Source: a bacterium
GTDB taxonomy: Bacteria; Armatimonadota; UBA5829
DNA length: 51,714 bases
Reading direction: 5' to 3'
NCBI GenBank assembly: GCA_021373255.1
Contig: JAJFTD010000168.1
Location: 1 to 51,714 of the forward strand
In this document: positions 1 through 51,714 of the stretch, one piece after another
How positions within the stretch are numbered: position 1 is the stretch's first letter
How the letters are laid out: every line of letters begins with the position of its first letter
Made by a program: the position numbers and the translations under genes
The notes under the pieces: generated by a model
What the model saw: only the letters and a program-made list of their open reading frames with translations
What the model was told of the DNA's origin: nothing
Databases searched by the model: none

Positions 1-1
1 A

Positions 2-130
2 CTTTTCAGAGCCCGTCAGCGATTACGAAAAATATGTGCCGGTGAGGAAGTGGAATATAATGGACAGGATATGCGACCAGATACAACCGGATCTTCTGGA
101 CTACAGCAAAGGACTGCTGAGTCGGCCTGA
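2..130 (+). CDS. ECF-type sigma factor, C-terminal end (partial)
   Basis: A reading frame is open from the left edge to a TGA at 128-130. It begins LFRARQRLRKIC, which matches the end of the sigma-70 region 4 recognition helix of ECF sigma factors (typical pattern SRLxRARxxLRxxL). Only about 42 residues are visible, so the class cannot be assigned. The following anti-sigma gene starts inside this frame, so the two would overlap by about 71 nt. Their order and overlap suggest a translationally coupled sigma/anti-sigma pair. The tail beyond the helix is low in recognisable features, and the true stop could differ if a frameshift lies here. Confidence 0.6.
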   Translation, partial: LFRARQRLRKICAGEEVEYNGQDMRPDTTGSSGLQQRTAESA

Positions 131-518
131 GTCTGAACAGATAAAGGCCCATTTACAGCAATGCGAGGAATGCGCTGAAGTCCTCAGGGAAGAAGTCGAG
201 TTCGCTTCACAGCTTTCGGCTATACCCGTAGAGGAACCGATCAACGACGTCTGGACGCTGGTGCGTGCGCAGACAAAACCCGGCCGCATAAGTCCATTGG
301 CATGGCTCAGCGGCTTAATGAAGTCGGGAGTCAGGAGAGCTGCGGTGGCGGTGGTGACGGTCGCGCTGTTATTATTCATCGTGATGACACTGAAACCGGC
401 GCCTCAACAGGTGGCTAAACAAGACTTGACACCTAAGTCTTCGGTAGCAGTAAAATGGTCAGACGACCCCATGGGCAGCCAAACTGATGCAATGATCGAA
501 TTCATAGATAACATGTAG
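60..518 (+). CDS. Anti-sigma factor with zf-HC2 zinc finger and one TM segment
   Basis: The 152-residue product has an N-terminal zinc-finger anti-sigma domain: C5, then H-x3-C-x2-C (HLQQCEEC, residues about 31-38). This is the ZAS/zf-HC2 motif of proteins that hold ECF sigma factors at the membrane. A linker follows, then one hydrophobic segment around residues 92-110 (AAVAVVTVALLLFIVMTL), then a short extracytoplasmic tail. ATG at 60 is preferred because it begins directly at the finger; a GTG at 36 in the same frame would add eight residues. The upstream partial gene looks like the cognate sigma factor and the downstream gene encodes a CpxP-like protein, a common sensor-module order. The family is clear; the signal sensed is unknown. 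Confidence 0.85.
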   Translation: MDRICDQIQPDLLDYSKGLLSRPESEQIKAHLQQCEECAEVLREEVEFASQLSAIPVEEPINDVWTLVRAQTKPGRISPLAWLSGLMKSGVRRAAVAVVTVALLLFIVMTLKPAPQQVAKQDLTPKSSVAVKWSDDPMGSQTDAMIEFIDNM

Positions 519-523
519 TAGGT

Positions 524-1306
524 ATGGAGATGAAACAGAAGCTGATCGAGTATAGAATCTGGGCATTTATGTTGGTAATAACCACTGTGATGACTGTGGC
601 CCTGGCTGTGTGCGCCATAGCCGCGCCCAATATCAGCCCGGATCAGCGCGATCAGCTCAAATCACTGGCAATAGAGACCAGGCGCAAGGCGGGAATCGAA
701 CGTAAAGCGATTATGTTCGCCCGTACGGATCTCGCACGCGTCTACTGGAACTATGACATCGACGACCATAAGGCCAACGCCGCAATGGATCGCCTGGACA
801 AAGCTCAGCAAGACCTTCTCAACATCCATTTCGACAGCCAGGTGCAAATCAGGCGCGTGCTTAACGAAGACCAGTTCAATCATCTTCGTAGCAAGATAGG
901 CCGGCAGCACAACGGCTTTGGCGCCGGCTTCACGCCAAGATTAGACGACCCAATGGACAAGGCCCTGCAGAATTCACTCCAGGGAAATTCCGACCTCAAA
1001 AAGCGTCTAGCCGGGCAGAAAAACCTCATTAACAAGAGGAATGAATTAGCTCGCAAAATTGGTCGCGACGCCAAGCAGATGGCGAACCTCTACTCTCAGT
1101 ATAACTTGGATGAAGCGGCAGTTCAGAAGCTGATCACCAGCATCCACAGCAAGCAAAACCAACTCTCCGACATAAACCACAAGCGCCAGCAACAAATCCG
1201 CTCAGTGCTGAGTGAGTCCGAGTTTGTGAAACTACGGGACACAGCCTCTCAGAAGATCAAGCAAGACGGCAGATTCGGACGCAAGCAGTGGCGCAACGGC
1301 GGCTAA
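524..1306 (+). CDS. CpxP/Spy-like periplasmic protein (heavy-metal-sensor type)
   Basis: The 260-residue protein has an N-terminal hydrophobic segment ending near AVCAIAAP (residues about 15-34) that looks like a signal peptide or anchor. The remainder is helical and charged. It contains two related segments of the type Q-D-L-L-N-I-H-F-D-S-Q-V-Q-I-R-R-V-L (about 100-120) and Q-N-Q-L-S-D-I-N-H-K-R-Q-Q-Q-I-R-S-V-L (about 210-230). Each is followed by a SExxF/DQFxxLR pattern, as in Spy/CpxP/ZraP (LTxxQ) periplasmic chaperone-sensors. It starts 5 nt after the anti-sigma gene and probably belongs to the same operon, perhaps tuning the anti-sigma factor. ATG at 524 or 530 could be the start. Metal binding is not evident from the residues. 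Confidence 0.65.
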   Translation: MEMKQKLIEYRIWAFMLVITTVMTVALAVCAIAAPNISPDQRDQLKSLAIETRRKAGIERKAIMFARTDLARVYWNYDIDDHKANAAMDRLDKAQQDLLNIHFDSQVQIRRVLNEDQFNHLRSKIGRQHNGFGAGFTPRLDDPMDKALQNSLQGNSDLKKRLAGQKNLINKRNELARKIGRDAKQMANLYSQYNLDEAAVQKLITSIHSKQNQLSDINHKRQQQIRSVLSESEFVKLRDTASQKIKQDGRFGRKQWRNGG

Positions 1307-1398
1307 GTAGGACATTAGGTTTGACAACACCATTGCCAGTTATTTCTGGAAACCCATTCGCTCAAATTCAGATAAGGTACCAACGATGTGCCAGCTTA

Positions 1399-1472
1399 TG
1401 CTTCGGGACTAGTATTTCGTCCCGAAGCACTACGAAGAGATAGACTTCGGGACGAAAAACGTGTCCCGAAGT
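1399..1472. repeat. Twin hairpins with the same CTTCGGGAC stem
   Basis: Two perfect stem-loops stand side by side in the gap between convergent genes. TGCTTCGGGAC (1399-1409) pairs with 1419-1429 across a 9-nt loop. ACTTCGGGAC (1444-1453) pairs with 1463-1472 across another 9-nt loop. The stems share CTTCGGGAC but the loops differ. They lie between the ends of the CpxP-like gene and the glycosidase gene, so they may act as a bidirectional terminator, although neither has a strong T-tract. Related stems recur near 45.0, 45.2-45.4 and 46.5 kb. Confidence 0.7.
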
Positions 1473-1537
1473 ATAGGCTTATGTAGGCTTGTACATAAGT
1501 TAAGTTAGAGCGAACCCATTTCCCGATAAAACCAATA

Positions 1538-4500
1538 TCAATAAGAAATCTTAACCATCATTTTGCTTGATGGGTTTTTGATACGAATACATTCCCTACT
1601 CGGATAGAAATCGGTGTGGCGTTCGTTATTAACCTCGACAACCCTCATTCGCTTTTCCTCAGGATGACGCACGCGTATTACCAACTCTTTTACAGTGTTT
1701 CCAGCAGGTAGATGAATCTCGGCTTCAATATAGCCGCAGCTTACTTTCGAGGTAATCTTGTAGCTGATATTGCCAAATTTACTCGGCGCGTCCTCAACAG
1801 AAACAACCATCCCGTTCTTCATCCAGTTGTTGGTGGCAAATGGAGCGATCCAAAGCTGATCTCCTCTCTCCATTAATAGCATTGTGCGAGTCTGTTCAAG
1901 CATCCAGGCAGTCTCATGGGTCTTGTTGTATGCTCCGGCAGTGTTGAAGTGCTCCCATAACGCAAGGCTCTCCAAGCTGAGCATGGGGAACATGGTGTTG
2001 AAATAGTTGCGCACAAACGGCTTGACATCATCTCGTAAAGCCAGAACATCCGAATACCGGGTGTAGTAGGGCTGAAGCTTCGAGAACCCTCCGTATGTAA
2101 ACCAGTCCTTTTGCATTTCATCTGAGGAATAGTTGGCAAGGCCTGGAGACAGGAAAAACCACGCATCTTCCATATAGTTCGTGATCCAGTCGCCATCGTT
2201 GCTTTTTGGTTCCAGCACACCCAGTTCTAGAAGGTGGTTTGCACCGACTTCCACATCATGACCGACTGAGCTCACCCCCTGGTAGAAATCTTTAGTAAGG
2301 CCAAAGCAGTACATGCTCGATGGATAAGCAGGAACCCATGTTTCATTCGACAGCGGCAAGACCGGCATTCTTGATTGATTCCATCTATATGCCCGAAGAA
2401 TATCTTCCCGGTAAGCTCTTGCTTCTTTCACCAATGAAGATGATTGGGGATATCCTATATCCGCAAGCATGTTTGCCACAGCATTCATCCCGGCAAAATA
2501 ATATCCATTTGCATAGAAATAGTAGGAATACCGATTCCAATCTGCGAGCACTCCGGGAGGGGCAAGTCCATATTCTGGCAACTTCCCGCCTAGTGGGTCC
2601 AAACGCATGGTCTTCTTTCTTTGATCACTAATCCAGCGGCAGGATTTCACCAGCTTAGGCACAATACTGTTCAGCCACTCTTCATCCCTGGTAAGCCAGT
2701 AGTGCTCGCCTATAGTCCAAAGATTCTGTCCGGTTCCCATAAGAGTGTATCCATTTGCAAGGCATCCCATGGAATTATAACGACTCAAGAAGTAGTCTAG
2801 GGATCTTCGGGCAAACTCGTGATGACCAAGCAAGTCCATCGCCAATATAACCGGCTGCGTTTCAGTATCAAGTGGGCCATAAAGCCCCGCACCACACCAT
2901 GGTTGAATAAGCGCCCCATCTTGCTCATTGCGTGAAGCAAGCAATATGTGCACCTGGTTGGCAGCGAAGATATCATTGATGACAGGCTCCGGCACATTGA
3001 TCTTCATTGCAGAGGAGAGCATACGCCTCCAATATGTTTTCGTGGTCTGCAGCAGATCATCAGCACCTGTAAGGGTAGCGTATTCGTCCGGTTTGATATC
3101 AAACTTGGGAAAATAGACATTGCATTGAGCCGTGGCATGCGCAGGAAGTTTACCTTGAAGCGTGAAGTCGTTATTTCTGAGGCTTGGCTGCAGCGCCGAT
3201 GTATCATTGATCTCGATATATGCAAAAAGAACTCCATCTTTAATGACTAAAGCGCCATTATCAACACCTCGCAACGTGGTCAGCGGTTCACCTTTGAGTA
3301 TCTCCATGCTGTTTGGTTTGTAGGTTCTCTGTATAAAACTAAGTAACAAGGAAGCATCGGTTGCCTCATTCCCAATGTTCTCAAGCAGAAACTGAACCAC
3401 GCCAACAGGCTTGCCATATATCCATTTAGCTGCAGCGCCGGATTGTGTTTTGTCTAACGGCGCTACAAATGTGCGTTGTGTATATGTTATCCCGTTGTCT
3501 CTTAGTGTTGCGACAGGAACCGGCAACCACCGATCCTCAAGGTGCCTTGTAAGCCCTTCCTCCTTACCCGATCCGAAGCGCCTAAACATAACATAAGGGT
3601 ATTTCAGCGGTTCAACCGTGTCAGGAACGATATCGAATTCAGTCGAACCATCTCTCTGGGCGATGATTTTACGATTATCACAAGCTAAAGACAGCAGGAT
3701 TGGATCACGATTGGAAGTCGGGTTGAACAGCTTTGCTTTGGCATGTTCGAATGTCTGATCCGGCATAATTCGCACCCGCTCAAGCACCGTCTTCTTACCG
3801 GCAATCGATTTCTTGTAATCGGCAATACTTGTCTTGGAATCCTCAGTTGTCGCAAACAATCCGGAACTCGGGACATACACACATCCGTGCGAGACGATGT
3901 CTTCAACAGATATTCCGAAGGCTGCATCAGGAAGTTTGAACCTTATAATTGTGCGATCGGGCAGACGTGGTGTCGTTGTAAACCTGAGATTCAAATTCAA
4001 GGGTGAGGCAAGATCCCAATGACACTTTGTGGAAGCCGTCCTACCTGCAGAATCGAGAATATAGCCGTTGTATACTTCCACTTCAGCCCGTTTGCCCTCC
4101 AGCCGACGGTCCAGTTGGACGCGGAACCTATTTTCAGAACTCTGAGCGACAGTATATGCTGATAGTTTTTGCACGCTCACTGGACCTGAAACCCCGGAAA
4201 TAATCCATCGGATCTTTTGGACGCCAAATCCGGTCTTGAACTCCGATACATCACCGTCTATGTTAAGAACAAGATCTTTGCCTTTGATATTCAGATCGCC
4301 AGGCAGTGCAGCCCATTTCCCCTGCCACAAAGTCTGGCCGATGGTTGCCCAGTCATCCACTCGACCCTCTGATGACCAGTACTGCACTTGCACACTTGAT
4401 TTGGGTGGGATTGATTCAGTGTTCCGGAACTGAAGCGATAATCTACTAAGGTTGCGGCGTTCGGGCCATTGTAATCCGATGCAACATTTCCCATTGGCAG

Positions 4501-4732
4501 GAGGCAGGATGTATTCTTTGTTTCTAGATTGCAGGATTTCGGTTTCAAGGAATACATCTTCAGCTCTAAATTCTTCAAGCCTACCAGAACGCGCACCGTC
4601 CAGGCGATCGGGATCGCATGTCACAACCCGTGCAAACGGCGCTATATCCATGTGATCAGCAGAGGATTTATCTGCAATAATAAAGCACATCATAATTACC
4701 ATCAGCAAGCAGCAATTTCCGGCTAAACGCAC
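1538..4732 (-). CDS. Exported six-hairpin glycosidase-like protein
   Basis: The 1064-residue protein begins with a GTG preceded by AGAGGAAAG. It has a signal peptide (hydrophobic LLMVIMMCFIIA, cleavage near residue 25). Residues about 30-560 look beta-rich, with segments that resemble discoidin-like and super-sandwich domains. Residues about 580-950 carry repeated aromatic helical blocks (QPWCGAGLYGP, TIGEHYWLT, YSYYFYANGYYFAGM, WITNYMEDAWFF) typical of the alpha/alpha six-hairpin toroid, followed by a C-terminal beta domain. Acidic candidates for catalysis occur in IGEHYW and YMEDAW, but I cannot assign a GH family. It is monocistronic, with its own promoter upstream. Likely role: extracytoplasmic cleavage of a plant or microbial glycan. 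Confidence 0.6.
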   Translation of the reverse strand: MRLAGNCCLLMVIMMCFIIADKSSADHMDIAPFARVVTCDPDRLDGARSGRLEEFRAEDVFLETEILQSRNKEYILPPANGKCCIGLQWPERRNLSRLSLQFRNTESIPPKSSVQVQYWSSEGRVDDWATIGQTLWQGKWAALPGDLNIKGKDLVLNIDGDVSEFKTGFGVQKIRWIISGVSGPVSVQKLSAYTVAQSSENRFRVQLDRRLEGKRAEVEVYNGYILDSAGRTASTKCHWDLASPLNLNLRFTTTPRLPDRTIIRFKLPDAAFGISVEDIVSHGCVYVPSSGLFATTEDSKTSIADYKKSIAGKKTVLERVRIMPDQTFEHAKAKLFNPTSNRDPILLSLACDNRKIIAQRDGSTEFDIVPDTVEPLKYPYVMFRRFGSGKEEGLTRHLEDRWLPVPVATLRDNGITYTQRTFVAPLDKTQSGAAAKWIYGKPVGVVQFLLENIGNEATDASLLLSFIQRTYKPNSMEILKGEPLTTLRGVDNGALVIKDGVLFAYIEINDTSALQPSLRNNDFTLQGKLPAHATAQCNVYFPKFDIKPDEYATLTGADDLLQTTKTYWRRMLSSAMKINVPEPVINDIFAANQVHILLASRNEQDGALIQPWCGAGLYGPLDTETQPVILAMDLLGHHEFARRSLDYFLSRYNSMGCLANGYTLMGTGQNLWTIGEHYWLTRDEEWLNSIVPKLVKSCRWISDQRKKTMRLDPLGGKLPEYGLAPPGVLADWNRYSYYFYANGYYFAGMNAVANMLADIGYPQSSSLVKEARAYREDILRAYRWNQSRMPVLPLSNETWVPAYPSSMYCFGLTKDFYQGVSSVGHDVEVGANHLLELGVLEPKSNDGDWITNYMEDAWFFLSPGLANYSSDEMQKDWFTYGGFSKLQPYYTRYSDVLALRDDVKPFVRNYFNTMFPMLSLESLALWEHFNTAGAYNKTHETAWMLEQTRTMLLMERGDQLWIAPFATNNWMKNGMVVSVEDAPSKFGNISYKITSKVSCGYIEAEIHLPAGNTVKELVIRVRHPEEKRMRVVEVNNERHTDFYPSRECIRIKNPSSKMMVKISY

Positions 4733-4850
4733 TGGCTTTCCTCTATCCTATATATCTTTCATATTACTGTGGTTTGCAGATATACACGAGCCATACGCAA
4801 ACCAGATACAACCATCAGCAACATGTCTGAACACCATATTGTTCAGCCGG

Positions 4851-4879
4851 ATTATGCCACACTACGAACAAGTTGTCAA
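4851..4879 (-). promoter_or_regulatory. Sigma-70-type promoter for the exported glycosidase
   Basis: On the minus strand TTGACA (4879-4874) is followed after exactly 17 nt by CATAAT (4856-4851). This is a near-consensus housekeeping promoter about 110 nt upstream of the GTG start at 4732. Together with the long leader it suggests independent transcription of the glycosidase gene. Confidence 0.65.
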
Positions 4880-4898
4880 GTGTGCTTTATGTACGGTA

Positions 4899-5585
4899 TC
4901 AGTAGATCCCCAACGGCTCACCTACCTCACGCGCCCTTTCTTCCGGGTAGTGATCACGGAGACGCATAGTCCTAATCTGACGAAGGTTCGACCACATATA
5001 CCAACGTGTATATGCATCCGGTGTGACCAGCTTTACACCGGTAAGTTTCTTCTCTCTAATGAATTTTGCTACCCTGTCCGAGACCAGGCGCGTGAATGCA
5101 AATGGCCAGACAATGAAGAAGTCACTGCCATCCCACGAATTCGGGTCCACTATACACGACCAATCCGGGTAGCCTTCCCAGATATTTGTTTCAGGTATTC
5201 GCACTACACCAGATTTCGCGGTCGCCATGCCTCCCCAGCCCGTCACCATAAGCTCCCACAAATCCGGCTCAAGCGTACTCGATTCAATCCGAGTCAGCGC
5301 CTGTCTGGCTTCAAACCCTGTGAAGCCCTCGTTCCTGAACATCTCAAGCACATGACTTTGAATAAGGCAGTCGGGTATGGTCCACACAAAATCACCGATA
5401 TCTTTTGTCTTTAGGACAACTCGCAAATTCGACACACGGTTTGCTGGTCCGCCAAAGCTGATATAGGTTTCTTTATCGGAGTTCGCGAGGCAGTCCTCAT
5501 AGTCATGCTTTCTCCACTTGTTTCCCGTGTCCCATCTCGCTGTTCTAGTGCCGGATAATTCCAAAATCCAAAACTTTTCAGACAT
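4899..5585 (-). CDS. SitI6/Imm11-like putative immunity protein (orphan)
   Basis: The 228-residue protein starts at the ATG at 5585, preceded by AGAGGTCG. An upstream in-frame start at 5657 lacks a ribosome site. Two internally related halves are visible: LIQSHVLEMFRNEGFTGFEA near residues 85-104 and LVSDRVAKFIREKKLTGVKL near 183-202. The segments WELMVTGWGGMA and WDGSDFFIVWP follow a pattern I associate with the double-CxxCG SitI6 and Imm11 immunity families of myxobacteria and planctomycetes. The CxxC cysteines of that family are absent here. No toxin gene is adjacent. It is divergent from an XRE/ImmA pair across a palindromic operator. The family call is recollection, not a search result. 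Confidence 0.4.
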   Translation of the reverse strand: MSEKFWILELSGTRTARWDTGNKWRKHDYEDCLANSDKETYISFGGPANRVSNLRVVLKTKDIGDFVWTIPDCLIQSHVLEMFRNEGFTGFEARQALTRIESSTLEPDLWELMVTGWGGMATAKSGVVRIPETNIWEGYPDWSCIVDPNSWDGSDFFIVWPFAFTRLVSDRVAKFIREKKLTGVKLVTPDAYTRWYMWSNLRQIRTMRLRDHYPEERAREVGEPLGIY

Positions 5586-5662
5586 TTGAATCGACCTCTT
5601 GTTTATCAGTGCTTGCCTTTTATGTACTCCACAACAACAATAGTGGGTATGCAACACAGCAT

Positions 5663-5682
5663 ACCACTACTATAGTAGTGGT
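5663..5682. promoter_or_regulatory. Perfect 20-bp palindrome (candidate operator)
   Basis: ACCACTACTATAGTAGTGGT is a perfect palindrome in the divergent intergenic region. Its right edge touches the -35 hexamer of the first XRE promoter. Just left, AGTGGGTATGC (from about 5642) is an imperfect inverted match to GCATACCACT (5659-5668), so the palindrome may be part of a larger site. The natural candidate to bind it is the adjacent XRE protein, giving autorepression and control of the divergent immunity-like gene. Confidence 0.6.
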
Positions 5683-5710
5683 TGTCAAGTTGTTCTTGTA
5701 GAATTATGAT
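5682..5710 (+). promoter_or_regulatory. Promoter P1 for the XRE/ImmA pair
   Basis: TTGTCA (5682-5687), a 17-nt spacer and TATGAT (5705-5710) form a strong sigma-70-type promoter. The -35 element abuts the 20-bp palindrome, a position suited to repression. Confidence 0.6.
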
Positions 5711-5717
5711 GGCAAAT

Positions 5718-5746
5718 TTGCATACATCCTGGCTCACAGTTATAAT
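5718..5746 (+). promoter_or_regulatory. Promoter P2 for the XRE/ImmA pair
   Basis: TTGCAT (5718-5723), a 17-nt spacer and a perfect TATAAT (5741-5746) lie directly after P1. Transcription would begin near 5753, leaving a very short leader before the gene. P2 is outside the palindrome, so it could give basal expression when P1 is blocked. Confidence 0.6.
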
Positions 5747-5776
5747 GCTGATTAGAATAACTGTTGTGTGGTGACC

Positions 5777-6160
5777 ATGACGGACAAATCCAGAGGTAGA
5801 CGACAAACTAGATATGAACCGGAACTGGCACGGCTTGCCAAGGAAATGCTGGAAATTTCGGGCTTGACGCGCGAGGAAGTTGCTCGACGAAGCAACATCA
5901 GCCCAGAATGGTTACGCCAGTTATTGAACCTGGGGCGTGTTATATCAGATGATTTGCTCGAAGACTTTGCGGTCGCGGTCAACGGCAACGCCGATGCGCT
6001 GTTGGTTGCCGCCGGGCGAAAAGAACCTGCATCAAGAGATCTGGTTGAGACCGTCGAGGTTGCCCTGCGCAGCATTCCGGGCCTTTCACAGGACGATATG
6101 GATGAGATCATGAACGTCGTGACCGAAGTCTCGGAGCGAGACCGAAAGCGCAGCCAGTGA
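5777..6160 (+). CDS. XRE-family HTH regulator
   Basis: The 127-residue DNA-binding protein has a helix-turn-helix at about residues 18-60: LAKEMLEISGLTREEVARRSNISPEWLRQLLN, in which the second half is the recognition helix. A helical acidic C-terminus follows. GTG at 5768 is an alternative start; neither has a clear ribosome site and the leader is short. The stop overlaps the start of the ImmA-like gene by 4 nt (GTGA), so the two are translationally coupled. XRE regulators paired with ImmA-type peptidases control mobile elements and stress responses, the peptidase cleaving the repressor. Here the likely targets are its own tandem promoters and the divergent immunity-like gene. Confidence 0.75.
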   Translation: MTDKSRGRRQTRYEPELARLAKEMLEISGLTREEVARRSNISPEWLRQLLNLGRVISDDLLEDFAVAVNGNADALLVAAGRKEPASRDLVETVEVALRSIPGLSQDDMDEIMNVVTEVSERDRKRSQ

Positions 6161-6675
6161 GTGGAATGGACCCGGCCTACACAATACGCCTGATACCAAG
6201 GCAGATTGAACCACCCCTCGATATTAACTGGCTGGCTGAATGGTTGGGCGTGGAGGTAGAGATTAGGCCATTGCCGAGGAATGTAGCGGGTCTATACCTG
6301 CACACCGACTCGGGGGCCCATATTCTCCTGAATGCCGGTGATTGCCCCGAACGACAGCGATGGACAACAGCCCATGAATTAGCCCATCATATTCTCAACA
6401 TAGGGCGACACTCACCAAAGAATGCGTTCCAGATCAATACCGGCAAGCGCGACCATTCCGAGGATTTGTGTGATCGATTCGCTGCCGAAATTCTAATGCC
6501 GGCCACACTCATTCGCAAGAAAGCAGCCGAAGTGAAGCATGGACGGTATGACAAGACAGCGCTGCTGGCGAATATGTTCGAGGTCAGCGTAACCGCCATG
6601 CGAATACGGTTGAGAGAGCTTAGGCTATCAAAAACAAATCGCCGGGCTAACATCCCCGAGAGTTCGGCACAGTGA
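6157..6675 (+). CDS. ImmA/IrrE-family metallopeptidase
   Basis: The 172-residue protein has the zinc-peptidase motif HELAHH (H73, E74, H77) within WTTAHELAHHIL, preceded by the AHILLNAG strand typical of IrrE/ImmA domains. The downstream segment EDLCDRFAAEILMP supplies the third zinc-ligand region (the conserved ExxAxxFAAxLLMP pattern). The start is GTG overlapping the XRE stop; ATG at 6166 is possible. In ImmA/ImmR and IrrE/DdrO the peptidase inactivates the partner repressor. The same relation with the preceding gene is expected here, relieving repression after a signal. No integrase or phage gene is nearby, so this seems a chromosomal regulatory pair rather than an active element. Confidence 0.85.
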   Translation: MSGMDPAYTIRLIPRQIEPPLDINWLAEWLGVEVEIRPLPRNVAGLYLHTDSGAHILLNAGDCPERQRWTTAHELAHHILNIGRHSPKNAFQINTGKRDHSEDLCDRFAAEILMPATLIRKKAAEVKHGRYDKTALLANMFEVSVTAMRIRLRELRLSKTNRRANIPESSAQ

Positions 6676-6787
6676 TAACCGGGGCTTTCATAAGCTCATC
6701 TGATTCCAGCAATCCATCTCTGAATGATGTGTATCCGGTTTATCGGACACCTTGTTAGCAAGTATTATAATAGAGATGAGGTGTCAG

Positions 6788-7105
6788 ATGAATCGAAGGA
6801 AGTTTACGAATGAGTTCAAGTTGGAAGCGTAAAGTTGGCTGAACGGGGCGAAGAGCGATGGCTCGAGGGTTAGCCCTGATGAGCATGAGGAGTTGATTCG
6901 TCTTCGTCGAGAGAACAGGCGGCTTAAAAATGAGCCGCAAGGGTGACTGCTGGAACAATGCAGTTGCAGAGACTTCTTTGGAAGCATCATACCGAGCGGG
7001 CCCACAATCGGCTCTACCGAAGTAGAGACGAGGCCAGAAGGGATAACTGATTTAGTGGAGTAAAGCAAACAGCGTATTACTATAGCCGCGTGGAATTTGT
7101 AGTGA
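6788..7105 (+). pseudogene. IS3-family transposase remnant (orfA start fused to orfB tail)
   Basis: ATG at 6788 opens MNRRKFTNEFKLEA, the standard start of IS3-family OrfA, but a TAA follows at 6830. The frame then continues through the leucine-zipper-like EELIRLRRENRRLKNE. At 6930 the sequence passes directly into MSRKGDCWNNAVAET (6930-6975), which belongs near the end of OrfB (integrase core, after the catalytic E region). Most of the integrase is therefore deleted. Beyond 7025 shifted frames still show TRPEGITDLVE and AYYYSRVEFV, matching the usual TREEAxxDIxDYIE and LGYLSPVEFE tail. The element is dead; inverted ends could not be defined with confidence. Confidence 0.8.
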
Positions 7106-7159
7106 GACATCGTGTGGAGGTGTCACACTGTATTTGTCTGCAATATAGACCATAAGTAA

Positions 7160-10100
7160 TCAATCTTTACACATCGACAATGCTAATATATGTATTCTGG
7201 CGTTGTCCGGCAGCGCTAGATTTCGGGCACCTTTGGACACGTCGATATAGAATGTATACAGATACGAATAGCTATACAGTTCATTTTCGCCGTTGGCATT
7301 GTGCCTGTGGGAACTGAACCACGCCACCGGCGCTTGCTTTATATAAGACGGAACGATTTTTTCGATATCCGGCGCGGGAGTGTAATCATTCAGAGCACCT
7401 TTCCATATTCTAGAATCCCACTGACCTATGTATCCGCCCCAGTCTTGAATGGTAAGACTTGTCTTCTTGCCATCAACGTCAAAGACAGCCGGCTGGTCGC
7501 CTTCGGATCCGGCGGCAAGTATAGCTATTTTTGTAAAATCACCTTCGGGAAGAGCTATTGTCTGGCCATTGCAGGTGACGGAGTTGGGTTTGCCGTCATT
7601 AATGTGCTGTAGTTTAAACGTCACCGCGCCGTCAGTTATCGTTTCGGGCAGCATCTCGGCAGCAATACATCGATTATCGGTGTCGAACCCGCTGGACGGT
7701 TTTTCGCCATCGCGAGATGTCACGCGCCTGTTATACGGAATAGCTACACTCTGACATATCAACCTCTGTAACATATGATTTGGCTGGTCGAGCTTTACGG
7801 CAAAAGACCGCAGCTCGTTTGCTTTGAAGTCGGTTACCAATTTGTTGTTCACGACATTCGCGCTGCCGATCTGCTGTTCCTGGCCGTTGACTTCTCGGGC
7901 CGCGATTATCTTTCCAGCAAACGTAATTTTCACGCCGCTTGCGGACTTGCCGGATGTCTCGACCGCTCTTACCACAATTTCATCACTGTCCTCAGCTTTC
8001 TTAACAGCCATAACTTTGATATTTGGGTCGCTCACGCTGAGAAACGACACCGATTTACCCAGCTTGCCGGGATGAGAAGCCGCTCCGAACGTGACCATAG
8101 GCTGCTCGAATCGCAGAGCCTGCCAGTCGGACATAGCGTCGCGCCAATCGTTTTTGTGCCCTACGAGCGCGTAGCTTATGTCGTGATGACCCCAGTCTTG
8201 AGTAGCCTGATCGTAATAGCAGTCAGTTACTCCAGGAGTACGCAGCAGAGTAAGCCTCAAAGTCGAGTCGTTGGGTTTATCCGAGCCATATTTGAACGGA
8301 GAAAGCACCGTAACTCCGTAGTCGCCCTTAGTATCTGTCAGGTCAAACCATTGATGTGACGGCACTTCATATTTTTTCGGGTCGTTGTTGCTGCGCTGGA
8401 TCGTGCCGATCTCCCAGTTGTATGTAGCGAGTGGATTTGAAACAGTCAGAGGAAAGACTGCTTTCAGGTTTGCTTCCTTGCTGCGCCAGTCGATGGAATC
8501 GGATATTTCTACACGATTGCCTGTGCTGCCTGTGGAAAGGCTGATTGTCTGGATGAATTTCGACTCCTCAGTTTCGCATTCCACCTCAAGAGCCACTCTC
8601 ACCGGGCCGTTTTCGACAACCCGGACTTCCGCAGGCCCACCGACATAATCACGCGGCAAAGCGCTCTGGTCTTCCCAGTCGATATTCCATGCAGACCATT
8701 CGCGCGGAGAATCAGTTGTGAACGCCAGCCGTATCGGCGAAGAGAGCATCTCGCGGCCTGCGAACTTGTCGTAGATGCTGCCGATGTCTCCATTGTTATC
8801 CAGACTCACGCGATATCGCGAGTTCTCAAGTGACGTTTTTGTTATGGAAAGATCAGTCAAAGCACTGTCGGGAGCCTTTGCAGGACGAATGTCATATACG
8901 GCAAATCCAACTGACGGCGCTTTCGCCACAAAAATCACTTTCAGATTGTCACCGTCGCACCCAATTACCTGTGATGGCGTGACCTTGTCGTCCGGTCCGA
9001 CCACATTCACAGATCCCGGCGATCCGCTGAGTTTAACCGTTGTCTCTACAACATCCTCGCGGTCGATGCTCAGCGGATTATACACCACCACGGCACGACC
9101 CTCTGCGCTGGTGTCCAATCCTGATGAGATCGATTCGACCGCCTGATCGCGTACGTTTGAGAATTGGTTCATAGCCAGGATTTCGTCATTCCAGGAAAAC
9201 TCATAGGCCTTGGGCTGAGCAGTCCCGGGCAATATGTCGTGGAACTGACCGCCCATCACCAGAGTCCAGGCGTCGTTGAGTTTTTTCTGCTGGTAAGCGA
9301 GACCACCGAGCCAGTTCGCGGCAACCGATGCTCTCTCCGCGCTGTCTGCCAAGATCTCGTTTTCGCGGTTCCAATGTTTCATATATGCCTGGGAAGTTAT
9401 CGAACCGGCCGAGTGCTGAACAAGAAGCAGATCGCCTTTATAGCGCGGGAGCTTATCGGTTTTGCTGCCTATGTCCAGAAACATCTGGTCTGCTCTGGAC
9501 GAAATGACTTTAACCTGCCCGCCACTTTTGACTGTGGTTTCAATCCATTTTACCGAGTTTTCACTTGGCGCGCCGCCCATGTCGCCTTCATTACCGTAAT
9601 AATTATAATCGGCAAAGATACCGCTCGACTTGCCGTTCTCGTCTATGCGCTTGAACCAGTAGTTGTCTTTGGAAAGATCAAGTTTGACACTCTGTCCGTA
9701 ATGCCCCGGATTGAGCGCGGCAATCACCGATGAGCCGTTAAGACCTTCCCACATCCCGACGTTAAAAGGAATCCCTACAGCCGATCCCCAGGTGAGTTTT
9801 TGAGTCGAGAACCCCGTAATGCCGCAATAGGATAAGATATCCGGCAGCGAAGCCGGAAACCCGAAGCAATCCGGTACAATAAACTCATTACTGGCTTTGC
9901 CAAACTCTTTTCGGAAGTAATAATTGCCGTATAGCACCTGGCGAATGATCGATTCAGGTGATGGTATTAGCACGTCGCACTCTTCCATCGACGAACCGCA
10001 GGGGAACCACTGACCTGACGAGATATAATGCTTTACTTTCTCGTAGTCCGCTGGATAGTATTCTTTTATCATCCGATAGCGATTTGCGCCGCTGAAATTG

Positions 10101-10342
10101 AAGATATAGTCCGGATATTTCTCAAACAGGCTGAAGTTTTTGCGCATGGTACTTGGAATATACTCGCGCAGGACGTCCACATAGTTCCAGCGCCATTGGG
10201 TATCCAGATGAGAGTATCCGACCATATAGAGCGTGTGCCCTGTAGAAAGATCGACCGCAGGCTGTTTCTTGTCAGATGCGATTGCGCCAACGCACATCTG
10301 CAGCAAGACGGCAATTATCGCCAGGTTACGTATATACTTCAT
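7160..10342 (-). CDS. Exported alpha-mannosidase, GH38
   Basis: The 1060-residue protein has a signal peptide (cleavage near AIAS, residue 23). The GH38 catalytic domain begins with GYSHLDTQWRW, where H45 and D47 are zinc ligands. The likely nucleophile is D158 in VPDCFGFPASLPDIL. Further family features include HDILPGTAQPKAYE and the C-terminal beta domains. GH38 enzymes remove alpha-mannosyl residues from oligosaccharides or mannosylglycerate. It is the last gene of the PTS operon, 12 nt after the phosphotransfer gene, with AGAGGACA as ribosome site. In E. coli mngAB a fructose-type PTS also sits beside a GH38 enzyme, but that one is cytoplasmic. Here the signal peptide predicts hydrolysis outside and PTS uptake of the released sugar. 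Confidence 0.9.
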   Translation of the reverse strand: MKYIRNLAIIAVLLQMCVGAIASDKKQPAVDLSTGHTLYMVGYSHLDTQWRWNYVDVLREYIPSTMRKNFSLFEKYPDYIFNFSGANRYRMIKEYYPADYEKVKHYISSGQWFPCGSSMEECDVLIPSPESIIRQVLYGNYYFRKEFGKASNEFIVPDCFGFPASLPDILSYCGITGFSTQKLTWGSAVGIPFNVGMWEGLNGSSVIAALNPGHYGQSVKLDLSKDNYWFKRIDENGKSSGIFADYNYYGNEGDMGGAPSENSVKWIETTVKSGGQVKVISSRADQMFLDIGSKTDKLPRYKGDLLLVQHSAGSITSQAYMKHWNRENEILADSAERASVAANWLGGLAYQQKKLNDAWTLVMGGQFHDILPGTAQPKAYEFSWNDEILAMNQFSNVRDQAVESISSGLDTSAEGRAVVVYNPLSIDREDVVETTVKLSGSPGSVNVVGPDDKVTPSQVIGCDGDNLKVIFVAKAPSVGFAVYDIRPAKAPDSALTDLSITKTSLENSRYRVSLDNNGDIGSIYDKFAGREMLSSPIRLAFTTDSPREWSAWNIDWEDQSALPRDYVGGPAEVRVVENGPVRVALEVECETEESKFIQTISLSTGSTGNRVEISDSIDWRSKEANLKAVFPLTVSNPLATYNWEIGTIQRSNNDPKKYEVPSHQWFDLTDTKGDYGVTVLSPFKYGSDKPNDSTLRLTLLRTPGVTDCYYDQATQDWGHHDISYALVGHKNDWRDAMSDWQALRFEQPMVTFGAASHPGKLGKSVSFLSVSDPNIKVMAVKKAEDSDEIVVRAVETSGKSASGVKITFAGKIIAAREVNGQEQQIGSANVVNNKLVTDFKANELRSFAVKLDQPNHMLQRLICQSVAIPYNRRVTSRDGEKPSSGFDTDNRCIAAEMLPETITDGAVTFKLQHINDGKPNSVTCNGQTIALPEGDFTKIAILAAGSEGDQPAVFDVDGKKTSLTIQDWGGYIGQWDSRIWKGALNDYTPAPDIEKIVPSYIKQAPVAWFSSHRHNANGENELYSYSYLYTFYIDVSKGARNLALPDNARIHILALSMCKD

Positions 10343-10354
10343 TGGTTATGTCCT

Positions 10355-12853
10355 CTAGGTCAGTTCGGATGATAAACGCAAGAGTATCTCATTGCTGTTT
10401 TTTGCGGTGGATAGAAGCTGCCTGAAATCTTCGTCCATCAACTTTCTGGCAAGGATAGAGAAAATACGCATGTGCGAATTGTCTCTATCCGATTCGCGGA
10501 TAGCAAGCAGTATCACAAAGCTCACCGGTTTGTCGTCTATCGATCCCCACTCTATTGGGTGGGCAAGTTTCAATACGGCGAGCGAGTTTGCTTTAAGGTT
10601 ATCTGTTTTGCAGTGAGGAATCGCGAAACCGTGGCCCAGCCCGGTGGAGTATACGGTTTCCCTGGCCCAGATGGCTTCTTCGACCTCGTCGCAACTGTCG
10701 GTTCGCCTAGCGACATACAGCAGATCGACGAGTTCCTTGATCACTTCGGCTTTAGTGCGGCTGTTTGACTGGGTGATTATGAGATTCGCATCCAAAAGCG
10801 GCTGACCAGCAAGTTTTACGACGAATTCGTTCAGAAGTAAATCGACTTCAGACGCATCCCGGCAGTCTATGGCCGATTCCACAATCTGACGGCACCTGCC
10901 TGTGTCCAGCGAGGAAACAGCGTTGCGGATGGCGGCGATGTTGGGAGCGGATAAACTGATCTCATTTAGCCCCAAACCGACCAAAAGCGGCAGATTTTCG
11001 ACCTTTCCAGCCATTTCTCCGCACATTCCGACCCATTTACCGCGGCTTCGCGCGCAGTCTGCGATTGATTTGAGCAGTCGAACGAACGCCGGATGCCTCT
11101 CGTTGTAGATAGACGAAACCTTGGGGTTTCCTCGCTCGACCGCCAGCAGATACTGGCAGAGGTCGTTAGTTCCGATGCTGAAAAAATCGACCACATCACA
11201 TAGCTTGTCTATCATCATCGCCGCGGATGGAACCTCGATCATTATCCCAATTTGCATTTCGCGGCCATACTCGACGCCGGTCTCCCCGAAGTCCGCCTGA
11301 ACACTGCGAACCAACTCCAAAAACCACCTGGCCTCGTCAATGGAGCAGACCATCGGAGCCATCACTTTTACATGTCCGAACGCCGAGGCTCTCACTATTG
11401 CGCGGATTTGATTTGTGATAAGCTCAATATTGTTGCGATACAGCCTGATTCCGCGGCAGCCCAGAAATGGATTTTCTTCGACGGTCTGGTTCAGATAAGG
11501 CAACGGCTTGTCGCCGCCGGCATCAAGCGTCCTTATTATAACGGGCCGTTCTCCCATCGTCCGCGCGACATGCGCGTATATCTCAAACTGTTCGTCCTCA
11601 GAAGGTGGGCTGGGTCTTTCGGAAAAAAGCATTTCCGTACGAAACAGACCAATTCCTTCCGCTCCGTTTGCAATTGTGGCTTCTACTTCAGAGCCTGTCG
11701 CGATGTTAGCGGCAATCTCTAATCGTACGCCGTCGCATGTCACAACCGGAACGTCATTGAACTTGGTGAGATGCGCATGCCTCAGCGCCTGTCTTTCGAT
11801 TTCCCGTTCGTAAAAGCGGCGAACCTCATCCGATACGGGGAAAAGCACCATTCCGCGTTCGGCATCCACAACAACCTCGCCCGCCTTCGTGCAGGCATCA
11901 GCAATTCCGGTCACAGTGGGAATGCCAAACGAACGCGCGAGAATCACCGCGTGTGAGGTTGCTCCGGCTTGTTTGAGAATGAGTCCGCATAATAACTTGC
12001 GATCAAGCGAGAGCAACTGTCTTGGAGCGAGACTTGACGCGACCACGATTGAAGGTTCGGTCAGCACGACTTCGCGTTGTTTTATCACGCCGATGTTCAT
12101 GCGTTCCAGAAGCTGAATGCCTATATCACGAAGGTCGATTGCGCGTTCGCGCATGTATTCACTGCCGGTGTTCTCAAGCTTTTCCGCGAACTTTTCAATT
12201 GCGTTAACAACAGCCTGGCCTCCCGTCCGCCCACTGTCGATCAGGCCGACTATCTCCCTAACGAGCGCGGCGTCATTTATTAAGGAGAGATGCGCACGCA
12301 GCACGTCTGCCTCGACGCTGCTGAGTTTACCGGCAATCATTGACTCCATATCGGAGCGGACGGCATTTATAGCCGATTTCAGCTTCTTTCGCTCAGCGAT
12401 AGGATCTTTTGCAGTCTCTGTTGAATCTGCTTGCAGGGTAAAGCCGTTAATCGAAACCACTCTGCCAATGCCTATCCCACCGCATGCTATATTACCCGGC
12501 AAGCAGGTGACATCCAGGCCATCAAGCAGCCTCGGCATCTTTACATTACCCTGTGATTGAGGCTTTGGAAGAGGTTCATCGCAACCGGGAAGCACGTTCT
12601 CGATAAACTTAACCACTGATGAGTACGCAGTCTTTTCATCATCGCCCGAAAAAATAATCCGGCAGCGATCGTTATTTCTGATGTCGACGCTTATCAGATC
12701 AAGCACGCTCGCGGCATCGGCCTTGTTGCCGGTGCGTTCGTTTATCAAACTTACACTCGACTTGAAAGCCGCGACTATCTCAGCAAAAAGACTCGCCGGA
12801 CGCGCGTGCATGCCGTTTGGCAACGGACAAATAAATGTATATTCCAGCGGCAT
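10355..12853 (-). CDS. Multiphosphoryl transfer protein HPr-EI-EIIA(Fru)
   Basis: The 832-residue fusion carries three PTS parts in one chain. HPr (residues 1-90) has active H16 in MHARPAS and a serine near residue 49 where HPr kinase would act. Enzyme I (about 112-680) has active H301 in GATSHAVIL and the PEP-binding IGLFRTEMLF and GTNDLCQYLL segments. A C-terminal EIIA of the fructose/mannitol type has H747 in GFAIPHCKT. The order HPr-EI-EIIA is that of FryA-type proteins. It passes phosphate from PEP to the EIIB encoded 3 nt upstream. A dedicated fusion means this operon does not need the general PTS enzymes, useful in a lineage where PTS genes are sparse. Confidence 0.92.
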   Translation of the reverse strand: MPLEYTFICPLPNGMHARPASLFAEIVAAFKSSVSLINERTGNKADAASVLDLISVDIRNNDRCRIIFSGDDEKTAYSSVVKFIENVLPGCDEPLPKPQSQGNVKMPRLLDGLDVTCLPGNIACGGIGIGRVVSINGFTLQADSTETAKDPIAERKKLKSAINAVRSDMESMIAGKLSSVEADVLRAHLSLINDAALVREIVGLIDSGRTGGQAVVNAIEKFAEKLENTGSEYMRERAIDLRDIGIQLLERMNIGVIKQREVVLTEPSIVVASSLAPRQLLSLDRKLLCGLILKQAGATSHAVILARSFGIPTVTGIADACTKAGEVVVDAERGMVLFPVSDEVRRFYEREIERQALRHAHLTKFNDVPVVTCDGVRLEIAANIATGSEVEATIANGAEGIGLFRTEMLFSERPSPPSEDEQFEIYAHVARTMGERPVIIRTLDAGGDKPLPYLNQTVEENPFLGCRGIRLYRNNIELITNQIRAIVRASAFGHVKVMAPMVCSIDEARWFLELVRSVQADFGETGVEYGREMQIGIMIEVPSAAMMIDKLCDVVDFFSIGTNDLCQYLLAVERGNPKVSSIYNERHPAFVRLLKSIADCARSRGKWVGMCGEMAGKVENLPLLVGLGLNEISLSAPNIAAIRNAVSSLDTGRCRQIVESAIDCRDASEVDLLLNEFVVKLAGQPLLDANLIITQSNSRTKAEVIKELVDLLYVARRTDSCDEVEEAIWARETVYSTGLGHGFAIPHCKTDNLKANSLAVLKLAHPIEWGSIDDKPVSFVILLAIRESDRDNSHMRIFSILARKLMDEDFRQLLSTAKNSNEILLRLSSELT

Positions 12854-12856
12854 AAA

Positions 12857-13156
12857 CTAATCAGCCAACTTTGCGAAAATCGACTTTGGGTCTTTCAGAG
12901 CGAGTTGAACCGGAACTTCTACGATCTTGATTCCGTTGAATCTCTGTCGTTCCTCAACTTCTATATCTACCGCGAAGATAGCAACATCGGCGTTTTTAAT
13001 ATCTGTTACGGTAAGCTCGTTTTCGATACCCATCGCACCCTGCGTCTCAACTTTGATCTTATGGCCAAGTTCTTTACCGATCTTTTCAAGCTGAGCAGCG
13101 GCCATATATGTGTGAGCAATGCCCGTCGGACATGCCGTTACTGCCACTATATTCAT
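12857..13156 (-). CDS. PTS fructose-family EIIB component
   Basis: The 99-residue protein is a stand-alone EIIB of the fructose superfamily. The phosphocysteine is C9 in TACPTGIAHTYMAA, the family signature. It receives phosphate from the EIIA domain of the downstream fusion and gives it to sugar bound by EIIC. The length is normal for a single EIIB domain. It is 27 nt after the EIIC gene and 3 nt before the fusion gene, so all are cotranscribed. Substrate cannot be read from EIIB alone; the terminal mannosidase suggests mannose or a mannoside. Confidence 0.92.
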   Translation of the reverse strand: MNIVAVTACPTGIAHTYMAAAQLEKIGKELGHKIKVETQGAMGIENELTVTDIKNADVAIFAVDIEVEERQRFNGIKIVEVPVQLALKDPKSIFAKLAD

Positions 13157-13183
13157 TACATATCCTCCATCTAAGAATAATTG

Positions 13184-14242
13184 TTAGGCTTCAATATCAA
13201 CCGACGGCTTCTTGCGGTTGGCAAGAGTCTTCAGTGTATTGATGAGCAGTGTGGTTACCAGAGTGCCTGCGATAATTGCAACAACATAGGCCAGGCGATG
13301 ATCCACCACCGGGATCACGATAGGCCCACCGTGAGGTGCGTGGTCACCAGCTCCACCCAGCATCGCAATCACAGATGCGACCATCGACCCGCACATAATG
13401 CATGGAATTACCCTGAACGGGTCGGATGCCGCAAATGGAATCGCACCTTCCGTGATGCCAATCAAACCCATCGCCAGACTCGCCACACCGGCCTCGTGTT
13501 CTTCCTCGCTCCATAGGGGCTTGTTGATCAGCGTAGCCAGTCCAAGTCCGAGCGGAGGGGTGCATATGGCGGCGGCGCAGGCCCCCATCACGGCATAATT
13601 GCCCTCTTTAATCATCGCAGCTCCGAAGAAAAACGCAGCCTTGTTGATCGGTCCGCCCATATCGAATGCGATCATCGCTCCAAGGATCATCGCCAGCAAC
13701 ACGGCATTGCCGGTACCCATTTGTTTGAGCCACTCAGCGAGGAATGTCATCAGGTTCGCAATTGGAATTCCCAACACTTTCAACATCAGCACGCCGATGA
13801 CCAGCGACGACAATATCGGAATGATCAATATTGGCATGATAGGTTTTATATACTTGGGCACGGGCAGTTTCTTAATGAGATTTACCGAATAACCCGCGAT
13901 CAGGCCTGCCACCAGCGCGCCTAGAAATCCCGCTTTGACTTCGCTCGCCAGGTAACCTCCCACAAACCCGGCTACAAGTCCCGGTCTGTTGGCAATGGCA
14001 TATGAAATATAACCGGCCAATATGGGCAGCAATAAAGCAAACGCCGCGCTGCCTATGTCGAGTATGAGTTTTAGCTTGGGCGAGTGCGAAAAGTCCGGTC
14101 CGGATGAAGTCATCGGGGCAAATGCTATCGCAAATGCGATCATAATACCGCCGCATGCCACAAACGGAATGGCGTGAGACACACCGGTCAAAAGATATTG
14201 TCTTAACTTCTTCAGATTCTCTACTATGCCTTCGTTGGACAT
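13184..14242 (-). CDS. PTS fructose-family EIIC permease
   Basis: The 352-residue membrane protein starts at ATG 14242, behind AGAGAGGCG; a start at 14293 would add a non-homologous 17-residue tail. It is the sugar-translocating EIIC of the fructose family: LLTGVSHAIPFVACGGIMIA at the start, GGYLASEVKAGFLGALVAG in the middle, the GGPINKAAFFFG segment, and GITEGAIPFAASDP, which includes the substrate-binding E of the GITE motif. Several transmembrane helices (about eight to ten) are visible. It is the first gene of the EIIC-EIIB-HPr/EI/EIIA-GH38 operon. An AraC regulator gene is divergent across about 184 nt. Confidence 0.92.
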   Translation of the reverse strand: MSNEGIVENLKKLRQYLLTGVSHAIPFVACGGIMIAFAIAFAPMTSSGPDFSHSPKLKLILDIGSAAFALLLPILAGYISYAIANRPGLVAGFVGGYLASEVKAGFLGALVAGLIAGYSVNLIKKLPVPKYIKPIMPILIIPILSSLVIGVLMLKVLGIPIANLMTFLAEWLKQMGTGNAVLLAMILGAMIAFDMGGPINKAAFFFGAAMIKEGNYAVMGACAAAICTPPLGLGLATLINKPLWSEEEHEAGVASLAMGLIGITEGAIPFAASDPFRVIPCIMCGSMVASVIAMLGGAGDHAPHGGPIVIPVVDHRLAYVVAIIAGTLVTTLLINTLKTLANRKKPSVDIEA

Positions 14243-14426
14243 ACTTCGCCTCTCTTTGAAATGCAGTTGAGAGCGGGAGGCAAACAGCCTCATATTTGCC
14301 TCTGCTCGATCAACAGCCAGTGTCGTATCGAAACACTATAGATTGTATGCTATAATTATGATCACATGCTTGGCGGACTATCGTCAATAGCGCTGGATTG
14401 CATTTGTTGGATTATTGTGACGTCGG

Positions 14427-15275
14427 ATGAATACACCTGAGATTATTAAACAATCGCTGCACGACTTGCTGGAGATCCATCCGATAAAGTGTCTGCATTT
14501 CGCAGATAGTTCTCTTGCCCCACCACCGCTTGCTTATGTGACGCCTTTTCCCAGACTGGCAATACCTATTTCGGGTGTATATCCGGTGGAGATCGCTCGC
14601 AGTTGGAAGACCAGGCAGGTCGATTGCGTTCCAGGCGATGGAGTGTTTGTGGGAAGACACTGCTGGGACAGGCCGAGATGGACTCAGGCCGTGAGCGTGC
14701 TTACGATTCTCTTCGGAAAGAAGCAGATCGGCTTTAGTCTCGTCACTCACGATGGCGTCACAGACGATCCGGAGGGTGCGATAAAATGCAGCGTGCCGAT
14801 ATCCCGAGATAGCCTGCCGGCCAATATACTCGACACTCTTATAAGCCTGAATGATCCCTTTGCCCGCGAGTCCATCGGGCCACTGCTTGCCGGAGCGTTG
14901 CTTCACTCATGCGCACTGATCCTCAAAAAACCTGAGGCCTCGCAGCCCAAGAGAGCGGGACATACCTATGATGCAATCTGCCTGTATGTACAGGAAAATT
15001 ATCAGCAACAGATCACACGAGACTCAGTTGCCGAACACTTCGGGCTGCATCCGTGTCATATCTCGCGGCTGTTTCACGACGAAGGTCACATGCACTTTTC
15101 AGACTATATCAATCTGGTTCGTATAGAAAGAGCCAAGTTCTTGCTCAAAAACTACGATATGCCAATGAAAGAGATTTCGTCAAACTGCGGATTTTCAGAT
15201 ACGGCTTATTTTTGCAGAGTATTTCGTGCGTTGACCGGAATAACCCCCACAACATATCGCCTGCAAGGTTTATAG
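14427..15275 (+). CDS. AraC-family regulator, likely of the PTS/mannosidase operon
   Basis: The 282-residue protein has an N-terminal ligand-binding-like domain and a C-terminal AraC DNA-binding domain with two helix-turn-helix units. They span about residues 190-282: YDAICLYVQENYQQQITRDSVAEHF, then RAKFLLKNYDMPMKEISSNCGFSDTAYFCRVFR, ending in ITPTTYRLQGL. The gene is divergent from the PTS operon and probably controls it. It is also upstream of, and codirectional with, the six-hairpin glycosidase/SMP-30 genes, so it might serve both. The sensed sugar is unknown. A TATAAT at 14351-14356 lies in the shared upstream region, but no good -35 hexamer accompanies it. Confidence 0.8.
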   Translation: MNTPEIIKQSLHDLLEIHPIKCLHFADSSLAPPPLAYVTPFPRLAIPISGVYPVEIARSWKTRQVDCVPGDGVFVGRHCWDRPRWTQAVSVLTILFGKKQIGFSLVTHDGVTDDPEGAIKCSVPISRDSLPANILDTLISLNDPFARESIGPLLAGALLHSCALILKKPEASQPKRAGHTYDAICLYVQENYQQQITRDSVAEHFGLHPCHISRLFHDEGHMHFSDYINLVRIERAKFLLKNYDMPMKEISSNCGFSDTAYFCRVFRALTGITPTTYRLQGL

Positions 15276-15685
15276 CCGCTTCTTCACGATAATTCGGTAA
15301 AATCTATACTACTTGCTGAGTGCGCCCGATCACCATCTCCTGCCAATCATTCCGTTCGATTTGATCATTGGCTCCCCTGGCTGGACTCATATCGAACTTT
15401 TCTAGCTCAGGACCGGAACAAGCCCTACTTATCCTCCTCGACCGGTGAATAATGTTGACCAGGCTGCATTCAATAATATACCACTCCTTGCGTGCCTGCA
15501 ATACTGGGGCCGCGGAATAGTCTTGCACAAACCCGCACGGTGGTAAGGGTGAGTTTCCATGCGGGAATGCCTAGGGTAAACCAAAAAGGCCGACGGTTCA
15601 GACACAACCGGTTAGGCGCGAGGTGGAGGCAGGTAAGCTGCTGCTTGTGATTAGCCGGCATTCTTTTCCTGGAGCAAGTAAGTAG
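15276..15685 (+). other. 410-nt gap with possible structured leader, no recognised gene
   Basis: No coding frame here looks real. Several short complementary segments occur. CCCGCA (about 15533) pairs with TGCGGG around 15558-15563. GCCT and AGGC flank GGGTAAACCAAAA (about 15567-15589). CGGTT and AACCG occur around 15595-15613. They are spaced as in a folded leader of the glycosidase gene that begins at 15686. I could not match it to cobalamin, c-di-GMP, c-di-AMP, SAM or other riboswitch signatures that I know. Confidence 0.25.
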
Positions 15686-18253
15686 ATGAGTGGGATAATC
15701 CTCGATTGGAGCGAAGCGCTTGTAGAGAAGCTCGATGATTCCGAATCGCGTCCGGCCGGCGTTGCGGAGCCGCATTACACAGTGTCCGAGAAAGTGACCA
15801 TTTCTCGTGACAACGGCATATATGTCTACCATTTGCCGGACGATCAACTCGGTCAAGGATCATCGCTTGGAAACTCCCGCGTGTGGGCTGAGACAAAAGG
15901 GAACGGAGACATGCTGAACCTCTACAGCATCAAGGCTGCAAGACGAGTAGTCGGCGGCATGTCAATCACTTATCTTTTACCGTTCAGCGATCTATCAGTA
16001 TACGGCCAACATGAACTTGCTGATAGTCAGCACAAGAGTCTGAACCGTGCAATGCCTTCAGCTGTCGGAGCAATTCATCTACATCCCGCTTATCAGCAAA
16101 GGGAATTTGTGGTGGGAGACGGGCTGCATGTACTGGAGACATTTTTTGTCCCACGCACAGATGGATTGGATGATCCCGCGGCAGCACTTGAGGTGGTATC
16201 GTTATGGAACCGGACACCGCATCCCATAGAGATCGTGGTTGTTGCTTCCCTTAGCCTGCGCGGCCACACACCTATCGATATGCACGCACAGTTTGATAAA
16301 TCGCGAAATGCCATAATTACCTGGAACGAGACGAGCCAGGATATGGTGCGTGTGTTCGGGAGCATGGACAAGCCGAAACACTACTGGGCAACAAATGACA
16401 AGGACGCCGCGTATCACCCCAAGCACCCATTGCCTGATGAGACATCAGATACGGGTAATCTCACGGGAGCACTCCAGTTCAACCTGCTCCTTTATCCCGG
16501 CGCGCATCAGAAGGTTAGAGTCATTGCCGCATTTTCACACGATGGCAAAAGCAAAGCTTTGGATGAATTTGACCGGGCAAAAGGCGAAGAAGATGCTTTG
16601 AAGAAAACCATAAGTTACTATAGCTCGCAGCTAGCCAAATCAGTGATCGAGATGCCGGATGATATGCTCACCCATGGCGTTCAGTGGGCTAAATCGTGCT
16701 TGATACGTCCCGTATGTCACTACGAAATTGGCACGGCCTCCACGAATGACCCCGGAAACTCCAGCCATATAGTCGGGCGGGATACATGCTGGTACGTGCA
16801 CGGCTGCGATTTCATAGAGCCTGAATGGAGTTGCTCCATGCTCTCCATTCTGTCTCGATTCCAGCGAGCAGACGGGCTGATACCGGAATATATCGACGGT
16901 AATACCGGTGAAACCGAAGACTTCGGATTCAATATCAACGACGCCACTGCATTATTCATCATGGCTGTGGAGCACCACATAAAATGCACTGCGCATTGGC
17001 AGTGCTTGGAGAAGCTCTACGAATCAGCGAAAAAGGCAGGAGAGCTGATCCTGGGACAGATGAATGAGAATGGATTGGTAAAGTGCAATGCCATAGGTTT
17101 GGGGTCCAAGGCGATCTGTGGCTGGCGAAACGTGCTTCAAAACCAGTCTATCTCCGGGGTAGTCACCGAGATCAATTCCGAGTGCTTTGCTGCTCTGCGC
17201 TCCCTCAGCAACCTGGCTGAGATGGCGAGCAAGAAAGAGGACGCTAAGCGTTACAAAGAAGAAGCTGATGCACTCCGCGCTCGAATAAACAAGCATCTGG
17301 TGAACCCGGATAATGGCCTCTACGTGCTCAACATATCCCATGAAGGAAATACCTATACACAGACAACATGCGATCTGGTTTTTCCGCTGATCTGCGGGGT
17401 AGCAAACGAGAGCACAGCGGATAACGTGATTGCGCGGTTAGCCGAGGCTGACTTCATGACCGATGCCGGTATAAGGGTATTGCCGTCGGATGACCCGGAA
17501 TATGACCCATCTTTTGAATCCGGATGCATGGGAGGAGTCTGGCAGGGAGTCACATGGTGGTATGCTATGGCAGCCGCGGGTTCAGACCCGGAGATCATGG
17601 CAAACTCGCTGAGTAGGGCCTATTCTCATTATATATTGGATCCCAAAGCGTATAACACTGTGCCGGGGCAGTTCAGCGAATGGTCGGACGGCCAGACGCT
17701 TGTTAACCGTGGAATGCGGCTTTCTCCGTGGGATTCGCCGAGGTTTCTTTGGGCAGCGATAGAGGGGTTGGCCGGGTTAAAATTCAGAACCGATGGGATT
17801 GACTTGCAGCCCAACATACCTTTAGACTGGCAGTGGCTGCGCGTGCATGATGTAAAATACCGCGATGGCAGCATATCGCTGTTCCTAGCGCGTCACGCCG
17901 GCAGCATTCATGTCTTCTCGGCCAACTCACTCGACGGAAAGTTCGAACTGCACATTTACGATGAGGAGTTGGAGCACGCCCCAGAAGCAATTACTACCGG
18001 CATCACATGCTCGGCATTCCGAAAAAACAAAGAGACTCTCTTGTGCTTTGGAAGCAGCCTCAACAAGCCTGTTATGGGACCATTCCTTGCGCACCATTCG
18101 CTGAGTTCAGGAAAGCAATATCGAGTGCATGCTCTTGCAAGCCACCACCGTGAATGGCAAGATTTGGGCACGAATAAAGGTTCGGACCTTCAGAGACTCG
18201 CCGTGAGGATAGGTAAGCGCACATACGTCATTTACCGTTTCGAGGAGGTATAG
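15686..18253 (+). CDS. Six-hairpin glycosidase, amylo-1,6-glucosidase/GH63-like
   Basis: The 855-residue protein has no signal peptide, so it acts in the cytoplasm. An N-terminal beta-sandwich (about 1-280) precedes an alpha/alpha toroid (about 300-730). Signs of the toroid are IVGRDTCWYVHG, GLIPEYIDGNTGETEDFGFNINDA, VTEINSECFAALRSLSNLAEM, SFESGCMGGVWQGVTWWYAMAAA and the closing DSPRFLWAAIEGLAGL. The EINxxxxxALxxL stretch is typical of GDE/GH63-type glucosidases. Acidic residues E in PEYID and D/E in GVVTEI are catalytic candidates. It is 2 nt before an SMP-30 lactonase gene and presumably cotranscribed. The precise linkage and family remain open; trehalase-like or glucosidase activity is equally possible. 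Confidence 0.6.
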   Translation: MSGIILDWSEALVEKLDDSESRPAGVAEPHYTVSEKVTISRDNGIYVYHLPDDQLGQGSSLGNSRVWAETKGNGDMLNLYSIKAARRVVGGMSITYLLPFSDLSVYGQHELADSQHKSLNRAMPSAVGAIHLHPAYQQREFVVGDGLHVLETFFVPRTDGLDDPAAALEVVSLWNRTPHPIEIVVVASLSLRGHTPIDMHAQFDKSRNAIITWNETSQDMVRVFGSMDKPKHYWATNDKDAAYHPKHPLPDETSDTGNLTGALQFNLLLYPGAHQKVRVIAAFSHDGKSKALDEFDRAKGEEDALKKTISYYSSQLAKSVIEMPDDMLTHGVQWAKSCLIRPVCHYEIGTASTNDPGNSSHIVGRDTCWYVHGCDFIEPEWSCSMLSILSRFQRADGLIPEYIDGNTGETEDFGFNINDATALFIMAVEHHIKCTAHWQCLEKLYESAKKAGELILGQMNENGLVKCNAIGLGSKAICGWRNVLQNQSISGVVTEINSECFAALRSLSNLAEMASKKEDAKRYKEEADALRARINKHLVNPDNGLYVLNISHEGNTYTQTTCDLVFPLICGVANESTADNVIARLAEADFMTDAGIRVLPSDDPEYDPSFESGCMGGVWQGVTWWYAMAAAGSDPEIMANSLSRAYSHYILDPKAYNTVPGQFSEWSDGQTLVNRGMRLSPWDSPRFLWAAIEGLAGLKFRTDGIDLQPNIPLDWQWLRVHDVKYRDGSISLFLARHAGSIHVFSANSLDGKFELHIYDEELEHAPEAITTGITCSAFRKNKETLLCFGSSLNKPVMGPFLAHHSLSSGKQYRVHALASHHREWQDLGTNKGSDLQRLAVRIGKRTYVIYRFEEV

Positions 18254-18255
18254 CC

Positions 18256-19149
18256 GTGGTGAACGCAAAAGCCGATCTCTTAGTCGACGTCGCCTGCCAG
18301 ATCGGAGAGGCGCCGCTTTGGCATCCCGATGATAATCTACTCTATTGGGTGGACATTCCGCGAGGACGCATCTACACTTACAACCCGATATCCGAATCTT
18401 GCAGCCTGGCTTACGAAGGAAAGCCGATAAGTGGATTTACAATCCAGACAGATGGGTCGCTGCTTTTGTTTATGCACGCAGGGGAGATTGCCCTCTGGAA
18501 GTCCGGCGCAATTTCTACTCTTCTCGATTCAGTGCCCGGTTCACAAGACACAATCTTTAACGATACCATAGCTGATCCTGCGGGTCGGGTATTCGTTGGG
18601 ATGAAAGCCGGCAATCACCATAAAGGACAGCTCTATAGGTTAGATACTGACTGCTCACTGCACTTGTTGTTGGATGACCTCGAAGAGCCTAACGGCATGG
18701 GCTTCACGCCTGATCGTAAGGGCATGTATTTCACGGACACGCTGGCGCACAGCATTTATCTATTCAATTATGACCGAACCACTGGCTCAATATCAAACCA
18801 GTCCGTGTTTGTTCGAGTGCCGGATGAAGATGGGATACCGGACGGGCTGACGGTGGACGCTGAAGGGTGCGTGTGGTCCGCACACTGGGACGGCGGCTGT
18901 GTTGTCAGGTATTCTCCGGGTGGCAGAGAAATCGGCAGGATAGGGCTTCCCGTGACAAAAGTCTCCAGCATTACCTTCGGCGGCGCGGATTATTCGCAGC
19001 TTTACATTTCTACTAGCGGCGGCGACAACAGAGAAAGGGAAGGCGAACTGGCGGGCTCGCTCTTCGGATCGAAGACTCAAGTAAAAGGGGTGCCCGAGTT
19101 CCGATCTAGAGTGACTCCAAATGAAACACGGACCTGCTCTATCAGCTAA
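18256..19149 (+). CDS. SMP-30/gluconolactonase-family lactonase
   Basis: The 297-residue beta-propeller protein starts at GTG 18256, with GAGGAGGT at 18242-18249. Metal ligands expected for the family are present: E18 in QIGEAPLWHP, N in FNDTIADPAGR, N in LEEPNGMGF and D in IPDGLTVDAEG. YFTDTLAHSIY is the usual propeller strand. Members hydrolyse sugar lactones such as glucono- or galactonolactone, using a divalent metal. Following a glycosidase in the same operon, it could open lactones made from released sugar by a dehydrogenase elsewhere. The 3' end overlaps a terminator hairpin shared with the converging gene. Confidence 0.85.
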   Translation: MVNAKADLLVDVACQIGEAPLWHPDDNLLYWVDIPRGRIYTYNPISESCSLAYEGKPISGFTIQTDGSLLLFMHAGEIALWKSGAISTLLDSVPGSQDTIFNDTIADPAGRVFVGMKAGNHHKGQLYRLDTDCSLHLLLDDLEEPNGMGFTPDRKGMYFTDTLAHSIYLFNYDRTTGSISNQSVFVRVPDEDGIPDGLTVDAEGCVWSAHWDGGCVVRYSPGGREIGRIGLPVTKVSSITFGGADYSQLYISTSGGDNREREGELAGSLFGSKTQVKGVPEFRSRVTPNETRTCSIS

Positions 19150-19160
19150 GCAGGTCCGTG
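19127..19160 (-). terminator. Hairpin between convergent operons
   Basis: CACGGACCTGCT (19127-19138) pairs perfectly with 19149-19160 across a 10-nt loop. The hairpin includes the last codons and stop of the SMP-30 gene. Read on the minus strand, the stem is followed by TTTCATTT, so it best terminates the PoxB-like gene; on the plus strand no T-run follows. Confidence 0.7.
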
Positions 19161-19173
19161 ATATGCTCGGCCT

Positions 19174-20931
19174 CTACCGAATCAGCTCATCTACTTTGTC
19201 TCTAAATAGTGTCAGCGCGATACGAGGTCCCTCGGGTTGTCCACGCAACAAAGCCTCACTGAATCTGGCAGCTTGCTTCAGCTTGATCTTCGGTGGCATC
19301 GGAGGTTCATTGGGGTCCACCACCGCCTCCACAAGCGCCGGCCTATCCGATTCGAATGCGCGCTTTAAGGTATCATAGACATCTTCCGGTCGGTCCACAC
19401 GGTATCCTATGGCTCCGCAAGCTTCAGCGACTTTCACGAAGTCTATGGGCTGGAGTTCCACCACATATTCCGGGTTACCGAGGAAGACTATCTGCTCCCA
19501 CTTGATCTGGCCCAGAACGTTGTTCTTGATTACCACAATCTTAACCGGCAGGCTATACTTGACCGCCGTCGCAAGCTCTCCCATCAGCATAGTGAGCCCG
19601 CCATCACCGACAAATGCAATCGACTGCCTATCAGGGTGCGCAACCTTTGCGGCAATAGCATATGGCAGAGCCGGGGCCATTGTTGCAAGATTGCCGGAGC
19701 AGGAGAACATCTGGTCATTCTTGATCTTGTGATGCCGAGCAATCCAAGTCGTGATTGTGCCGGAGTCGGTGGAGATGATAGCGTTGTCATCGGCAATGTC
19801 AGAGATCGCCCGCGCCACAACCTGCGGCTTCATGGGGACGTCCTTGCGGGTTTCCCTGTCCTCCATCAACTCCCACCAGTCTTTCATTGCCTCCTGAAGC
19901 GATTTCAGGAAACGGCGGTCTTTCTTGCGGTTCAGCATGGGTCGGAGCATTTGCAGGGTCATTTTGGAGTCGCCGAGCAGCCCGACCTCAACGGGATACC
20001 GCAGGCCCATTCTACCGGGATTATGCTCGATCTGAATCCCGATTGCCTGATCGGGCTTTGGCATGTATTCCAGATAAGGGAATGAAGTCCCCACCATAAG
20101 CAGCACATCGCATTTGCTCATAGCATCTTCCGCCGGCGCTGTGCCCAGAAACCCGAGCCCGCCAAGCGAGAGCGGATGTGCATCTGGAATCACAGCCTTT
20201 CCCAAAAGGGCCTTTATGACTGGCGCGCCTATGATTTCCGCTACATCGATGAGCTCGTCCCTTGCTCCGAGTGCGCCCGCGCCACAGAGGATGACCGGCT
20301 TCTTGGCATTGTTGAGAATATGCGCGGCATGCAGAAGGTCTTCCTGGCAAGGAATCTGTTTCGGGCAGGGCTGCGCAGCCGAAGTATGCCCCGGCACATT
20401 GCGCTCACTACGACCGTTCTTAGTTGACTCGACCTGCAAGTCAACCGGGAACGTGATATGCGAAACGCACTGATTGTAAATTGCTTCACGGCAGGCGAGG
20501 TTGGTCAGTGCCCGCACATCACCGGCCCCCATTATGCGTTCGTCAAAGCACGCCACATCACGGAACAACGCCTCGGTATTGACATCCTGCTGGTATTGCT
20601 GGCCTATGAGATCGTGGTAGGTCATCCCCGTGATCGCCACGACGGGAGCATGGTCCATCTTCGCGTCATAAAGGCCGTTGAGCAGGTGAATTGCCCCTGG
20701 TCCGGAAGTCGCGAGGCAGCAACCCAGCTTGCCCGAGTATTTCGCGTATCCGCACGCCATGAACGCCGCCGCTTCCTCATGGCGCACCTGGATAAAGCGA
20801 ACTTTGTCGTTTTTCTCCCGAAACGCCTCGATTATCCCGTTAATCCCGTCGCCGGGCAAGCCGAATATCGTATCCACACCCCATTCCATCAGGGTCTCCA
20901 CCAACTGATCCGCTACGTCTTTTACCGCCAT
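19174..20931 (-). CDS. Thiamine-pyrophosphate enzyme, PoxB/pyruvate oxidase-like
   Basis: The 585-residue protein has the three-domain acetolactate-synthase/pyruvate-oxidase fold. The catalytic glutamate is E52 in VRHEEAAAFMACGYAK. The middle domain is FAD/nucleotide-binding like (ILCGAGALGAR). The TPP/Mg motif GDGGLTMLMGELATAVKY and NNVLGQ lies in the last third. The segments FLGNPEYVVELQPIDFVKVAEACG and NEPPMPPKI point to pyruvate oxidase/PoxB rather than biosynthetic acetolactate synthase. No small regulatory subunit is near. PoxB decarboxylates pyruvate to acetate, passing electrons to quinone. It is the third gene of an operon with a LarA-like racemase and an FAD/Fe-S dehydrogenase, matching a lactate-to-acetate route. 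Ribosome site GGAGGGG. Acetyl-phosphate-forming activity remains possible. Confidence 0.8.
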   Translation of the reverse strand: MAVKDVADQLVETLMEWGVDTIFGLPGDGINGIIEAFREKNDKVRFIQVRHEEAAAFMACGYAKYSGKLGCCLATSGPGAIHLLNGLYDAKMDHAPVVAITGMTYHDLIGQQYQQDVNTEALFRDVACFDERIMGAGDVRALTNLACREAIYNQCVSHITFPVDLQVESTKNGRSERNVPGHTSAAQPCPKQIPCQEDLLHAAHILNNAKKPVILCGAGALGARDELIDVAEIIGAPVIKALLGKAVIPDAHPLSLGGLGFLGTAPAEDAMSKCDVLLMVGTSFPYLEYMPKPDQAIGIQIEHNPGRMGLRYPVEVGLLGDSKMTLQMLRPMLNRKKDRRFLKSLQEAMKDWWELMEDRETRKDVPMKPQVVARAISDIADDNAIISTDSGTITTWIARHHKIKNDQMFSCSGNLATMAPALPYAIAAKVAHPDRQSIAFVGDGGLTMLMGELATAVKYSLPVKIVVIKNNVLGQIKWEQIVFLGNPEYVVELQPIDFVKVAEACGAIGYRVDRPEDVYDTLKRAFESDRPALVEAVVDPNEPPMPPKIKLKQAARFSEALLRGQPEGPRIALTLFRDKVDELIR

Positions 20932-20974
20932 TGATACCCCTCCAAATATACGCTGATCATCGCCAAATCAATCT

Positions 20975-23900
20975 TTAAGAGACACCATAACCTCGCTTCT
21001 TACTCCTCTTGTTGAGCAGCCGATTGATGCCGGCGCCGATCGCCAGTCCGCCGAGGGCAACGATCCCCGCCGTGATCCATTTGTAGCTGGGCGGACATGG
21101 GTTGCCATGCCGCACATACTCTTTTTCAGGGTAATCGGTTGCAATATTGCCGTCAGGATAGTCTATCGCCATCTTCATCACCTGTGCCAAGTGCATAGCC
21201 CGGCGGTCGGTAGTCTGCTGTATCTGCTCCCGGCAACTAAACCCGTTTGCGAGAACAATAGTGCTCTTATCCTGATCCCTGACAGCGGGCAGCAGCACTC
21301 TTTCACCGCACCCGATTGACACATCGTAGTGGTCTTTAGTGTATCCGAATGCACCCGCCATCCCACAGCAGCCAGAGTCCAGCATGTCGTAGTACAATCC
21401 CATCCGCTTCAGCACATTCTCTTCGGCCTCAAGGTTCAGCACGGTCTTGTGGTGGCAATGCGCGTGAACGACGGCCTTGCGGGGAAGTTTCGGAAGATCA
21501 ATATGCTTTGCATACTTGTCAAGAAACTCGCTCAGGAGATACGATTGCTGGTTCAGCCGCCAGGCATCCTCGTCATTGGGAAACAGGCCCATGAGTTCGT
21601 CGCGGAAAGTTGTAATACAACTCGGTTCGAGGCCTACGAGCAAGACCCCATCCCTTATGTCATCTTTGAGAGTGTCCATAATCTCCCGAAGCCGTTTCTT
21701 GGTCTGATCAAGCATGCCGTAGTCGTAAAGCGGGCGACCACAGCAGAGGTGCTTTTTAGGAATGGCAACGTTGAACCCCAACTCCTCGAGAACTTCCACG
21801 GCCGCCCTGGCGGTCTCAGGGAAGAAGTGGTTATTGAATGTATCCGGCCAGAACAGTATCCGCGAGGCCCCGACATTGCGCTCGCCTCTGCGTGTAAACC
21901 ATTGCCTGAAAGTCTCCGGCGCAAACGAGGGTATCTCTCGCTCGGGAGCCATGCCAAGCATCTTCTTAAAAAGAGTGCCGAATATCGGCGCATGTGTAAA
22001 GTAATTGGCAACCCCCGGAGCCAGTTCCGCCCAACGTGCCCATTTGAAAATCATACCGAATACATACGCTCTTAGCGGAAAGAGTCTGCCCTCGTAATAG
22101 TGAGCCAGGAACTCCGCCTTATAGGTGGCCATGTCCACATTCACGGGGCAGTCGCCCTTGCAACCTTTGCACGCGAGGCACAGATCGAGCGCGTCCCATA
22201 CGTGCTGGTTCCTCCAGCCGTTCTTCAGCGGGTCGCCTTCCAGCATCTCGAAGAGAAGCCTCGCCCGCCCACGCGTGCTATGCATCTCCTCCCGAGTTAC
22301 CATAAAACTCGGGCACATAGTCTCATGTTCGAGCCTGCGGCATTTACCCACGCCAACGCATCGCAGGGTTGCACGGCTGAATGAGTATTTATCGTCCGGG
22401 TACTTGAAATAAGTCTCATACTGAGGTGGATCGTAACCAGTGCCAAGTCGCAGATTCTGATCGATTTGATAAGGATCGACCACCTTGCCGGGGTTCATAC
22501 GCCAGTCCGGGTCCCACAGCGTTTTGAACTCCCTGAATGCTTGAATCAGCTCATCGCCGAACATTTTGGGCAGGAACATGGCTCTCGATTGCCCGTCTCC
22601 GTGCTCGCCAGAAAGAGAACCGCTGTAGCGCAGCACGAGGTCAGTTGCCTCGTCCATGAACCGGCGATAAGTCTCTACTCCATGCTCTGTGAAGAAGTCA
22701 AAATCTATGCGTGTGTGTATACAGCCCTGACCGAAGTGGCCGTAGAGGTCACACTTGTAGCCGAACTTATCCAGCAGGCCGCGGAGGTCACGCAGGTAGC
22801 TTCCAACTTTCTCCGGGGGCACTGCCGAATCTTCCCAGCCCTCCCAGGTCAAGTCTTCTCCCGGTACCAAAGCGGTCGCGCCAAGCCCGGACTCGCGTAT
22901 TGTCCAGAGCATCTTTTCTTGCTTGCGGTCGTCAAAGAGCTTCATTGATGGTGAATTCGGCTGTTTCTTGAGCTCTTCCATGAGATTGCTTGCTTTAGCG
23001 TCAGATTCTTCGCGAGTCTCTCCTCCAAACTCCACCATCAGCCATCCGCTGCCTTCCGGGAGCAGGACAACATCCTCCGGATGCAGGCCTTTTTTCTTCA
23101 TGTCGGCGATCAAGCGATCGTCTATACCCTCAAGTGCAATAGGCTCGCTCGCGAGGACTTCCATAACGTGATCACCAGCTTGGAAGACATCCGGATACCC
23201 CAACACAAGCAGCGACCGGACAGGCGGACTGTATACCAGCCTGCATGTCGCCTCCAAAACAACAACGCAAGTGCCCTCGGAACCAACTAGAGCCCGCGCA
23301 ACGTTAAAGCCGTTTTCAGGAAGCAGTTGATCGAGGTTGTAACCCGATACTCGCCGAGGTATATTCGGATACTTCTCTCGAATGAGATCGGCATACTTAT
23401 CTCTGATAGACTTTAGACCGGCGTATATCTCTCCCTTCCGCCCGCCCTCGCTGATAATACACTCAAGTTCCGCATCGCTCGTCGGCCCGACTTTCATTCT
23501 TACGCCATCGCATGTGAGTATATCAAGCTCCTCGATGTTATCGACTGTCTTACCGCCCATAACCGAGTGGATGCCGCAAGAGTTGTTGCCGATCATACCA
23601 CCGATGCAGTTGTGCGTATGAGTGGCCGGGTCGGGAGCAAACGTGAGGTGATATGTTTCGGCTGCACTGCGCAGACTATCAAGGATGATGCCCGGTTGGA
23701 CCCGAGCGATTTTGCGCTGCGGGTCCAGTTCCAGGATGTTGTTCAGGTACTTCGAGAAATCAATGACCACCGCCGTGTTGCAGCACTGCCCGGCGAGGCT
23801 CGTCCCTCCGGCCCGCGAGAGTACGGAAACCCCATACTTATGGCATACCGCTATCGTCTTTACAACGTCGTCTAAATCTTTGGGAATAACAACTCCTATG

Positions 23901-24154
23901 GGCACCTGCCGGTAGTTGGAGCCATCCGTCGAGTACATCGCCCTGCTACCGTCATCAAACCGCACCTCGCCACTTATACTACCGATGAGTTCCTGTTCAA
24001 GCAGCTTTATCGATTTTACAGTCGCGGGCGATGGATACGGTTCCATCTCAAGCCTGTGTTCATGTATGATCTCCTGCCCAGCCACCCTCGTATGAGCGGC
24101 ATCTTTGCGCGCTGGTGGTATTATCTTAGTCTTCTGCTGTTTGATCGGCGTCAT
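20975..24154 (-). CDS. FAD-linked oxidase fused to Fe-S/CCG domains (D-lactate dehydrogenase-like), membrane-anchored
   Basis: The 1059-residue protein starts at ATG 24154, with GGGAGGAG just upstream. A longer frame to 24376 is only the overlap with the previous gene. Domains: FAD_binding_4 (about 60-250: PIGVVIPKDLDDVVK, SRAGGTSLAGQCCN, NNSCGIHSVMGG); FAD-oxidase C-domain (about 270-560, SGSLSGEHGDGQ); a 2x[4Fe-4S] region with CVGVGKCRRLEHETMC and CLACKGCKGDCP; two CCG half-domains (LCCGRPLYD, SGCCGMAGAFG). It ends with one hydrophobic helix (WITAGIVALGGLAIGAGINRLL) and a basic tail, so it is tethered at the membrane. Such fusions oxidise D-lactate or other 2-hydroxy acids and feed quinone. 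It overlaps the LarA-like gene by 29 nt. Confidence 0.88.
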   Translation of the reverse strand: MTPIKQQKTKIIPPARKDAAHTRVAGQEIIHEHRLEMEPYPSPATVKSIKLLEQELIGSISGEVRFDDGSRAMYSTDGSNYRQVPIGVVIPKDLDDVVKTIAVCHKYGVSVLSRAGGTSLAGQCCNTAVVIDFSKYLNNILELDPQRKIARVQPGIILDSLRSAAETYHLTFAPDPATHTHNCIGGMIGNNSCGIHSVMGGKTVDNIEELDILTCDGVRMKVGPTSDAELECIISEGGRKGEIYAGLKSIRDKYADLIREKYPNIPRRVSGYNLDQLLPENGFNVARALVGSEGTCVVVLEATCRLVYSPPVRSLLVLGYPDVFQAGDHVMEVLASEPIALEGIDDRLIADMKKKGLHPEDVVLLPEGSGWLMVEFGGETREESDAKASNLMEELKKQPNSPSMKLFDDRKQEKMLWTIRESGLGATALVPGEDLTWEGWEDSAVPPEKVGSYLRDLRGLLDKFGYKCDLYGHFGQGCIHTRIDFDFFTEHGVETYRRFMDEATDLVLRYSGSLSGEHGDGQSRAMFLPKMFGDELIQAFREFKTLWDPDWRMNPGKVVDPYQIDQNLRLGTGYDPPQYETYFKYPDDKYSFSRATLRCVGVGKCRRLEHETMCPSFMVTREEMHSTRGRARLLFEMLEGDPLKNGWRNQHVWDALDLCLACKGCKGDCPVNVDMATYKAEFLAHYYEGRLFPLRAYVFGMIFKWARWAELAPGVANYFTHAPIFGTLFKKMLGMAPEREIPSFAPETFRQWFTRRGERNVGASRILFWPDTFNNHFFPETARAAVEVLEELGFNVAIPKKHLCCGRPLYDYGMLDQTKKRLREIMDTLKDDIRDGVLLVGLEPSCITTFRDELMGLFPNDEDAWRLNQQSYLLSEFLDKYAKHIDLPKLPRKAVVHAHCHHKTVLNLEAEENVLKRMGLYYDMLDSGCCGMAGAFGYTKDHYDVSIGCGERVLLPAVRDQDKSTIVLANGFSCREQIQQTTDRRAMHLAQVMKMAIDYPDGNIATDYPEKEYVRHGNPCPPSYKWITAGIVALGGLAIGAGINRLLNKRSKKRGYGVS

Positions 24155-25439
24155 TGTTCTCCTCCCATATGACATTGCCACTATCATCAAACGGCATCTC
24201 GCGGGGTTCATCCAGAACCGTAGTGCTGGGATCTTGCACAGCCTCGGGTATGAGAGCTTCGGAGACATACATAACATCCAGATTTCTGGTGTTGTGTATG
24301 CGCACGATTCTTCGCGGTTCGTCCGACCCTTCGGGAAGCGCGGAATACAGCGCCACCTCCATTGCCTCACGATCATCCTCTAAGGCAAGAGGCAGCTGTC
24401 CTTCGATCAGGCGGCCATTGGGGTCACGACCTGTCAGCAGATTGGTGTAGCAGGCGTTCCAGTCGAACTTGCCGACGAGTTTCTTTGTGGTGAAGTCCGC
24501 AAGCCCCACGCCTATTCCATTCCCAAGGCTTTCTTTGGTAAGATCGAAGACCACGATCCTGCGAAAATCAGGAGTATGCGGCCCGCCCTTGATGCGCCAG
24601 AAACCGATCACGTTTGGGTCCATTCCGGAGCCTGCGATGCTCTTGCCGATCATGTCAATTGCCAACACATGCAGATGATCGAATGGAATGATTTTCATTA
24701 GGCTCTTTTGAAGAACGAGCAGCCGTCTGTCTGTCTCCTCGAACTTGTCAGGTGGGACAACTTCTATCGTGTGGGGTTTGTTGTAGCCATTACTTACTAC
24801 TGCCACGCCGGCAATGATGTTGGAATTGGGGATCGTAACCTTCGGCACCAGCCTGACCGACTCGGCAAGGCCATGAGAGTGAGCCCATGCCGGTCCGGCT
24901 TGAGCCCCGCAGCCGATAGTCACCATCTTCATTAGCCCCGAGGCGATATCTTCGGTGAGTACGGGATGCACAGCCTCCTGGCTGACCACAATGGTGGCGT
25001 CTGCTTCATAGGCATCTTTGTTAAAATGAGCCTCTGCACCATTTTCGGCTTTGCCCAAGGCAACAGTATCCAGAGTAACCTTAACAGGTACTCCGAAGCT
25101 CTCCTCGGTTATGCCATGGAGAGTAAGCACTTCCCGCTGGCCCTCCACAGTCGCTCCTCCGTGGCTGCCTATTGCATTAAAAAGGAAAGGTTCGGCGCCC
25201 ACATCTTTCACTGCGTCGATGATACCGCGCAAGATCTCATGGTAGTGGCCAATGCCGCGGTCACCGACCGATATCGCCACCCTCTTTCCTTCCGATAAAT
25301 GGCTCAGCACTTTGCTGCTTTTAAACTGTTCAACGACATGATTCTGAACGTCGTCTATATGCTCATCAGGTAAGTACTGTCTGACCTTAACGAACTTCGG
25401 CAGTTCACAACGGGGATACTTCACTTGGCTTACCTCCAT
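24126..25439 (-). CDS. LarA-like (DUF2088) nickel-pincer racemase family protein
   Basis: The 437-residue protein starts at ATG 25439 (TTG at 25451 is an alternative). It belongs to the lactate racemase LarA superfamily: NAIGSHGGATVEGQ carries the first family histidine; EAVHPVLTEDIASGLMKM contains the histidine and lysine that in LarA hold and bind the nickel-pincer nucleotide (aligned by eye; spacing slightly longer). GCGAQAGPAWAHSHGL follows. LarA interconverts L- and D-lactate; relatives act on other 2-hydroxy acids. Cofactor genes larB, larC and larE are not in the window. It heads the operon with the FAD/Fe-S dehydrogenase and PoxB-like enzyme. ATG lies 1 nt after the stop of a broken DUF362 gene. 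Confidence 0.8.
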   Translation of the reverse strand: MEVSQVKYPRCELPKFVKVRQYLPDEHIDDVQNHVVEQFKSSKVLSHLSEGKRVAISVGDRGIGHYHEILRGIIDAVKDVGAEPFLFNAIGSHGGATVEGQREVLTLHGITEESFGVPVKVTLDTVALGKAENGAEAHFNKDAYEADATIVVSQEAVHPVLTEDIASGLMKMVTIGCGAQAGPAWAHSHGLAESVRLVPKVTIPNSNIIAGVAVVSNGYNKPHTIEVVPPDKFEETDRRLLVLQKSLMKIIPFDHLHVLAIDMIGKSIAGSGMDPNVIGFWRIKGGPHTPDFRRIVVFDLTKESLGNGIGVGLADFTTKKLVGKFDWNACYTNLLTGRDPNGRLIEGQLPLALEDDREAMEVALYSALPEGSDEPRRIVRIHNTRNLDVMYVSEALIPEAVQDPSTTVLDEPREMPFDDSGNVIWEENNDADQTAED

Positions 25440-25440
25440 A

Positions 25441-25670
25441 TTATCCCGCAAAGTTTCTCGCTAGCATCCGTATGTTCTGCCAATCCAGAGAGAACAGCCT
25501 GGCCACGGTAATATCCACCGCTACCGGATCGTCTGCCGCCAAAATGTATCCCCACCAGAACGGCTTGCTAGACCCAAGTCTTGCAGGCGCACGATATCGG
25601 ATCTACGAAGTGAGTTTTTGCTTTGGGGCAGTTGATGAAGACATCGATGTGTTCAAGGACTTCCTTTCAA
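25441..25670 (-). pseudogene. DUF362 protein remnant
   Basis: Minus-strand fragments match DUF362. EVLEHIDVFINCPKAKTH (about 25665-25610) carries the conserved FINxPKxKTH block, then a stop interrupts it. Further on, in a frame ending at the TAA at 25443-25441, WWGYILAADDPVAVDITVARL matches the family's C-terminal DDPVAVD motif. The stretch between the two blocks is missing and frames are shifted, so the gene is dead. It directly precedes the lactate operon, which may have been read from its promoter. Confidence 0.7.
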
Positions 25671-25831
25671 CTGTCACTTTTGGTTTCTTACCCAGTAACA
25701 AGGCTTGCTCAGACACCAGCCTCTGCTCCATTACGTTCCAGGCACCACACCTACGCGAATGGCATTTTTCCGGCGACAGGTCCGCACGGCCTACCACAGC
25801 CAGTCGATTGCTGGTTCATTGATTAAGAAAC

Positions 25832-25880
25832 CACGGCTCTTGGTGGACTGTATCACAGCTACCAGGCGAAAGCTGCCTGA
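25832..25880 (+). pseudogene. 3' end of a DDE transposase
   Basis: The last codons LGGLYHSYQAKAA and TGA at 25878-25880 match the tail LGGLYHNYQAKAA of the transposase remnant at 39204-39953, in both protein and DNA. No integrase core is present upstream, so only the end of a former copy remains, on the same strand as the other remnant. Confidence 0.65.
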
Positions 25881-25930
25881 TATATTAGCGCAGAGACGGC
25901 TCACAGGGTACAACCGAAAAGTAACGCAAG

Positions 25931-25978
25931 CTATGGCAGCGCCGAATCACTGTATTGTTGACTTGGACGCTGCCATAG
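25931..25978 (-). terminator. Hairpin downstream of the GxGYxYP gene
   Basis: CTATGGCAGCG (25931-25941) pairs with CGCTGCCATAG (25968-25978) across 26 nt. It lies just beyond the stop of the minus-strand GxGYxYP gene; a T-rich stretch (TTACTTTTC) follows a few bases after the stem on that strand. Terminator is likely, though the loop is long. Confidence 0.5.
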
Positions 25979-26008
25979 ATTACTCAGATTGTTGCCTCAC
26001 AAGCTAGG

Positions 26009-29000
26009 CTAATTGTTCGGATGAGGTTTTTGCAAGGTACAGGGAGCTATCGAAGAGTTCGCACCGGCCTGCACCGTCGCGGCATTGATGTATCTCTCGG
26101 AATCGGACGTAGCCATCGTTCCATCGACATCCACCACCTGATTGACAGCAACGGTGGCATTGCTAACAACCTTGATGCCTGATATACGGTTAACATCTTC
26201 AATATAAAAGAATCCATTAAATACGGCGGTCACGACACTGCCGTAAACCTTGACACTGGTTCCATCGGGATGACTCTTAAGCGATGCAATATCATTACTC
26301 TCATGGGAGACTACGGTAACTCCGTCGCTTGATAAAGACCAAGATCCCATATTACCTGCATTGTCTTTAGCGCATATGCTGCAATACAGCGTTTTGCCAG
26401 CTGTCGCTATGACCGTCTTTGTCAAAGCATTACCCACATATCCACTGTAAATGTCACTACCGCCGGATGTAGTCCCTATCCGGCAGAAATAACCAGCCAC
26501 ACCACTGGTCGAATCAGTTGCGGCAGTCCAGTTGAACGTCACGGACGCGCCAGAATACATGCCGCTATCTGTGGGAGCGGCTGGAGTAGATGGAACAGAC
26601 ATATCAACAGCGATGCCATCGCTATTAGCGGACCATGCGCTCAAATGACCAGTATTGTTTATGGCCTGAATCCGGCAGTAATAGGTATGTCCGTCAGTGC
26701 CCGCGAGGGTTTTGTATAAGTAATTACCAAGGTAATCGTTGTATATGTCGCTGCCACCTGGAGTCGTACCGATCTGACAATAGTATCCTATCGCGTCGGG
26801 TACCGCGTCCCACGAAAACCTGATAGAAGTTGACGTAGTGTATGCGCCCGTATCGGCCGGAGCGGCTGGAGTCGCCGGACCGAACGCGTAATTATCGTCC
26901 GGATGCCAGAAAAACGTGCCGTTTGCATCTTCGACTAGATCGGGGGTGCCGTCACCGTCAGTATCAACCGTGGATGGATCGCTCACGACCTTAATCGGCT
27001 TTACCGATTCAAGATTGTATTGGTATCTGAACCATGTCACACCATCGCGAACAATATCACAGTACAGATCGTACGTGCCAACTGCGGCGGGTGCGGTCAG
27101 GCTGACTGTAAATGTCACGCTCTCGCCTGGAGAAACAGACCCGCTACCGGGTATGCTAAACCGGCCTCTGGAATCGTAGTCAGTATCACTCGGAGTTGCA
27201 CCGGATGACACCATTGCGCAGCCCAGGCGATATGATGAACTCTCAGACCATGTGTCCCAACCATCATTTCTGACCGTGACCTCGAAACTATACGTTTTGC
27301 CTGCCTGCATAAGCCTGGGAGCTGTGTCATTAACCCAGGTTTCCCTGTAATCGTTATTGCCTCCCGAATAGTAACGCAAGAGATAATAGAACGTATACGC
27401 GTCCAAGAATCGGTGATTCTTACCGGATGATGCATAACTGTCCACGATTGATTTGAGATTGCTTACCGTTGACGCCACAATGCGATCCCAGCGAAAATGA
27501 ACTCCTGTAGAATAGTTGGGAATACTACCGATGGAACAGATGGGCACGTTGTTTTTCAGCGTGGGAGTTGAAAAACCTATCGGTGAACATAAACCTATGC
27601 CATCTCCACTGAACTCGTTATAATATGCGCAGCACGCAGTAGTCATAGACGACGAGCCATTGAGTATCCAGCCGGTTATCGAGTAATCAAGTGCACGATA
27701 ATATTTCGAGCAATGCTTCTGCCAGAGAGGCATCCCACTCGGATAACCCGACGGACTCCTGGTTCCATACAATTGTGTAGGATTGACATATCCCGCGCCC
27801 GAATCCCAACCGAAAAAGAAGTCATGGTCAGTCTTGTTGCGGTACATATAATCGAATGCAACACATGCGCGGTCTATCGCGTTCGGATCGACGCCCCAAT
27901 TGCAATAGACGGAACTCTTATTAGCAGTGTCATTGTAGAAACCGCCTTCATTTGCCAGGCAATACATAACCCACGATACCTGATCGTAGTCGCCCATACC
28001 TATCATCACGTAATTTCCGCTTGGCACGCTGCCAGTGCTTGTTATCAGCCCGCGGGAAACCATGTCATTGTATGTGGGCGGTGGATTCTGCACATAGCGG
28101 CGCATATTGAACTCCGGCAGAAGTCCGGCATAAAATGACGCATTGGCGGTATAGTTTACGCCGGGCGCATCAGCTTCGCAATAACAATTGTAGGCAGTCA
28201 AAATTTTTATGAATTCCCACTCCGTATCGCCCGGCAAATGCGATCCTCCAAGAGTCCCTTCATTTGAGTATTTGTACTGCCAGTTTGGAAAGCCGCAGAC
28301 TTTAATCATCTCAGTCTGACCGGTTTGAGTATTACATGCGTCGAGAATAGCCTTGAATGTTGCAAGATCTGTTCCCTGAGGCTGCGATGTGTCATCGCCG
28401 GGTATCTCATCGCCCCAAGGAGAGAGCTCGAAACAGAAGCCCTTTCTCATTATGGCGTAATCCAGATTCTGAAGCTGGGTATGATTGCGATTTGCGATAT
28501 TCAGACCATAAAGATCCAGTGTGTAAAACAAAAGTTTAGGATCACACTTGCCGGTATTGATATAGTGCTCTTTTGCCCATATATAGGCATCACACTTGGC
28601 ACTGCCAGTGGATGCTGTAGTAGACTGGTATATTGTACCGGAACCGGTAAACTTGCCCGTAAGGTCATTCAGAACCGGTATTCTCAGCGTATTCACCAAG
28701 TATTTGTAAATAGTGGAAGTTGTATCTTTACGTATCGCAATTCCGCCATCGGCTCCTGCCACAGTGGCTGCGACCAGACTAGAGGATATCGCTCCGGTTG
28801 AAGTACCCGAATCAAACAAAATCAGACCATTGATATAACCGCGAAACATGGTAATCATCTGAGCGTAGGTTATCTCCCGCACCTCCCAGCCGTCGCAGAG
28901 CGCGCCGGGTTCCGTTATGCGCCTCAGCCAGTTGGTGTCATCGTTGATAAATGAGATGAATAATCTGGGAGCTTCACGGTTGACAAGACCCTGCATGCAC

Positions 29001-29182
29001 ACAGATACCAAGCGAATATCGAAGCATTGGGCTGCAGTTATACCCTCTGTATAGCGCAAATCCAGATGGTATATGACCGGCTTGTCAGCTCGCGCGGTGG
29101 ACACAAGTGCTATCGAACTCAAAGCAACAATCACAGCCATAAGACTTAAAATGCGAATGATGTAATGGTTACGTGATTTCAC
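26009..29182 (-). CDS. Secreted GxGYxYP-family protein with FN3 and OB-like modules
   Basis: The 1057-residue protein starts best at GTG 29182, behind GGAGGGG. It has a signal peptide (ILSLMAVIVALSSIALVSTARA). Residues about 35-600 form a GxGYxYP putative glycoside hydrolase region: VCMQGLVNREAPRLF, DTNWLRRI, MGDYDQVSW and WDSGAGYVNP, the family motif in slightly changed form (N for Y). Then come a CARDB-like domain (ETWVNDTAPRLMQAGKTYSFEV), a calcium-type loop DTDGDGTPDLVED, two FN3 repeats sharing FCRIGTTSGGSDIY, and a C-terminal OB-like domain (VKVYGSVVTAVFNGFFYIEDV). The last domain also occurs in the upstream gene product. Substrate is unknown. It is downstream of and cooriented with the multi-CBM protein. 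Confidence 0.75.
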   Translation of the reverse strand: MKSRNHYIIRILSLMAVIVALSSIALVSTARADKPVIYHLDLRYTEGITAAQCFDIRLVSVCMQGLVNREAPRLFISFINDDTNWLRRITEPGALCDGWEVREITYAQMITMFRGYINGLILFDSGTSTGAISSSLVAATVAGADGGIAIRKDTTSTIYKYLVNTLRIPVLNDLTGKFTGSGTIYQSTTASTGSAKCDAYIWAKEHYINTGKCDPKLLFYTLDLYGLNIANRNHTQLQNLDYAIMRKGFCFELSPWGDEIPGDDTSQPQGTDLATFKAILDACNTQTGQTEMIKVCGFPNWQYKYSNEGTLGGSHLPGDTEWEFIKILTAYNCYCEADAPGVNYTANASFYAGLLPEFNMRRYVQNPPPTYNDMVSRGLITSTGSVPSGNYVMIGMGDYDQVSWVMYCLANEGGFYNDTANKSSVYCNWGVDPNAIDRACVAFDYMYRNKTDHDFFFGWDSGAGYVNPTQLYGTRSPSGYPSGMPLWQKHCSKYYRALDYSITGWILNGSSSMTTACCAYYNEFSGDGIGLCSPIGFSTPTLKNNVPICSIGSIPNYSTGVHFRWDRIVASTVSNLKSIVDSYASSGKNHRFLDAYTFYYLLRYYSGGNNDYRETWVNDTAPRLMQAGKTYSFEVTVRNDGWDTWSESSSYRLGCAMVSSGATPSDTDYDSRGRFSIPGSGSVSPGESVTFTVSLTAPAAVGTYDLYCDIVRDGVTWFRYQYNLESVKPIKVVSDPSTVDTDGDGTPDLVEDANGTFFWHPDDNYAFGPATPAAPADTGAYTTSTSIRFSWDAVPDAIGYYCQIGTTPGGSDIYNDYLGNYLYKTLAGTDGHTYYCRIQAINNTGHLSAWSANSDGIAVDMSVPSTPAAPTDSGMYSGASVTFNWTAATDSTSGVAGYFCRIGTTSGGSDIYSGYVGNALTKTVIATAGKTLYCSICAKDNAGNMGSWSLSSDGVTVVSHESNDIASLKSHPDGTSVKVYGSVVTAVFNGFFYIEDVNRISGIKVVSNATVAVNQVVDVDGTMATSDSERYINAATVQAGANSSIAPCTLQKPHPNN

Positions 29183-29236
29183 GAATACCCCTCCAGACAC
29201 GGATACACGTCACAAAAGCATAAGCACTGCAAATGA

Positions 29237-29273
29237 GAATCTGCCGGGTCAGAAGAGCCGACCCGGCAGATTC
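29237..29273 (-). terminator. 14-bp perfect hairpin between the two giant genes
   Basis: GAATCTGCCGGGTC (29237-29250) pairs perfectly with 29260-29273 across a 9-nt loop. It lies after the stop of the 1407-residue gene and before the GxGYxYP gene. No strong T-run follows on the minus strand, so it may be a weak terminator or an RNA stabiliser separating the two messages. Confidence 0.5.
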
Positions 29274-29335
29274 TTGACACTCAGAAACTAAATCAGCGAA
29301 GCCGCTTAGCTTCCGATGTCCGGCCACCTCGCTTA

Positions 29336-32300
29336 CTATTCGAAGTTATAAACAGCCGTGCCGTCTACTGTTCCTACGCGCACATTGTCGAGATAACCAG
29401 TAACATTATCCCAATGCGGTGTGCAACCACCCATGAAGAACCTGAGTCCTCCGTTGGAAACAGAGGCGATCTTTGCATCAGGATAAACGGCAAGGTAATC
29501 AGCTATCGAGATAAACGGACCCGCATCGCTTGATCCGGCATATCCACTACCAGAATACCATCTGCCAACATTCAGCGCGTCAAATGCCACCCATTTGTTC
29601 AATGCGCAGCGACTATAGCCACAGGCACCAGTAAGACGATCATTCCATGGATCACATGTAATAATGTCCTCCACAGTGTCGAGAACGCCGTCCAGGTCGA
29701 GGCTGATTCTAGCACCAATACCTCTGGCTTCAGGATTCGCAATATCAAAGTAAGTCATGTAATTGCTTACCGATAGTTCGCTAAGGTCTACAAGTTTAAC
29801 GCCAGCATAAAGATTGGTCCTAAAGTTGATGACACTAGTGCTGCCATCGGCGGCATTTGTCATCAATACGGCCCCAGTGCCATAAGTGGAATCGGGAGCG
29901 GTTGCGAACGCAACTGTTCCAGTTCCTGAAGCAGTTTGACGTATCCAACTTGTATCGGCGGATGTAACATTCACTGTGTTCGTTACTGTATTGGCTACAT
30001 CCAGTGAATATTTGGGTCTGATCACGTTGATCTTTATTGTGCCGTCTGTAGCACGTCCCATAACGCCAGTCACTGCGACTGACTGGCCCACCGCTATTGC
30101 GCCGACTCTCTGCACATTAGAGGTGGAATTGTCCACGCGAATACCGACATTGACAGTGCCATCGCTGATGCCGCTGCCGTCGTCAATATAGAGATAGCTC
30201 TTATCATTGGCTACCGTAGTCACGTTGCCCCATATCTTTACGAGCAAGCTCTGAGCAAGAGACTCAGTGGCAGATTTATTAGCCATACCAAGGGCACCTA
30301 AAGGTTCGCCCGAGGTTACAGTCATATTGGATGCATCAATATAGCGCTCACCATTGCTATCGGTATTAATTGTTCCGGCAAGACCTGTTATGCGACTGCC
30401 TTCGCTTGCCGCAAAGCCGTGAAGAACCTTGATGCCATAAGCGCGATCCACATTCTCAACATAATAGCTTCCATCGCTGAATACAGTGGACGCTACTGTT
30501 GCAACAAGAGGTTCGGCTATTCTGACCAGTGTTCCATCCGTCATTCCCTTCGCATCTATGACGGTGTTAACATCAGTAGGTGCTGCGCATGAAGCATTGA
30601 AATTGTCCCAATAGACTTTGTTGCTTGGGTCTGAATAGAGTCCGATATACCCACCGGTCGTCTTCGTGCTATCAGTAATATCGAAGATTAAAGTATCGTT
30701 CATCCAGAGCTTATGTGAAGCGCCATGTACGCTCAGCTTGAATGTAACTTTACCACTCTCCGGGAAATCCGGCAGCAGATAATCAAGATCATAATCGCTT
30801 CCAACCTGAGGCCCGTTGCACCACAGCCTCACATGTCCGATATTCGACAACCATGGGAACCACTGGACAATATAACCATCGCCGCCATCTCTTATTGCAT
30901 CCTGCCTGTAAGCGATACCAACCCAGTCGGAGATTATAAAGTCGTCCATAGTCATATCCACTGACAAATCAAAGTCTGTGGGCCTGAAGCCACGTCCCAG
31001 ACACACACCATTGTTGACACTACCTGTCTCATCCAAGTACATCTGGTTGTTGAAGATGCTTGCATATCCGTTGCCGTTTTTGATCCAAGGCAACGCGTTG
31101 GAGTCTTCGGTGGTGCCCAGATTAGTGTTATCAACCCTGTAGAATGTATCATGGACGCTCCAAGACCGCTCAGTGGGCATCATGGCAAAATCTTTGCCGG
31201 TCAACGAAGCCCCACCGTCTGGAAGCGGGTCTATTGCCATTGCAGCGTAGCCATCTGCCGCAGCGTCTATAGTGAAAACACCCGGCACAGCAAACAGCGT
31301 ATATGCGCCATTCGTATTGGCGGTTGTAGTGGCTGAAGTCTCCTTTATGCTCACATCATCCACAAGTACGCTGCCAACACCTGCATATCGAATGGTCAAC
31401 TCTGATAATATGGCAGTAGCTGGAACAACAAATTCACCCGAATACTGAGCCCAGGCAGATGTGGGTGTGCAAGAGAAGCTCCACGTGGTGCATGCATTCG
31501 AGCTATCATATGAATCTACGGTCAATCCCGTCTGGGATGGGACCGCATCAGCGGAGCGCAGCCAGACACTCATTCGATAAGTGTGCCCGGCAATCAAACT
31601 ACCGAGGTTTTTATATTCCTGTCGAAGACCCACATCGTGAGCGGTTGAGGTGCGTGTAATCTGAACAGCTGCATCAGACCCGTTGTGTCCAGGGCTGACG
31701 ACAGCTGCGCTACCGCTGGAACCGTAGGTATAAAACGCCCACGAATCAAAGTAATTGTAACCTTCGTTGCTATAGGTCTTGCCGACTGTGCAGTCTTCAA
31801 AGCCAGGACTCGATATCAGGTTGCCATTGCAGAGAAGACTTTGCATTGAGATTGAAGCACCGGGTAACGGCTGTCCCGACAGCGAGTCTATCACCGAGCC
31901 GGAGATGCTGTTTGGAGTTATGTCTACAATACAGACATCATCAAATTCGGCGCTCCCAGCACTAACGACATGGAGTTGAGGAGATATCTCTATGGCATTA
32001 GCAGGAGCAGTAATCTCCATCGCATACTGAGTCCATTCCGAAGTCGGAATAGCGTTCAGGGTGTCCTGCGTACCAAGATAACCGGCATCGCTGAACCACG
32101 GAACAACCATACTGACTGTCTGCGTTGTCGACTCATCTGTCCGAGTCCAGAACGAGCATCGATATCTATGTCCTGCCGTCGCCGGAAGACGTCCATCAAC
32201 AAAATCCCTATCTATCCATGCATAACCACCGGTCGAGGTTCTTGTAAACTTCAAGGCCTTTCCGCTTCCATCATGCCCGGGAGTAACAGCACTCAGGCTC

Positions 32301-33559
32301 GCAACGGATCCCTCCGCGTTGATGAACCTCCACTCGTCCACAGTGTAAACACCCTCGGTCGACCATGTTGTTCCGGTTTGGAAATTCTCGAACCCCGGAT
32401 TCGGGATTACATTACTGCTCAAGGCAGACATTGCCTCAAGCGAAACATCGTCGACGTCTATGTTTCCAACATAATTACTGTCATCTTGGTTAAGTATGAA
32501 CTGAATTTGCGCATACGCGCAGTTAGCCGGTGCAGTATACACATAGGAATACTGAGTCCATTCAGGGGAAGTGTTGACTACCCGAACAAGAGTACTTTCG
32601 ATGTACAAGCTGCTGCTGTCAAACGATGCAACTTTACTCAATACCGGCGTGCCGGCACTTGATTTTGCCCAAAACATAAAACGATATGATTGGCCTGCCG
32701 TTACGCTAATATCGGGCTTATTGTTTAGTGCAACCCATCCGGTCGTCGTGCCCCTGGAGAAGTTCACGGCCTGGCCGGACCCGTCACGTCCGGGAGTAAT
32801 CAAGCTCAAACTGCCGTTAGCGCCAGTCCCATTTTGGAATATCCAGTAGTCGCTGACGGAAGTTGTTTCTTCGGCTGTCACGCTTGTGCCGGAAGGAATG
32901 GAGTCGAATCCTCCGTCGCTGCTCAAACTCAAATCAGTGGCCTTATCCACAAGGCAAAGGTCGGCTATATCCACGCTGCCGACAGTGTCGAGTTGAAGCT
33001 GAGGGTTCAGATTTGTCGTGTCATCAGGTGCCGTAAGCTCGACCGAATACTTGGCCCAGCTTGAAGTCAGTGTGAACGATTCTGCCCCCACATTGCCAAG
33101 GTACGCAGCACCATCGAATGCCGCAACTATTCCCGAGAGCGTTTGATCAGTTCCAGAATTTGTCTTTGCCCAAAAAGTGAAAACATACTTATGTTTCCCA
33201 ACAGCCGGAATACGCGAGTTATCCAGGTCAACAGTTACACTATTGTCTGTGCTGGTCCGGCTTAGAGTGATTGCCCTGCCGCTTCCATCGCGACCACCTG
33301 GGACAACAGTCAAACCTCCGGCAGTGCCACCCGGATTGACGAACCTCCAGTCACCGACAGCATAGGTATCAGCGGTAGTTGTTACGACAGTGCCGACAGG
33401 CATTGTCATAAACTTGGCATCTGGGATCAAGTTTCGAGTAGCCCCAAACAACGAGCCTACACAAAACAAAGTCAAGAAAAGACTTACTAAGAGCATCCCC
33501 AATATGTTCCGGCTGCTACCCAAACGGGCATTGCGCAGAACTCTGTTTACTTCTCTCAT
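29336..33559 (-). CDS. Giant secreted protein with four CBM-like repeats, LamG-like and OB-like domains
   Basis: The 1407-residue protein starts at ATG 33559, behind AAAGGAGAAC; an upstream in-frame start at 33589 is unsupported. It has a signal peptide (MLLVSLFLTLFCVGSLFGA). Four CBM_4/9-like modules follow, each opening like NLIPxPGFE and including a W and a PGxDGSGxAxxxxRTST strand (about 40-200, 205-375, 380-550, 565-745). The fourth interrupts a carboxypeptidase-regulatory-like domain whose halves are SGSVIDSLSGQPLPGASISM and NTNGAYTLFAVPGVFTIDA. Then a LamG/3-keto-glycoside hydrolase-like sandwich (DLSVDMTMDDF, YIGLYSDPSNKVYWDNF), two OB-like domains (YYVENVDRAYGIKVL, YLYIDDGSGI) and a C-terminal domain with cysteines. 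No catalytic motif was seen, so it is probably a carbohydrate-binding surface protein. Confidence 0.7.
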   Translation of the reverse strand: MREVNRVLRNARLGSSRNILGMLLVSLFLTLFCVGSLFGATRNLIPDAKFMTMPVGTVVTTTADTYAVGDWRFVNPGGTAGGLTVVPGGRDGSGRAITLSRTSTDNSVTVDLDNSRIPAVGKHKYVFTFWAKTNSGTDQTLSGIVAAFDGAAYLGNVGAESFTLTSSWAKYSVELTAPDDTTNLNPQLQLDTVGSVDIADLCLVDKATDLSLSSDGGFDSIPSGTSVTAEETTSVSDYWIFQNGTGANGSLSLITPGRDGSGQAVNFSRGTTTGWVALNNKPDISVTAGQSYRFMFWAKSSAGTPVLSKVASFDSSSLYIESTLVRVVNTSPEWTQYSYVYTAPANCAYAQIQFILNQDDSNYVGNIDVDDVSLEAMSALSSNVIPNPGFENFQTGTTWSTEGVYTVDEWRFINAEGSVASLSAVTPGHDGSGKALKFTRTSTGGYAWIDRDFVDGRLPATAGHRYRCSFWTRTDESTTQTVSMVVPWFSDAGYLGTQDTLNAIPTSEWTQYAMEITAPANAIEISPQLHVVSAGSAEFDDVCIVDITPNSISGSVIDSLSGQPLPGASISMQSLLCNGNLISSPGFEDCTVGKTYSNEGYNYFDSWAFYTYGSSGSAAVVSPGHNGSDAAVQITRTSTAHDVGLRQEYKNLGSLIAGHTYRMSVWLRSADAVPSQTGLTVDSYDSSNACTTWSFSCTPTSAWAQYSGEFVVPATAILSELTIRYAGVGSVLVDDVSIKETSATTTANTNGAYTLFAVPGVFTIDAAADGYAAMAIDPLPDGGASLTGKDFAMMPTERSWSVHDTFYRVDNTNLGTTEDSNALPWIKNGNGYASIFNNQMYLDETGSVNNGVCLGRGFRPTDFDLSVDMTMDDFIISDWVGIAYRQDAIRDGGDGYIVQWFPWLSNIGHVRLWCNGPQVGSDYDLDYLLPDFPESGKVTFKLSVHGASHKLWMNDTLIFDITDSTKTTGGYIGLYSDPSNKVYWDNFNASCAAPTDVNTVIDAKGMTDGTLVRIAEPLVATVASTVFSDGSYYVENVDRAYGIKVLHGFAASEGSRITGLAGTINTDSNGERYIDASNMTVTSGEPLGALGMANKSATESLAQSLLVKIWGNVTTVANDKSYLYIDDGSGISDGTVNVGIRVDNSTSNVQRVGAIAVGQSVAVTGVMGRATDGTIKINVIRPKYSLDVANTVTNTVNVTSADTSWIRQTASGTGTVAFATAPDSTYGTGAVLMTNAADGSTSVINFRTNLYAGVKLVDLSELSVSNYMTYFDIANPEARGIGARISLDLDGVLDTVEDIITCDPWNDRLTGACGYSRCALNKWVAFDALNVGRWYSGSGYAGSSDAGPFISIADYLAVYPDAKIASVSNGGLRFFMGGCTPHWDNVTGYLDNVRVGTVDGTAVYNFE

Positions 33560-33665
33560 TGTGTTCTCCTTTCGTTTTCCTATGGTCATGTTTTCTGCGT
33601 CAATCTGACTCTACTTTTAAATGCACCTCCTAATTAGATGATATTATGAGCCCATAATCTCAAGA

Positions 33666-34421
33666 CTAACGCGTACGGTCAAACACACCTTTTGTAATAT
33701 CGAAATTGCCGGTTTTTTCTATGTCTCCTCCGAAATACCAATTAGCGTCGTAGTTGCCGCCATTCATACCATCAGTGCGATATACGAAAATGCGACCCAC
33801 GTGGCCATCCAGAAATATCGCATTAAACTGTTTGCTGGGTCCATCATAAACAGTGACCAACTCGCAGGGATTCTTGTAGTTGCCATGCCAGGCTTCCTCA
33901 TAAAGCATGGAAACACGCGCAGGAAACGTTGCCTGAGACATACCTACCGGATGCTTATAGTAGCTTGCGTAATGCATCAGAGCATGTTTGAAGTAATAGC
34001 TTGAACAGGCCTTCTTCTGGACACTGCTATAGATATACTGAGTCCTGCATTTGAAAATATCGACGCTTTTGATATATCTCTTCAAAGGAAGAGCCATGCC
34101 TGCAAGAGTCTTGCCGTCGTTTCCTCTACATCTCTTTGCATACGCACTACGCCATGCATCCCCAATCGAGTTTGGAAGAGATACGGGCCCGTAATACTGA
34201 CTGGGACCCATAACCGAGGTTTGATCCGGAATATAGCCGTCATGGTCATTGGCATACAACATAAACGCCGTTGCGATCTGGTGCATATTGCTTTTGCATG
34301 ATGTCTCCTGCGCTTTTCTCTTTACCTTAATAAATACAGGAAACAAAATAGCCGCTAGAATAGCGATTATCGCTATCACAACGAGCAGTTCAATTAGTGT
34401 AAATCCTCGTTTTTTGAACAT
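33666..34421 (-). CDS. Type II secretion pseudopilin-like protein (DUF1559-type tail)
   Basis: The 251-residue protein begins MFKKRGFTLIELLVVIAIIAILAAILFPVF. The prepilin peptidase site lies after G6 and the E5 of the mature chain is present. The tail has the FLDGHVGRIFVYRTDG motif common in planctomycete/armatimonad prepilins. It would be cut by PilD-type peptidase and assemble in a pseudopilus or surface fibre. It precedes the two giant secreted proteins on the same strand with a 106-nt gap, perhaps cotranscribed. Many such genes occur per genome in those phyla, so a specific role in secretion of its neighbours is inference. A vanished AraC gene is divergent upstream. Confidence 0.85.
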   Translation of the reverse strand: MFKKRGFTLIELLVVIAIIAILAAILFPVFIKVKRKAQETSCKSNMHQIATAFMLYANDHDGYIPDQTSVMGPSQYYGPVSLPNSIGDAWRSAYAKRCRGNDGKTLAGMALPLKRYIKSVDIFKCRTQYIYSSVQKKACSSYYFKHALMHYASYYKHPVGMSQATFPARVSMLYEEAWHGNYKNPCELVTVYDGPSKQFNAIFLDGHVGRIFVYRTDGMNGGNYDANWYFGGDIEKTGNFDITKGVFDRTR

Positions 34422-34713
34422 TTTTCATCTCTCCTCATTCTCACGCAGATGATTGGTGATCTCAACATTCAATGCTGCAACCACAGCATTCACAAATGCG
34501 CTTCAATAGCATTGAGTCTCGTGTCAATCTCGAATTTGTACGGAACCGATAGCTGGGCAATGAAACCATTGGATAGTGCATACACTCTATGTTCTCACTG
34601 TGCCGGAAGCTATGTCGTCATAAGTTCAAGCCGTAACTTGATGTCTATATTTATTTCTTTACATCATTTCTATTTTGGCGAACTGCATTTGATTATATTC
34701 TGAGCTGCAATTG

Positions 34714-34766
34714 TATGATATAGTAGAATCGCGCATATATCTATAACTTATCGATTATATACTATG
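34714..34766 (+). promoter_or_regulatory. Conserved AraC upstream region, copy A
   Basis: The block TATGATATAGTAGAAT through TATATACTATG is shared with the region upstream of the gene at 38275 (TATGATATAGTGGAAT onward), with equal internal spacing. It could be a regulatory site recognised by AraC proteins or a conserved promoter. The retention opposite the pseudopilin gene suggests continued use as an operator by the surviving paralogue. Confidence 0.4.
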
Positions 34767-34823
34767 CAATTTCGCTCATTCAAAACAGCCTGCTATGCCT
34801 GTGCTTGTTTGAGATTCCAGTGA
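34764..34823 (+). pseudogene. Truncated AraC-family regulator start
   Basis: ATG at 34764 opens MQFRSFKTACYACACLRFQ and a TGA follows at 34821. The first codons and about 50 nt upstream match the start of the intact AraC gene at 38275 (MHIRSYEIA). TATGATATAGTRGAAT, a 34-nt spacer and TATATACTATGCA sit at the same spacing in both. The rest of the gene is not recognisable, so this is the leftover of a paralogue that was divergent from the pseudopilin gene. Confidence 0.6.
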
Positions 34824-34883
34824 AGTTGCAGGTTTGTAGCTCGGGACGTAGACGATTGAAATCTATAGGCCGCAAAATAATAA

Positions 34884-34920
34884 GGACTCAACCGGATTGG
34901 ATTATGATCCGGTTGAGTCC
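34884..34920 (-). terminator. Terminator of the ribokinase operon
   Basis: GGACTCAACCGGAT (34884-34897) pairs perfectly with 34907-34920 over a 9-nt loop, 20 nt after the ribokinase stop. On the minus strand the stem is followed by TTATTATTTTGC, a fair T-tract, so Rho-independent termination of the operon is well supported. Confidence 0.8.
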
Positions 34921-34940
34921 AAACAGATGCTGGCAGGGTA

Positions 34941-35861
34941 TTAATCGTCGCCGAGCACTGCGTCGATTTCATGTCGGTAAGGCACAGAAGGTTGTGCTCC
35001 CGGCCTCGTTGTGGAGATTGCTGCTGCCGCGTTTGCAAATCTGGCCGCCTCGGTCAGCGGCAATCCCTCCACCAATGCCACAGCCAACGCACCGTTAAAG
35101 ACGTCTCCCGCAGCAGTTGTGTCGATTGGATTCACCTTAAAACCAGGCACGACGCCCCTAAACGACTTATCGGAAATGTAAGCTCCTCTTGCTCCCAGTG
35201 TAATAATAACCGTGTCGACTCCCAGTGACCTTAGAGCTGTTGCAGCGGCGTCCGCACTGGTTTCATCTTCGACAGCTATCCCAGTAAGGCGCTGGGCCTC
35301 CGTTTCATTGGGCGTAATAATGCTTATGTTGTGCAGCAGTTTTGTGTTCAATTCGCGTGCGGGAGCAGGGTTCAGCAGCACTTTTACTCCGCAATCGTAA
35401 GCGACTTTGCACGCGATATCAACCGTATCTGGCTGTATTTCCAACTGGATAATCATTATCTCTGAAGATGAGATAAGTTCACTAGCTGCGTTGATGTCAT
35501 CAGGACTCAGTATGTCGTTTGCTCCAGGAGCAACGGCAATCAAATTTTCACCGAGCTTATCCACCATAATCAATGCAACGCCCGAAGACGCGGATGAATC
35601 ACGGATCACGTGGTCGGTATCGATCGAATTCTGTTTAAAGCTTCTGATACCTTCTGTTGCGAATGGATCGTTTCCGACCCGCGCCACAAACGCCACCTTA
35701 CCACCCGCCCTTGCGGCTGCGATAGCTTGGTTCGCTCCCTTACCACCAAGAGCGGATGCGAATTTTCCCCCGACCACGGTTTCTCCAGGTTTCGGTATAT
35801 GCTCTGCAGTGACAATCATATCCATGTTGAAGCTGCCGATAACAACAATTTTTCCACTCAT
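34941..35861 (-). CDS. rbsK: Ribokinase
   Basis: The 306-residue PfkB-family kinase shows the ribokinase features GSFNMDMIVTAEHIPKPGET, ALGGKGANQAIAAARAG, LNPAPARELN, ITPNETEAQRLTG and the active-site signature DTTAAGDVFNGAL. The DTTAAGD aspartate is the catalytic base. Such enzymes phosphorylate ribose (sometimes deoxyribose) to ribose 5-phosphate. It is the last gene of a three-gene operon with an exported ADP-ribosylglycohydrolase and a GRP-type sugar transporter, whose joint role fits ribose release, uptake and activation. Length is typical for RbsK, and a terminator follows. Confidence 0.9.
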   Translation of the reverse strand: MSGKIVVIGSFNMDMIVTAEHIPKPGETVVGGKFASALGGKGANQAIAAARAGGKVAFVARVGNDPFATEGIRSFKQNSIDTDHVIRDSSASSGVALIMVDKLGENLIAVAPGANDILSPDDINAASELISSSEIMIIQLEIQPDTVDIACKVAYDCGVKVLLNPAPARELNTKLLHNISIITPNETEAQRLTGIAVEDETSADAAATALRSLGVDTVIITLGARGAYISDKSFRGVVPGFKVNPIDTTAAGDVFNGALAVALVEGLPLTEAARFANAAAAISTTRPGAQPSVPYRHEIDAVLGDD

Positions 35862-35871
35862 AGCCTATCCT

Positions 35872-36870
35872 CTACGCTAAACGTGCGGCAATAATCAGCC
35901 CGAGTCCTATTATAAAGCTCAAAAACATCAGGGTCAGAAGTCTGTTTGTGCCTTTCGGCGCTTTCTGAAACTCCCGCCAGATGAATACTCCCCACAATGC
36001 CGCAACCATTGTCGCTCCCTGCCCCAAGCCATACGATATTGCCGGGCCTGCGGCTCCGGAAGCGATGATACTCGTGGACATCCCTGTATTCCAGATAACG
36101 CCGCCCAATATTCCTATCAAATGAAGTCCCGGGTTTCCTTTGAAATAGTCCCTGTATGAAACCGGCTTGCCTGTGAATGGTTTGGCCATTACGATGGAGT
36201 TGAATACGAAATTGCTCAACAGGAGTCCCACAGAGAAAAATACCACCGCTGTGTAGGGTGTCATCAATCCCTGTGCAGGATGCGCGAAATTCACAACCAT
36301 CGCCTTCACTACGAATCTATAAAAGAAACCCATGGCTATTCCGGAAACAATGGATATGCACACGCCTTTTGAGGTTTCTTTCCGATCCGCAGACAGTCGT
36401 TTATATGCAGCGGCGTCAAGCAAGATAGCAATCACCACTCCCAGCAGCCCGAGAAACAACAGAACAGGATTTCCTTCTGGTCTGGATATGTAGTTGGTGA
36501 TGACCCCGATTATAAGCGCAAGTCCCACCGCTATTGGAAATGCGACTGCCATTCCCGCGATGTCTATTGCCGCTACGAATAGAATGTTCGACAGGTTAAA
36601 TATGACTCCACCGAGCAATGCAAACCCTATGGCACTGGCTGATGCCTGCGTAAGGTCGGCAAGAAACGGCCGGCCGTAAATACCATAACTACCCGCAGTG
36701 AACGCCATGATCAAGGACAATAGCAAGACCCCAATTGCATAGTCCCAATAAAAGAGCTGAAATCGCCATTCTTTTCCGGCGAGTTTCTGGGTGTTGGCCC
36801 AAGACCCCCAGCAAAGCATTGTAACCAAGCATAAAGCCACTGCCAACGGATAAGATTCTATAATTACCAT
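35872..36870 (-). CDS. GRP-family sugar (ribose) transporter
   Basis: The 332-residue membrane protein has about ten transmembrane helices and begins MVIIESYPLAVALCLVTMLCWGSWANTQ. It resembles glucose/ribose porter (GRP/RbsU/RhaT-like) transporters: the CWGSWANTQKL start, the PxxFALLGGVIFNLSNILFVAAI helix and VIWNTGMSTSIIASG near the end. These carry sugar with protons. Its ATG overlaps the stop of the preceding gene by 7 nt (ATGGTAA), with AGGAGGAGAGG as ribosome site, so the two are translationally coupled. The ribokinase gene starts 10 nt after it. Ribose is the most likely substrate from context. Confidence 0.8.
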   Translation of the reverse strand: MVIIESYPLAVALCLVTMLCWGSWANTQKLAGKEWRFQLFYWDYAIGVLLLSLIMAFTAGSYGIYGRPFLADLTQASASAIGFALLGGVIFNLSNILFVAAIDIAGMAVAFPIAVGLALIIGVITNYISRPEGNPVLLFLGLLGVVIAILLDAAAYKRLSADRKETSKGVCISIVSGIAMGFFYRFVVKAMVVNFAHPAQGLMTPYTAVVFFSVGLLLSNFVFNSIVMAKPFTGKPVSYRDYFKGNPGLHLIGILGGVIWNTGMSTSIIASGAAGPAISYGLGQGATMVAALWGVFIWREFQKAPKGTNRLLTLMFLSFIIGLGLIIAARLA

Positions 36871-38165
36871 GCCTCTCCTCCTATTCGATGCATATACTCT
36901 CGCGTGGGATGTTGTCCTGTGCGAGTGCTATTTCTTTGATCCAAGACTTGCAGACCGTAACCTGCAGTTTCTTTCGCAAGCTCGCTGATTTTCAAATTCT
37001 GATTGTCTATTTTGACATCGGTATTGTAGGTGTCGTTAAACGAAGCTTTCCATTTTGTTGGAATAGCCCTCTCACCCCACATAGCGCCGAGGATGGCTCC
37101 TACAGTGCCGGCATTGCAATCACAATCGTAACCACACATTACTCCCAGACTCACAGTCTTCGTAAAATCGCCATTGCCATATAGCAGCGCCAATGCAACT
37201 GCTCCGCCATTGATGTCCGCATGAACCCACTTCATATTGCACCAGTTTGCGTACAACCCGGTTTTGTATTTCTCTTCGGCAAAAGGCGCAACCCGCGAAC
37301 CGTCTTCCAATAAACCGTACTTGGCGTCAAGTAAATCCCATGCCTTGCTCCATGTGGCGGACTGTTCGTGCCAGTTGAGCACGTCTTTCACAACGCGAGC
37401 GTATTTGCAGTCGGCAGGAATTACGTTCAGAGCTTCCCGCAGGATTCTCTTGCAATCGGTATCCACCATCGCGAGGCTGATCACAGCTGCGATGTAGCGT
37501 TCGGCGTATATCCCGTCACCCAAATGTGAAATCCTCGCATCCCGTTCAGCATAATCCGCAGCTACGTCAGGCATTCCAGGTGCAATCATCCCCCAGATGT
37601 CGCTTCTCATCTGAGCGCCTATCCAATCGCTGTATGGATTGTCCGTGGCGGCTGATGCTGCCGGCCATATGCCTTTTCGAAAGTTTGCGAGTGCAACAGC
37701 TTCGGCGGTACACGCAGCAGAACAATATTTGACCCAGGCATCTGCAATATCCCTGGATGTCAGGTTTATGCCGTTTTTTCTGAGTGCGAGTAGTGATACA
37801 ACCAAAAAATCCGAGTCGTCATTGGACGGCGCTGAGGTGAAGTTTCCCCTGAGATATCCCTTTTGTTGGCTGTCGAAGTCGGCTGAAAAAAACCAATCTA
37901 CCGGATAGGCATCAACCTTGCGGGCACATGCTTCAATTTGCTGTCTGGACCAGCCTTCCACGGGCTGGCCAGCCGTAAGGCCGATGAGCTTGCCGCACCA
38001 AGCTCCGTAGACCTTGTTCTCATACTCGTCCTTATTAGTTATGAAAATGTTTCGCTGCTGGTCATGAGTGGACTGATCACATCGAGCCGTCAGACCCAGC
38101 AAAGCCAAAACCAAAATGCCGACAAGTGCGATCCCGCCATTAAGATAGATTACCGAAGCATTCAT
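36864..38165 (-). CDS. Exported ADP-ribosylglycohydrolase-family enzyme
   Basis: The 433-residue protein has an N-terminal hydrophobic segment (GGIALVGILVLALLGLTA) followed by an ARH/DraG-type domain. Characteristic spots are YENKVYGAWCGKLIGLTAGQPVEG, the metal-binding SAPSNDDSDFLV (the usual TDDT place) and GYDCDCNAGTVGAILGAMWG (the usual DTDxxAxxxGxxxGA place). Aspartate positions for the dinuclear magnesium site appear present. With signal sequence and location before a sugar transporter and ribokinase, it is likely to free ribose from nucleoside or ADP-ribose-type compounds outside the cytoplasm. An AAAGGAAG ribosome site supports the start. Actual substrate is untested. Confidence 0.75.
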   Translation of the reverse strand: MNASVIYLNGGIALVGILVLALLGLTARCDQSTHDQQRNIFITNKDEYENKVYGAWCGKLIGLTAGQPVEGWSRQQIEACARKVDAYPVDWFFSADFDSQQKGYLRGNFTSAPSNDDSDFLVVSLLALRKNGINLTSRDIADAWVKYCSAACTAEAVALANFRKGIWPAASAATDNPYSDWIGAQMRSDIWGMIAPGMPDVAADYAERDARISHLGDGIYAERYIAAVISLAMVDTDCKRILREALNVIPADCKYARVVKDVLNWHEQSATWSKAWDLLDAKYGLLEDGSRVAPFAEEKYKTGLYANWCNMKWVHADINGGAVALALLYGNGDFTKTVSLGVMCGYDCDCNAGTVGAILGAMWGERAIPTKWKASFNDTYNTDVKIDNQNLKISELAKETAGYGLQVLDQRNSTRTGQHPTREYMHRIGGEAW

Positions 38166-38220
38166 AAAAAATACTTCCTTTCTGTTCTTTTAACAGGCGT
38201 GCAACCTTGTTTTGATTACG

Positions 38221-38277
38221 TTCATATGATATAGTGGAATTGAATCAATTTCTACTCCATATCGAGTATATACTATG
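38221..38277 (+). promoter_or_regulatory. Conserved AraC upstream region, copy B
   Basis: TATGATATAGTGGAAT, 34 nt and ATGCA before the AraC start reproduce copy A at 34714-34766 at equal spacing. The region is also the shared divergent promoter of the ribose operon. No clean -35/-10 pair was found. Confidence 0.4.
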
Positions 38278-39162
38278 CATATTCGCTCATATGAAATAGC
38301 TGACAGGCTGTATGATCCTTTATCTCTAGGTGAAGACTTCCCTGTTTTTGGCGGAGAAAAGATAAGCATTGGCAGTTCGCAGAATTTCTTGCACCGGCAC
38401 AACGTGTTTGAGGTAGGCTACTGCTATGAAGGCTGTGGTGTATTCATCGTTGATGACAGAGTGTATCCGTTTTCCTCTGGTGATGTTTCAATAATTGATA
38501 GCGGAATGTTCCACATTGCTCAAAGCAGCGCCAATCATAGTAGTATTTGGGCTTTCATATACCTGGATCCATACAGGTTTTCTGCGTCGCTTGCTCCCGG
38601 TTCTTATCTTCACAATGTTGCCGAACTGCACAACGTCACACATTTTCCATTGCTTCACCGTGCCGAACACCCGGAGATATCGTCTATAGTTTGGGAGATA
38701 CTGGACGAGATACAAAAGCATGCTCCATTCTACGAAATCTCTGTAGGCGGATTGATAGCTTCACTGTCGGTGAAACTTTTCAGAACGGGCAAGATTGTGA
38801 ATTCATCTGGCTCTAGCTCAAATAATGCTATGGAACGGATGGCGCCGGCTCTGCAGCATATAGCAATGCATTATGCCGAGCAGATACCAATGTCCATACT
38901 TAGTGAACTATGCTGTTTGAGTGATGCGCAGTTCAGGAGACTGTTTCACCTGGCGTTAGGCCAGTCGCCTCAGTCTTATCTGGTGCGGTTCAGGATGGTA
39001 ATGTCTGCATCATTGCTCAGCAGCACCACCCTGCATATCCTCGACATCGCAAACAGAGTCGGTTACTCTTCTATATCCAGCTATAACCGCCACTTCAAAA
39101 ACCAGTTTCATCTAAGTCCGCGCGAGTGGAGGAATTTGCGGCGCCTCTCAAAACATAGTTGA
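38275..39162 (+). CDS. AraC-family regulator of the ribose cassette
   Basis: The 295-residue protein has an N-terminal cupin-like sensing domain (HRHNVFEVGYCYEGCGVFIVDD, FSSGDVSIIDSGMFH) and a C-terminal AraC DNA-binding domain (about 190-290: HIAMHYAEQIPMSILSELCCLSDAQFRRLFHLALGQSPQSYL, then ILDIANRVGYSSISSYNRHFKNQFHLSPREWRNLRR). The motif order is typical of sugar-responsive AraC regulators. It is divergent from the ADP-ribosylglycohydrolase/transporter/ribokinase operon, with 109 nt between starts, and likely controls it. The upstream sequence and first codons are shared with the broken copy at 34764. Confidence 0.85.
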   Translation: MHIRSYEIADRLYDPLSLGEDFPVFGGEKISIGSSQNFLHRHNVFEVGYCYEGCGVFIVDDRVYPFSSGDVSIIDSGMFHIAQSSANHSSIWAFIYLDPYRFSASLAPGSYLHNVAELHNVTHFPLLHRAEHPEISSIVWEILDEIQKHAPFYEISVGGLIASLSVKLFRTGKIVNSSGSSSNNAMERMAPALQHIAMHYAEQIPMSILSELCCLSDAQFRRLFHLALGQSPQSYLVRFRMVMSASLLSSTTLHILDIANRVGYSSISSYNRHFKNQFHLSPREWRNLRRLSKHS

Positions 39163-39203
39163 ACACTGATAGTATTATCACAGGTCCGGAAATGGCTTTT
39201 TGA

Positions 39204-39953
39204 GTTCGGATCGATTTATTACAACGGACAGCACTGCGCAGCCAACTTGCGCTCTATCAACTCCAGCAGGAAAAGCGTGTTACTCCGAAACCTCGATGCA
39301 CACCAGCTTTCCGGCTGACCTGGATTCTACTGATGAAGACTTTCGCTAGATGGAAGAATGTCTTTTGCGTGGTAAAGCCGGAGACAGTCATACGTTGGCA
39401 TCGTGCAGGGTTCCGGTTGTACTGGCGGCACAAGTCTCTGCGCAGGAACGGCCGACCGCCAGTGTCTGCCGAGATGCGTAGGCTTATCAGAAAAATACAT
39501 GCCGATAATCCGCTCTGGAGTCTCGAGCGGATATACGATCAACTGATCGACCTTGGGTTCGATCCTCCAGCGCCAAACACGATTCGCAAGTGTCTGGCGA
39601 ATTCCACCTGGGACAGGAGTAAGCCATCTCAGACCTGGAAGACATTCATCTCAAACCACATGGATGTGACTTGGGTAATGGACTTCTTCGTTGTATCCGC
39701 GCTCACGTTCCGATCACTCTACGTCTTCGTTATCCTCAGCCATGAGCGGAGGAAGATCGTCCATTTCGGAATCACTCAACACCCGACCATGCTTTGGGTG
39801 ATACAACAGCTTCGTGAGGCAACCGGGTTTGGAGTCCAGCCCAGATATATCATCCGAGATAACGACCGAATCTACGGGTCGCCCGATGCAGTGCTGGAAC
39901 CCAAGCCAATTCTCGGCGGGTTGTACCACAACTATCAGGCGAAAGCTGCCTGA
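39204..39953 (+). pseudogene. DDE (rve) transposase, internally deleted
   Basis: The frame is open from 39204 to the TGA at 39951-39953 but has no ATG before 39333. Upstream residues TALRSQLALYQLQQEKRVTPKP continue the family's usual N-terminus. KPETVIRWHRAGFRLYWRHKS and GRPPVSAEMRRLIRKI follow, then the integrase core with WVMDFFVV (first catalytic D) and YIIRDNDRIYG (second D). It then jumps to PILGGLYHNYQAKAA, the far end of the protein. The block with the catalytic glutamate (VERxIGxIRRECLDH) is missing. It therefore cannot transpose. A matching tail survives at 25832-25880. Confidence 0.75.
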
Positions 39954-40002
39954 TTTATCAGTCCTCAGATCACATTCTTTTGTCCGCCGATTTCAACCCG
40001 GC

Positions 40003-40014
40003 GATCACGTGATC
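40003..40014. other. 12-bp palindrome in the gap between transposase remnant and TPR operon
   Basis: GATCACGTGATC is a perfect palindrome in a 229-nt gap (39954-40182). It holds no coding or terminator signal that I recognise. Confidence 0.4.
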
Positions 40015-40182
40015 ACGCCTACCCGACTGTCGAAAAGCTGAATCGACGGTCCTCTCGCGCTCAGATCATCCCAAAACAGGGCATAATCCGTTTCGCGTAT
40101 GGCTCGGTCGGCTTGCATAACTCCCCTGATTGCGGCTCTGCAGCTTGAAAAGCACACAGATGTGGTTTTTGCAAGGGGCAGA

Positions 40183-41835
40183 TTAAGGAGCTTCTTCTTG
40201 CGGTGGCTGTTCGGGTTCGGGTTCTTTTGTGATTACTACCTTGTTCTCTTCCAACTTTGAAGCTGCTTGCAACTCTGACTTGGCTTGGGTCATGAAAGTA
40301 TCTGCATTTAGCTTGGATTTTGATTTGTTGGTTTCAAGGTAGTCCAGCATGCTCGATGCGGACTGCGCGGCCAGGCCGCAGGCCAGGCTGCGGCGGAGGT
40401 TGGCTGGTTGTTTTAGGGCGGGCACAACCAGTTCGTCAAGAAACTTGGCCATAGACTCTAACCGCAGGGCTATTCCGTTGATTGTATTGTAATAGCTCTC
40501 ACGTGAAATCTTTTGAGCTGCGAAGTTCAAAGAATCCGACTCGTATTGCTCCAGCAGCATACTGAACGACTTATCAAAGGCTTTGCGGAGTATGTTGTAG
40601 CGAGACTCGATTACTTCACCTGAGGGGTTCGGCTGGACTTGTTTGAGCCTTTGGAGCATCTTGCAGCTCTCTCCGAAAAGAGACATCGAAGCGTCGACTA
40701 TCGCCAGCCGCTCGTGCGCGCGCCAATCACTGGGATTGAGTTTGATAGCCTCTGCATAGGCCAGTGCAGCGTCATCCGGCTTGCCCTGGCCCCACAACTT
40801 GTCACCCTGCACGATCCTCGCCAGCGCCTGAGCCGCCGGGGAATTGCCCTCTTTTAGGTAGACCCGGCTGGGTTTGTCAGCCGAAGTCGATTTGGGCTGA
40901 ACCTCCGGCTTCGATAAACCGTCCGGCACAGTGTGCCCGCTCTCCAACTGCTCTATTTTCGTCCTGGCAGCGTTAACGGCATCCTTGGCTGCTCCTGATG
41001 AAGCTGCACGGTCGAGTTCGTCATACGCCTCCTTATAGAGCCCTTTTCGCGCATAAGCATCAGCGAGCTTCAAGCGAAGTGCGCTGTTGCCGGGGTCAAT
41101 GCTTACAGCTCGGGAATATTGATCGATAGCAAGCGCGAAGTTACCTGATTTCAGGCTTTCGTCCGCACCGGTCACATAGTCCGTCGCCGTCGGCAGCTGG
41201 ATCACAGGGGGCTGCGTTCCATTGATTGCCAGGCTCTCATCACCTTCTAAAGGCTCCGCACTCTTCACCCTGGGCAAACCTTGGAAAGCCTGACCGGTGA
41301 TATCAATAACCGCCGCGCTCGCCGCGGACTGCATTGCATTGTCAAAGTCTAAATCCCCAGAACCTGCGCAGACCGATGTCTTCCCCGCCTGCCAGCTCTG
41401 AGACTTGTCGCCATCGATCTTTGCGAGCCATATACTAAGCTCTAGCACTTGAGCTGATGGATCGGACTTGCCTGGTTTGATCGACACCTCACAGCCTGCG
41501 GCGTAATCAAACAACAGCGTTCTGGCTACGTTAATGCGTTGGTCAGGTGTGGAGTAGCTGGCAATACTGTCTGCTGTGAACTTCTTTTCGACAATAGCCC
41601 GTTGAACGGCTGGAGAGTCGCGATCGAAGATGGTCGCCTCCACCCGCTCGGAATCGCGCAGGTAGTTGCGAACGGCTCTGGTGGTGGCCTTAGCAAGAGT
41701 GTCGCTTATGTTAGCCCCTTTAGTAGTATCAAATAGCACCACCACAGGGCGCGACTTCTCAGCAGCAGATGCCGGAACAATCAGCAGCACAAGCGTAATA
41801 AGCGAAAGAATCTTCTTCAACAGCAAACTTCTCAT
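40183..41835 (-). CDS. Exported TPR-repeat protein
   Basis: The 550-residue protein has a signal peptide (KKILSLITLVLLIVPASAAE). Residues about 27-190 resemble a domain of periplasmic proteins that handle stress or penicillin-binding-protein-like activator functions (VVVLFDTTKGANISDTLAKATTRAVRNYL). TPR repeats occur at about 215-285 (SLKSGNFALAIDQYSRAVSIDPGNSALRLKLADAYARKGLYKEAYDEL) and about 345-380 (GKPDDAALAYAEAIKLNPSDWRAHERLA). The tail is PEPEPEQPPQEEAP. It lies 4 nt after the zinc-ribbon TPR gene and is probably cotranscribed. The role is a periplasmic scaffold by inference only. Confidence 0.65.
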   Translation of the reverse strand: MRSLLLKKILSLITLVLLIVPASAAEKSRPVVVLFDTTKGANISDTLAKATTRAVRNYLRDSERVEATIFDRDSPAVQRAIVEKKFTADSIASYSTPDQRINVARTLLFDYAAGCEVSIKPGKSDPSAQVLELSIWLAKIDGDKSQSWQAGKTSVCAGSGDLDFDNAMQSAASAAVIDITGQAFQGLPRVKSAEPLEGDESLAINGTQPPVIQLPTATDYVTGADESLKSGNFALAIDQYSRAVSIDPGNSALRLKLADAYARKGLYKEAYDELDRAASSGAAKDAVNAARTKIEQLESGHTVPDGLSKPEVQPKSTSADKPSRVYLKEGNSPAAQALARIVQGDKLWGQGKPDDAALAYAEAIKLNPSDWRAHERLAIVDASMSLFGESCKMLQRLKQVQPNPSGEVIESRYNILRKAFDKSFSMLLEQYESDSLNFAAQKISRESYYNTINGIALRLESMAKFLDELVVPALKQPANLRRSLACGLAAQSASSMLDYLETNKSKSKLNADTFMTQAKSELQAASKLEENKVVITKEPEPEQPPQEEAP

Positions 41836-41839
41836 ACAA

Positions 41840-43012
41840 CTATTCCCCGCCCTGCCATACGGATATCAATTTCCGCGCATTTTCAATTCCGCGCCTGGCA
41901 CCTGTTGCATTCCTGCCTGCATCGATGTCGGCTTGGAAGAGGTTAACTGATTGTTGCGCGGTAGCAATAGCCTCGTTAGTCTTGCCCTGGTTACGAAGCT
42001 CTATAGCATTCGCAAGCGTGCTAGAACCGTCCGGTGCAGATGGAGTATCATCATGACGCGGTTGTTCGATTGTAATTTTGGGTTTCGCCGGAACAGCGGA
42101 TTTCGTTGACTTGGATTGAGCACTCTCACTCTTCTTCGATTCAGGAACAATCGTCAGCTCCGAGCCGATGGCAGGCAATTTAGCCGGTGGTATATTTATC
42201 TGATTGATCTTAACCGACGGCGGAACCGTCTTTGGGATCGGTGTGGGAGACGGAGTTGACGTCGACGAAGTCGCCGGAGCCGGGAATGTATAAACCTTTA
42301 GCCCACTTGAGTCGTGCCCACCAATTGACTGTGACGTGCTTCTTTGGCTGTTGGGAGTAGCCGTAAGGTGTAATTCCTGATTACCGCCAGCTAATTTCGC
42401 TTGCTCAGGCTCAGGCATGGGCTTGTGCCCGCTCGGAATAAAGATAATCGCCAGCATCAGGCACAAGATAAACGCCGCAGACCCCGCCAGGACCGGCGTG
42501 GGCACTGTCTTGATAGCCTCGACCGCTATCTTCTTGATCGATCCCAACGTAATTTTCGCCAGCGCAGGAGCGGCCTTATCCCCGGCAAGTCGGGCACGAA
42601 GTAATGCCAACTTTTCGCGGTCTGCAGCACTACGGGGGTTGATGGCGATGATCTTCTCATACTCAGACAACGCATGCACCAGGAGTTCCTGGCTAGCATC
42701 CATATTGCCCGCATCAAACTCTACATCAGCCTTGCGCTCATAGACGAGAGCGCGCAAACTGCGGGCTGTAGCGCTGTCGGGATTAGCCCGAAGAATATCA
42801 TTCACGCCTGCAAGCGCAGAATCAAAGTCACCCGACTCGTAAAGCCGCATAACCTCAAAAAGCTGTTCACCGAGCTGAACTTCGTCAGTAGGCGGCTCGG
42901 CAGCCTGAGGTGGCTTGGCCTGCTGCTGATCAGCCAGGTCAAGATTCACCCCGCACTCTCTGCAGAATTTATTGGTTTTCCCATTTATAGTGCCGCACTT
43001 CGGGCATTTCAT
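41840..43012 (-). CDS. Zinc-ribbon, TPR and transmembrane protein
   Basis: The 390-residue protein begins with MKCPKCGTINGKTNKFCRECG, a zinc ribbon with two CxxC pairs. TPR-like helices follow (about 45-165: FEVMRLYESGDFDSALAGVNDILRANPDSATARSLRALVYE). There is one transmembrane helix near residues 192-212 (VLAGSAAFILCLMLAIIFI), then a long Ser/Pro/Lys-rich linker and a last helical pair (ELRNQGKTNEAIATAQQSVNLFQADID). The ribbon and TPRs would be cytoplasmic and the C-terminus outside. With the exported TPR protein encoded 4 nt later it may form a two-part membrane complex. No enzymatic motif was seen. Confidence 0.65.
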   Translation of the reverse strand: MKCPKCGTINGKTNKFCRECGVNLDLADQQQAKPPQAAEPPTDEVQLGEQLFEVMRLYESGDFDSALAGVNDILRANPDSATARSLRALVYERKADVEFDAGNMDASQELLVHALSEYEKIIAINPRSAADREKLALLRARLAGDKAAPALAKITLGSIKKIAVEAIKTVPTPVLAGSAAFILCLMLAIIFIPSGHKPMPEPEQAKLAGGNQELHLTATPNSQRSTSQSIGGHDSSGLKVYTFPAPATSSTSTPSPTPIPKTVPPSVKINQINIPPAKLPAIGSELTIVPESKKSESAQSKSTKSAVPAKPKITIEQPRHDDTPSAPDGSSTLANAIELRNQGKTNEAIATAQQSVNLFQADIDAGRNATGARRGIENARKLISVWQGGE

Positions 43013-43097
43013 ACGTCCGTCCTCGGTCCAGCTAGTTACTGAATATCATAAAGTCATAAGGTCACAAGGTTACAAGGTTGGGAAAGGAAAGTTTAAA

Positions 43098-43235
43098 GTT
43101 CGGGCAGATCTCTGATCTGGCCCGCATTGACCAAATGGCATCTCTGATGCCATAACGTATGCTCATCAGTAATAGGTATGGGATCAGGAGATCCCATCTT
43201 GTTCCTTTCGGCGCAGATCAGAGATCTGCCCGAAC
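43098..43235. repeat. Palindromic repeat cluster with ATCTC(C)TGAT cores
   Basis: Arms 43098-43118 and 43215-43235 are perfect 21-bp inverted repeats. Inside are four small palindromes sharing the core ATCTCTGAT or its relatives with matched flanks: CAG/CTG around 43108-43116, ATGGC/GCCAT around 43140-43148, ATGGG/CCCAT around 43183-43192 (core ATCAGGAGAT) and CAG/CTG around 43217-43225. Positions 43179-43235 are nearly the reverse complement of 45066-45121. It occupies the 271-nt gap between the zinc-ribbon gene and ruvB. Confidence 0.8.
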
Positions 43236-43283
43236 CTCAGCTACCGATACTTGACACCTGGCACCATTTAGACCATCTTGTGG

Positions 43284-44309
43284 CTAAAACAATCCACTTT
43301 GAGATGTAACTTTAGGCGTTTGGCCCAGGTGTTCGTAGGCAAGGCGAGTGGCGACGCGTCCCCTAGGGGTTCGGTTGATGAACCCAAGTTGTATCAGGTA
43401 TGGCTCATGCGCGTCCTCAATGGTGTCGCGCTCCTCACCGGTCGCCGCGGCCAGCGTCTCGACACCCACCGGGCCGCCATCGAACTTATCAATTATCACT
43501 CGCAGCAGGCGCCTATCGGCTTCGTCCAGCCCCGACTCATCTATTTCAAGCATAGCGAGGCCTTCCACGGCCACATCGGAGTCAATTACACCTTCAGCCT
43601 TGACCTGCGCATAATCCCGCACGCGCCTCAAGACCCTGTTGGCGATTCTCGGTGTGCCCCTCGATCGGCCTGCAATCTCATACGCGCCATCTTCGGATAT
43701 TCCAATCCCGAGTATCAGCGCGGACCTCTTCACGATGGTGGCGAGGCTATCGACGTCGTAGAACTCGAAGTTGTGCACGATGCCAAACCGCGCCCGTAGC
43801 GGCGAAGTGATCAAACCCGTCCGCGTAGTCGCGCCTATAAGGGTAAACCTCGGCAGGTCGATCTTTATCGTCCTCGCGCTGGGTCCTTTACCTATAACGA
43901 GATCGAGTTGATAGTCCTCCATCGCAGGGTAGAGAATCTCTTCCACTGCACGGTTAAGCCGATGAATTTCATCAATGAACAGCACGCTGTCCGGCTCGAT
44001 ATTAGTAAGAATCGCCGCCAGATCACCCGGACGCTCAATAGCGGGGCCGGACGTGCTCCTGATCGGGACGTCCATCTCGTTAGCAATTATATAAGCGAGC
44101 GTGGTCTTGCCCAGGCCGGGAGGGCCGTACAGCAACACGTGGTCCAGCGCCTCATTCCGCATTTTTGCGGCCTGGATAAACACGCTCAAACTCTCTTTTA
44201 TCTTAGCGCGGCCTATAAATTCTTCCAACCGGCGCGGACGGAGGGAGTATTCTATTACCTGGTCCTCGTCCTTGAGCTCCGGCGACACCAGCCGCTCATC
44301 ATAATCCAT
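43284..44309 (-). CDS. ruvB: Holliday junction branch-migration helicase RuvB
   Basis: The 341-residue AAA+ ATPase drives branch migration with RuvA at recombination junctions. The Walker A motif is GPPGLGKTT (residues 62-70), Walker B is [10 protein letters not shown] and the arginine-finger/sensor region is [18 protein letters not shown]. The C-terminal winged helix includes the usual [38 protein letters not shown]. Length is standard. It follows ruvA by 38 nt. ruvC is not in the window. Downstream lies a palindromic repeat cluster. Confidence 0.97.
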
Positions 44310-44347
44310 TTCTTAATCCTCGATTGGGTAATGTGAAGGTCCGAACG

Positions 44348-44950
44348 TCATCCCTTCGCCAGCAGTCTCAATGCGGCTCTCACGATGCTGCCTGTGTCGC
44401 GCTTATCCTTTAGCGACTTCATCGCTTCTTCAGCCGCGGAACGGGCATCGCTCCGGCTGTAGCCCAATGCAACAAGCCCTTCAATGGCGTCATCAATCGA
44501 TCTCTGTTCAGCAGGAACAGTCTTGCGGGCCGACTCAGCCCAGCGAAGAGTGGCGATCTTTTCCTTCAATTCCAATACGATACGCTGAGCCGTCTTTGTG
44601 CCCACACCAGGCACACGGTTCAGCTCGTGGAAGCGCTCCCCTGACACCGCGCCCACTACCTGTTCGACTGGCATAACGGACAAAATGTTCAGTGCAACTT
44701 TTGGCCCCACCCCACTTACGGTAAGCAGGAGTTCAAACAGGCTCTGTTGAGCTTCTTCAACGAAGCCATAGAGGGTGAAGGAGTCTTCTTTGACGATGGT
44801 GGATATCAGGAGCTTGACCTCGTCGCCGATCTGTGGAAGTTGAGTGATTATGGCAAGTGGAGGGTACACCTTGTAGCCGACCCCGTTGACATCGATCACA
44901 ACGTAGTCCGCCTCGATCCTCGCCAGCTCGCCGTGTAGATGAGCAATCAA
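44348..44950 (-). CDS. ruvA: Holliday junction DNA-binding protein RuvA
   Basis: The 200-residue protein begins MIAHLHGELARIEADYVVIDVNGVGYKV, the N-terminal OB domain. The helix-hairpin-helix pair is LLLTVSGVGPKVALNILS and LNRVPGVGTKTAQRIVLEL. The C-terminal domain III that contacts RuvB is ALVALGYSRSDARSAAEEAM. It binds four-way junctions and recruits RuvB, encoded just downstream. Length and motifs are standard. The upstream 550 nt hold only repeats. Confidence 0.97.
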   Translation of the reverse strand: MIAHLHGELARIEADYVVIDVNGVGYKVYPPLAIITQLPQIGDEVKLLISTIVKEDSFTLYGFVEEAQQSLFELLLTVSGVGPKVALNILSVMPVEQVVGAVSGERFHELNRVPGVGTKTAQRIVLELKEKIATLRWAESARKTVPAEQRSIDDAIEGLVALGYSRSDARSAAEEAMKSLKDKRDTGSIVRAALRLLAKG

Positions 44951-45015
44951 TGGTATAACCCTCGCTTTAGACGATTGCAGACTCGCTTATTCATCGCGAA
45001 AAGGGAATTGATATC

Positions 45016-45041
45016 GTTTCGGGAAAAGGGTTTCCCGAAAC
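45016..45041. repeat. Hairpin with TTTCGGGAAA stem upstream of ruvA
   Basis: GTTTCGGGAAA (45016-45026) pairs with TTTCCCGAAAC (45031-45041) over a 4-nt loop. It resembles the CTTCGGGA stems at 1.4 and 46.5 kb. It lies 66 nt upstream of the ruvA start, so it could also lie within the ruvA promoter region. Confidence 0.7.
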
Positions 45042-45065
45042 AACCTATAGTAATTATGTACTAGT

Positions 45066-45216
45066 GTTCGGGCAGATCTCTGATCTGCGCCGAAAAGGGC
45101 CAAATGAGATCTCCTGATCCCACCCATATCGATCTATAAGTCAATCTGTGTTCGTGTATACGTCACGTGGTGTCATCAGGAGATGATTTGGCTCATAGGG
45201 CCCGGATCAGAGATCA
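45066..45216. repeat. Second palindromic repeat cluster (ATCTC(C)TGAT cores)
   Basis: Positions 45066-45121 mirror 43179-43235 in reverse complement with few differences. Cores occur at 45076-45084 (CAG/CTG flanks), 45109-45118, 45175-45184 and 45206-45214; a further one lies at 45426-45434. Outer arms are more decayed than in the copy beside ruvB. Confidence 0.7.
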
Positions 45217-45220
45217 ATTT

Positions 45221-45419
45221 TGTCGAAAGTTAGCCGACGGGCATAGTTGCTTCGGACCGCGAAGCTGCCGAAGCCGGCCTCGAAGAGGCCGAAAAGACCA
45301 CGTTTCGCATAATTCATACGATTGGTCTATTACTGATGCGTTGTTTCGCCGCCTTCGGCGGCAGCTTCGCTGCGCTCCGCAGTCCGAAGCAACCTCAGTT
45401 TGCTCGCTAACTTTCGACA
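45221..45419. repeat. 199-bp composite inverted repeat (MITE-like)
   Basis: TGTCGAAAGTTAGC (45221-45234) is repeated inverted at 45406-45419. Inside, TGCTTCGGAC (45248-45257) is inverted at 45382-45391. Short GC-rich hairpins such as GCCGCCTTCGGCGGC lie further in. No coding is seen. The element is bordered on both sides by the ATCAGAGAT core (45206 and 45426), as if inserted into that repeat. Confidence 0.65.
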
Positions 45420-45504
45420 GCTATGATCAGAGATCCAGCCCAACTAGAATTCGTTTTCGCGATTACTCGCATCAAGCAACAGAAACTACCTAGTTTTATG
45501 AACT

Positions 45505-46374
45505 TCAGTAGATCACTTTATTAAGCGGATACTCCACAATTCCCGACGCACCGGCGCGCTTGAGCATAGGTATCAGCTCGCGTGCGGATTTTTCTTCGAT
45601 AATAATCTCCGCCGCTACCCATTCTTTGCTGGTTAACGGAGAAATGGTCGGGTTTTGGAGCGATGGAAGCTGCGCCAGTATATTATCGAGCTTGTCGCAT
45701 GGAATATTCATCTTCAGGCCAACAAGGCCGTCAGCAGTAAGCGCCGCCTGCAGCAGCATCGCGATGTTTTCGATCTTCTGCCGCTTCCATGGGTCTTCCC
45801 ACGCAGACTTGTTAGCTATTATGCGAGTAGTCGAAACCAGCAGGGTATCCAAGATCTCAAGCCCATGGGCCTTCAGCGTGCTGCCCGTTTCCGTACCCTC
45901 GACTATCGCGTCCACCAGTTCCGGCACTTTCACCTCAGTCGCGCCCCAGGAGAACTCAACCTTGCACTTCACTCCGTGCTGTTCAAAGTAGCGCTTGGTA
46001 ACGTTTACCAGTTCCGTGGCAACGCGCTTCCCCTCCAGGTCCTTAGGGCCCCTAATACCGGAGTCCTTAGGAGCTGCAAGCACCCAGCGGTATGGCTTAG
46101 TGGTGGCTTTGGAGTAATGAAGCTCGCAGACCTCGTGCACATCCGCCTCACATTCACGGATGTTATCATAACCGGTAATGCCCATATCGAGCACTCCAGC
46201 CTCAACATAGCGCGCTATCTCCTGCGCACGCAGAAGTGTGGTCTCAATATCCGAATCATCGCAGGACGGGTGATAGGAACGAGAACTAACCCGAAAATCC
46301 CATCCAGCTTTCTTGAAAAGACCGAAAGTCGCCTCCTGCAGGCTACCCTTCGGCAGGGCGATCTTGAGTGTCAA
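45505..46374 (-). CDS. hisG: ATP phosphoribosyltransferase, long form
   Basis: The 289-residue enzyme catalyses the first step of histidine biosynthesis (ATP plus PRPP). Family features are [46 protein letters not shown], and the PRPP loop [19 protein letters not shown]. The length and the C-terminal [35 protein letters not shown] region indicate the long form, with its own histidine-feedback domain and no need for HisZ. No other his gene is adjacent, so the pathway genes are dispersed. It is probably monocistronic. The upstream start (ATG at 46374) fits the family. Confidence 0.95.
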
Positions 46375-46513
46375 CTGTATCTACCTCTTCCATTGTTCAA
46401 CCGCATCATTATATCGTGACGCGAGGTGCACGGTCAAATCGAAGGTAGTTAAGAGAGTTATGCAGTATGAGTTATGAATTGGAGAAGGAAAGGTTAGCTG
46501 CTAGCGTGGATAT

Positions 46514-46572
46514 GCTTCGGGAACGGCGATGGCGCACTGTCTGCCAAATAGGCGTATGTTAGTTTCCGAAGC
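46514..46572. repeat. Imperfect CTTCGGGA inverted repeat
   Basis: GCTTCGGGAAC (46514-46524) and GTTTCCGAAGC (46562-46572) are inverted with one mismatch, separated by 37 nt. They belong to the same stem family as 1399-1472. It sits between the hisG start and the end of a small minus-strand gene. Confidence 0.45.
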
Positions 46573-46599
46573 CAGCACACATCATTAAGATAAAGCGAA

Positions 46600-46836
46600 T
46601 TAATGCTGATCCGTAAAAGTAAAGCCACTCCAGAAGCCTATGCCTGAATCTATTACCGGCAGGGGGCTACTGTCGGTGAAGGGCAAAGAGGTCCAGTTGC
46701 TGCATACCACGCAGGTGGCCTCAGGTATAGTCGAGGTGGGGTTCAAATCCCGGTTGGCGTTGATAACTCGTCCTGATGCAACAATAAGCAGTGCGAAAAC
46801 ACATGCCATAAGAGCGGTTGTTGTATTGATCCTCAT
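46600..46836 (-). CDS. Small exported or anchored protein, unknown
   Basis: The 78-residue product starts at an ATG behind GGGAGGT. It begins MRINTTTALMACVFALLIVASGRVIN, a signal sequence or membrane anchor. The outside part has one CxxC (ATCVVCSN) and otherwise no known motif. The good ribosome site and the signal-like start are the reasons to call it. A plus-strand frame over the same span lacks these. It lies between hisG and the cyclophilin gene. It could be an electron-transfer or heme-related peptide because of CxxC, but no H follows, so this is only a guess. Confidence 0.4.
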   Translation of the reverse strand: MRINTTTALMACVFALLIVASGRVINANRDLNPTSTIPEATCVVCSNWTSLPFTDSSPLPVIDSGIGFWSGFTFTDQH

Positions 46837-46968
46837 TACTACCTCCCACGTGACATCCGGCTATCCCGGGGCACAATAAGGATATTGTTACATAGCCTCA
46901 TGCACAAACTGTGCCAAACCTGCTATTTTTGCCAGGTAATGCGAATGAGCTGCGCAGAAGAATAACAC

Positions 46969-47000
46969 CGGATGGTCCTCATGACTGAGAGAACCATCCG
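46969..47000 (-). terminator. Hairpin after the cyclophilin gene
   Basis: CGGATGGT (46969-46976) pairs with ACCATCCG (46993-47000) over 16 nt, with an inner CTC/GAG extension. It lies 14 nt after the stop on the minus strand; GTGTTATTCTTC follows. A modest terminator is likely. Confidence 0.55.
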
Positions 47001-47014
47001 AGTATAATGCTACA

Positions 47015-47584
47015 CTACTTCTTGGGGTCTTGCTTCTTCGTAGGTTCCTCGGGCTTAGGCGCAGGGATTATGCGCACAGTTTTCATTACATCACCGATCT
47101 TGAGTTTCTTTACCACATCAATACCCTCAACCACGCGGCCGAAGACAGCATACTGCATGTCCAGATAAGGCACCGCAGCCAGAGTGATGTAGAACTGGCA
47201 AGAAGCGCTGTTCGGATCGGACCTGCGGGCCATCGCCACAATACCAGCGGTATCATGCTTGAGCTTTGGTGAAACTTCCAGCGGAATCTTCTTTTCTGAG
47301 CTGCCGGTACCGTCACCGTTAGGATCGCCGCCCTGGACTACAAATCCCTCGACAACTCTATGGAAGGTAAGTCCATCGTAAAACTTGCGTTCGGCAAGGT
47401 CGATAAAATTCTTGGTGGTAATGGGCGCATCTTTCTCATACAGGGCAAACTTGATCGTACCTTTATCGGTCTCGATAACAGCCCAACGACCGGTCTCCGG
47501 CTTACCGGTATTCACTGGTTCCGCCGCAAGCAGCGGCATAGCCGAAATTAACGACATTAGAATCAACATAAAGAATAACCTCAT
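47015..47584 (-). CDS. Exported cyclophilin-type peptidyl-prolyl isomerase
   Basis: The 189-residue protein has a signal peptide ([20 protein letters not shown]). The cyclophilin domain follows: [47 protein letters not shown] is the family core, with the catalytic R in FHRV, and [27 protein letters not shown] is the second half. It catalyses cis-trans isomerisation of prolines in exported proteins. The tail is Lys/Pro-rich. It is transcribed alone. Assignment is firm; the specific clients are unknown. Confidence 0.93.
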
Positions 47585-47793
47585 AAAACTACCTCATAGA
47601 ATAACTTTGCGTATTGAATATCTCATGTCAGGCTCAGGTTGTCAATATCATGTGAGCTTGCCCCCCGTATTTATGCTCGTTTTTGAACTACCAGTATATG
47701 TGCGGTAGACACAGGCACTCTATATGCGGCACTTCTTTATGGGTCTGACGCGCAGAAGTCAGCGGTGAATAATCTGAGGGAGGTATAGATGCT

Positions 47794-48672
47794 ATGTCTA
47801 GGCTGTTGTCGATTGTGCTGTTTTTCTGGCTGGTCGTGTCTGGGGAGTGCTGGGCGTCTAGCATCTCCTATGCCAAAGTCAAGGTAGGAAAGACCGTTGC
47901 ACATACGGTGGTAGTGAACCTTGCGGACCCGCAGGTACGGGTGTCTGTGGCGCTTGCGAAGGGCGGAGCCGGGTGTTCGGAACCGTTCAAAGCGATGGTA
48001 AACCGCGTGCGTCCGGCTGTCGCGATTACAGGCACGTTCTTTGATACGAAGACTCTCATCCCCACCGGGGATATTGCAATGTTTGGGACTGTGGTCCACT
48101 CTGGATGCATCGGCTCCGCGCTGTGCATCGACTCGGATAACAAAGCCTCTATAATACCTCTGCGCGAGGGCAGGCAGTGCGCGTGGACAGGTTATGAAAC
48201 GGTGCTCTGCTGCGGACCAACGCTGGTGGCGGACGGAAAAGTGACCGTAGCTCTAAAACAGGAGGGTTTCAGGAACTCACTCTGCGCTCCTGCTCGCCGG
48301 ACCGCTGTTGGGATTACCAACTCCGGCAAACTCCTTATACTCGCCATCAACCGAAGCGCATCTCTGCACGATACCGCCAGAGCAATGTTGAAACTCGGGG
48401 CACATGACGCGCTGTGCCTTGATGGAGGCTCGTCCACGGGACTCTACTGCACCGGCCGTTTCTTCGCTGTGCCATCTCGAAGGCTCACCAACTGCCTCGT
48501 AGTCTATTCCAGCCTGCAGGCCTATAACGAAGCCAAGATAGCCCTTGCGCCCGCGAGAGTATTTGCAAAGGCTGAGAGCAAGCCCTCGTTGGATTTTGAT
48601 CTAGTCAGCATGATGTCGCATCCCATAGTTATGGGTGTGGAGCCGGAAGCACTTATCGAGCAGCGAAGGTAA
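47794..48672 (+). CDS. Phosphodiester glycosidase (NAGPA/DUF2233-type) domain protein
   Basis: The 292-residue exported protein (signal MSRLLSIVLFFWLVVSGECWA) has a NAGPA-like domain. Features include RPAVAITGTFFDTKTLIPTGDI, CGPTLVADGKV, ARRTAVGITNSGKLLILAIN and the hallmark DALCLDGGSSTGLYCTGR near residues 210-230. Members cleave sugar phosphodiesters, such as the uncovering enzyme, or modify cell wall and exopolysaccharide. Several cysteines suggest disulfides. It is divergent from the cyclophilin gene and converges with the hydrolase gene. Family is clear, substrate not. Confidence 0.8.
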   Translation: MSRLLSIVLFFWLVVSGECWASSISYAKVKVGKTVAHTVVVNLADPQVRVSVALAKGGAGCSEPFKAMVNRVRPAVAITGTFFDTKTLIPTGDIAMFGTVVHSGCIGSALCIDSDNKASIIPLREGRQCAWTGYETVLCCGPTLVADGKVTVALKQEGFRNSLCAPARRTAVGITNSGKLLILAINRSASLHDTARAMLKLGAHDALCLDGGSSTGLYCTGRFFAVPSRRLTNCLVVYSSLQAYNEAKIALAPARVFAKAESKPSLDFDLVSMMSHPIVMGVEPEALIEQRR

Positions 48673-48683
48673 GTTCCGCAACA

Positions 48684-49445
48684 TCAACTTAGTACAAAAT
48701 CAAGATATTCTTTCCATGGGGTCATAACAGTCGGGGAATAATGATCACCGCCAAATACCTCATCGTAATGAACCCGGGCGCCGACGGCCCTCAGCACCTC
48801 AACAAATTCGCGCGTCTTCTCAATAGGCAAAATTGCATCCGCGTCACCATGCCGAATTGCTATTGGCATAGTAAACCGGCTGACATTGTGAATAGCGGAA
48901 TGATAGATATACTCATCCGGCACTTCATCAGGCGTGCCCCCGTAAGACTTAATCAATGCTTTCGCCAGGTGCTTAAGCATCCAATCCTTGCGCGTGCTCA
49001 TGTCATAATAAAGCGCAGACATATCCGTAGCAGGGCACAGCGCGATTACACCATCAACCAGATCTGCGTGATGCGCAGTAAAAACCAATGCGGCTGTGCC
49101 GCCCATCGATGCGCCTGTGACGATCACTCGCGAGATAGAAAACTTCTGCTTGAGATCATTTAACAGATCGAGCATATCTGTCTCAGCGGGCGCATTCAGC
49201 CACGAATTGCCACGATAATCAGGGCATACATACACCCCATTACGCTCCATAACCTCATTCCTAAGCCTTCGTATGTCCCATTCATGCCCATCGCGAAAGC
49301 CCTGTTCTGCACGAACGAGACCACTATGCATATAGAAGACCAGCGGGCCTGTTGGGTGCTCCTCAGGGTATTCGATCAAATAGCGATCTTTGAAGCCGTC
49401 AACTTTACTTCTGAAGAATTCCTCGGACTTTACTGTACGTGCCAT
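48684..49445 (-). CDS. Alpha/beta-hydrolase, prolyl-oligopeptidase/esterase-like
   Basis: The 253-residue protein has the nucleophile elbow GASMGG, an acid in HGDADAILP and H in GGDHYSPT, a complete catalytic triad. PLVFYMHSGLVRAEQG would form the oxyanion region. No signal peptide. ATG at 49445 (MARTVKSEEFF) is chosen because the longer frame to 49571 begins with residues that lack family likeness and runs over a hairpin (GTTGGGCGT at 49521-49529 paired with 49536-49544). The ribosome site is weak. Substrate unknown; carbohydrate ester or peptide cleavage are both possible. Confidence 0.75.
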   Translation of the reverse strand: MARTVKSEEFFRSKVDGFKDRYLIEYPEEHPTGPLVFYMHSGLVRAEQGFRDGHEWDIRRLRNEVMERNGVYVCPDYRGNSWLNAPAETDMLDLLNDLKQKFSISRVIVTGASMGGTAALVFTAHHADLVDGVIALCPATDMSALYYDMSTRKDWMLKHLAKALIKSYGGTPDEVPDEYIYHSAIHNVSRFTMPIAIRHGDADAILPIEKTREFVEVLRAVGARVHYDEVFGGDHYSPTVMTPWKEYLDFVLS

Positions 49446-49577
49446 GCCAAACGTGTTCTTTCCTGTATTTGGGTAGCGGCATTGTATGGCGTGACATCTC
49501 TTCTTCCTGCGAAGACGAGTGTTGGGCGTAAGCTCACGCCCAACTGATATCAAGTCAAGAACGCCCAGCACCTATAT

Positions 49578-49606
49578 TTGCCTTAGGTTGTAAAACCATG
49601 TAGAAT
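49578..49606 (+). promoter_or_regulatory. Candidate promoter of the DUF488 operon
   Basis: TTGCCT (49578-49583), 17 nt and TAGAAT (49601-49606) lie 33 nt upstream of the first DUF488 start. The -35 is weak and the -10 good. Confidence 0.4.
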
Positions 49607-49638
49607 ATGCCATTATACCACCAACGAGCCGGGCACTA

Positions 49639-50112
49639 ATGATAGAGGTTTTCACAATCGGGCATAGCAATCACGACGTGCTGGACTTCATCAACATGCT
49701 GAAGCGCAACAAGATTCAGGTGCTGGTGGACATTCGCAGCGACCCCTACAGCCGCTACGCATCTCAGTTTAACAAGAGTGAATTTCAACGGCATGTGATA
49801 GCTGCAGGTATCGAATACCGATACTCCGGCCAGTGCATAGGCGGCAAACCCAAGGACCCGACTATGTATACACCCGCAGGAAAACCCGACTACGACAAAC
49901 TCGCGGCCACCCAGGCTTTTCAGAACGAATTGAAAGCCGTTGTGGAGATTGCAGAAAAGAAGCGCGTGGTGCTGATGTGCAGTGAAGCGGACCCGATGGC
50001 TTGTCATAGAGAAAGAATCCTTGCGCAGGTGCTCAGGAGCTGGGGGGTTGAGGTTAGGCACATACTCCCCGACGGCAGCGTAGAGCAGGTTAAGCAGCCG
50101 GGGCTCTTTTGA
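49639..50112 (+). CDS. DUF488 protein, copy 1
   Basis: The 157-residue protein begins MIEVFTIGHSNHDVLDFINML, the standard DUF488 opening. VLVDIRSDPYSRYASQFN holds the conserved DxRSxP, and VVLMCSEADPMACHRERIL the C-x(8)-C-H-R motif. The family may act on nucleic acid or nucleotides in conflict and repair settings, but no activity is established that I can name. It heads a three-gene operon with another DUF488 gene 45 nt downstream. The intervening stretch has a short repeated AGATTGCAGATT. Confidence 0.85.
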   Translation: MIEVFTIGHSNHDVLDFINMLKRNKIQVLVDIRSDPYSRYASQFNKSEFQRHVIAAGIEYRYSGQCIGGKPKDPTMYTPAGKPDYDKLAATQAFQNELKAVVEIAEKKRVVLMCSEADPMACHRERILAQVLRSWGVEVRHILPDGSVEQVKQPGLF

Positions 50113-50157
50113 TTGTAGATTGCAGATTTTAGATTGCAGATTGGATGTTCAGATTTG

Positions 50158-50604
50158 ATGGATGAGCTTTTTACTATTGGGCATAACAAGAAAGGGCTGA
50201 GGGATTTTGTTGGGCGGCTTCGGAAGGCTGAAGTCGACTGCGTTGTGGATGTGCGGCTGCATAATACTTCGCAGCTTGCAGGGTTCGCCAAGAAAGATGA
50301 CCTGGAGTTTTTGCTCACGGAAGGGTTTGGAATCAAGTACTTTCACATGCCCGATTATGCACCCACCGAGGAAATACTCAGCGCATATAAGAAGGGCGGC
50401 GACTGGGCGGCCTATGAAGAGCAATATGGTGAGCTGATGGTGGAACGCTGGATGCCTTACGTGCTCGTCCGCACTATCGAGCAGAGCAAGTGGGCAAAAC
50501 CCTGCCTGCTGTGCGCGGAGGACAAACCCGACCACTGCCACCGCAGGCTCCTGGCTGAAGCCATCCAGGACCAGATACCAGGTTTGGAGGTGACTCATCT
50601 TTGA
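50158..50604 (+). CDS. DUF488 protein, copy 2
   Basis: The 148-residue protein is a diverged relative of copy 1. ATG at 50158 is chosen because MDELFTIGHNKKGLRDFVGRL aligns with the family start. It has CVVDVRLHNTSQLAGFAKKDDLEFLL and PCLLCAEDKPDHCHRRLLAEAI (C-x-x-x...C-H-R). The two paralogues differ in the first half (DIRSDP versus DVRLHN), suggesting different substrates or a heterodimer. Its stop overlaps the TTG start of the next gene by 4 nt (TTGA). Confidence 0.85.
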   Translation: MDELFTIGHNKKGLRDFVGRLRKAEVDCVVDVRLHNTSQLAGFAKKDDLEFLLTEGFGIKYFHMPDYAPTEEILSAYKKGGDWAAYEEQYGELMVERWMPYVLVRTIEQSKWAKPCLLCAEDKPDHCHRRLLAEAIQDQIPGLEVTHL

Positions 50605-51278
50605 CTCCACGCCGGCAGGTGGTTATGGCGGTCACAAAAATGTTAAGTGGAATGTGCACGGCAGGCATTGCGCTTGAAACCGGTAAATGGGTGAGACCGG
50701 TAAAGGAGTTCACCACAGTCATCAGAGGCGACCTTACCTACACTGATAAGACGATCATGCGCCCATTCGATATCGTCGACCTGCCCTTGATCAAGCCTCG
50801 TCCCAAACTTCCACACTGCGAGGACTGGCTGTGCGATTTCATCGGCTCCCGCCCCACCCGCGTTGGAGTTCTGGAGGACCGTCTGGACTTCCTTAACAAA
50901 CATTCCGAGCCCGACGCCGCAGGGCAAATACTGCACGCCGAAAGATCACTTGCGCTAATCGGGCCAACAGAGGTGGAAGCGTTTTTTGCCCAAGACAGCT
51001 ACACGGGCAAGTATAACGTCAGAATGAGGGTCCCCGAAATGGGCGAACGGCCTGTGGCAGTGACAGACATCAAATGGCGCGCACTTGGTAGGCAGCTTCT
51101 TGGCTCGTCTGAGAGCTTAATCCTGGATTCTTCCGCCATACGCTCACGGCTGGGCGTTGAGCGAGTATTCATAGCTCTCGGACTCAGCAGGCTGCACGAA
51201 GGACGCCACTGGCCTTTAGTGATAGGGGTTCACACATGGCCGGATTATGAAGTGAATGTGGATTATGACAGGCTTTGA
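50601..51278 (+). CDS. Dual-OB-like protein linked to DUF488
   Basis: The 225-residue protein starts at TTG 50601, overlapping the DUF488 stop, with GGAGGTGA at 50586-50593 that fits TTG better than the later ATG at 50625. Sequence landmarks are MAVTKMLSGMCTAGIALETGKWVRPV, DIVDLPLIKPRPKLPHCEDW, VEAFFAQDSYTGKYNVRMRVPE and GLSRLHEGRHWPLVIGVHTWPDYE. They resemble proteins named dual-OB (DuOB), which often accompany DUF488. This recall is not backed by a search. OB folds suggest nucleic-acid or nucleotide binding. It is the last gene of the operon. Confidence 0.55.
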   Translation: MTPRRQVVMAVTKMLSGMCTAGIALETGKWVRPVKEFTTVIRGDLTYTDKTIMRPFDIVDLPLIKPRPKLPHCEDWLCDFIGSRPTRVGVLEDRLDFLNKHSEPDAAGQILHAERSLALIGPTEVEAFFAQDSYTGKYNVRMRVPEMGERPVAVTDIKWRALGRQLLGSSESLILDSSAIRSRLGVERVFIALGLSRLHEGRHWPLVIGVHTWPDYEVNVDYDRL

Positions 51279-51282
51279 TTCG

Positions 51283-51318
51283 GGAGCCGGTCCGAAAAAC
51301 ACTTCTCAGACCGGCTCC
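51283..51318 (+). terminator. Terminator of the DUF488 operon
   Basis: GGAGCCGGTC (51283-51292) pairs perfectly with 51309-51318 over a 16-nt loop, followed by TTATTAAT. It lies 5 nt after the stop of the dual-OB-like gene. Confidence 0.75.
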
Positions 51319-51341
51319 TTATTAATGGATGCGAGCTATGC

Positions 51342-51409
51342 CGCATTATTCACCACAGCCGAATACCGCAAGCATTAATGCGGTATTCAATACAATCATG
51401 AATAATGCG
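51342..51409 (-). terminator. Nested hairpins downstream of the chemotaxis receptor
   Basis: CGCATTATTCA (51342-51352) pairs with 51399-51409; inside it GAATACCGCA (51361-51370) pairs with 51379-51388. The pair sits 3 nt beyond the receptor stop. GCTATGCCGC occurs at 51335-51344 and again at 51411-51420, the latter encoding the receptor's last residues. A double terminator is probable. Confidence 0.5.
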
Positions 51410-51411
51410 GG

Positions 51412-51714
51412 CTATGCCGCTTTGCGGTGGTTAGCGGATGCTACGCGCCCGGAGATATCGTGTAAAGTGCCTGTAACGCTATCGTCCAACTTGAATTGAG
51501 CAACGAGTTCCTGAAGCTCCTGAGCCATCTTTGCAAGCTCCTCGGCGGATGCAGTAAGCTCCTCGGCTGAAGCATTTTGCTCCTCAGTGGTTGCAGATAC
51601 TTCCTCGGCAGCGGCGGCGCTCTGTTCACTAAGAGCCGTCACCTGCTCCATCTGCCTGCTTACTTCACGCGATGATGTGCTCATCTCTTCAGTTGCAGCA
51701 GTGGTCTGCTGTGT
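51412..51714 (-). CDS. Methyl-accepting chemotaxis protein, C-terminal end (partial)
   Basis: The frame is open to the right edge. The last 100 residues form the coiled-coil signalling end: QQTTAATEEMSTSSREVSRQ, AEEVSATTEEQNASAEELTASAEELAKMAQELQELVAQFK. The repeated EEQ and AEEL heptads contain expected methylation-type glutamates, and LVAQFKL is the usual C-terminal helix end. It would bind CheW/CheA at the membrane in a longer receptor. The ligand domain lies outside the window. It points to a motile or at least chemosensory organism. Confidence 0.9.
   Translation of the reverse strand, partial: TQQTTAATEEMSTSSREVSRQMEQVTALSEQSAAAAEEVSATTEEQNASAEELTASAEELAKMAQELQELVAQFKLDDSVTGTLHDISGRVASANHRKAA

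Follow-up and report, generated by a model that had tools for sequence, protein, structure and literature searches.

Three adjacent genes in a 51,714-nucleotide (nt) stretch of DNA from an Armatimonadota bacterium (contig JAJFTD010000168.1; this whole stretch is called the window) encode a LarA-like protein (LarAH), an FAD/Fe-S protein, and a PoxB-like enzyme. Do these genes form one pathway, and if so, for which acid? A sequence-only reading had proposed that they racemize, oxidize, and decarboxylate lactate to acetate. We lean toward a respiratory pathway that consumes a 2-hydroxy acid in both of its stereoisomeric forms, with the racemase exchanged for an enolase-type enzyme in relatives. 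The proposed series of reactions agrees with the gene layout, the presence of larB, larC, and larE, the recurrence of the trio in a Chloroflexota genome, and the nature of the enzymes that replace the LarAH, but lactate as the substrate fared poorly.

Layout of the locus

The LarA-like, FAD/Fe-S, and PoxB-like frames follow one another in tandem on the minus strand (Table 1). The 29-nt overlap, a gap of 43 nt between the FAD/Fe-S and PoxB-like genes, and a hairpin behind the last gene bear out the earlier description of three consecutive genes arranged like an operon. The LarA-like gene could start at TTG 25451 (the first start codon), at ATG 25439, which the sequence-only reading had used, or at GTG 25424, which has GGAGG (25437 to 25433) eight bases upstream. 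The FAD/Fe-S ATG is directly preceded by GGAGGAG and the PoxB-like ATG is preceded by GGAGGGG. Behind the PoxB-like gene, a 13-pair hairpin at 19160 to 19127 is followed by TTTCATTT; we call it terminator-like because of where it lies and how long its stem is, since overall the scan gave no excess of terminators (6 found versus 6.2 in shuffles). No promoter-like site was found in the scan upstream of the LarA-like gene. An SGL lactonase gene (Pfam) adjoins the operon. The G+C content is 54 to 55% in the operon and 48 to 53% in its surroundings, a difference too weak to support horizontal transfer, which we considered and dropped.

Table 1. Features of the locus, with the evidence for each
Feature	Position	Strand	Evidence
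LarA-like nickel-pincer-nucleotide (NPN) isomerase, group-22-like	24126..25439	-	NF052515, 385.6 bits (cut-off, 400); invariant residues; clade with G475 and G619 genes
FAD/Fe-S 2-hydroxyacid dehydrogenase, C-terminal hydrophobic tail	20975..24154	-	Pfam domains; 25.8% identical to E. coli YdiJ and as much as 65% identical to proteins of other phyla
PoxB-like TPP enzyme	19174..20931	-	Pfam TPP_enzyme N, M, and C; nearest solved structure 3ey9; 36% identity to E. coli PoxB
Overlap of LarA-like stop and FAD/Fe-S start, 29 nt	24126..24154	-	Frame coordinates
Terminator-like hairpin behind PoxB-like gene; 13 pairs, 8 G-C	19127..19160	-	Hairpin scan
MGH1-like glycoside hydrolase gene, convergent with operon, SGL gene between	15686..18253	+	Pfam and locus comparison; membership in system uncertain

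Protein families and cofactor genes

The LarA-like protein aligned with the group 22 model (NF052515, NPN_iso_grp_22) over positions 1 to 390 of 392, scoring 14.4 bits below the cut-off. Its Lar_N score, 20.5, was also below the cut-off (23.3), and it exceeded the cut-off for DUF362. The catalytic His pair and the NPN-binding Lys and His residues (H97, H162, K175, H191, and K270) are present, as in group 22, and together with R65 are invariant among the 16 rows of our LarAH alignment. These residues were mapped on LarA by alignment only in the N-terminal part, up to H162 (His174 of LarA), and by order and spacing thereafter. When equivalents of LarA Arg75 and Asp72 were sought, R65 fell in a different column from Arg75, and position 64 was D in the window and S in the other 15 rows. 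The window protein differs from group 22 in having the loop H-P-V-L rather than H-T-x-F and in its FAD/Fe-S and PoxB-like partners. Two other approaches to the LarAH were discarded: a PDB profile search for mapping on LarA gave nearly all TAL repeats, which are false matches (the single protein as query gave none), and an AlphaFold2 model from the single sequence without relatives was useless (pLDDT, 33; pTM, 0.24).

The genome could have spoken against a LarA-like racemase by lacking the NPN cofactor genes, as the sequence-only reading had pointed out. This objection fails because larB, larC, and larE are all present, each above its curated cut-off, larC and larB being adjacent on one contig (C173) and larE lying on another (C129).

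The FAD/Fe-S protein has the Pfam domains FAD_binding_4, FAD-oxidase_C, Fer4_8, and CCG. Compared by domains only, it resembles Dld-II D-lactate dehydrogenases (SO_1521 type) in that a single chain carries both the FAD and the Fe-S/CCG domains. A membrane tail is plausible because the C terminus, read by eye, has a hydrophobic stretch followed by a basic tail. Residue W440 did not help to discriminate among substrates, since it is also W in two Paraburkholderia/Burkholderia relatives and is A in YdiJ.

Among solved structures, that nearest to the PoxB-like protein was E. coli PoxB (E, 8.7e-107). Its scores against models for pyruvate oxidase or pyruvate dehydrogenase (quinone) were all below cut-off (PRK08611, 618.9/742; PRK09124, 462.4/792; PRK08273, 622.7/724). 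The protein is probably a 2-oxoacid (pyruvate):quinone oxidoreductase.

Recurrence of the unit

A first scan of genome contigs with the LarAH alone as the query found no relative, and none was found in viral contigs. The idea that this LarAH is unique to the window was overturned by two Chloroflexota genomes, G475 and G619, whose LarAHs fall into one clade with it. G475, with the order PoxB-LarAH-[M24]-FAD/Fe-S, an M24 gene lying between the last two, has the same three families together; thus, the neighborhood search showed that the trio recurs in another phylum and is more than a chance association. The G475 LarAH likewise scored below the NF052515 cut-off (377.5 bits versus 400). G619 has a PoxB gene near the LarAH gene, with an isochorismatase-like gene between them; its LarAH reading contains an in-frame stop, and its draft genome gave no FAD/Fe-S match. 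The Chloroflexota survey included 98 genomes with LarAH, from which we inspected 30 loci with short flanks and 20 with flanks reaching about 8 kb at most; among the loci inspected, G475 alone had the complete trio. Two clade mates of the window LarAH (L077 and L078) lack the FAD/Fe-S and PoxB partners, and none of 40 LarAH loci in the window's phylum had these partners nearby.

We also examined 85 FAD/Fe-S loci, comprising the best 80 of at least 589, which are rich in Streptomyces and include many short contigs, plus L108 to L112 from the window's phylum. Gene calling in these loci followed a simple longest-frame rule. Fifteen more distant loci (L113 to L127) were left out of these counts, although L113, L114, L117, L118, L121, and L127 were used in one tree. 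No LarAH was found near the FAD/Fe-S gene in the best 80. FAD/Fe-S and PoxB genes occurred together in 40 of the 85 loci. In 35 of the 85 they share a strand and are no more than 1.5 kb apart, a count that becomes 24 of 60 when only loci with 3.5 kb or more on each side are considered. A gene for a mandelate-racemase-type enzyme of the enolase superfamily (at least 52% identical to that of L157) was present in 27 of the 85, in six arrangements; 25 of these loci also carry PoxB. An LldD-like FMN dehydrogenase gene was present in 5 of the 85 and never with the enolase-type gene. In 41 loci no other family of the unit was within reach, some of the contigs being short.

Exchange of the first gene

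The loci L177 (FMN-FAD/Fe-S-PoxB) and L172 (enolase-FAD/Fe-S-PoxB) have the gene order of the window, and their FAD/Fe-S proteins are sisters in the tree. The LarAH gene of G475, between PoxB and FAD/Fe-S, occupies the slot of the enolase-type gene in L156, L157, and L160. Among the PoxB proteins, LarAH-linked ones are sisters to enolase-linked ones at two places: that of the window with L111 and L110 (support, 100/98) and that of G475 with L185 (100/99). Because the PoxB and FAD/Fe-S proteins that accompany a LarAH branch from among enolase-linked ones at different points, the LarAH has probably taken the place of the enolase-type enzyme, perhaps on two occasions; the position of the window FAD/Fe-S protein is weakly supported. 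Close enolase-type orthologues were found neither in the window's genome (best, 26% identity) nor in G475 and G619 (best, 36%).

The enolase-type proteins are close homologues of the enolase-superfamily protein in PDB entry 3cyj, from Rubrobacter xylanophilus; its fold and chemistry are unrelated to those of LarAH, yet its homologues hold the same slot beside FAD/Fe-S and PoxB (27 of the 85 loci, that is, the best 80 of at least 589 plus L108 to L112). That an enolase-superfamily enzyme or an L-2-hydroxyacid FMN dehydrogenase replaces the LarAH fits an enzyme for the other stereoisomer, and that unrelated enzymes take its place in related clusters argues that the pathway is probably real.

Our best reading of the roles is a racemase or epimerase, an (R)-2-hydroxyacid:quinone dehydrogenase, and a 2-oxoacid oxidative decarboxylase. 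The LarA-like enzyme, with NPN made by LarB, LarE, and LarC encoded elsewhere, would interconvert the C2 epimers. The FAD/Fe-S enzyme, presumably membrane-attached, would convert the (R)/D form into the 2-oxo acid by oxidation, passing electrons to quinone, and the PoxB-like enzyme would decarboxylate the 2-oxo acid oxidatively, reducing quinone again; if the acid were lactate, pyruvate would yield acetate. In many relatives the 3cyj-type enzyme would perform the first step, and in a few an L-specific FMN dehydrogenase may bypass it. A LarA subclade would have taken over from the enolase-type enzyme in the window and in Chloroflexota. Broader still, and put forward tentatively, is the proposal that two unrelated racemase folds, the 3cyj type working by proton abstraction and LarAH by hydride transfer, invert the same C2 and have replaced each other, with the L-specific FMN dehydrogenase as a third solution, in a widespread, undescribed unit for racemic 2-hydroxy acids.

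Candidate substrates

Lactate is the simplest candidate, a narrow form of the pathway above in which the LarAH is a lactate racemase, the FAD/Fe-S protein a D-lactate dehydrogenase, and the PoxB-like enzyme converts pyruvate to acetate; we consider it possible but rather improbable. The solved structures closest to the PoxB-like protein are pyruvate oxidases, yet it falls below every pyruvate oxidase cut-off. Matches of the FAD/Fe-S protein include chains of LctD and of mitochondrial D-lactate dehydrogenase, and of four FMN genes scanned, those of L109 and L192 pass the L-lactate dehydrogenase subfamily cut-off, although neither contig carries PoxB. Dld-II-type enzymes for D-lactate are described in papers on Shewanella and Desulfovibrio. 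Against lactate, the LarAH, which is near group 22, gave no match to NF033504, the model for lactate racemase, at an E value of 1e-3. It has P163-V164 after H162, where lactate racemase has F-F; according to PMC11770544, members of the LAR group are marked by F-F behind the second of the catalytic His residues and, further on, by W and E/Q. A BLAST search of the 85 FAD/Fe-S loci (best 80 of at least 589 plus L108 to L112) gave no homologue of the E. coli lactate permease LldP. Proton-abstracting racemases require an activated alpha-hydrogen, according to the portion of PMC7583248 available, so lactate is less likely for a LarAH family exchangeable with that type.

Equally doubtful, though a real possibility, is that the pathway serves a sugar acid, be it tetronate, glycerate, or an aldonate, with the LarAH and enolase-type enzymes as C2 epimerases and the TPP enzyme acting on a hydroxylated 2-oxo acid. 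Characterized LarAHs epimerize deoxy-tetronates and racemize glycerate (PMC11770544, in the part available). Of 40 loci with other group-22 LarAHs in the window's phylum, 6 have PdxA next to the LarAH, and 3 of these 6 also have a YgbK-type kinase (BLAST); however, the PdxA-linked LarAHs fall into other clades than the window LarAH, and no PdxA or YgbJKLMN homologue was found in the window or in the 80 FAD/Fe-S loci (best 80 of at least 589). The domains of this kinase occurred in 5 of 136 neighbors (Pfam; this tally and the one of HglS-type genes given below cover the 25 commonest families only and are not resolved by locus). Glycoside hydrolase genes lie near the unit in the window, L160, and L282 (MGH1-like, those of L160 and L282 36% identical to the window's) and in L110 and L157 (GH15-like). 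The SGL lactonase gene beside the operon also suits a sugar acid, but it was not found near the unit in other loci. The best NCBIfam matches of the enolase-type enzyme, all under cut-off, were acid-sugar dehydratases (talarate/galactarate, arabinonate, and rhamnonate).

Judged by these same matches, dehydration may be what the enolase-type enzyme catalyzes. The first genes could then catalyze different reactions in different lineages, feeding pyruvate or the FAD/Fe-S substrate, and their swaps would reflect a shared end product. The L157 enolase-type sequence has the KxK, acidic, and His residues that mandelate racemase shares with acid-sugar dehydratases, so it may be either. We think different reactions unlikely: the known chemistry of LarA is C2 inversion, not dehydration, and the G475 LarAH holds the slot that the enolase-type gene has in L156 and L157. 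Very improbable is a YdiJ-type D-2-hydroxyglutarate dehydrogenase. YdiJ (NF049975) was the best NCBIfam match of the FAD/Fe-S protein, and HglS-type genes among 5 of 146 scanned neighbors of the family point to this substrate for some members; however, the score, 518.6 bits, was far below the cut-off of 1350, and identity to E. coli YdiJ is 25.8%. Moreover, a PoxB-like partner is hard to reconcile with 2-oxoglutarate, and the HGR residues Y-F are absent from the window LarAH.

Relation to known systems

The sequence-only reading knew of no described operon with exactly these three genes. Searching the full texts of open-access papers, without their supplements, we found no description of the FAD/Fe-S, PoxB, and LarAH unit, but its logic has precedents in mdlABC and in a Desulfovibrio region. 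In Pseudomonas putida, mdlA, mdlB, and mdlC encode a racemase, a 2-hydroxyacid dehydrogenase, and a TPP-dependent 2-oxoacid decarboxylase in one cluster, the same logic that the gene families of the window suggest. MdlA is an enolase-superfamily enzyme, the type used by many relatives of the unit. The window differs in having an NPN-type LarAH as the racemase, an FAD/Fe-S rather than an FMN dehydrogenase, and a TPP enzyme that is PoxB-like, not benzoylformate-decarboxylase-like.

The organic acid oxidation region of Desulfovibrio vulgaris (DVU3025-3033) converts D- and L-lactate to acetate and, like the window, includes a Dld-II-type D-lactate dehydrogenase with FAD and Fe-S, according to the part of PMC4481167 available. 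As described there, it has a second, L-specific dehydrogenase in place of a racemase, PFOR/Pta/Ack in place of PoxB, and a permease. A LarAH beside an FAD or Fe-S dehydrogenase is already known, since COG0247 and COG0277 oxidoreductases are reported to adjoin four and five LarAH groups, respectively (Desguin et al. 2020, PMC7583248); the available part of that paper mentions neither a PoxB partner nor an enolase-type exchange.

We found no substrate in the literature for group-22 LarAHs or for 3cyj-type proteins, and the operon exchange would leave the two families with one short list of 2-hydroxy acids in common. If our reading is true, the unit would indicate at one stroke what two uncharacterized enzyme families do, and it would be a clear example of enzymes that invert one carbon by different mechanisms and have replaced each other in evolution. 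The neighboring dehydrogenase would serve as a ready coupled assay for both families.

Operon layout and protein families

The three genes are in the order LarA-like, FAD/Fe-S dehydrogenase, and PoxB-like, with an overlap of 29 nt between the first two and a 43-nt gap before the third. When the frames were reexamined on the minus strand, the gene coordinates and the overlap given by the sequence-only reading proved correct. Good ribosome sites are ahead of the FAD/Fe-S and PoxB-like genes, and there is a hairpin 3' of the trio. The longest FAD/Fe-S frame as listed is 20975-24376; because homology starts only at about residue 45 to 52 counted from the 24154 start, where there is also a GGAGGAG, ATG 24154 is the better start. 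An imperfect 23-nt palindrome (25627-25664) lies in the 560-base gap ahead of the operon; it may be a regulator site or may have arisen by chance.

Features of the operon and a nearby glycoside hydrolase gene (positions in the window)
Feature	Position	Strand	Remarks
LarA-like gene	24126-25439	-	Start open: TTG 25451, ATG 25439, or GTG 25424
FAD/Fe-S dehydrogenase gene	20975-24154	-	ATG start
PoxB-like gene	19174-20931	-	
MGH1-like glycoside hydrolase	15686-18253		Relatives of 36% identity are near the unit in L160 (an enolase-type locus) and L282 (a LarAH-type locus)

The PoxB-like protein has all three TPP-enzyme domains (Pfam), and its closest solved structure is E. coli PoxB (36% identity); among the curated models scanned, it was above no pyruvate-oxidase cutoff. 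The domains of the FAD/Fe-S protein are FAD_binding_4, FAD-oxidase_C, Fer4_8, and CCG; YdiJ is its nearest curated model, with a score far below the cutoff. The LarA homologue (LarAH) was below the Lar_N cutoff and scored 385.6 bits against the NCBIfam model "nickel pincer cofactor-dependent isomerase, group 22" (cutoff, 400); in the same scan, the lactate racemase model gave no match. Residues R65, H97, H162, K175, H191, and K270 were invariant across 16 aligned LarAH rows and correspond in order, and roughly in spacing, to the nickel-pincer-nucleotide (NPN)-binding and catalytic residues of LarA. By alignment to the genome's second LarA, itself aligned to Lactobacillus plantarum LarA, H162 is equivalent to His174. 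It is followed by P-V; according to excerpts of PMC11770544, lactate racemases usually have F-F after the second catalytic His.

The larBCE genes, which the sequence-only reading had proposed to look for, are present in the genome: larC and larB adjoin on contig C173, and larE is on contig C129. Since all three are above their cutoffs, synthesis of the NPN cofactor by this genome is probable. The second LarA homologue is on contig C86 (L001:832-2097); its nearest model is the malate racemase LarAH6 (270.3 versus a cutoff of 500), and it adjoins SDR-like and LacI-like genes (neighbors named by eye). Contig C3:151-612 (L237) has a further, weak LarB match, which is interrupted by two in-frame stops and is below the cutoff. 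Relatives of the same genus or family in the genome set had no group 22 LarAHs other than weak matches, and no close FAD/Fe-S homologues.

The FAD/Fe-S and PoxB pair and its third gene

We compared 85 FAD/Fe-S loci: 5 came from the window's phylum, and 80 were the top-ranking named loci among at least 589. In this set, PoxB (≥38% identity, >300 bits) was within reach at 40 of the 85 loci. It had the same orientation as the FAD/Fe-S gene and was no more than 1.5 kb from it at 35 of the 85, and at 24 of the 60 loci whose flanks are 3.5 kb or longer on each side. No LarAH was detectable by BLAST at any of the 85. The loci span Chloroflexota, Planctomycetota, Acidobacteriota, Actinomycetota, Pseudomonadota, and others.

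The usual third gene, which separates the two or lies beside them at 27 of the 85 loci, encodes an enolase-superfamily protein with mandelate-racemase domains (counted by 52 to 70% identity to that of locus L157, itself included). The L157 protein is close to PDB 3cyj (E value, 1.2e-135), to our knowledge a structure without known function. PoxB was also present at 25 of these 27 loci, the three genes occurring in six arrangements; the order enolase, FAD/Fe-S, PoxB was found in L164, where PoxB is ∼8.9 kb away, and in L172.

At five of the 85 loci (L109, L173, L177, L179, and L192), the third gene instead encodes an LldD-like FMN dehydrogenase. Three of these have PoxB; L109 and L192 have none on their contigs. 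Of the four FMN proteins scanned (all but that of L179), those of L109 and L192 were above the L-lactate dehydrogenase subfamily cutoff and those of L173 and L177 were below it. Enolase-type and FMN genes never occurred together in the 85 loci, but from frequencies of 27 and 5 only ∼1.6 such loci were expected, and this mutual exclusion is weak evidence on its own. The sequences indicate that the third gene is swapped between L172 and L177, because both have the window's gene order (with the FMN gene first in L177) and their FAD/Fe-S proteins are sisters (support of 99 in one tree and 96/98 in another). The PoxB proteins of the two loci fell into separate parts of the PoxB tree, and thus the whole operons have not simply descended together. 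The searches of open-access full texts turned up no account of this three-gene unit or its third-gene swap. LarAHs of several groups are reported to adjoin COG0277 or COG0247 oxidoreductases (excerpts of PMC7583248).

Two other kinds of neighbor were seen. A short-chain dehydrogenase gene (52 to 72% identity to L156:16900-17925) was in reach at 19 of the 85 loci, including L156, and HglS-type (2-oxoadipate dioxygenase) genes made up 5 of 146 immediate neighbors of FAD/Fe-S genes at the named loci, so that part of the FAD/Fe-S family may oxidize D-2-hydroxyglutarate as dehydrogenases of that acid.

LarA homologues in the third-gene position

LarAHs were found in 98 of 350 Chloroflexota genomes searched; those closest to the window's are in genomes G619 (52%) and G475 (48%). 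G475 has, in one direction, PoxB, LarAH, an M24 metallopeptidase-family gene, and FAD/Fe-S, the last 61% identical to the window's. The trio noticed by the sequence-only reading recurs here, with the M24 gene interposed, and the operon is more widely conserved than that reading could tell. G619 has PoxB, an isochorismatase-family gene, and then LarAH; its draft genome gave no FAD/Fe-S match. The other 18 of 20 Chloroflexota LarAH neighborhoods fetched had neither partner.

In a tree of 77 LarAHs, those of the window, G475, and G619 formed one five-row set (100/99) with L077 and L078, which are from the window's phylum and lack both partners; a four-row set inside it had support of 97/91, its internal order being unsettled. 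The LarAHs of the window, G475, G619, and L078 carry an H-P pair; at that place, H-T is found in nearly all the other LarAHs shown. No close enolase-type homologue was found in the window's genome (best, 26%), and G475 and G619 have only enolase-type paralogues of ≤36% identity. The window's PoxB-like protein was placed as sister to those of L110 (enolase linked) and L111 (100/98), and the PoxB of G475 as sister to that of L185 (enolase linked; 100/99). Among the FAD/Fe-S proteins, that of G475 pairs with the enolase-linked L160 and L167 as its sisters (96/86), and the window's groups weakly with L156 (82/30; 91 in a larger quick tree). By these trees, one LarAH clade is at two places among enolase-linked units, which would mean that the enolase-type enzyme was replaced twice or that the operon was mixed by transfer. 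The LarAH and the unrelated enolase-type enzyme seem to be exchangeable. M24 creatinase/prolidase-like genes are near the unit at three loci of LarAH or FMN type (L282:9873-11126, L281:15096-16322, and L109:4177-5322).

In the window's phylum, 63 of 291 genomes had group 22 LarAHs at an E value of 1e-3, and 55 had them above the cutoff. None of the 40 neighborhoods fetched had a window-type FAD/Fe-S or PoxB partner; a distant GlcD-like protein (24 to 29% identity) was in three. PdxA adjoins the LarAH in six (L039, L047, L060, L068, L069, and L072), three of which also have a YgbK-type (DUF1537) kinase by BLAST; among 136 neighbors of the phylum's LarAHs, Pfam gave PdxA 6 times and kinase domains 5 times. 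Because of the PdxA and kinase neighbors, the gene context suggests that the PdxA-linked LarAHs are four-carbon acid-sugar epimerases, not lactate enzymes. They are in clades other than that of the window's LarAH.

Pathway and substrate

The mandelate pathway consists of a racemase, a dehydrogenase, and a decarboxylase in series, and the unit would follow the same logic. Common to the LarAH, the mandelate-racemase-type enzyme, and the L-2-hydroxyacid dehydrogenase is the stereocenter of a 2-hydroxy acid. In the simplest account, the FAD/Fe-S enzyme would oxidize one stereoisomer only, the first gene's product would bring in the other, and the PoxB-like enzyme would take CO2 off the 2-oxo acid; both oxidations would pass electrons to quinone. 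Excerpts of two papers describe a Desulfovibrio region that takes both lactates to acetate (PMC4481167) and enolase-superfamily expansions in SAR202 Chloroflexota proposed to open both stereoisomers (PMC6946804).

The sequence-only reading had one operon racemizing, oxidizing, and decarboxylating lactate to acetate. Its pathway logic is right in kind, with lactate as one candidate substrate. The PoxB-like enzyme, the LldD-like neighbors of FAD/Fe-S genes, and the Dld-II precedents (excerpts of PMC5432575 and PMC4481167) favor lactate. Several points speak against it: the LarAH group and residue motif do not favor it, group 22 has a sugar-acid context, no permease match was found near the FAD/Fe-S loci, and the racemization of lactate by an enolase-type enzyme would be chemically difficult. 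Although carbohydrate genes near the unit are few, those that are there fit a sugar acid as substrate: MGH1-like genes are near the unit in the window, L160, and L282, and L110 has a glucodextranase/GH15 gene with a homologue in L157.

Follow-up and report, generated by a model that had tools for sequence, protein, structure and literature searches.

A Probable rus-Like Ribose-Scavenging Operon under AraC Control, with an ARH-Family Hydrolase of an Unusual Branch

The window considered here, a stretch of bacterial DNA of 51,714 nucleotides, contains adjacent genes for an ARH-family glycohydrolase, a GRP-type transporter, a ribokinase, and a divergent AraC-family regulator. Together, these genes probably constitute a rus-like operon for ribose scavenging under AraC control. 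The ARH, acting at or outside the membrane, would cleave off the group attached at C1' of a ribofuranosyl compound, either a nucleoside or another riboside. The freed D-ribose would enter through the GRP transporter, as genomic context supports, and the ribokinase, for which the family assignment is strong, would convert it to ribose-5-phosphate. Finally, three near-identical promoters suggest that the AraC protein would bind a repeated operator-like block, activating the ARH operon, a second ARH gene on contig C121, and probably a neighboring operon that encodes a pseudopilin and a carbohydrate-binding (CBM) protein.

The locus is a variant form of a widespread and known kind of ribose-scavenging locus; it is not a new system. 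Less expected are its alternative branch of ARH, the survival of the ARH alone in a dead duplicate of the locus, and a promoter-level connection to a carbohydrate-binding protein. ARH-family enzymes have been studied chiefly as erasers of protein ADP-ribosylation. That their genes recur next to those of a ribose transporter and a ribokinase across many phyla suggests an easily tested nutritional role.

Organization of the Locus

A sequence-only reading had proposed a four-gene cassette; its four reading frames lie where stated, and profile searches confirm their families. The operon is encoded on the minus strand in the order ARH (36864–38165), transporter (35872–36870), and ribokinase RbsK (34941–35861). 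The ARH gene runs 7 bases into the transporter gene, 10 bases separate the transporter gene from rbsK, and purine-rich Shine-Dalgarno-like sites lie 5' of all three starts. The AraC-family gene (38275–39162, plus strand) starts 109 bases past the ARH start on the opposite strand, and encodes a cupin sensor along with an HTH region (AraC_binding and HTH_18 domains). Adjoining it, at 39333–39953, is a transposase-like reading frame of the IS481/IS3 type (206 residues; below family cut-offs), probably truncated.

The hydrolase matches the Pfam ADP_ribosyl_GH profile (PF03747) at 166.5 bits, against a cut-off of 26.2. The transporter, of the GRP or ureide-permease type within the DMT superfamily, exceeds the Pfam cut-offs for Ureide_permease (PF07168; 74 bits versus 27), Sugar_transport (PF06800; 36.5 versus 26.3), and TMEM144; these profiles, together with the neighborhood survey described below, mark it as a probable ribose importer. 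RbsK exceeds the cut-offs of the NCBIfam ribokinase equivalog profiles (NF008353, 368.2 versus 341; TIGR02152, 367.5 versus 299.65). By families and spacing, the window thus holds a rus-like unit: a ribokinase, a GRP/DMT transporter, and a candidate gene for a ribose-releasing hydrolase.

Comparison with Known Loci

The rus operon of Bacteroides thetaiotaomicron is induced by ribose and encodes a putative DMT-type ribose transporter, RusT (PMC12596196). Bacteroides ribose-utilization (rus) loci (BT2803–2809 in B. thetaiotaomicron) comprise genes for ribokinase, RusT, and a hydrolase that releases ribose from nucleosides (PMC10434189). The window locus shares the ribokinase, the DMT-type transporter, and a candidate ribose-freeing hydrolase, but it has a single ribokinase, a divergent AraC gene, an ARH of another branch, and neither a nucleoside hydrolase nor a SusC/SusD pair. 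No SusC- or SusD-like gene is present in the cassette or in the flanking genes that were scanned (29336–39953), and the locus falls outside the strict definition of a rus PUL.

To survey relatives of the transporter, a five-sequence alignment was scanned against 84,980 species genomes, and the best 80 of at least 584 relatives were analyzed. These span the Gemmatimonadota (71–72% identity), Planctomycetota, Ignavibacteriota, Neomarinimicrobiota, KSB1, Bacteroidota, Verrucomicrobiota, Acidobacteriota, and others. Among these best 80, 71 loci include a ribokinase relative, which in 53 lies on the same strand and no more than 300 bases away; an ARH is present in 29 and a nucleoside hydrolase in 14. 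The exact window order, ARH-GRP-RbsK, recurs in L070 (Gemmatimonadota), L081, and L148, so the layout is of a known, rus-like kind; no paper describing it was found in the literature searched. Conversely, the 20 ARH loci examined from the same genome and phylum contain no match to ribokinase or transporter, and no ribokinase is annotated alongside the distant transporter relatives of Spirosoma oryzicola (40%) and Piscirickettsia (35%).

Individual loci sharpen the picture. Those of Parabacteroides (rbsK-ARH-nucleoside hydrolase-GRP) and Flammeovirga (rbsK-GRP-ARH) carry the same three gene families in one direction, with transporters 56–62% identical to that of the window; however, gene order differs, and their ARHs, 27–29% identical, belong to another clade. 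L070 shares the gene order and has a transporter 72% identical, but its ARH is of the clade usual in GRP loci (25% identity to the window ARH); no AraC relative was detected at this locus. The resemblance in concept to rus loci, first proposed from the sequence alone, is upheld by the survey counts and by the Parabacteroides example.

A further relative of the transporter, 59% identical, is the permease of the E. coli DHAP-shunt operon (mtnK-mtnA-ald2-permease), whose function is called unknown in PMC12632272. (The 4.94-Mb E. coli record, L064 or NZ_CP141089.1, is labelled a plasmid and is probably a chromosome.) Unlike the window locus, the E. coli operon serves 5-deoxyribose and methylthioribose, sugars chemically close to ribose, and contains no gene for ribokinase or ARH. 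By analogy, the window transporter might carry such a related furanose in place of ribose. This seems very unlikely: ribokinase phosphorylates the 5-hydroxyl, which both 5-deoxyribose and methylthioribose lack; the window kinase exceeds the ribokinase equivalog cut-offs; and no relative of methylthioribose kinase occurs in the 80 best transporter loci of the at least 584. Considered together, the survey counts, the annotated rus-like loci, the B. thetaiotaomicron rus operon, and the E. coli permease indicate that the transporter likely carries D-ribose and that the ARH likely serves to release it.

The ARH Enzyme and Its Branch

An AlphaFold model of the window ARH (mean pLDDT 75.5) matches ARH3, ARH1, DraG, and MJ1187 with Z scores of 28–33 over approximately 280–310 residues. 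Residues E70, D116, D117, D347, and D349, at the acidic metal-binding and catalytic positions of the family, are invariant in two ARH alignments, and the acidic positions line up in part with those of MJ1187 and DraG. The fold match and the invariant acidic residues suggest that the protein is probably an active glycohydrolase. A phmmer search of the PDB with the window ARH alone yielded no match; structural relatives were reached with the family profile instead of the single sequence. ARH3, ARH1, and DraG are intracellular ADP-ribosyl hydrolases. The window protein has their fold and acidic metal ligands, but is only about 15–20% identical to them and has DxDC in place of the usual DxDT, as do most of the bacterial relatives aligned. 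ADP-ribose, which the sequence-only reading had named along with nucleosides as a candidate substrate, is not specifically supported.

The N-terminal 29 residues contain a single hydrophobic helix (residues 4–29), with no lysine or arginine ahead of it and no lipobox. The paralogue encoded on contig C121, 73% identical, has a conventional signal peptide, and the GRP-locus ARHs of Parabacteroides and Flammeovirga have N-termini that read as lipoprotein-like. By comparison with these relatives, export of the window ARH is likely, but its atypical signal sequence makes the case weaker than the plain "exported" of the sequence-only reading.

In a 67-protein tree, the window ARH groups with its C121 paralogue, and a branch with 100/99 support separates the two from the 31 GRP-locus ARHs. 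Its own branch is rare; an ARH of the GRP-locus clade is common, though not obligatory, in rus-like loci. With this locus, two distant ARH branches are seen in the same genomic position. Among 241 verrucomicrobial and 294 planctomycete genomes scanned, a single ARH of the window branch came up, and a denser sample of its class added one more. The closest proteins from outside the genome are both planctomycete (51% and 47% identity) and are encoded near TRAP-transporter or DUF4434 genes, not near GRP genes. Given this and the separate clade, the transfer of function to the window ARH is indirect. In one of these loci (L165:3–2757), the ARH is followed by a glycosidase-like DUF4434 protein, a possible hint of a glycan substrate. 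The host genome encodes eight full-length PF03747 proteins and one fragment; several are 480–709-residue frames with extra regions.

A Decayed Second Copy

Contig C121 carries a decayed duplicate of the locus (L039:7372–9744), in which an intact ARH of 415 residues is surrounded by debris. Upstream are pieces of an AraC gene, 53–76% identical and interrupted by stops or frame breaks. Downstream are two collinear transporter scraps and two fragments from a relative of the window's 1417-residue CBM protein. Comparison of the two ARH genes gives pN 0.15, pS 0.72, and dN/dS of approximately 0.07, with dS near saturation. The C121 ARH has thus been kept under purifying selection while the AraC and transporter genes of its locus were lost. 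Its retention without local partners suggests that it acts in trans with the intact locus.

A Shared Promoter Element

The proposed cassette boundaries, 34941–39162, prove too narrow, because a promoter element is common to the ARH operon and to an adjacent operon. This second operon, also on the minus strand, encodes a protein with a prepilin-type N-terminal methylation motif (33666–34421) and a 1417-residue protein with CBM_4_9 carbohydrate-binding domains (29336–33589), both recognized by profile and both proposed co-members of the regulon. The element, approximately 65 bp long, has exactly three copies in the 4.2-Mb genome. One lies in the region between the ARH and AraC genes, ahead of the ARH operon; the others precede the C121 ARH gene and the pseudopilin/CBM operon. 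Relative to the ARH-operon copy, the match is 83% at C121 (E 1e-15) and 77% at 34714–34779 (E 5e-8).

All three copies consist of an operator-like block, TGAGCGAAnnTGCATAnTATATnnTCGnTA, followed on the same strand by TAGAWA-N17-TATYAT, with identical −35/−10 spacing. The ARH-operon copy (38226–38289, minus strand) has the block at 38289–38260 and TAGAAA-N17-TATCAT at 38254–38226, some 60 bases upstream of the ARH start, and its block shares sequence with the first codons of AraC. The second copy (34715–34778, minus strand) has the block at 34778–34749 and TAGATA-N17-TATCAT at 34743–34715, and faces the pseudopilin/CBM operon. In the simplest reading, inferred from these sequences, one AraC regulator governs both operons and the C121 ARH gene. 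Given the shared element, the functional unit probably extends from 29336 to 39162. An element so defined makes the regulon testable.

Might the second copy instead be a mere relic of a duplicated araC promoter, leaving the pseudopilin/CBM operon outside the regulon? The overlap between block and AraC codons lends this some weight, since on the plus strand ATGCAATTTCGCTCA is still the beginning of the pilin-side copy. The distance from this copy to the pseudopilin start, about 290 bases, also favors a relic. Nevertheless, this copy has kept the −35 and −10 boxes, their 17-base spacing, and 28 of the 30 operator-block positions, and remnants of a CBM-protein relative adjoin the C121 ARH as well, so the linkage is old. 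A relic is thus a genuine but somewhat unlikely possibility. It bears only on the extension of the regulon, and is compatible with a ribose-scavenging operon.

The promoter element also bears on whether the ARH belongs functionally with its neighbors. The transporter and ribokinase might simply take up free D-ribose while the ARH serves an unrelated role, such as stripping ADP-ribose off proteins. Among the best 80 of at least 584 transporter relatives, the commonest layout has a GRP-RbsK pair with neither ARH nor nucleoside hydrolase nearby (24 + 15 loci); moreover, the window ARH branch occurs without GRP in planctomycetes, and is the lone survivor in the C121 copy. Against this, the ARH gene is first in the operon and overlaps the transporter gene, and other ARHs are present in 29 of those 80 loci. 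Furthermore, the C121 ARH gene retains the operon's promoter element, so its product probably still acts together with the operon. An unrelated role for the ARH is therefore rather unlikely, and ribose release in the service of the transporter and ribokinase remains the preferred explanation.

The link to the CBM protein raises a more specific idea: the ARH might work outside the cell as a ribofuranosidase, removing ribose from a ribose-containing glycan to which the co-regulated 1417-residue protein holds on. This seems improbable as it stands, but if true would mean a polysaccharide-type substrate for the ARH fold, and a two-operon regulon under one AraC regulator.

Origin of the Cassette

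Among 290 other genomes of the host phylum, none encodes a close relative of the transporter. The window ribokinase falls outside the main ribokinase clade of the phylum, which holds the second ribokinase of this genome; its nearest tree rows are kinases from GRP loci, although many forks are weak and two phylum members join this group. The contig itself is not foreign, since its RuvB is 87–89% identical to those of genus mates. From this combination, the transporter and ribokinase are probably foreign to the phylum and gained by transfer. Either the transferred locus already held this branch of ARH, or the ARH was recruited here.

Mis-binning of the contig was also considered, and is unlikely given the RuvB identities and the second AraC-ARH unit on another contig. 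GC3 is lower in the cassette (0.49–0.54) than in ruvAB (0.62–0.65); the neighboring operon is similar in this respect, so composition is not taken as proof of transfer. Neither the transporter nor the ARH had relatives in the viral contigs scanned. On a Parabacteroides plasmid (L063:2087–10002), only a few kb separate the rus-like rbsK-ARH-nucleoside hydrolase-GRP locus from a gene for a site-specific integrase; rus-like loci may therefore be mobile.
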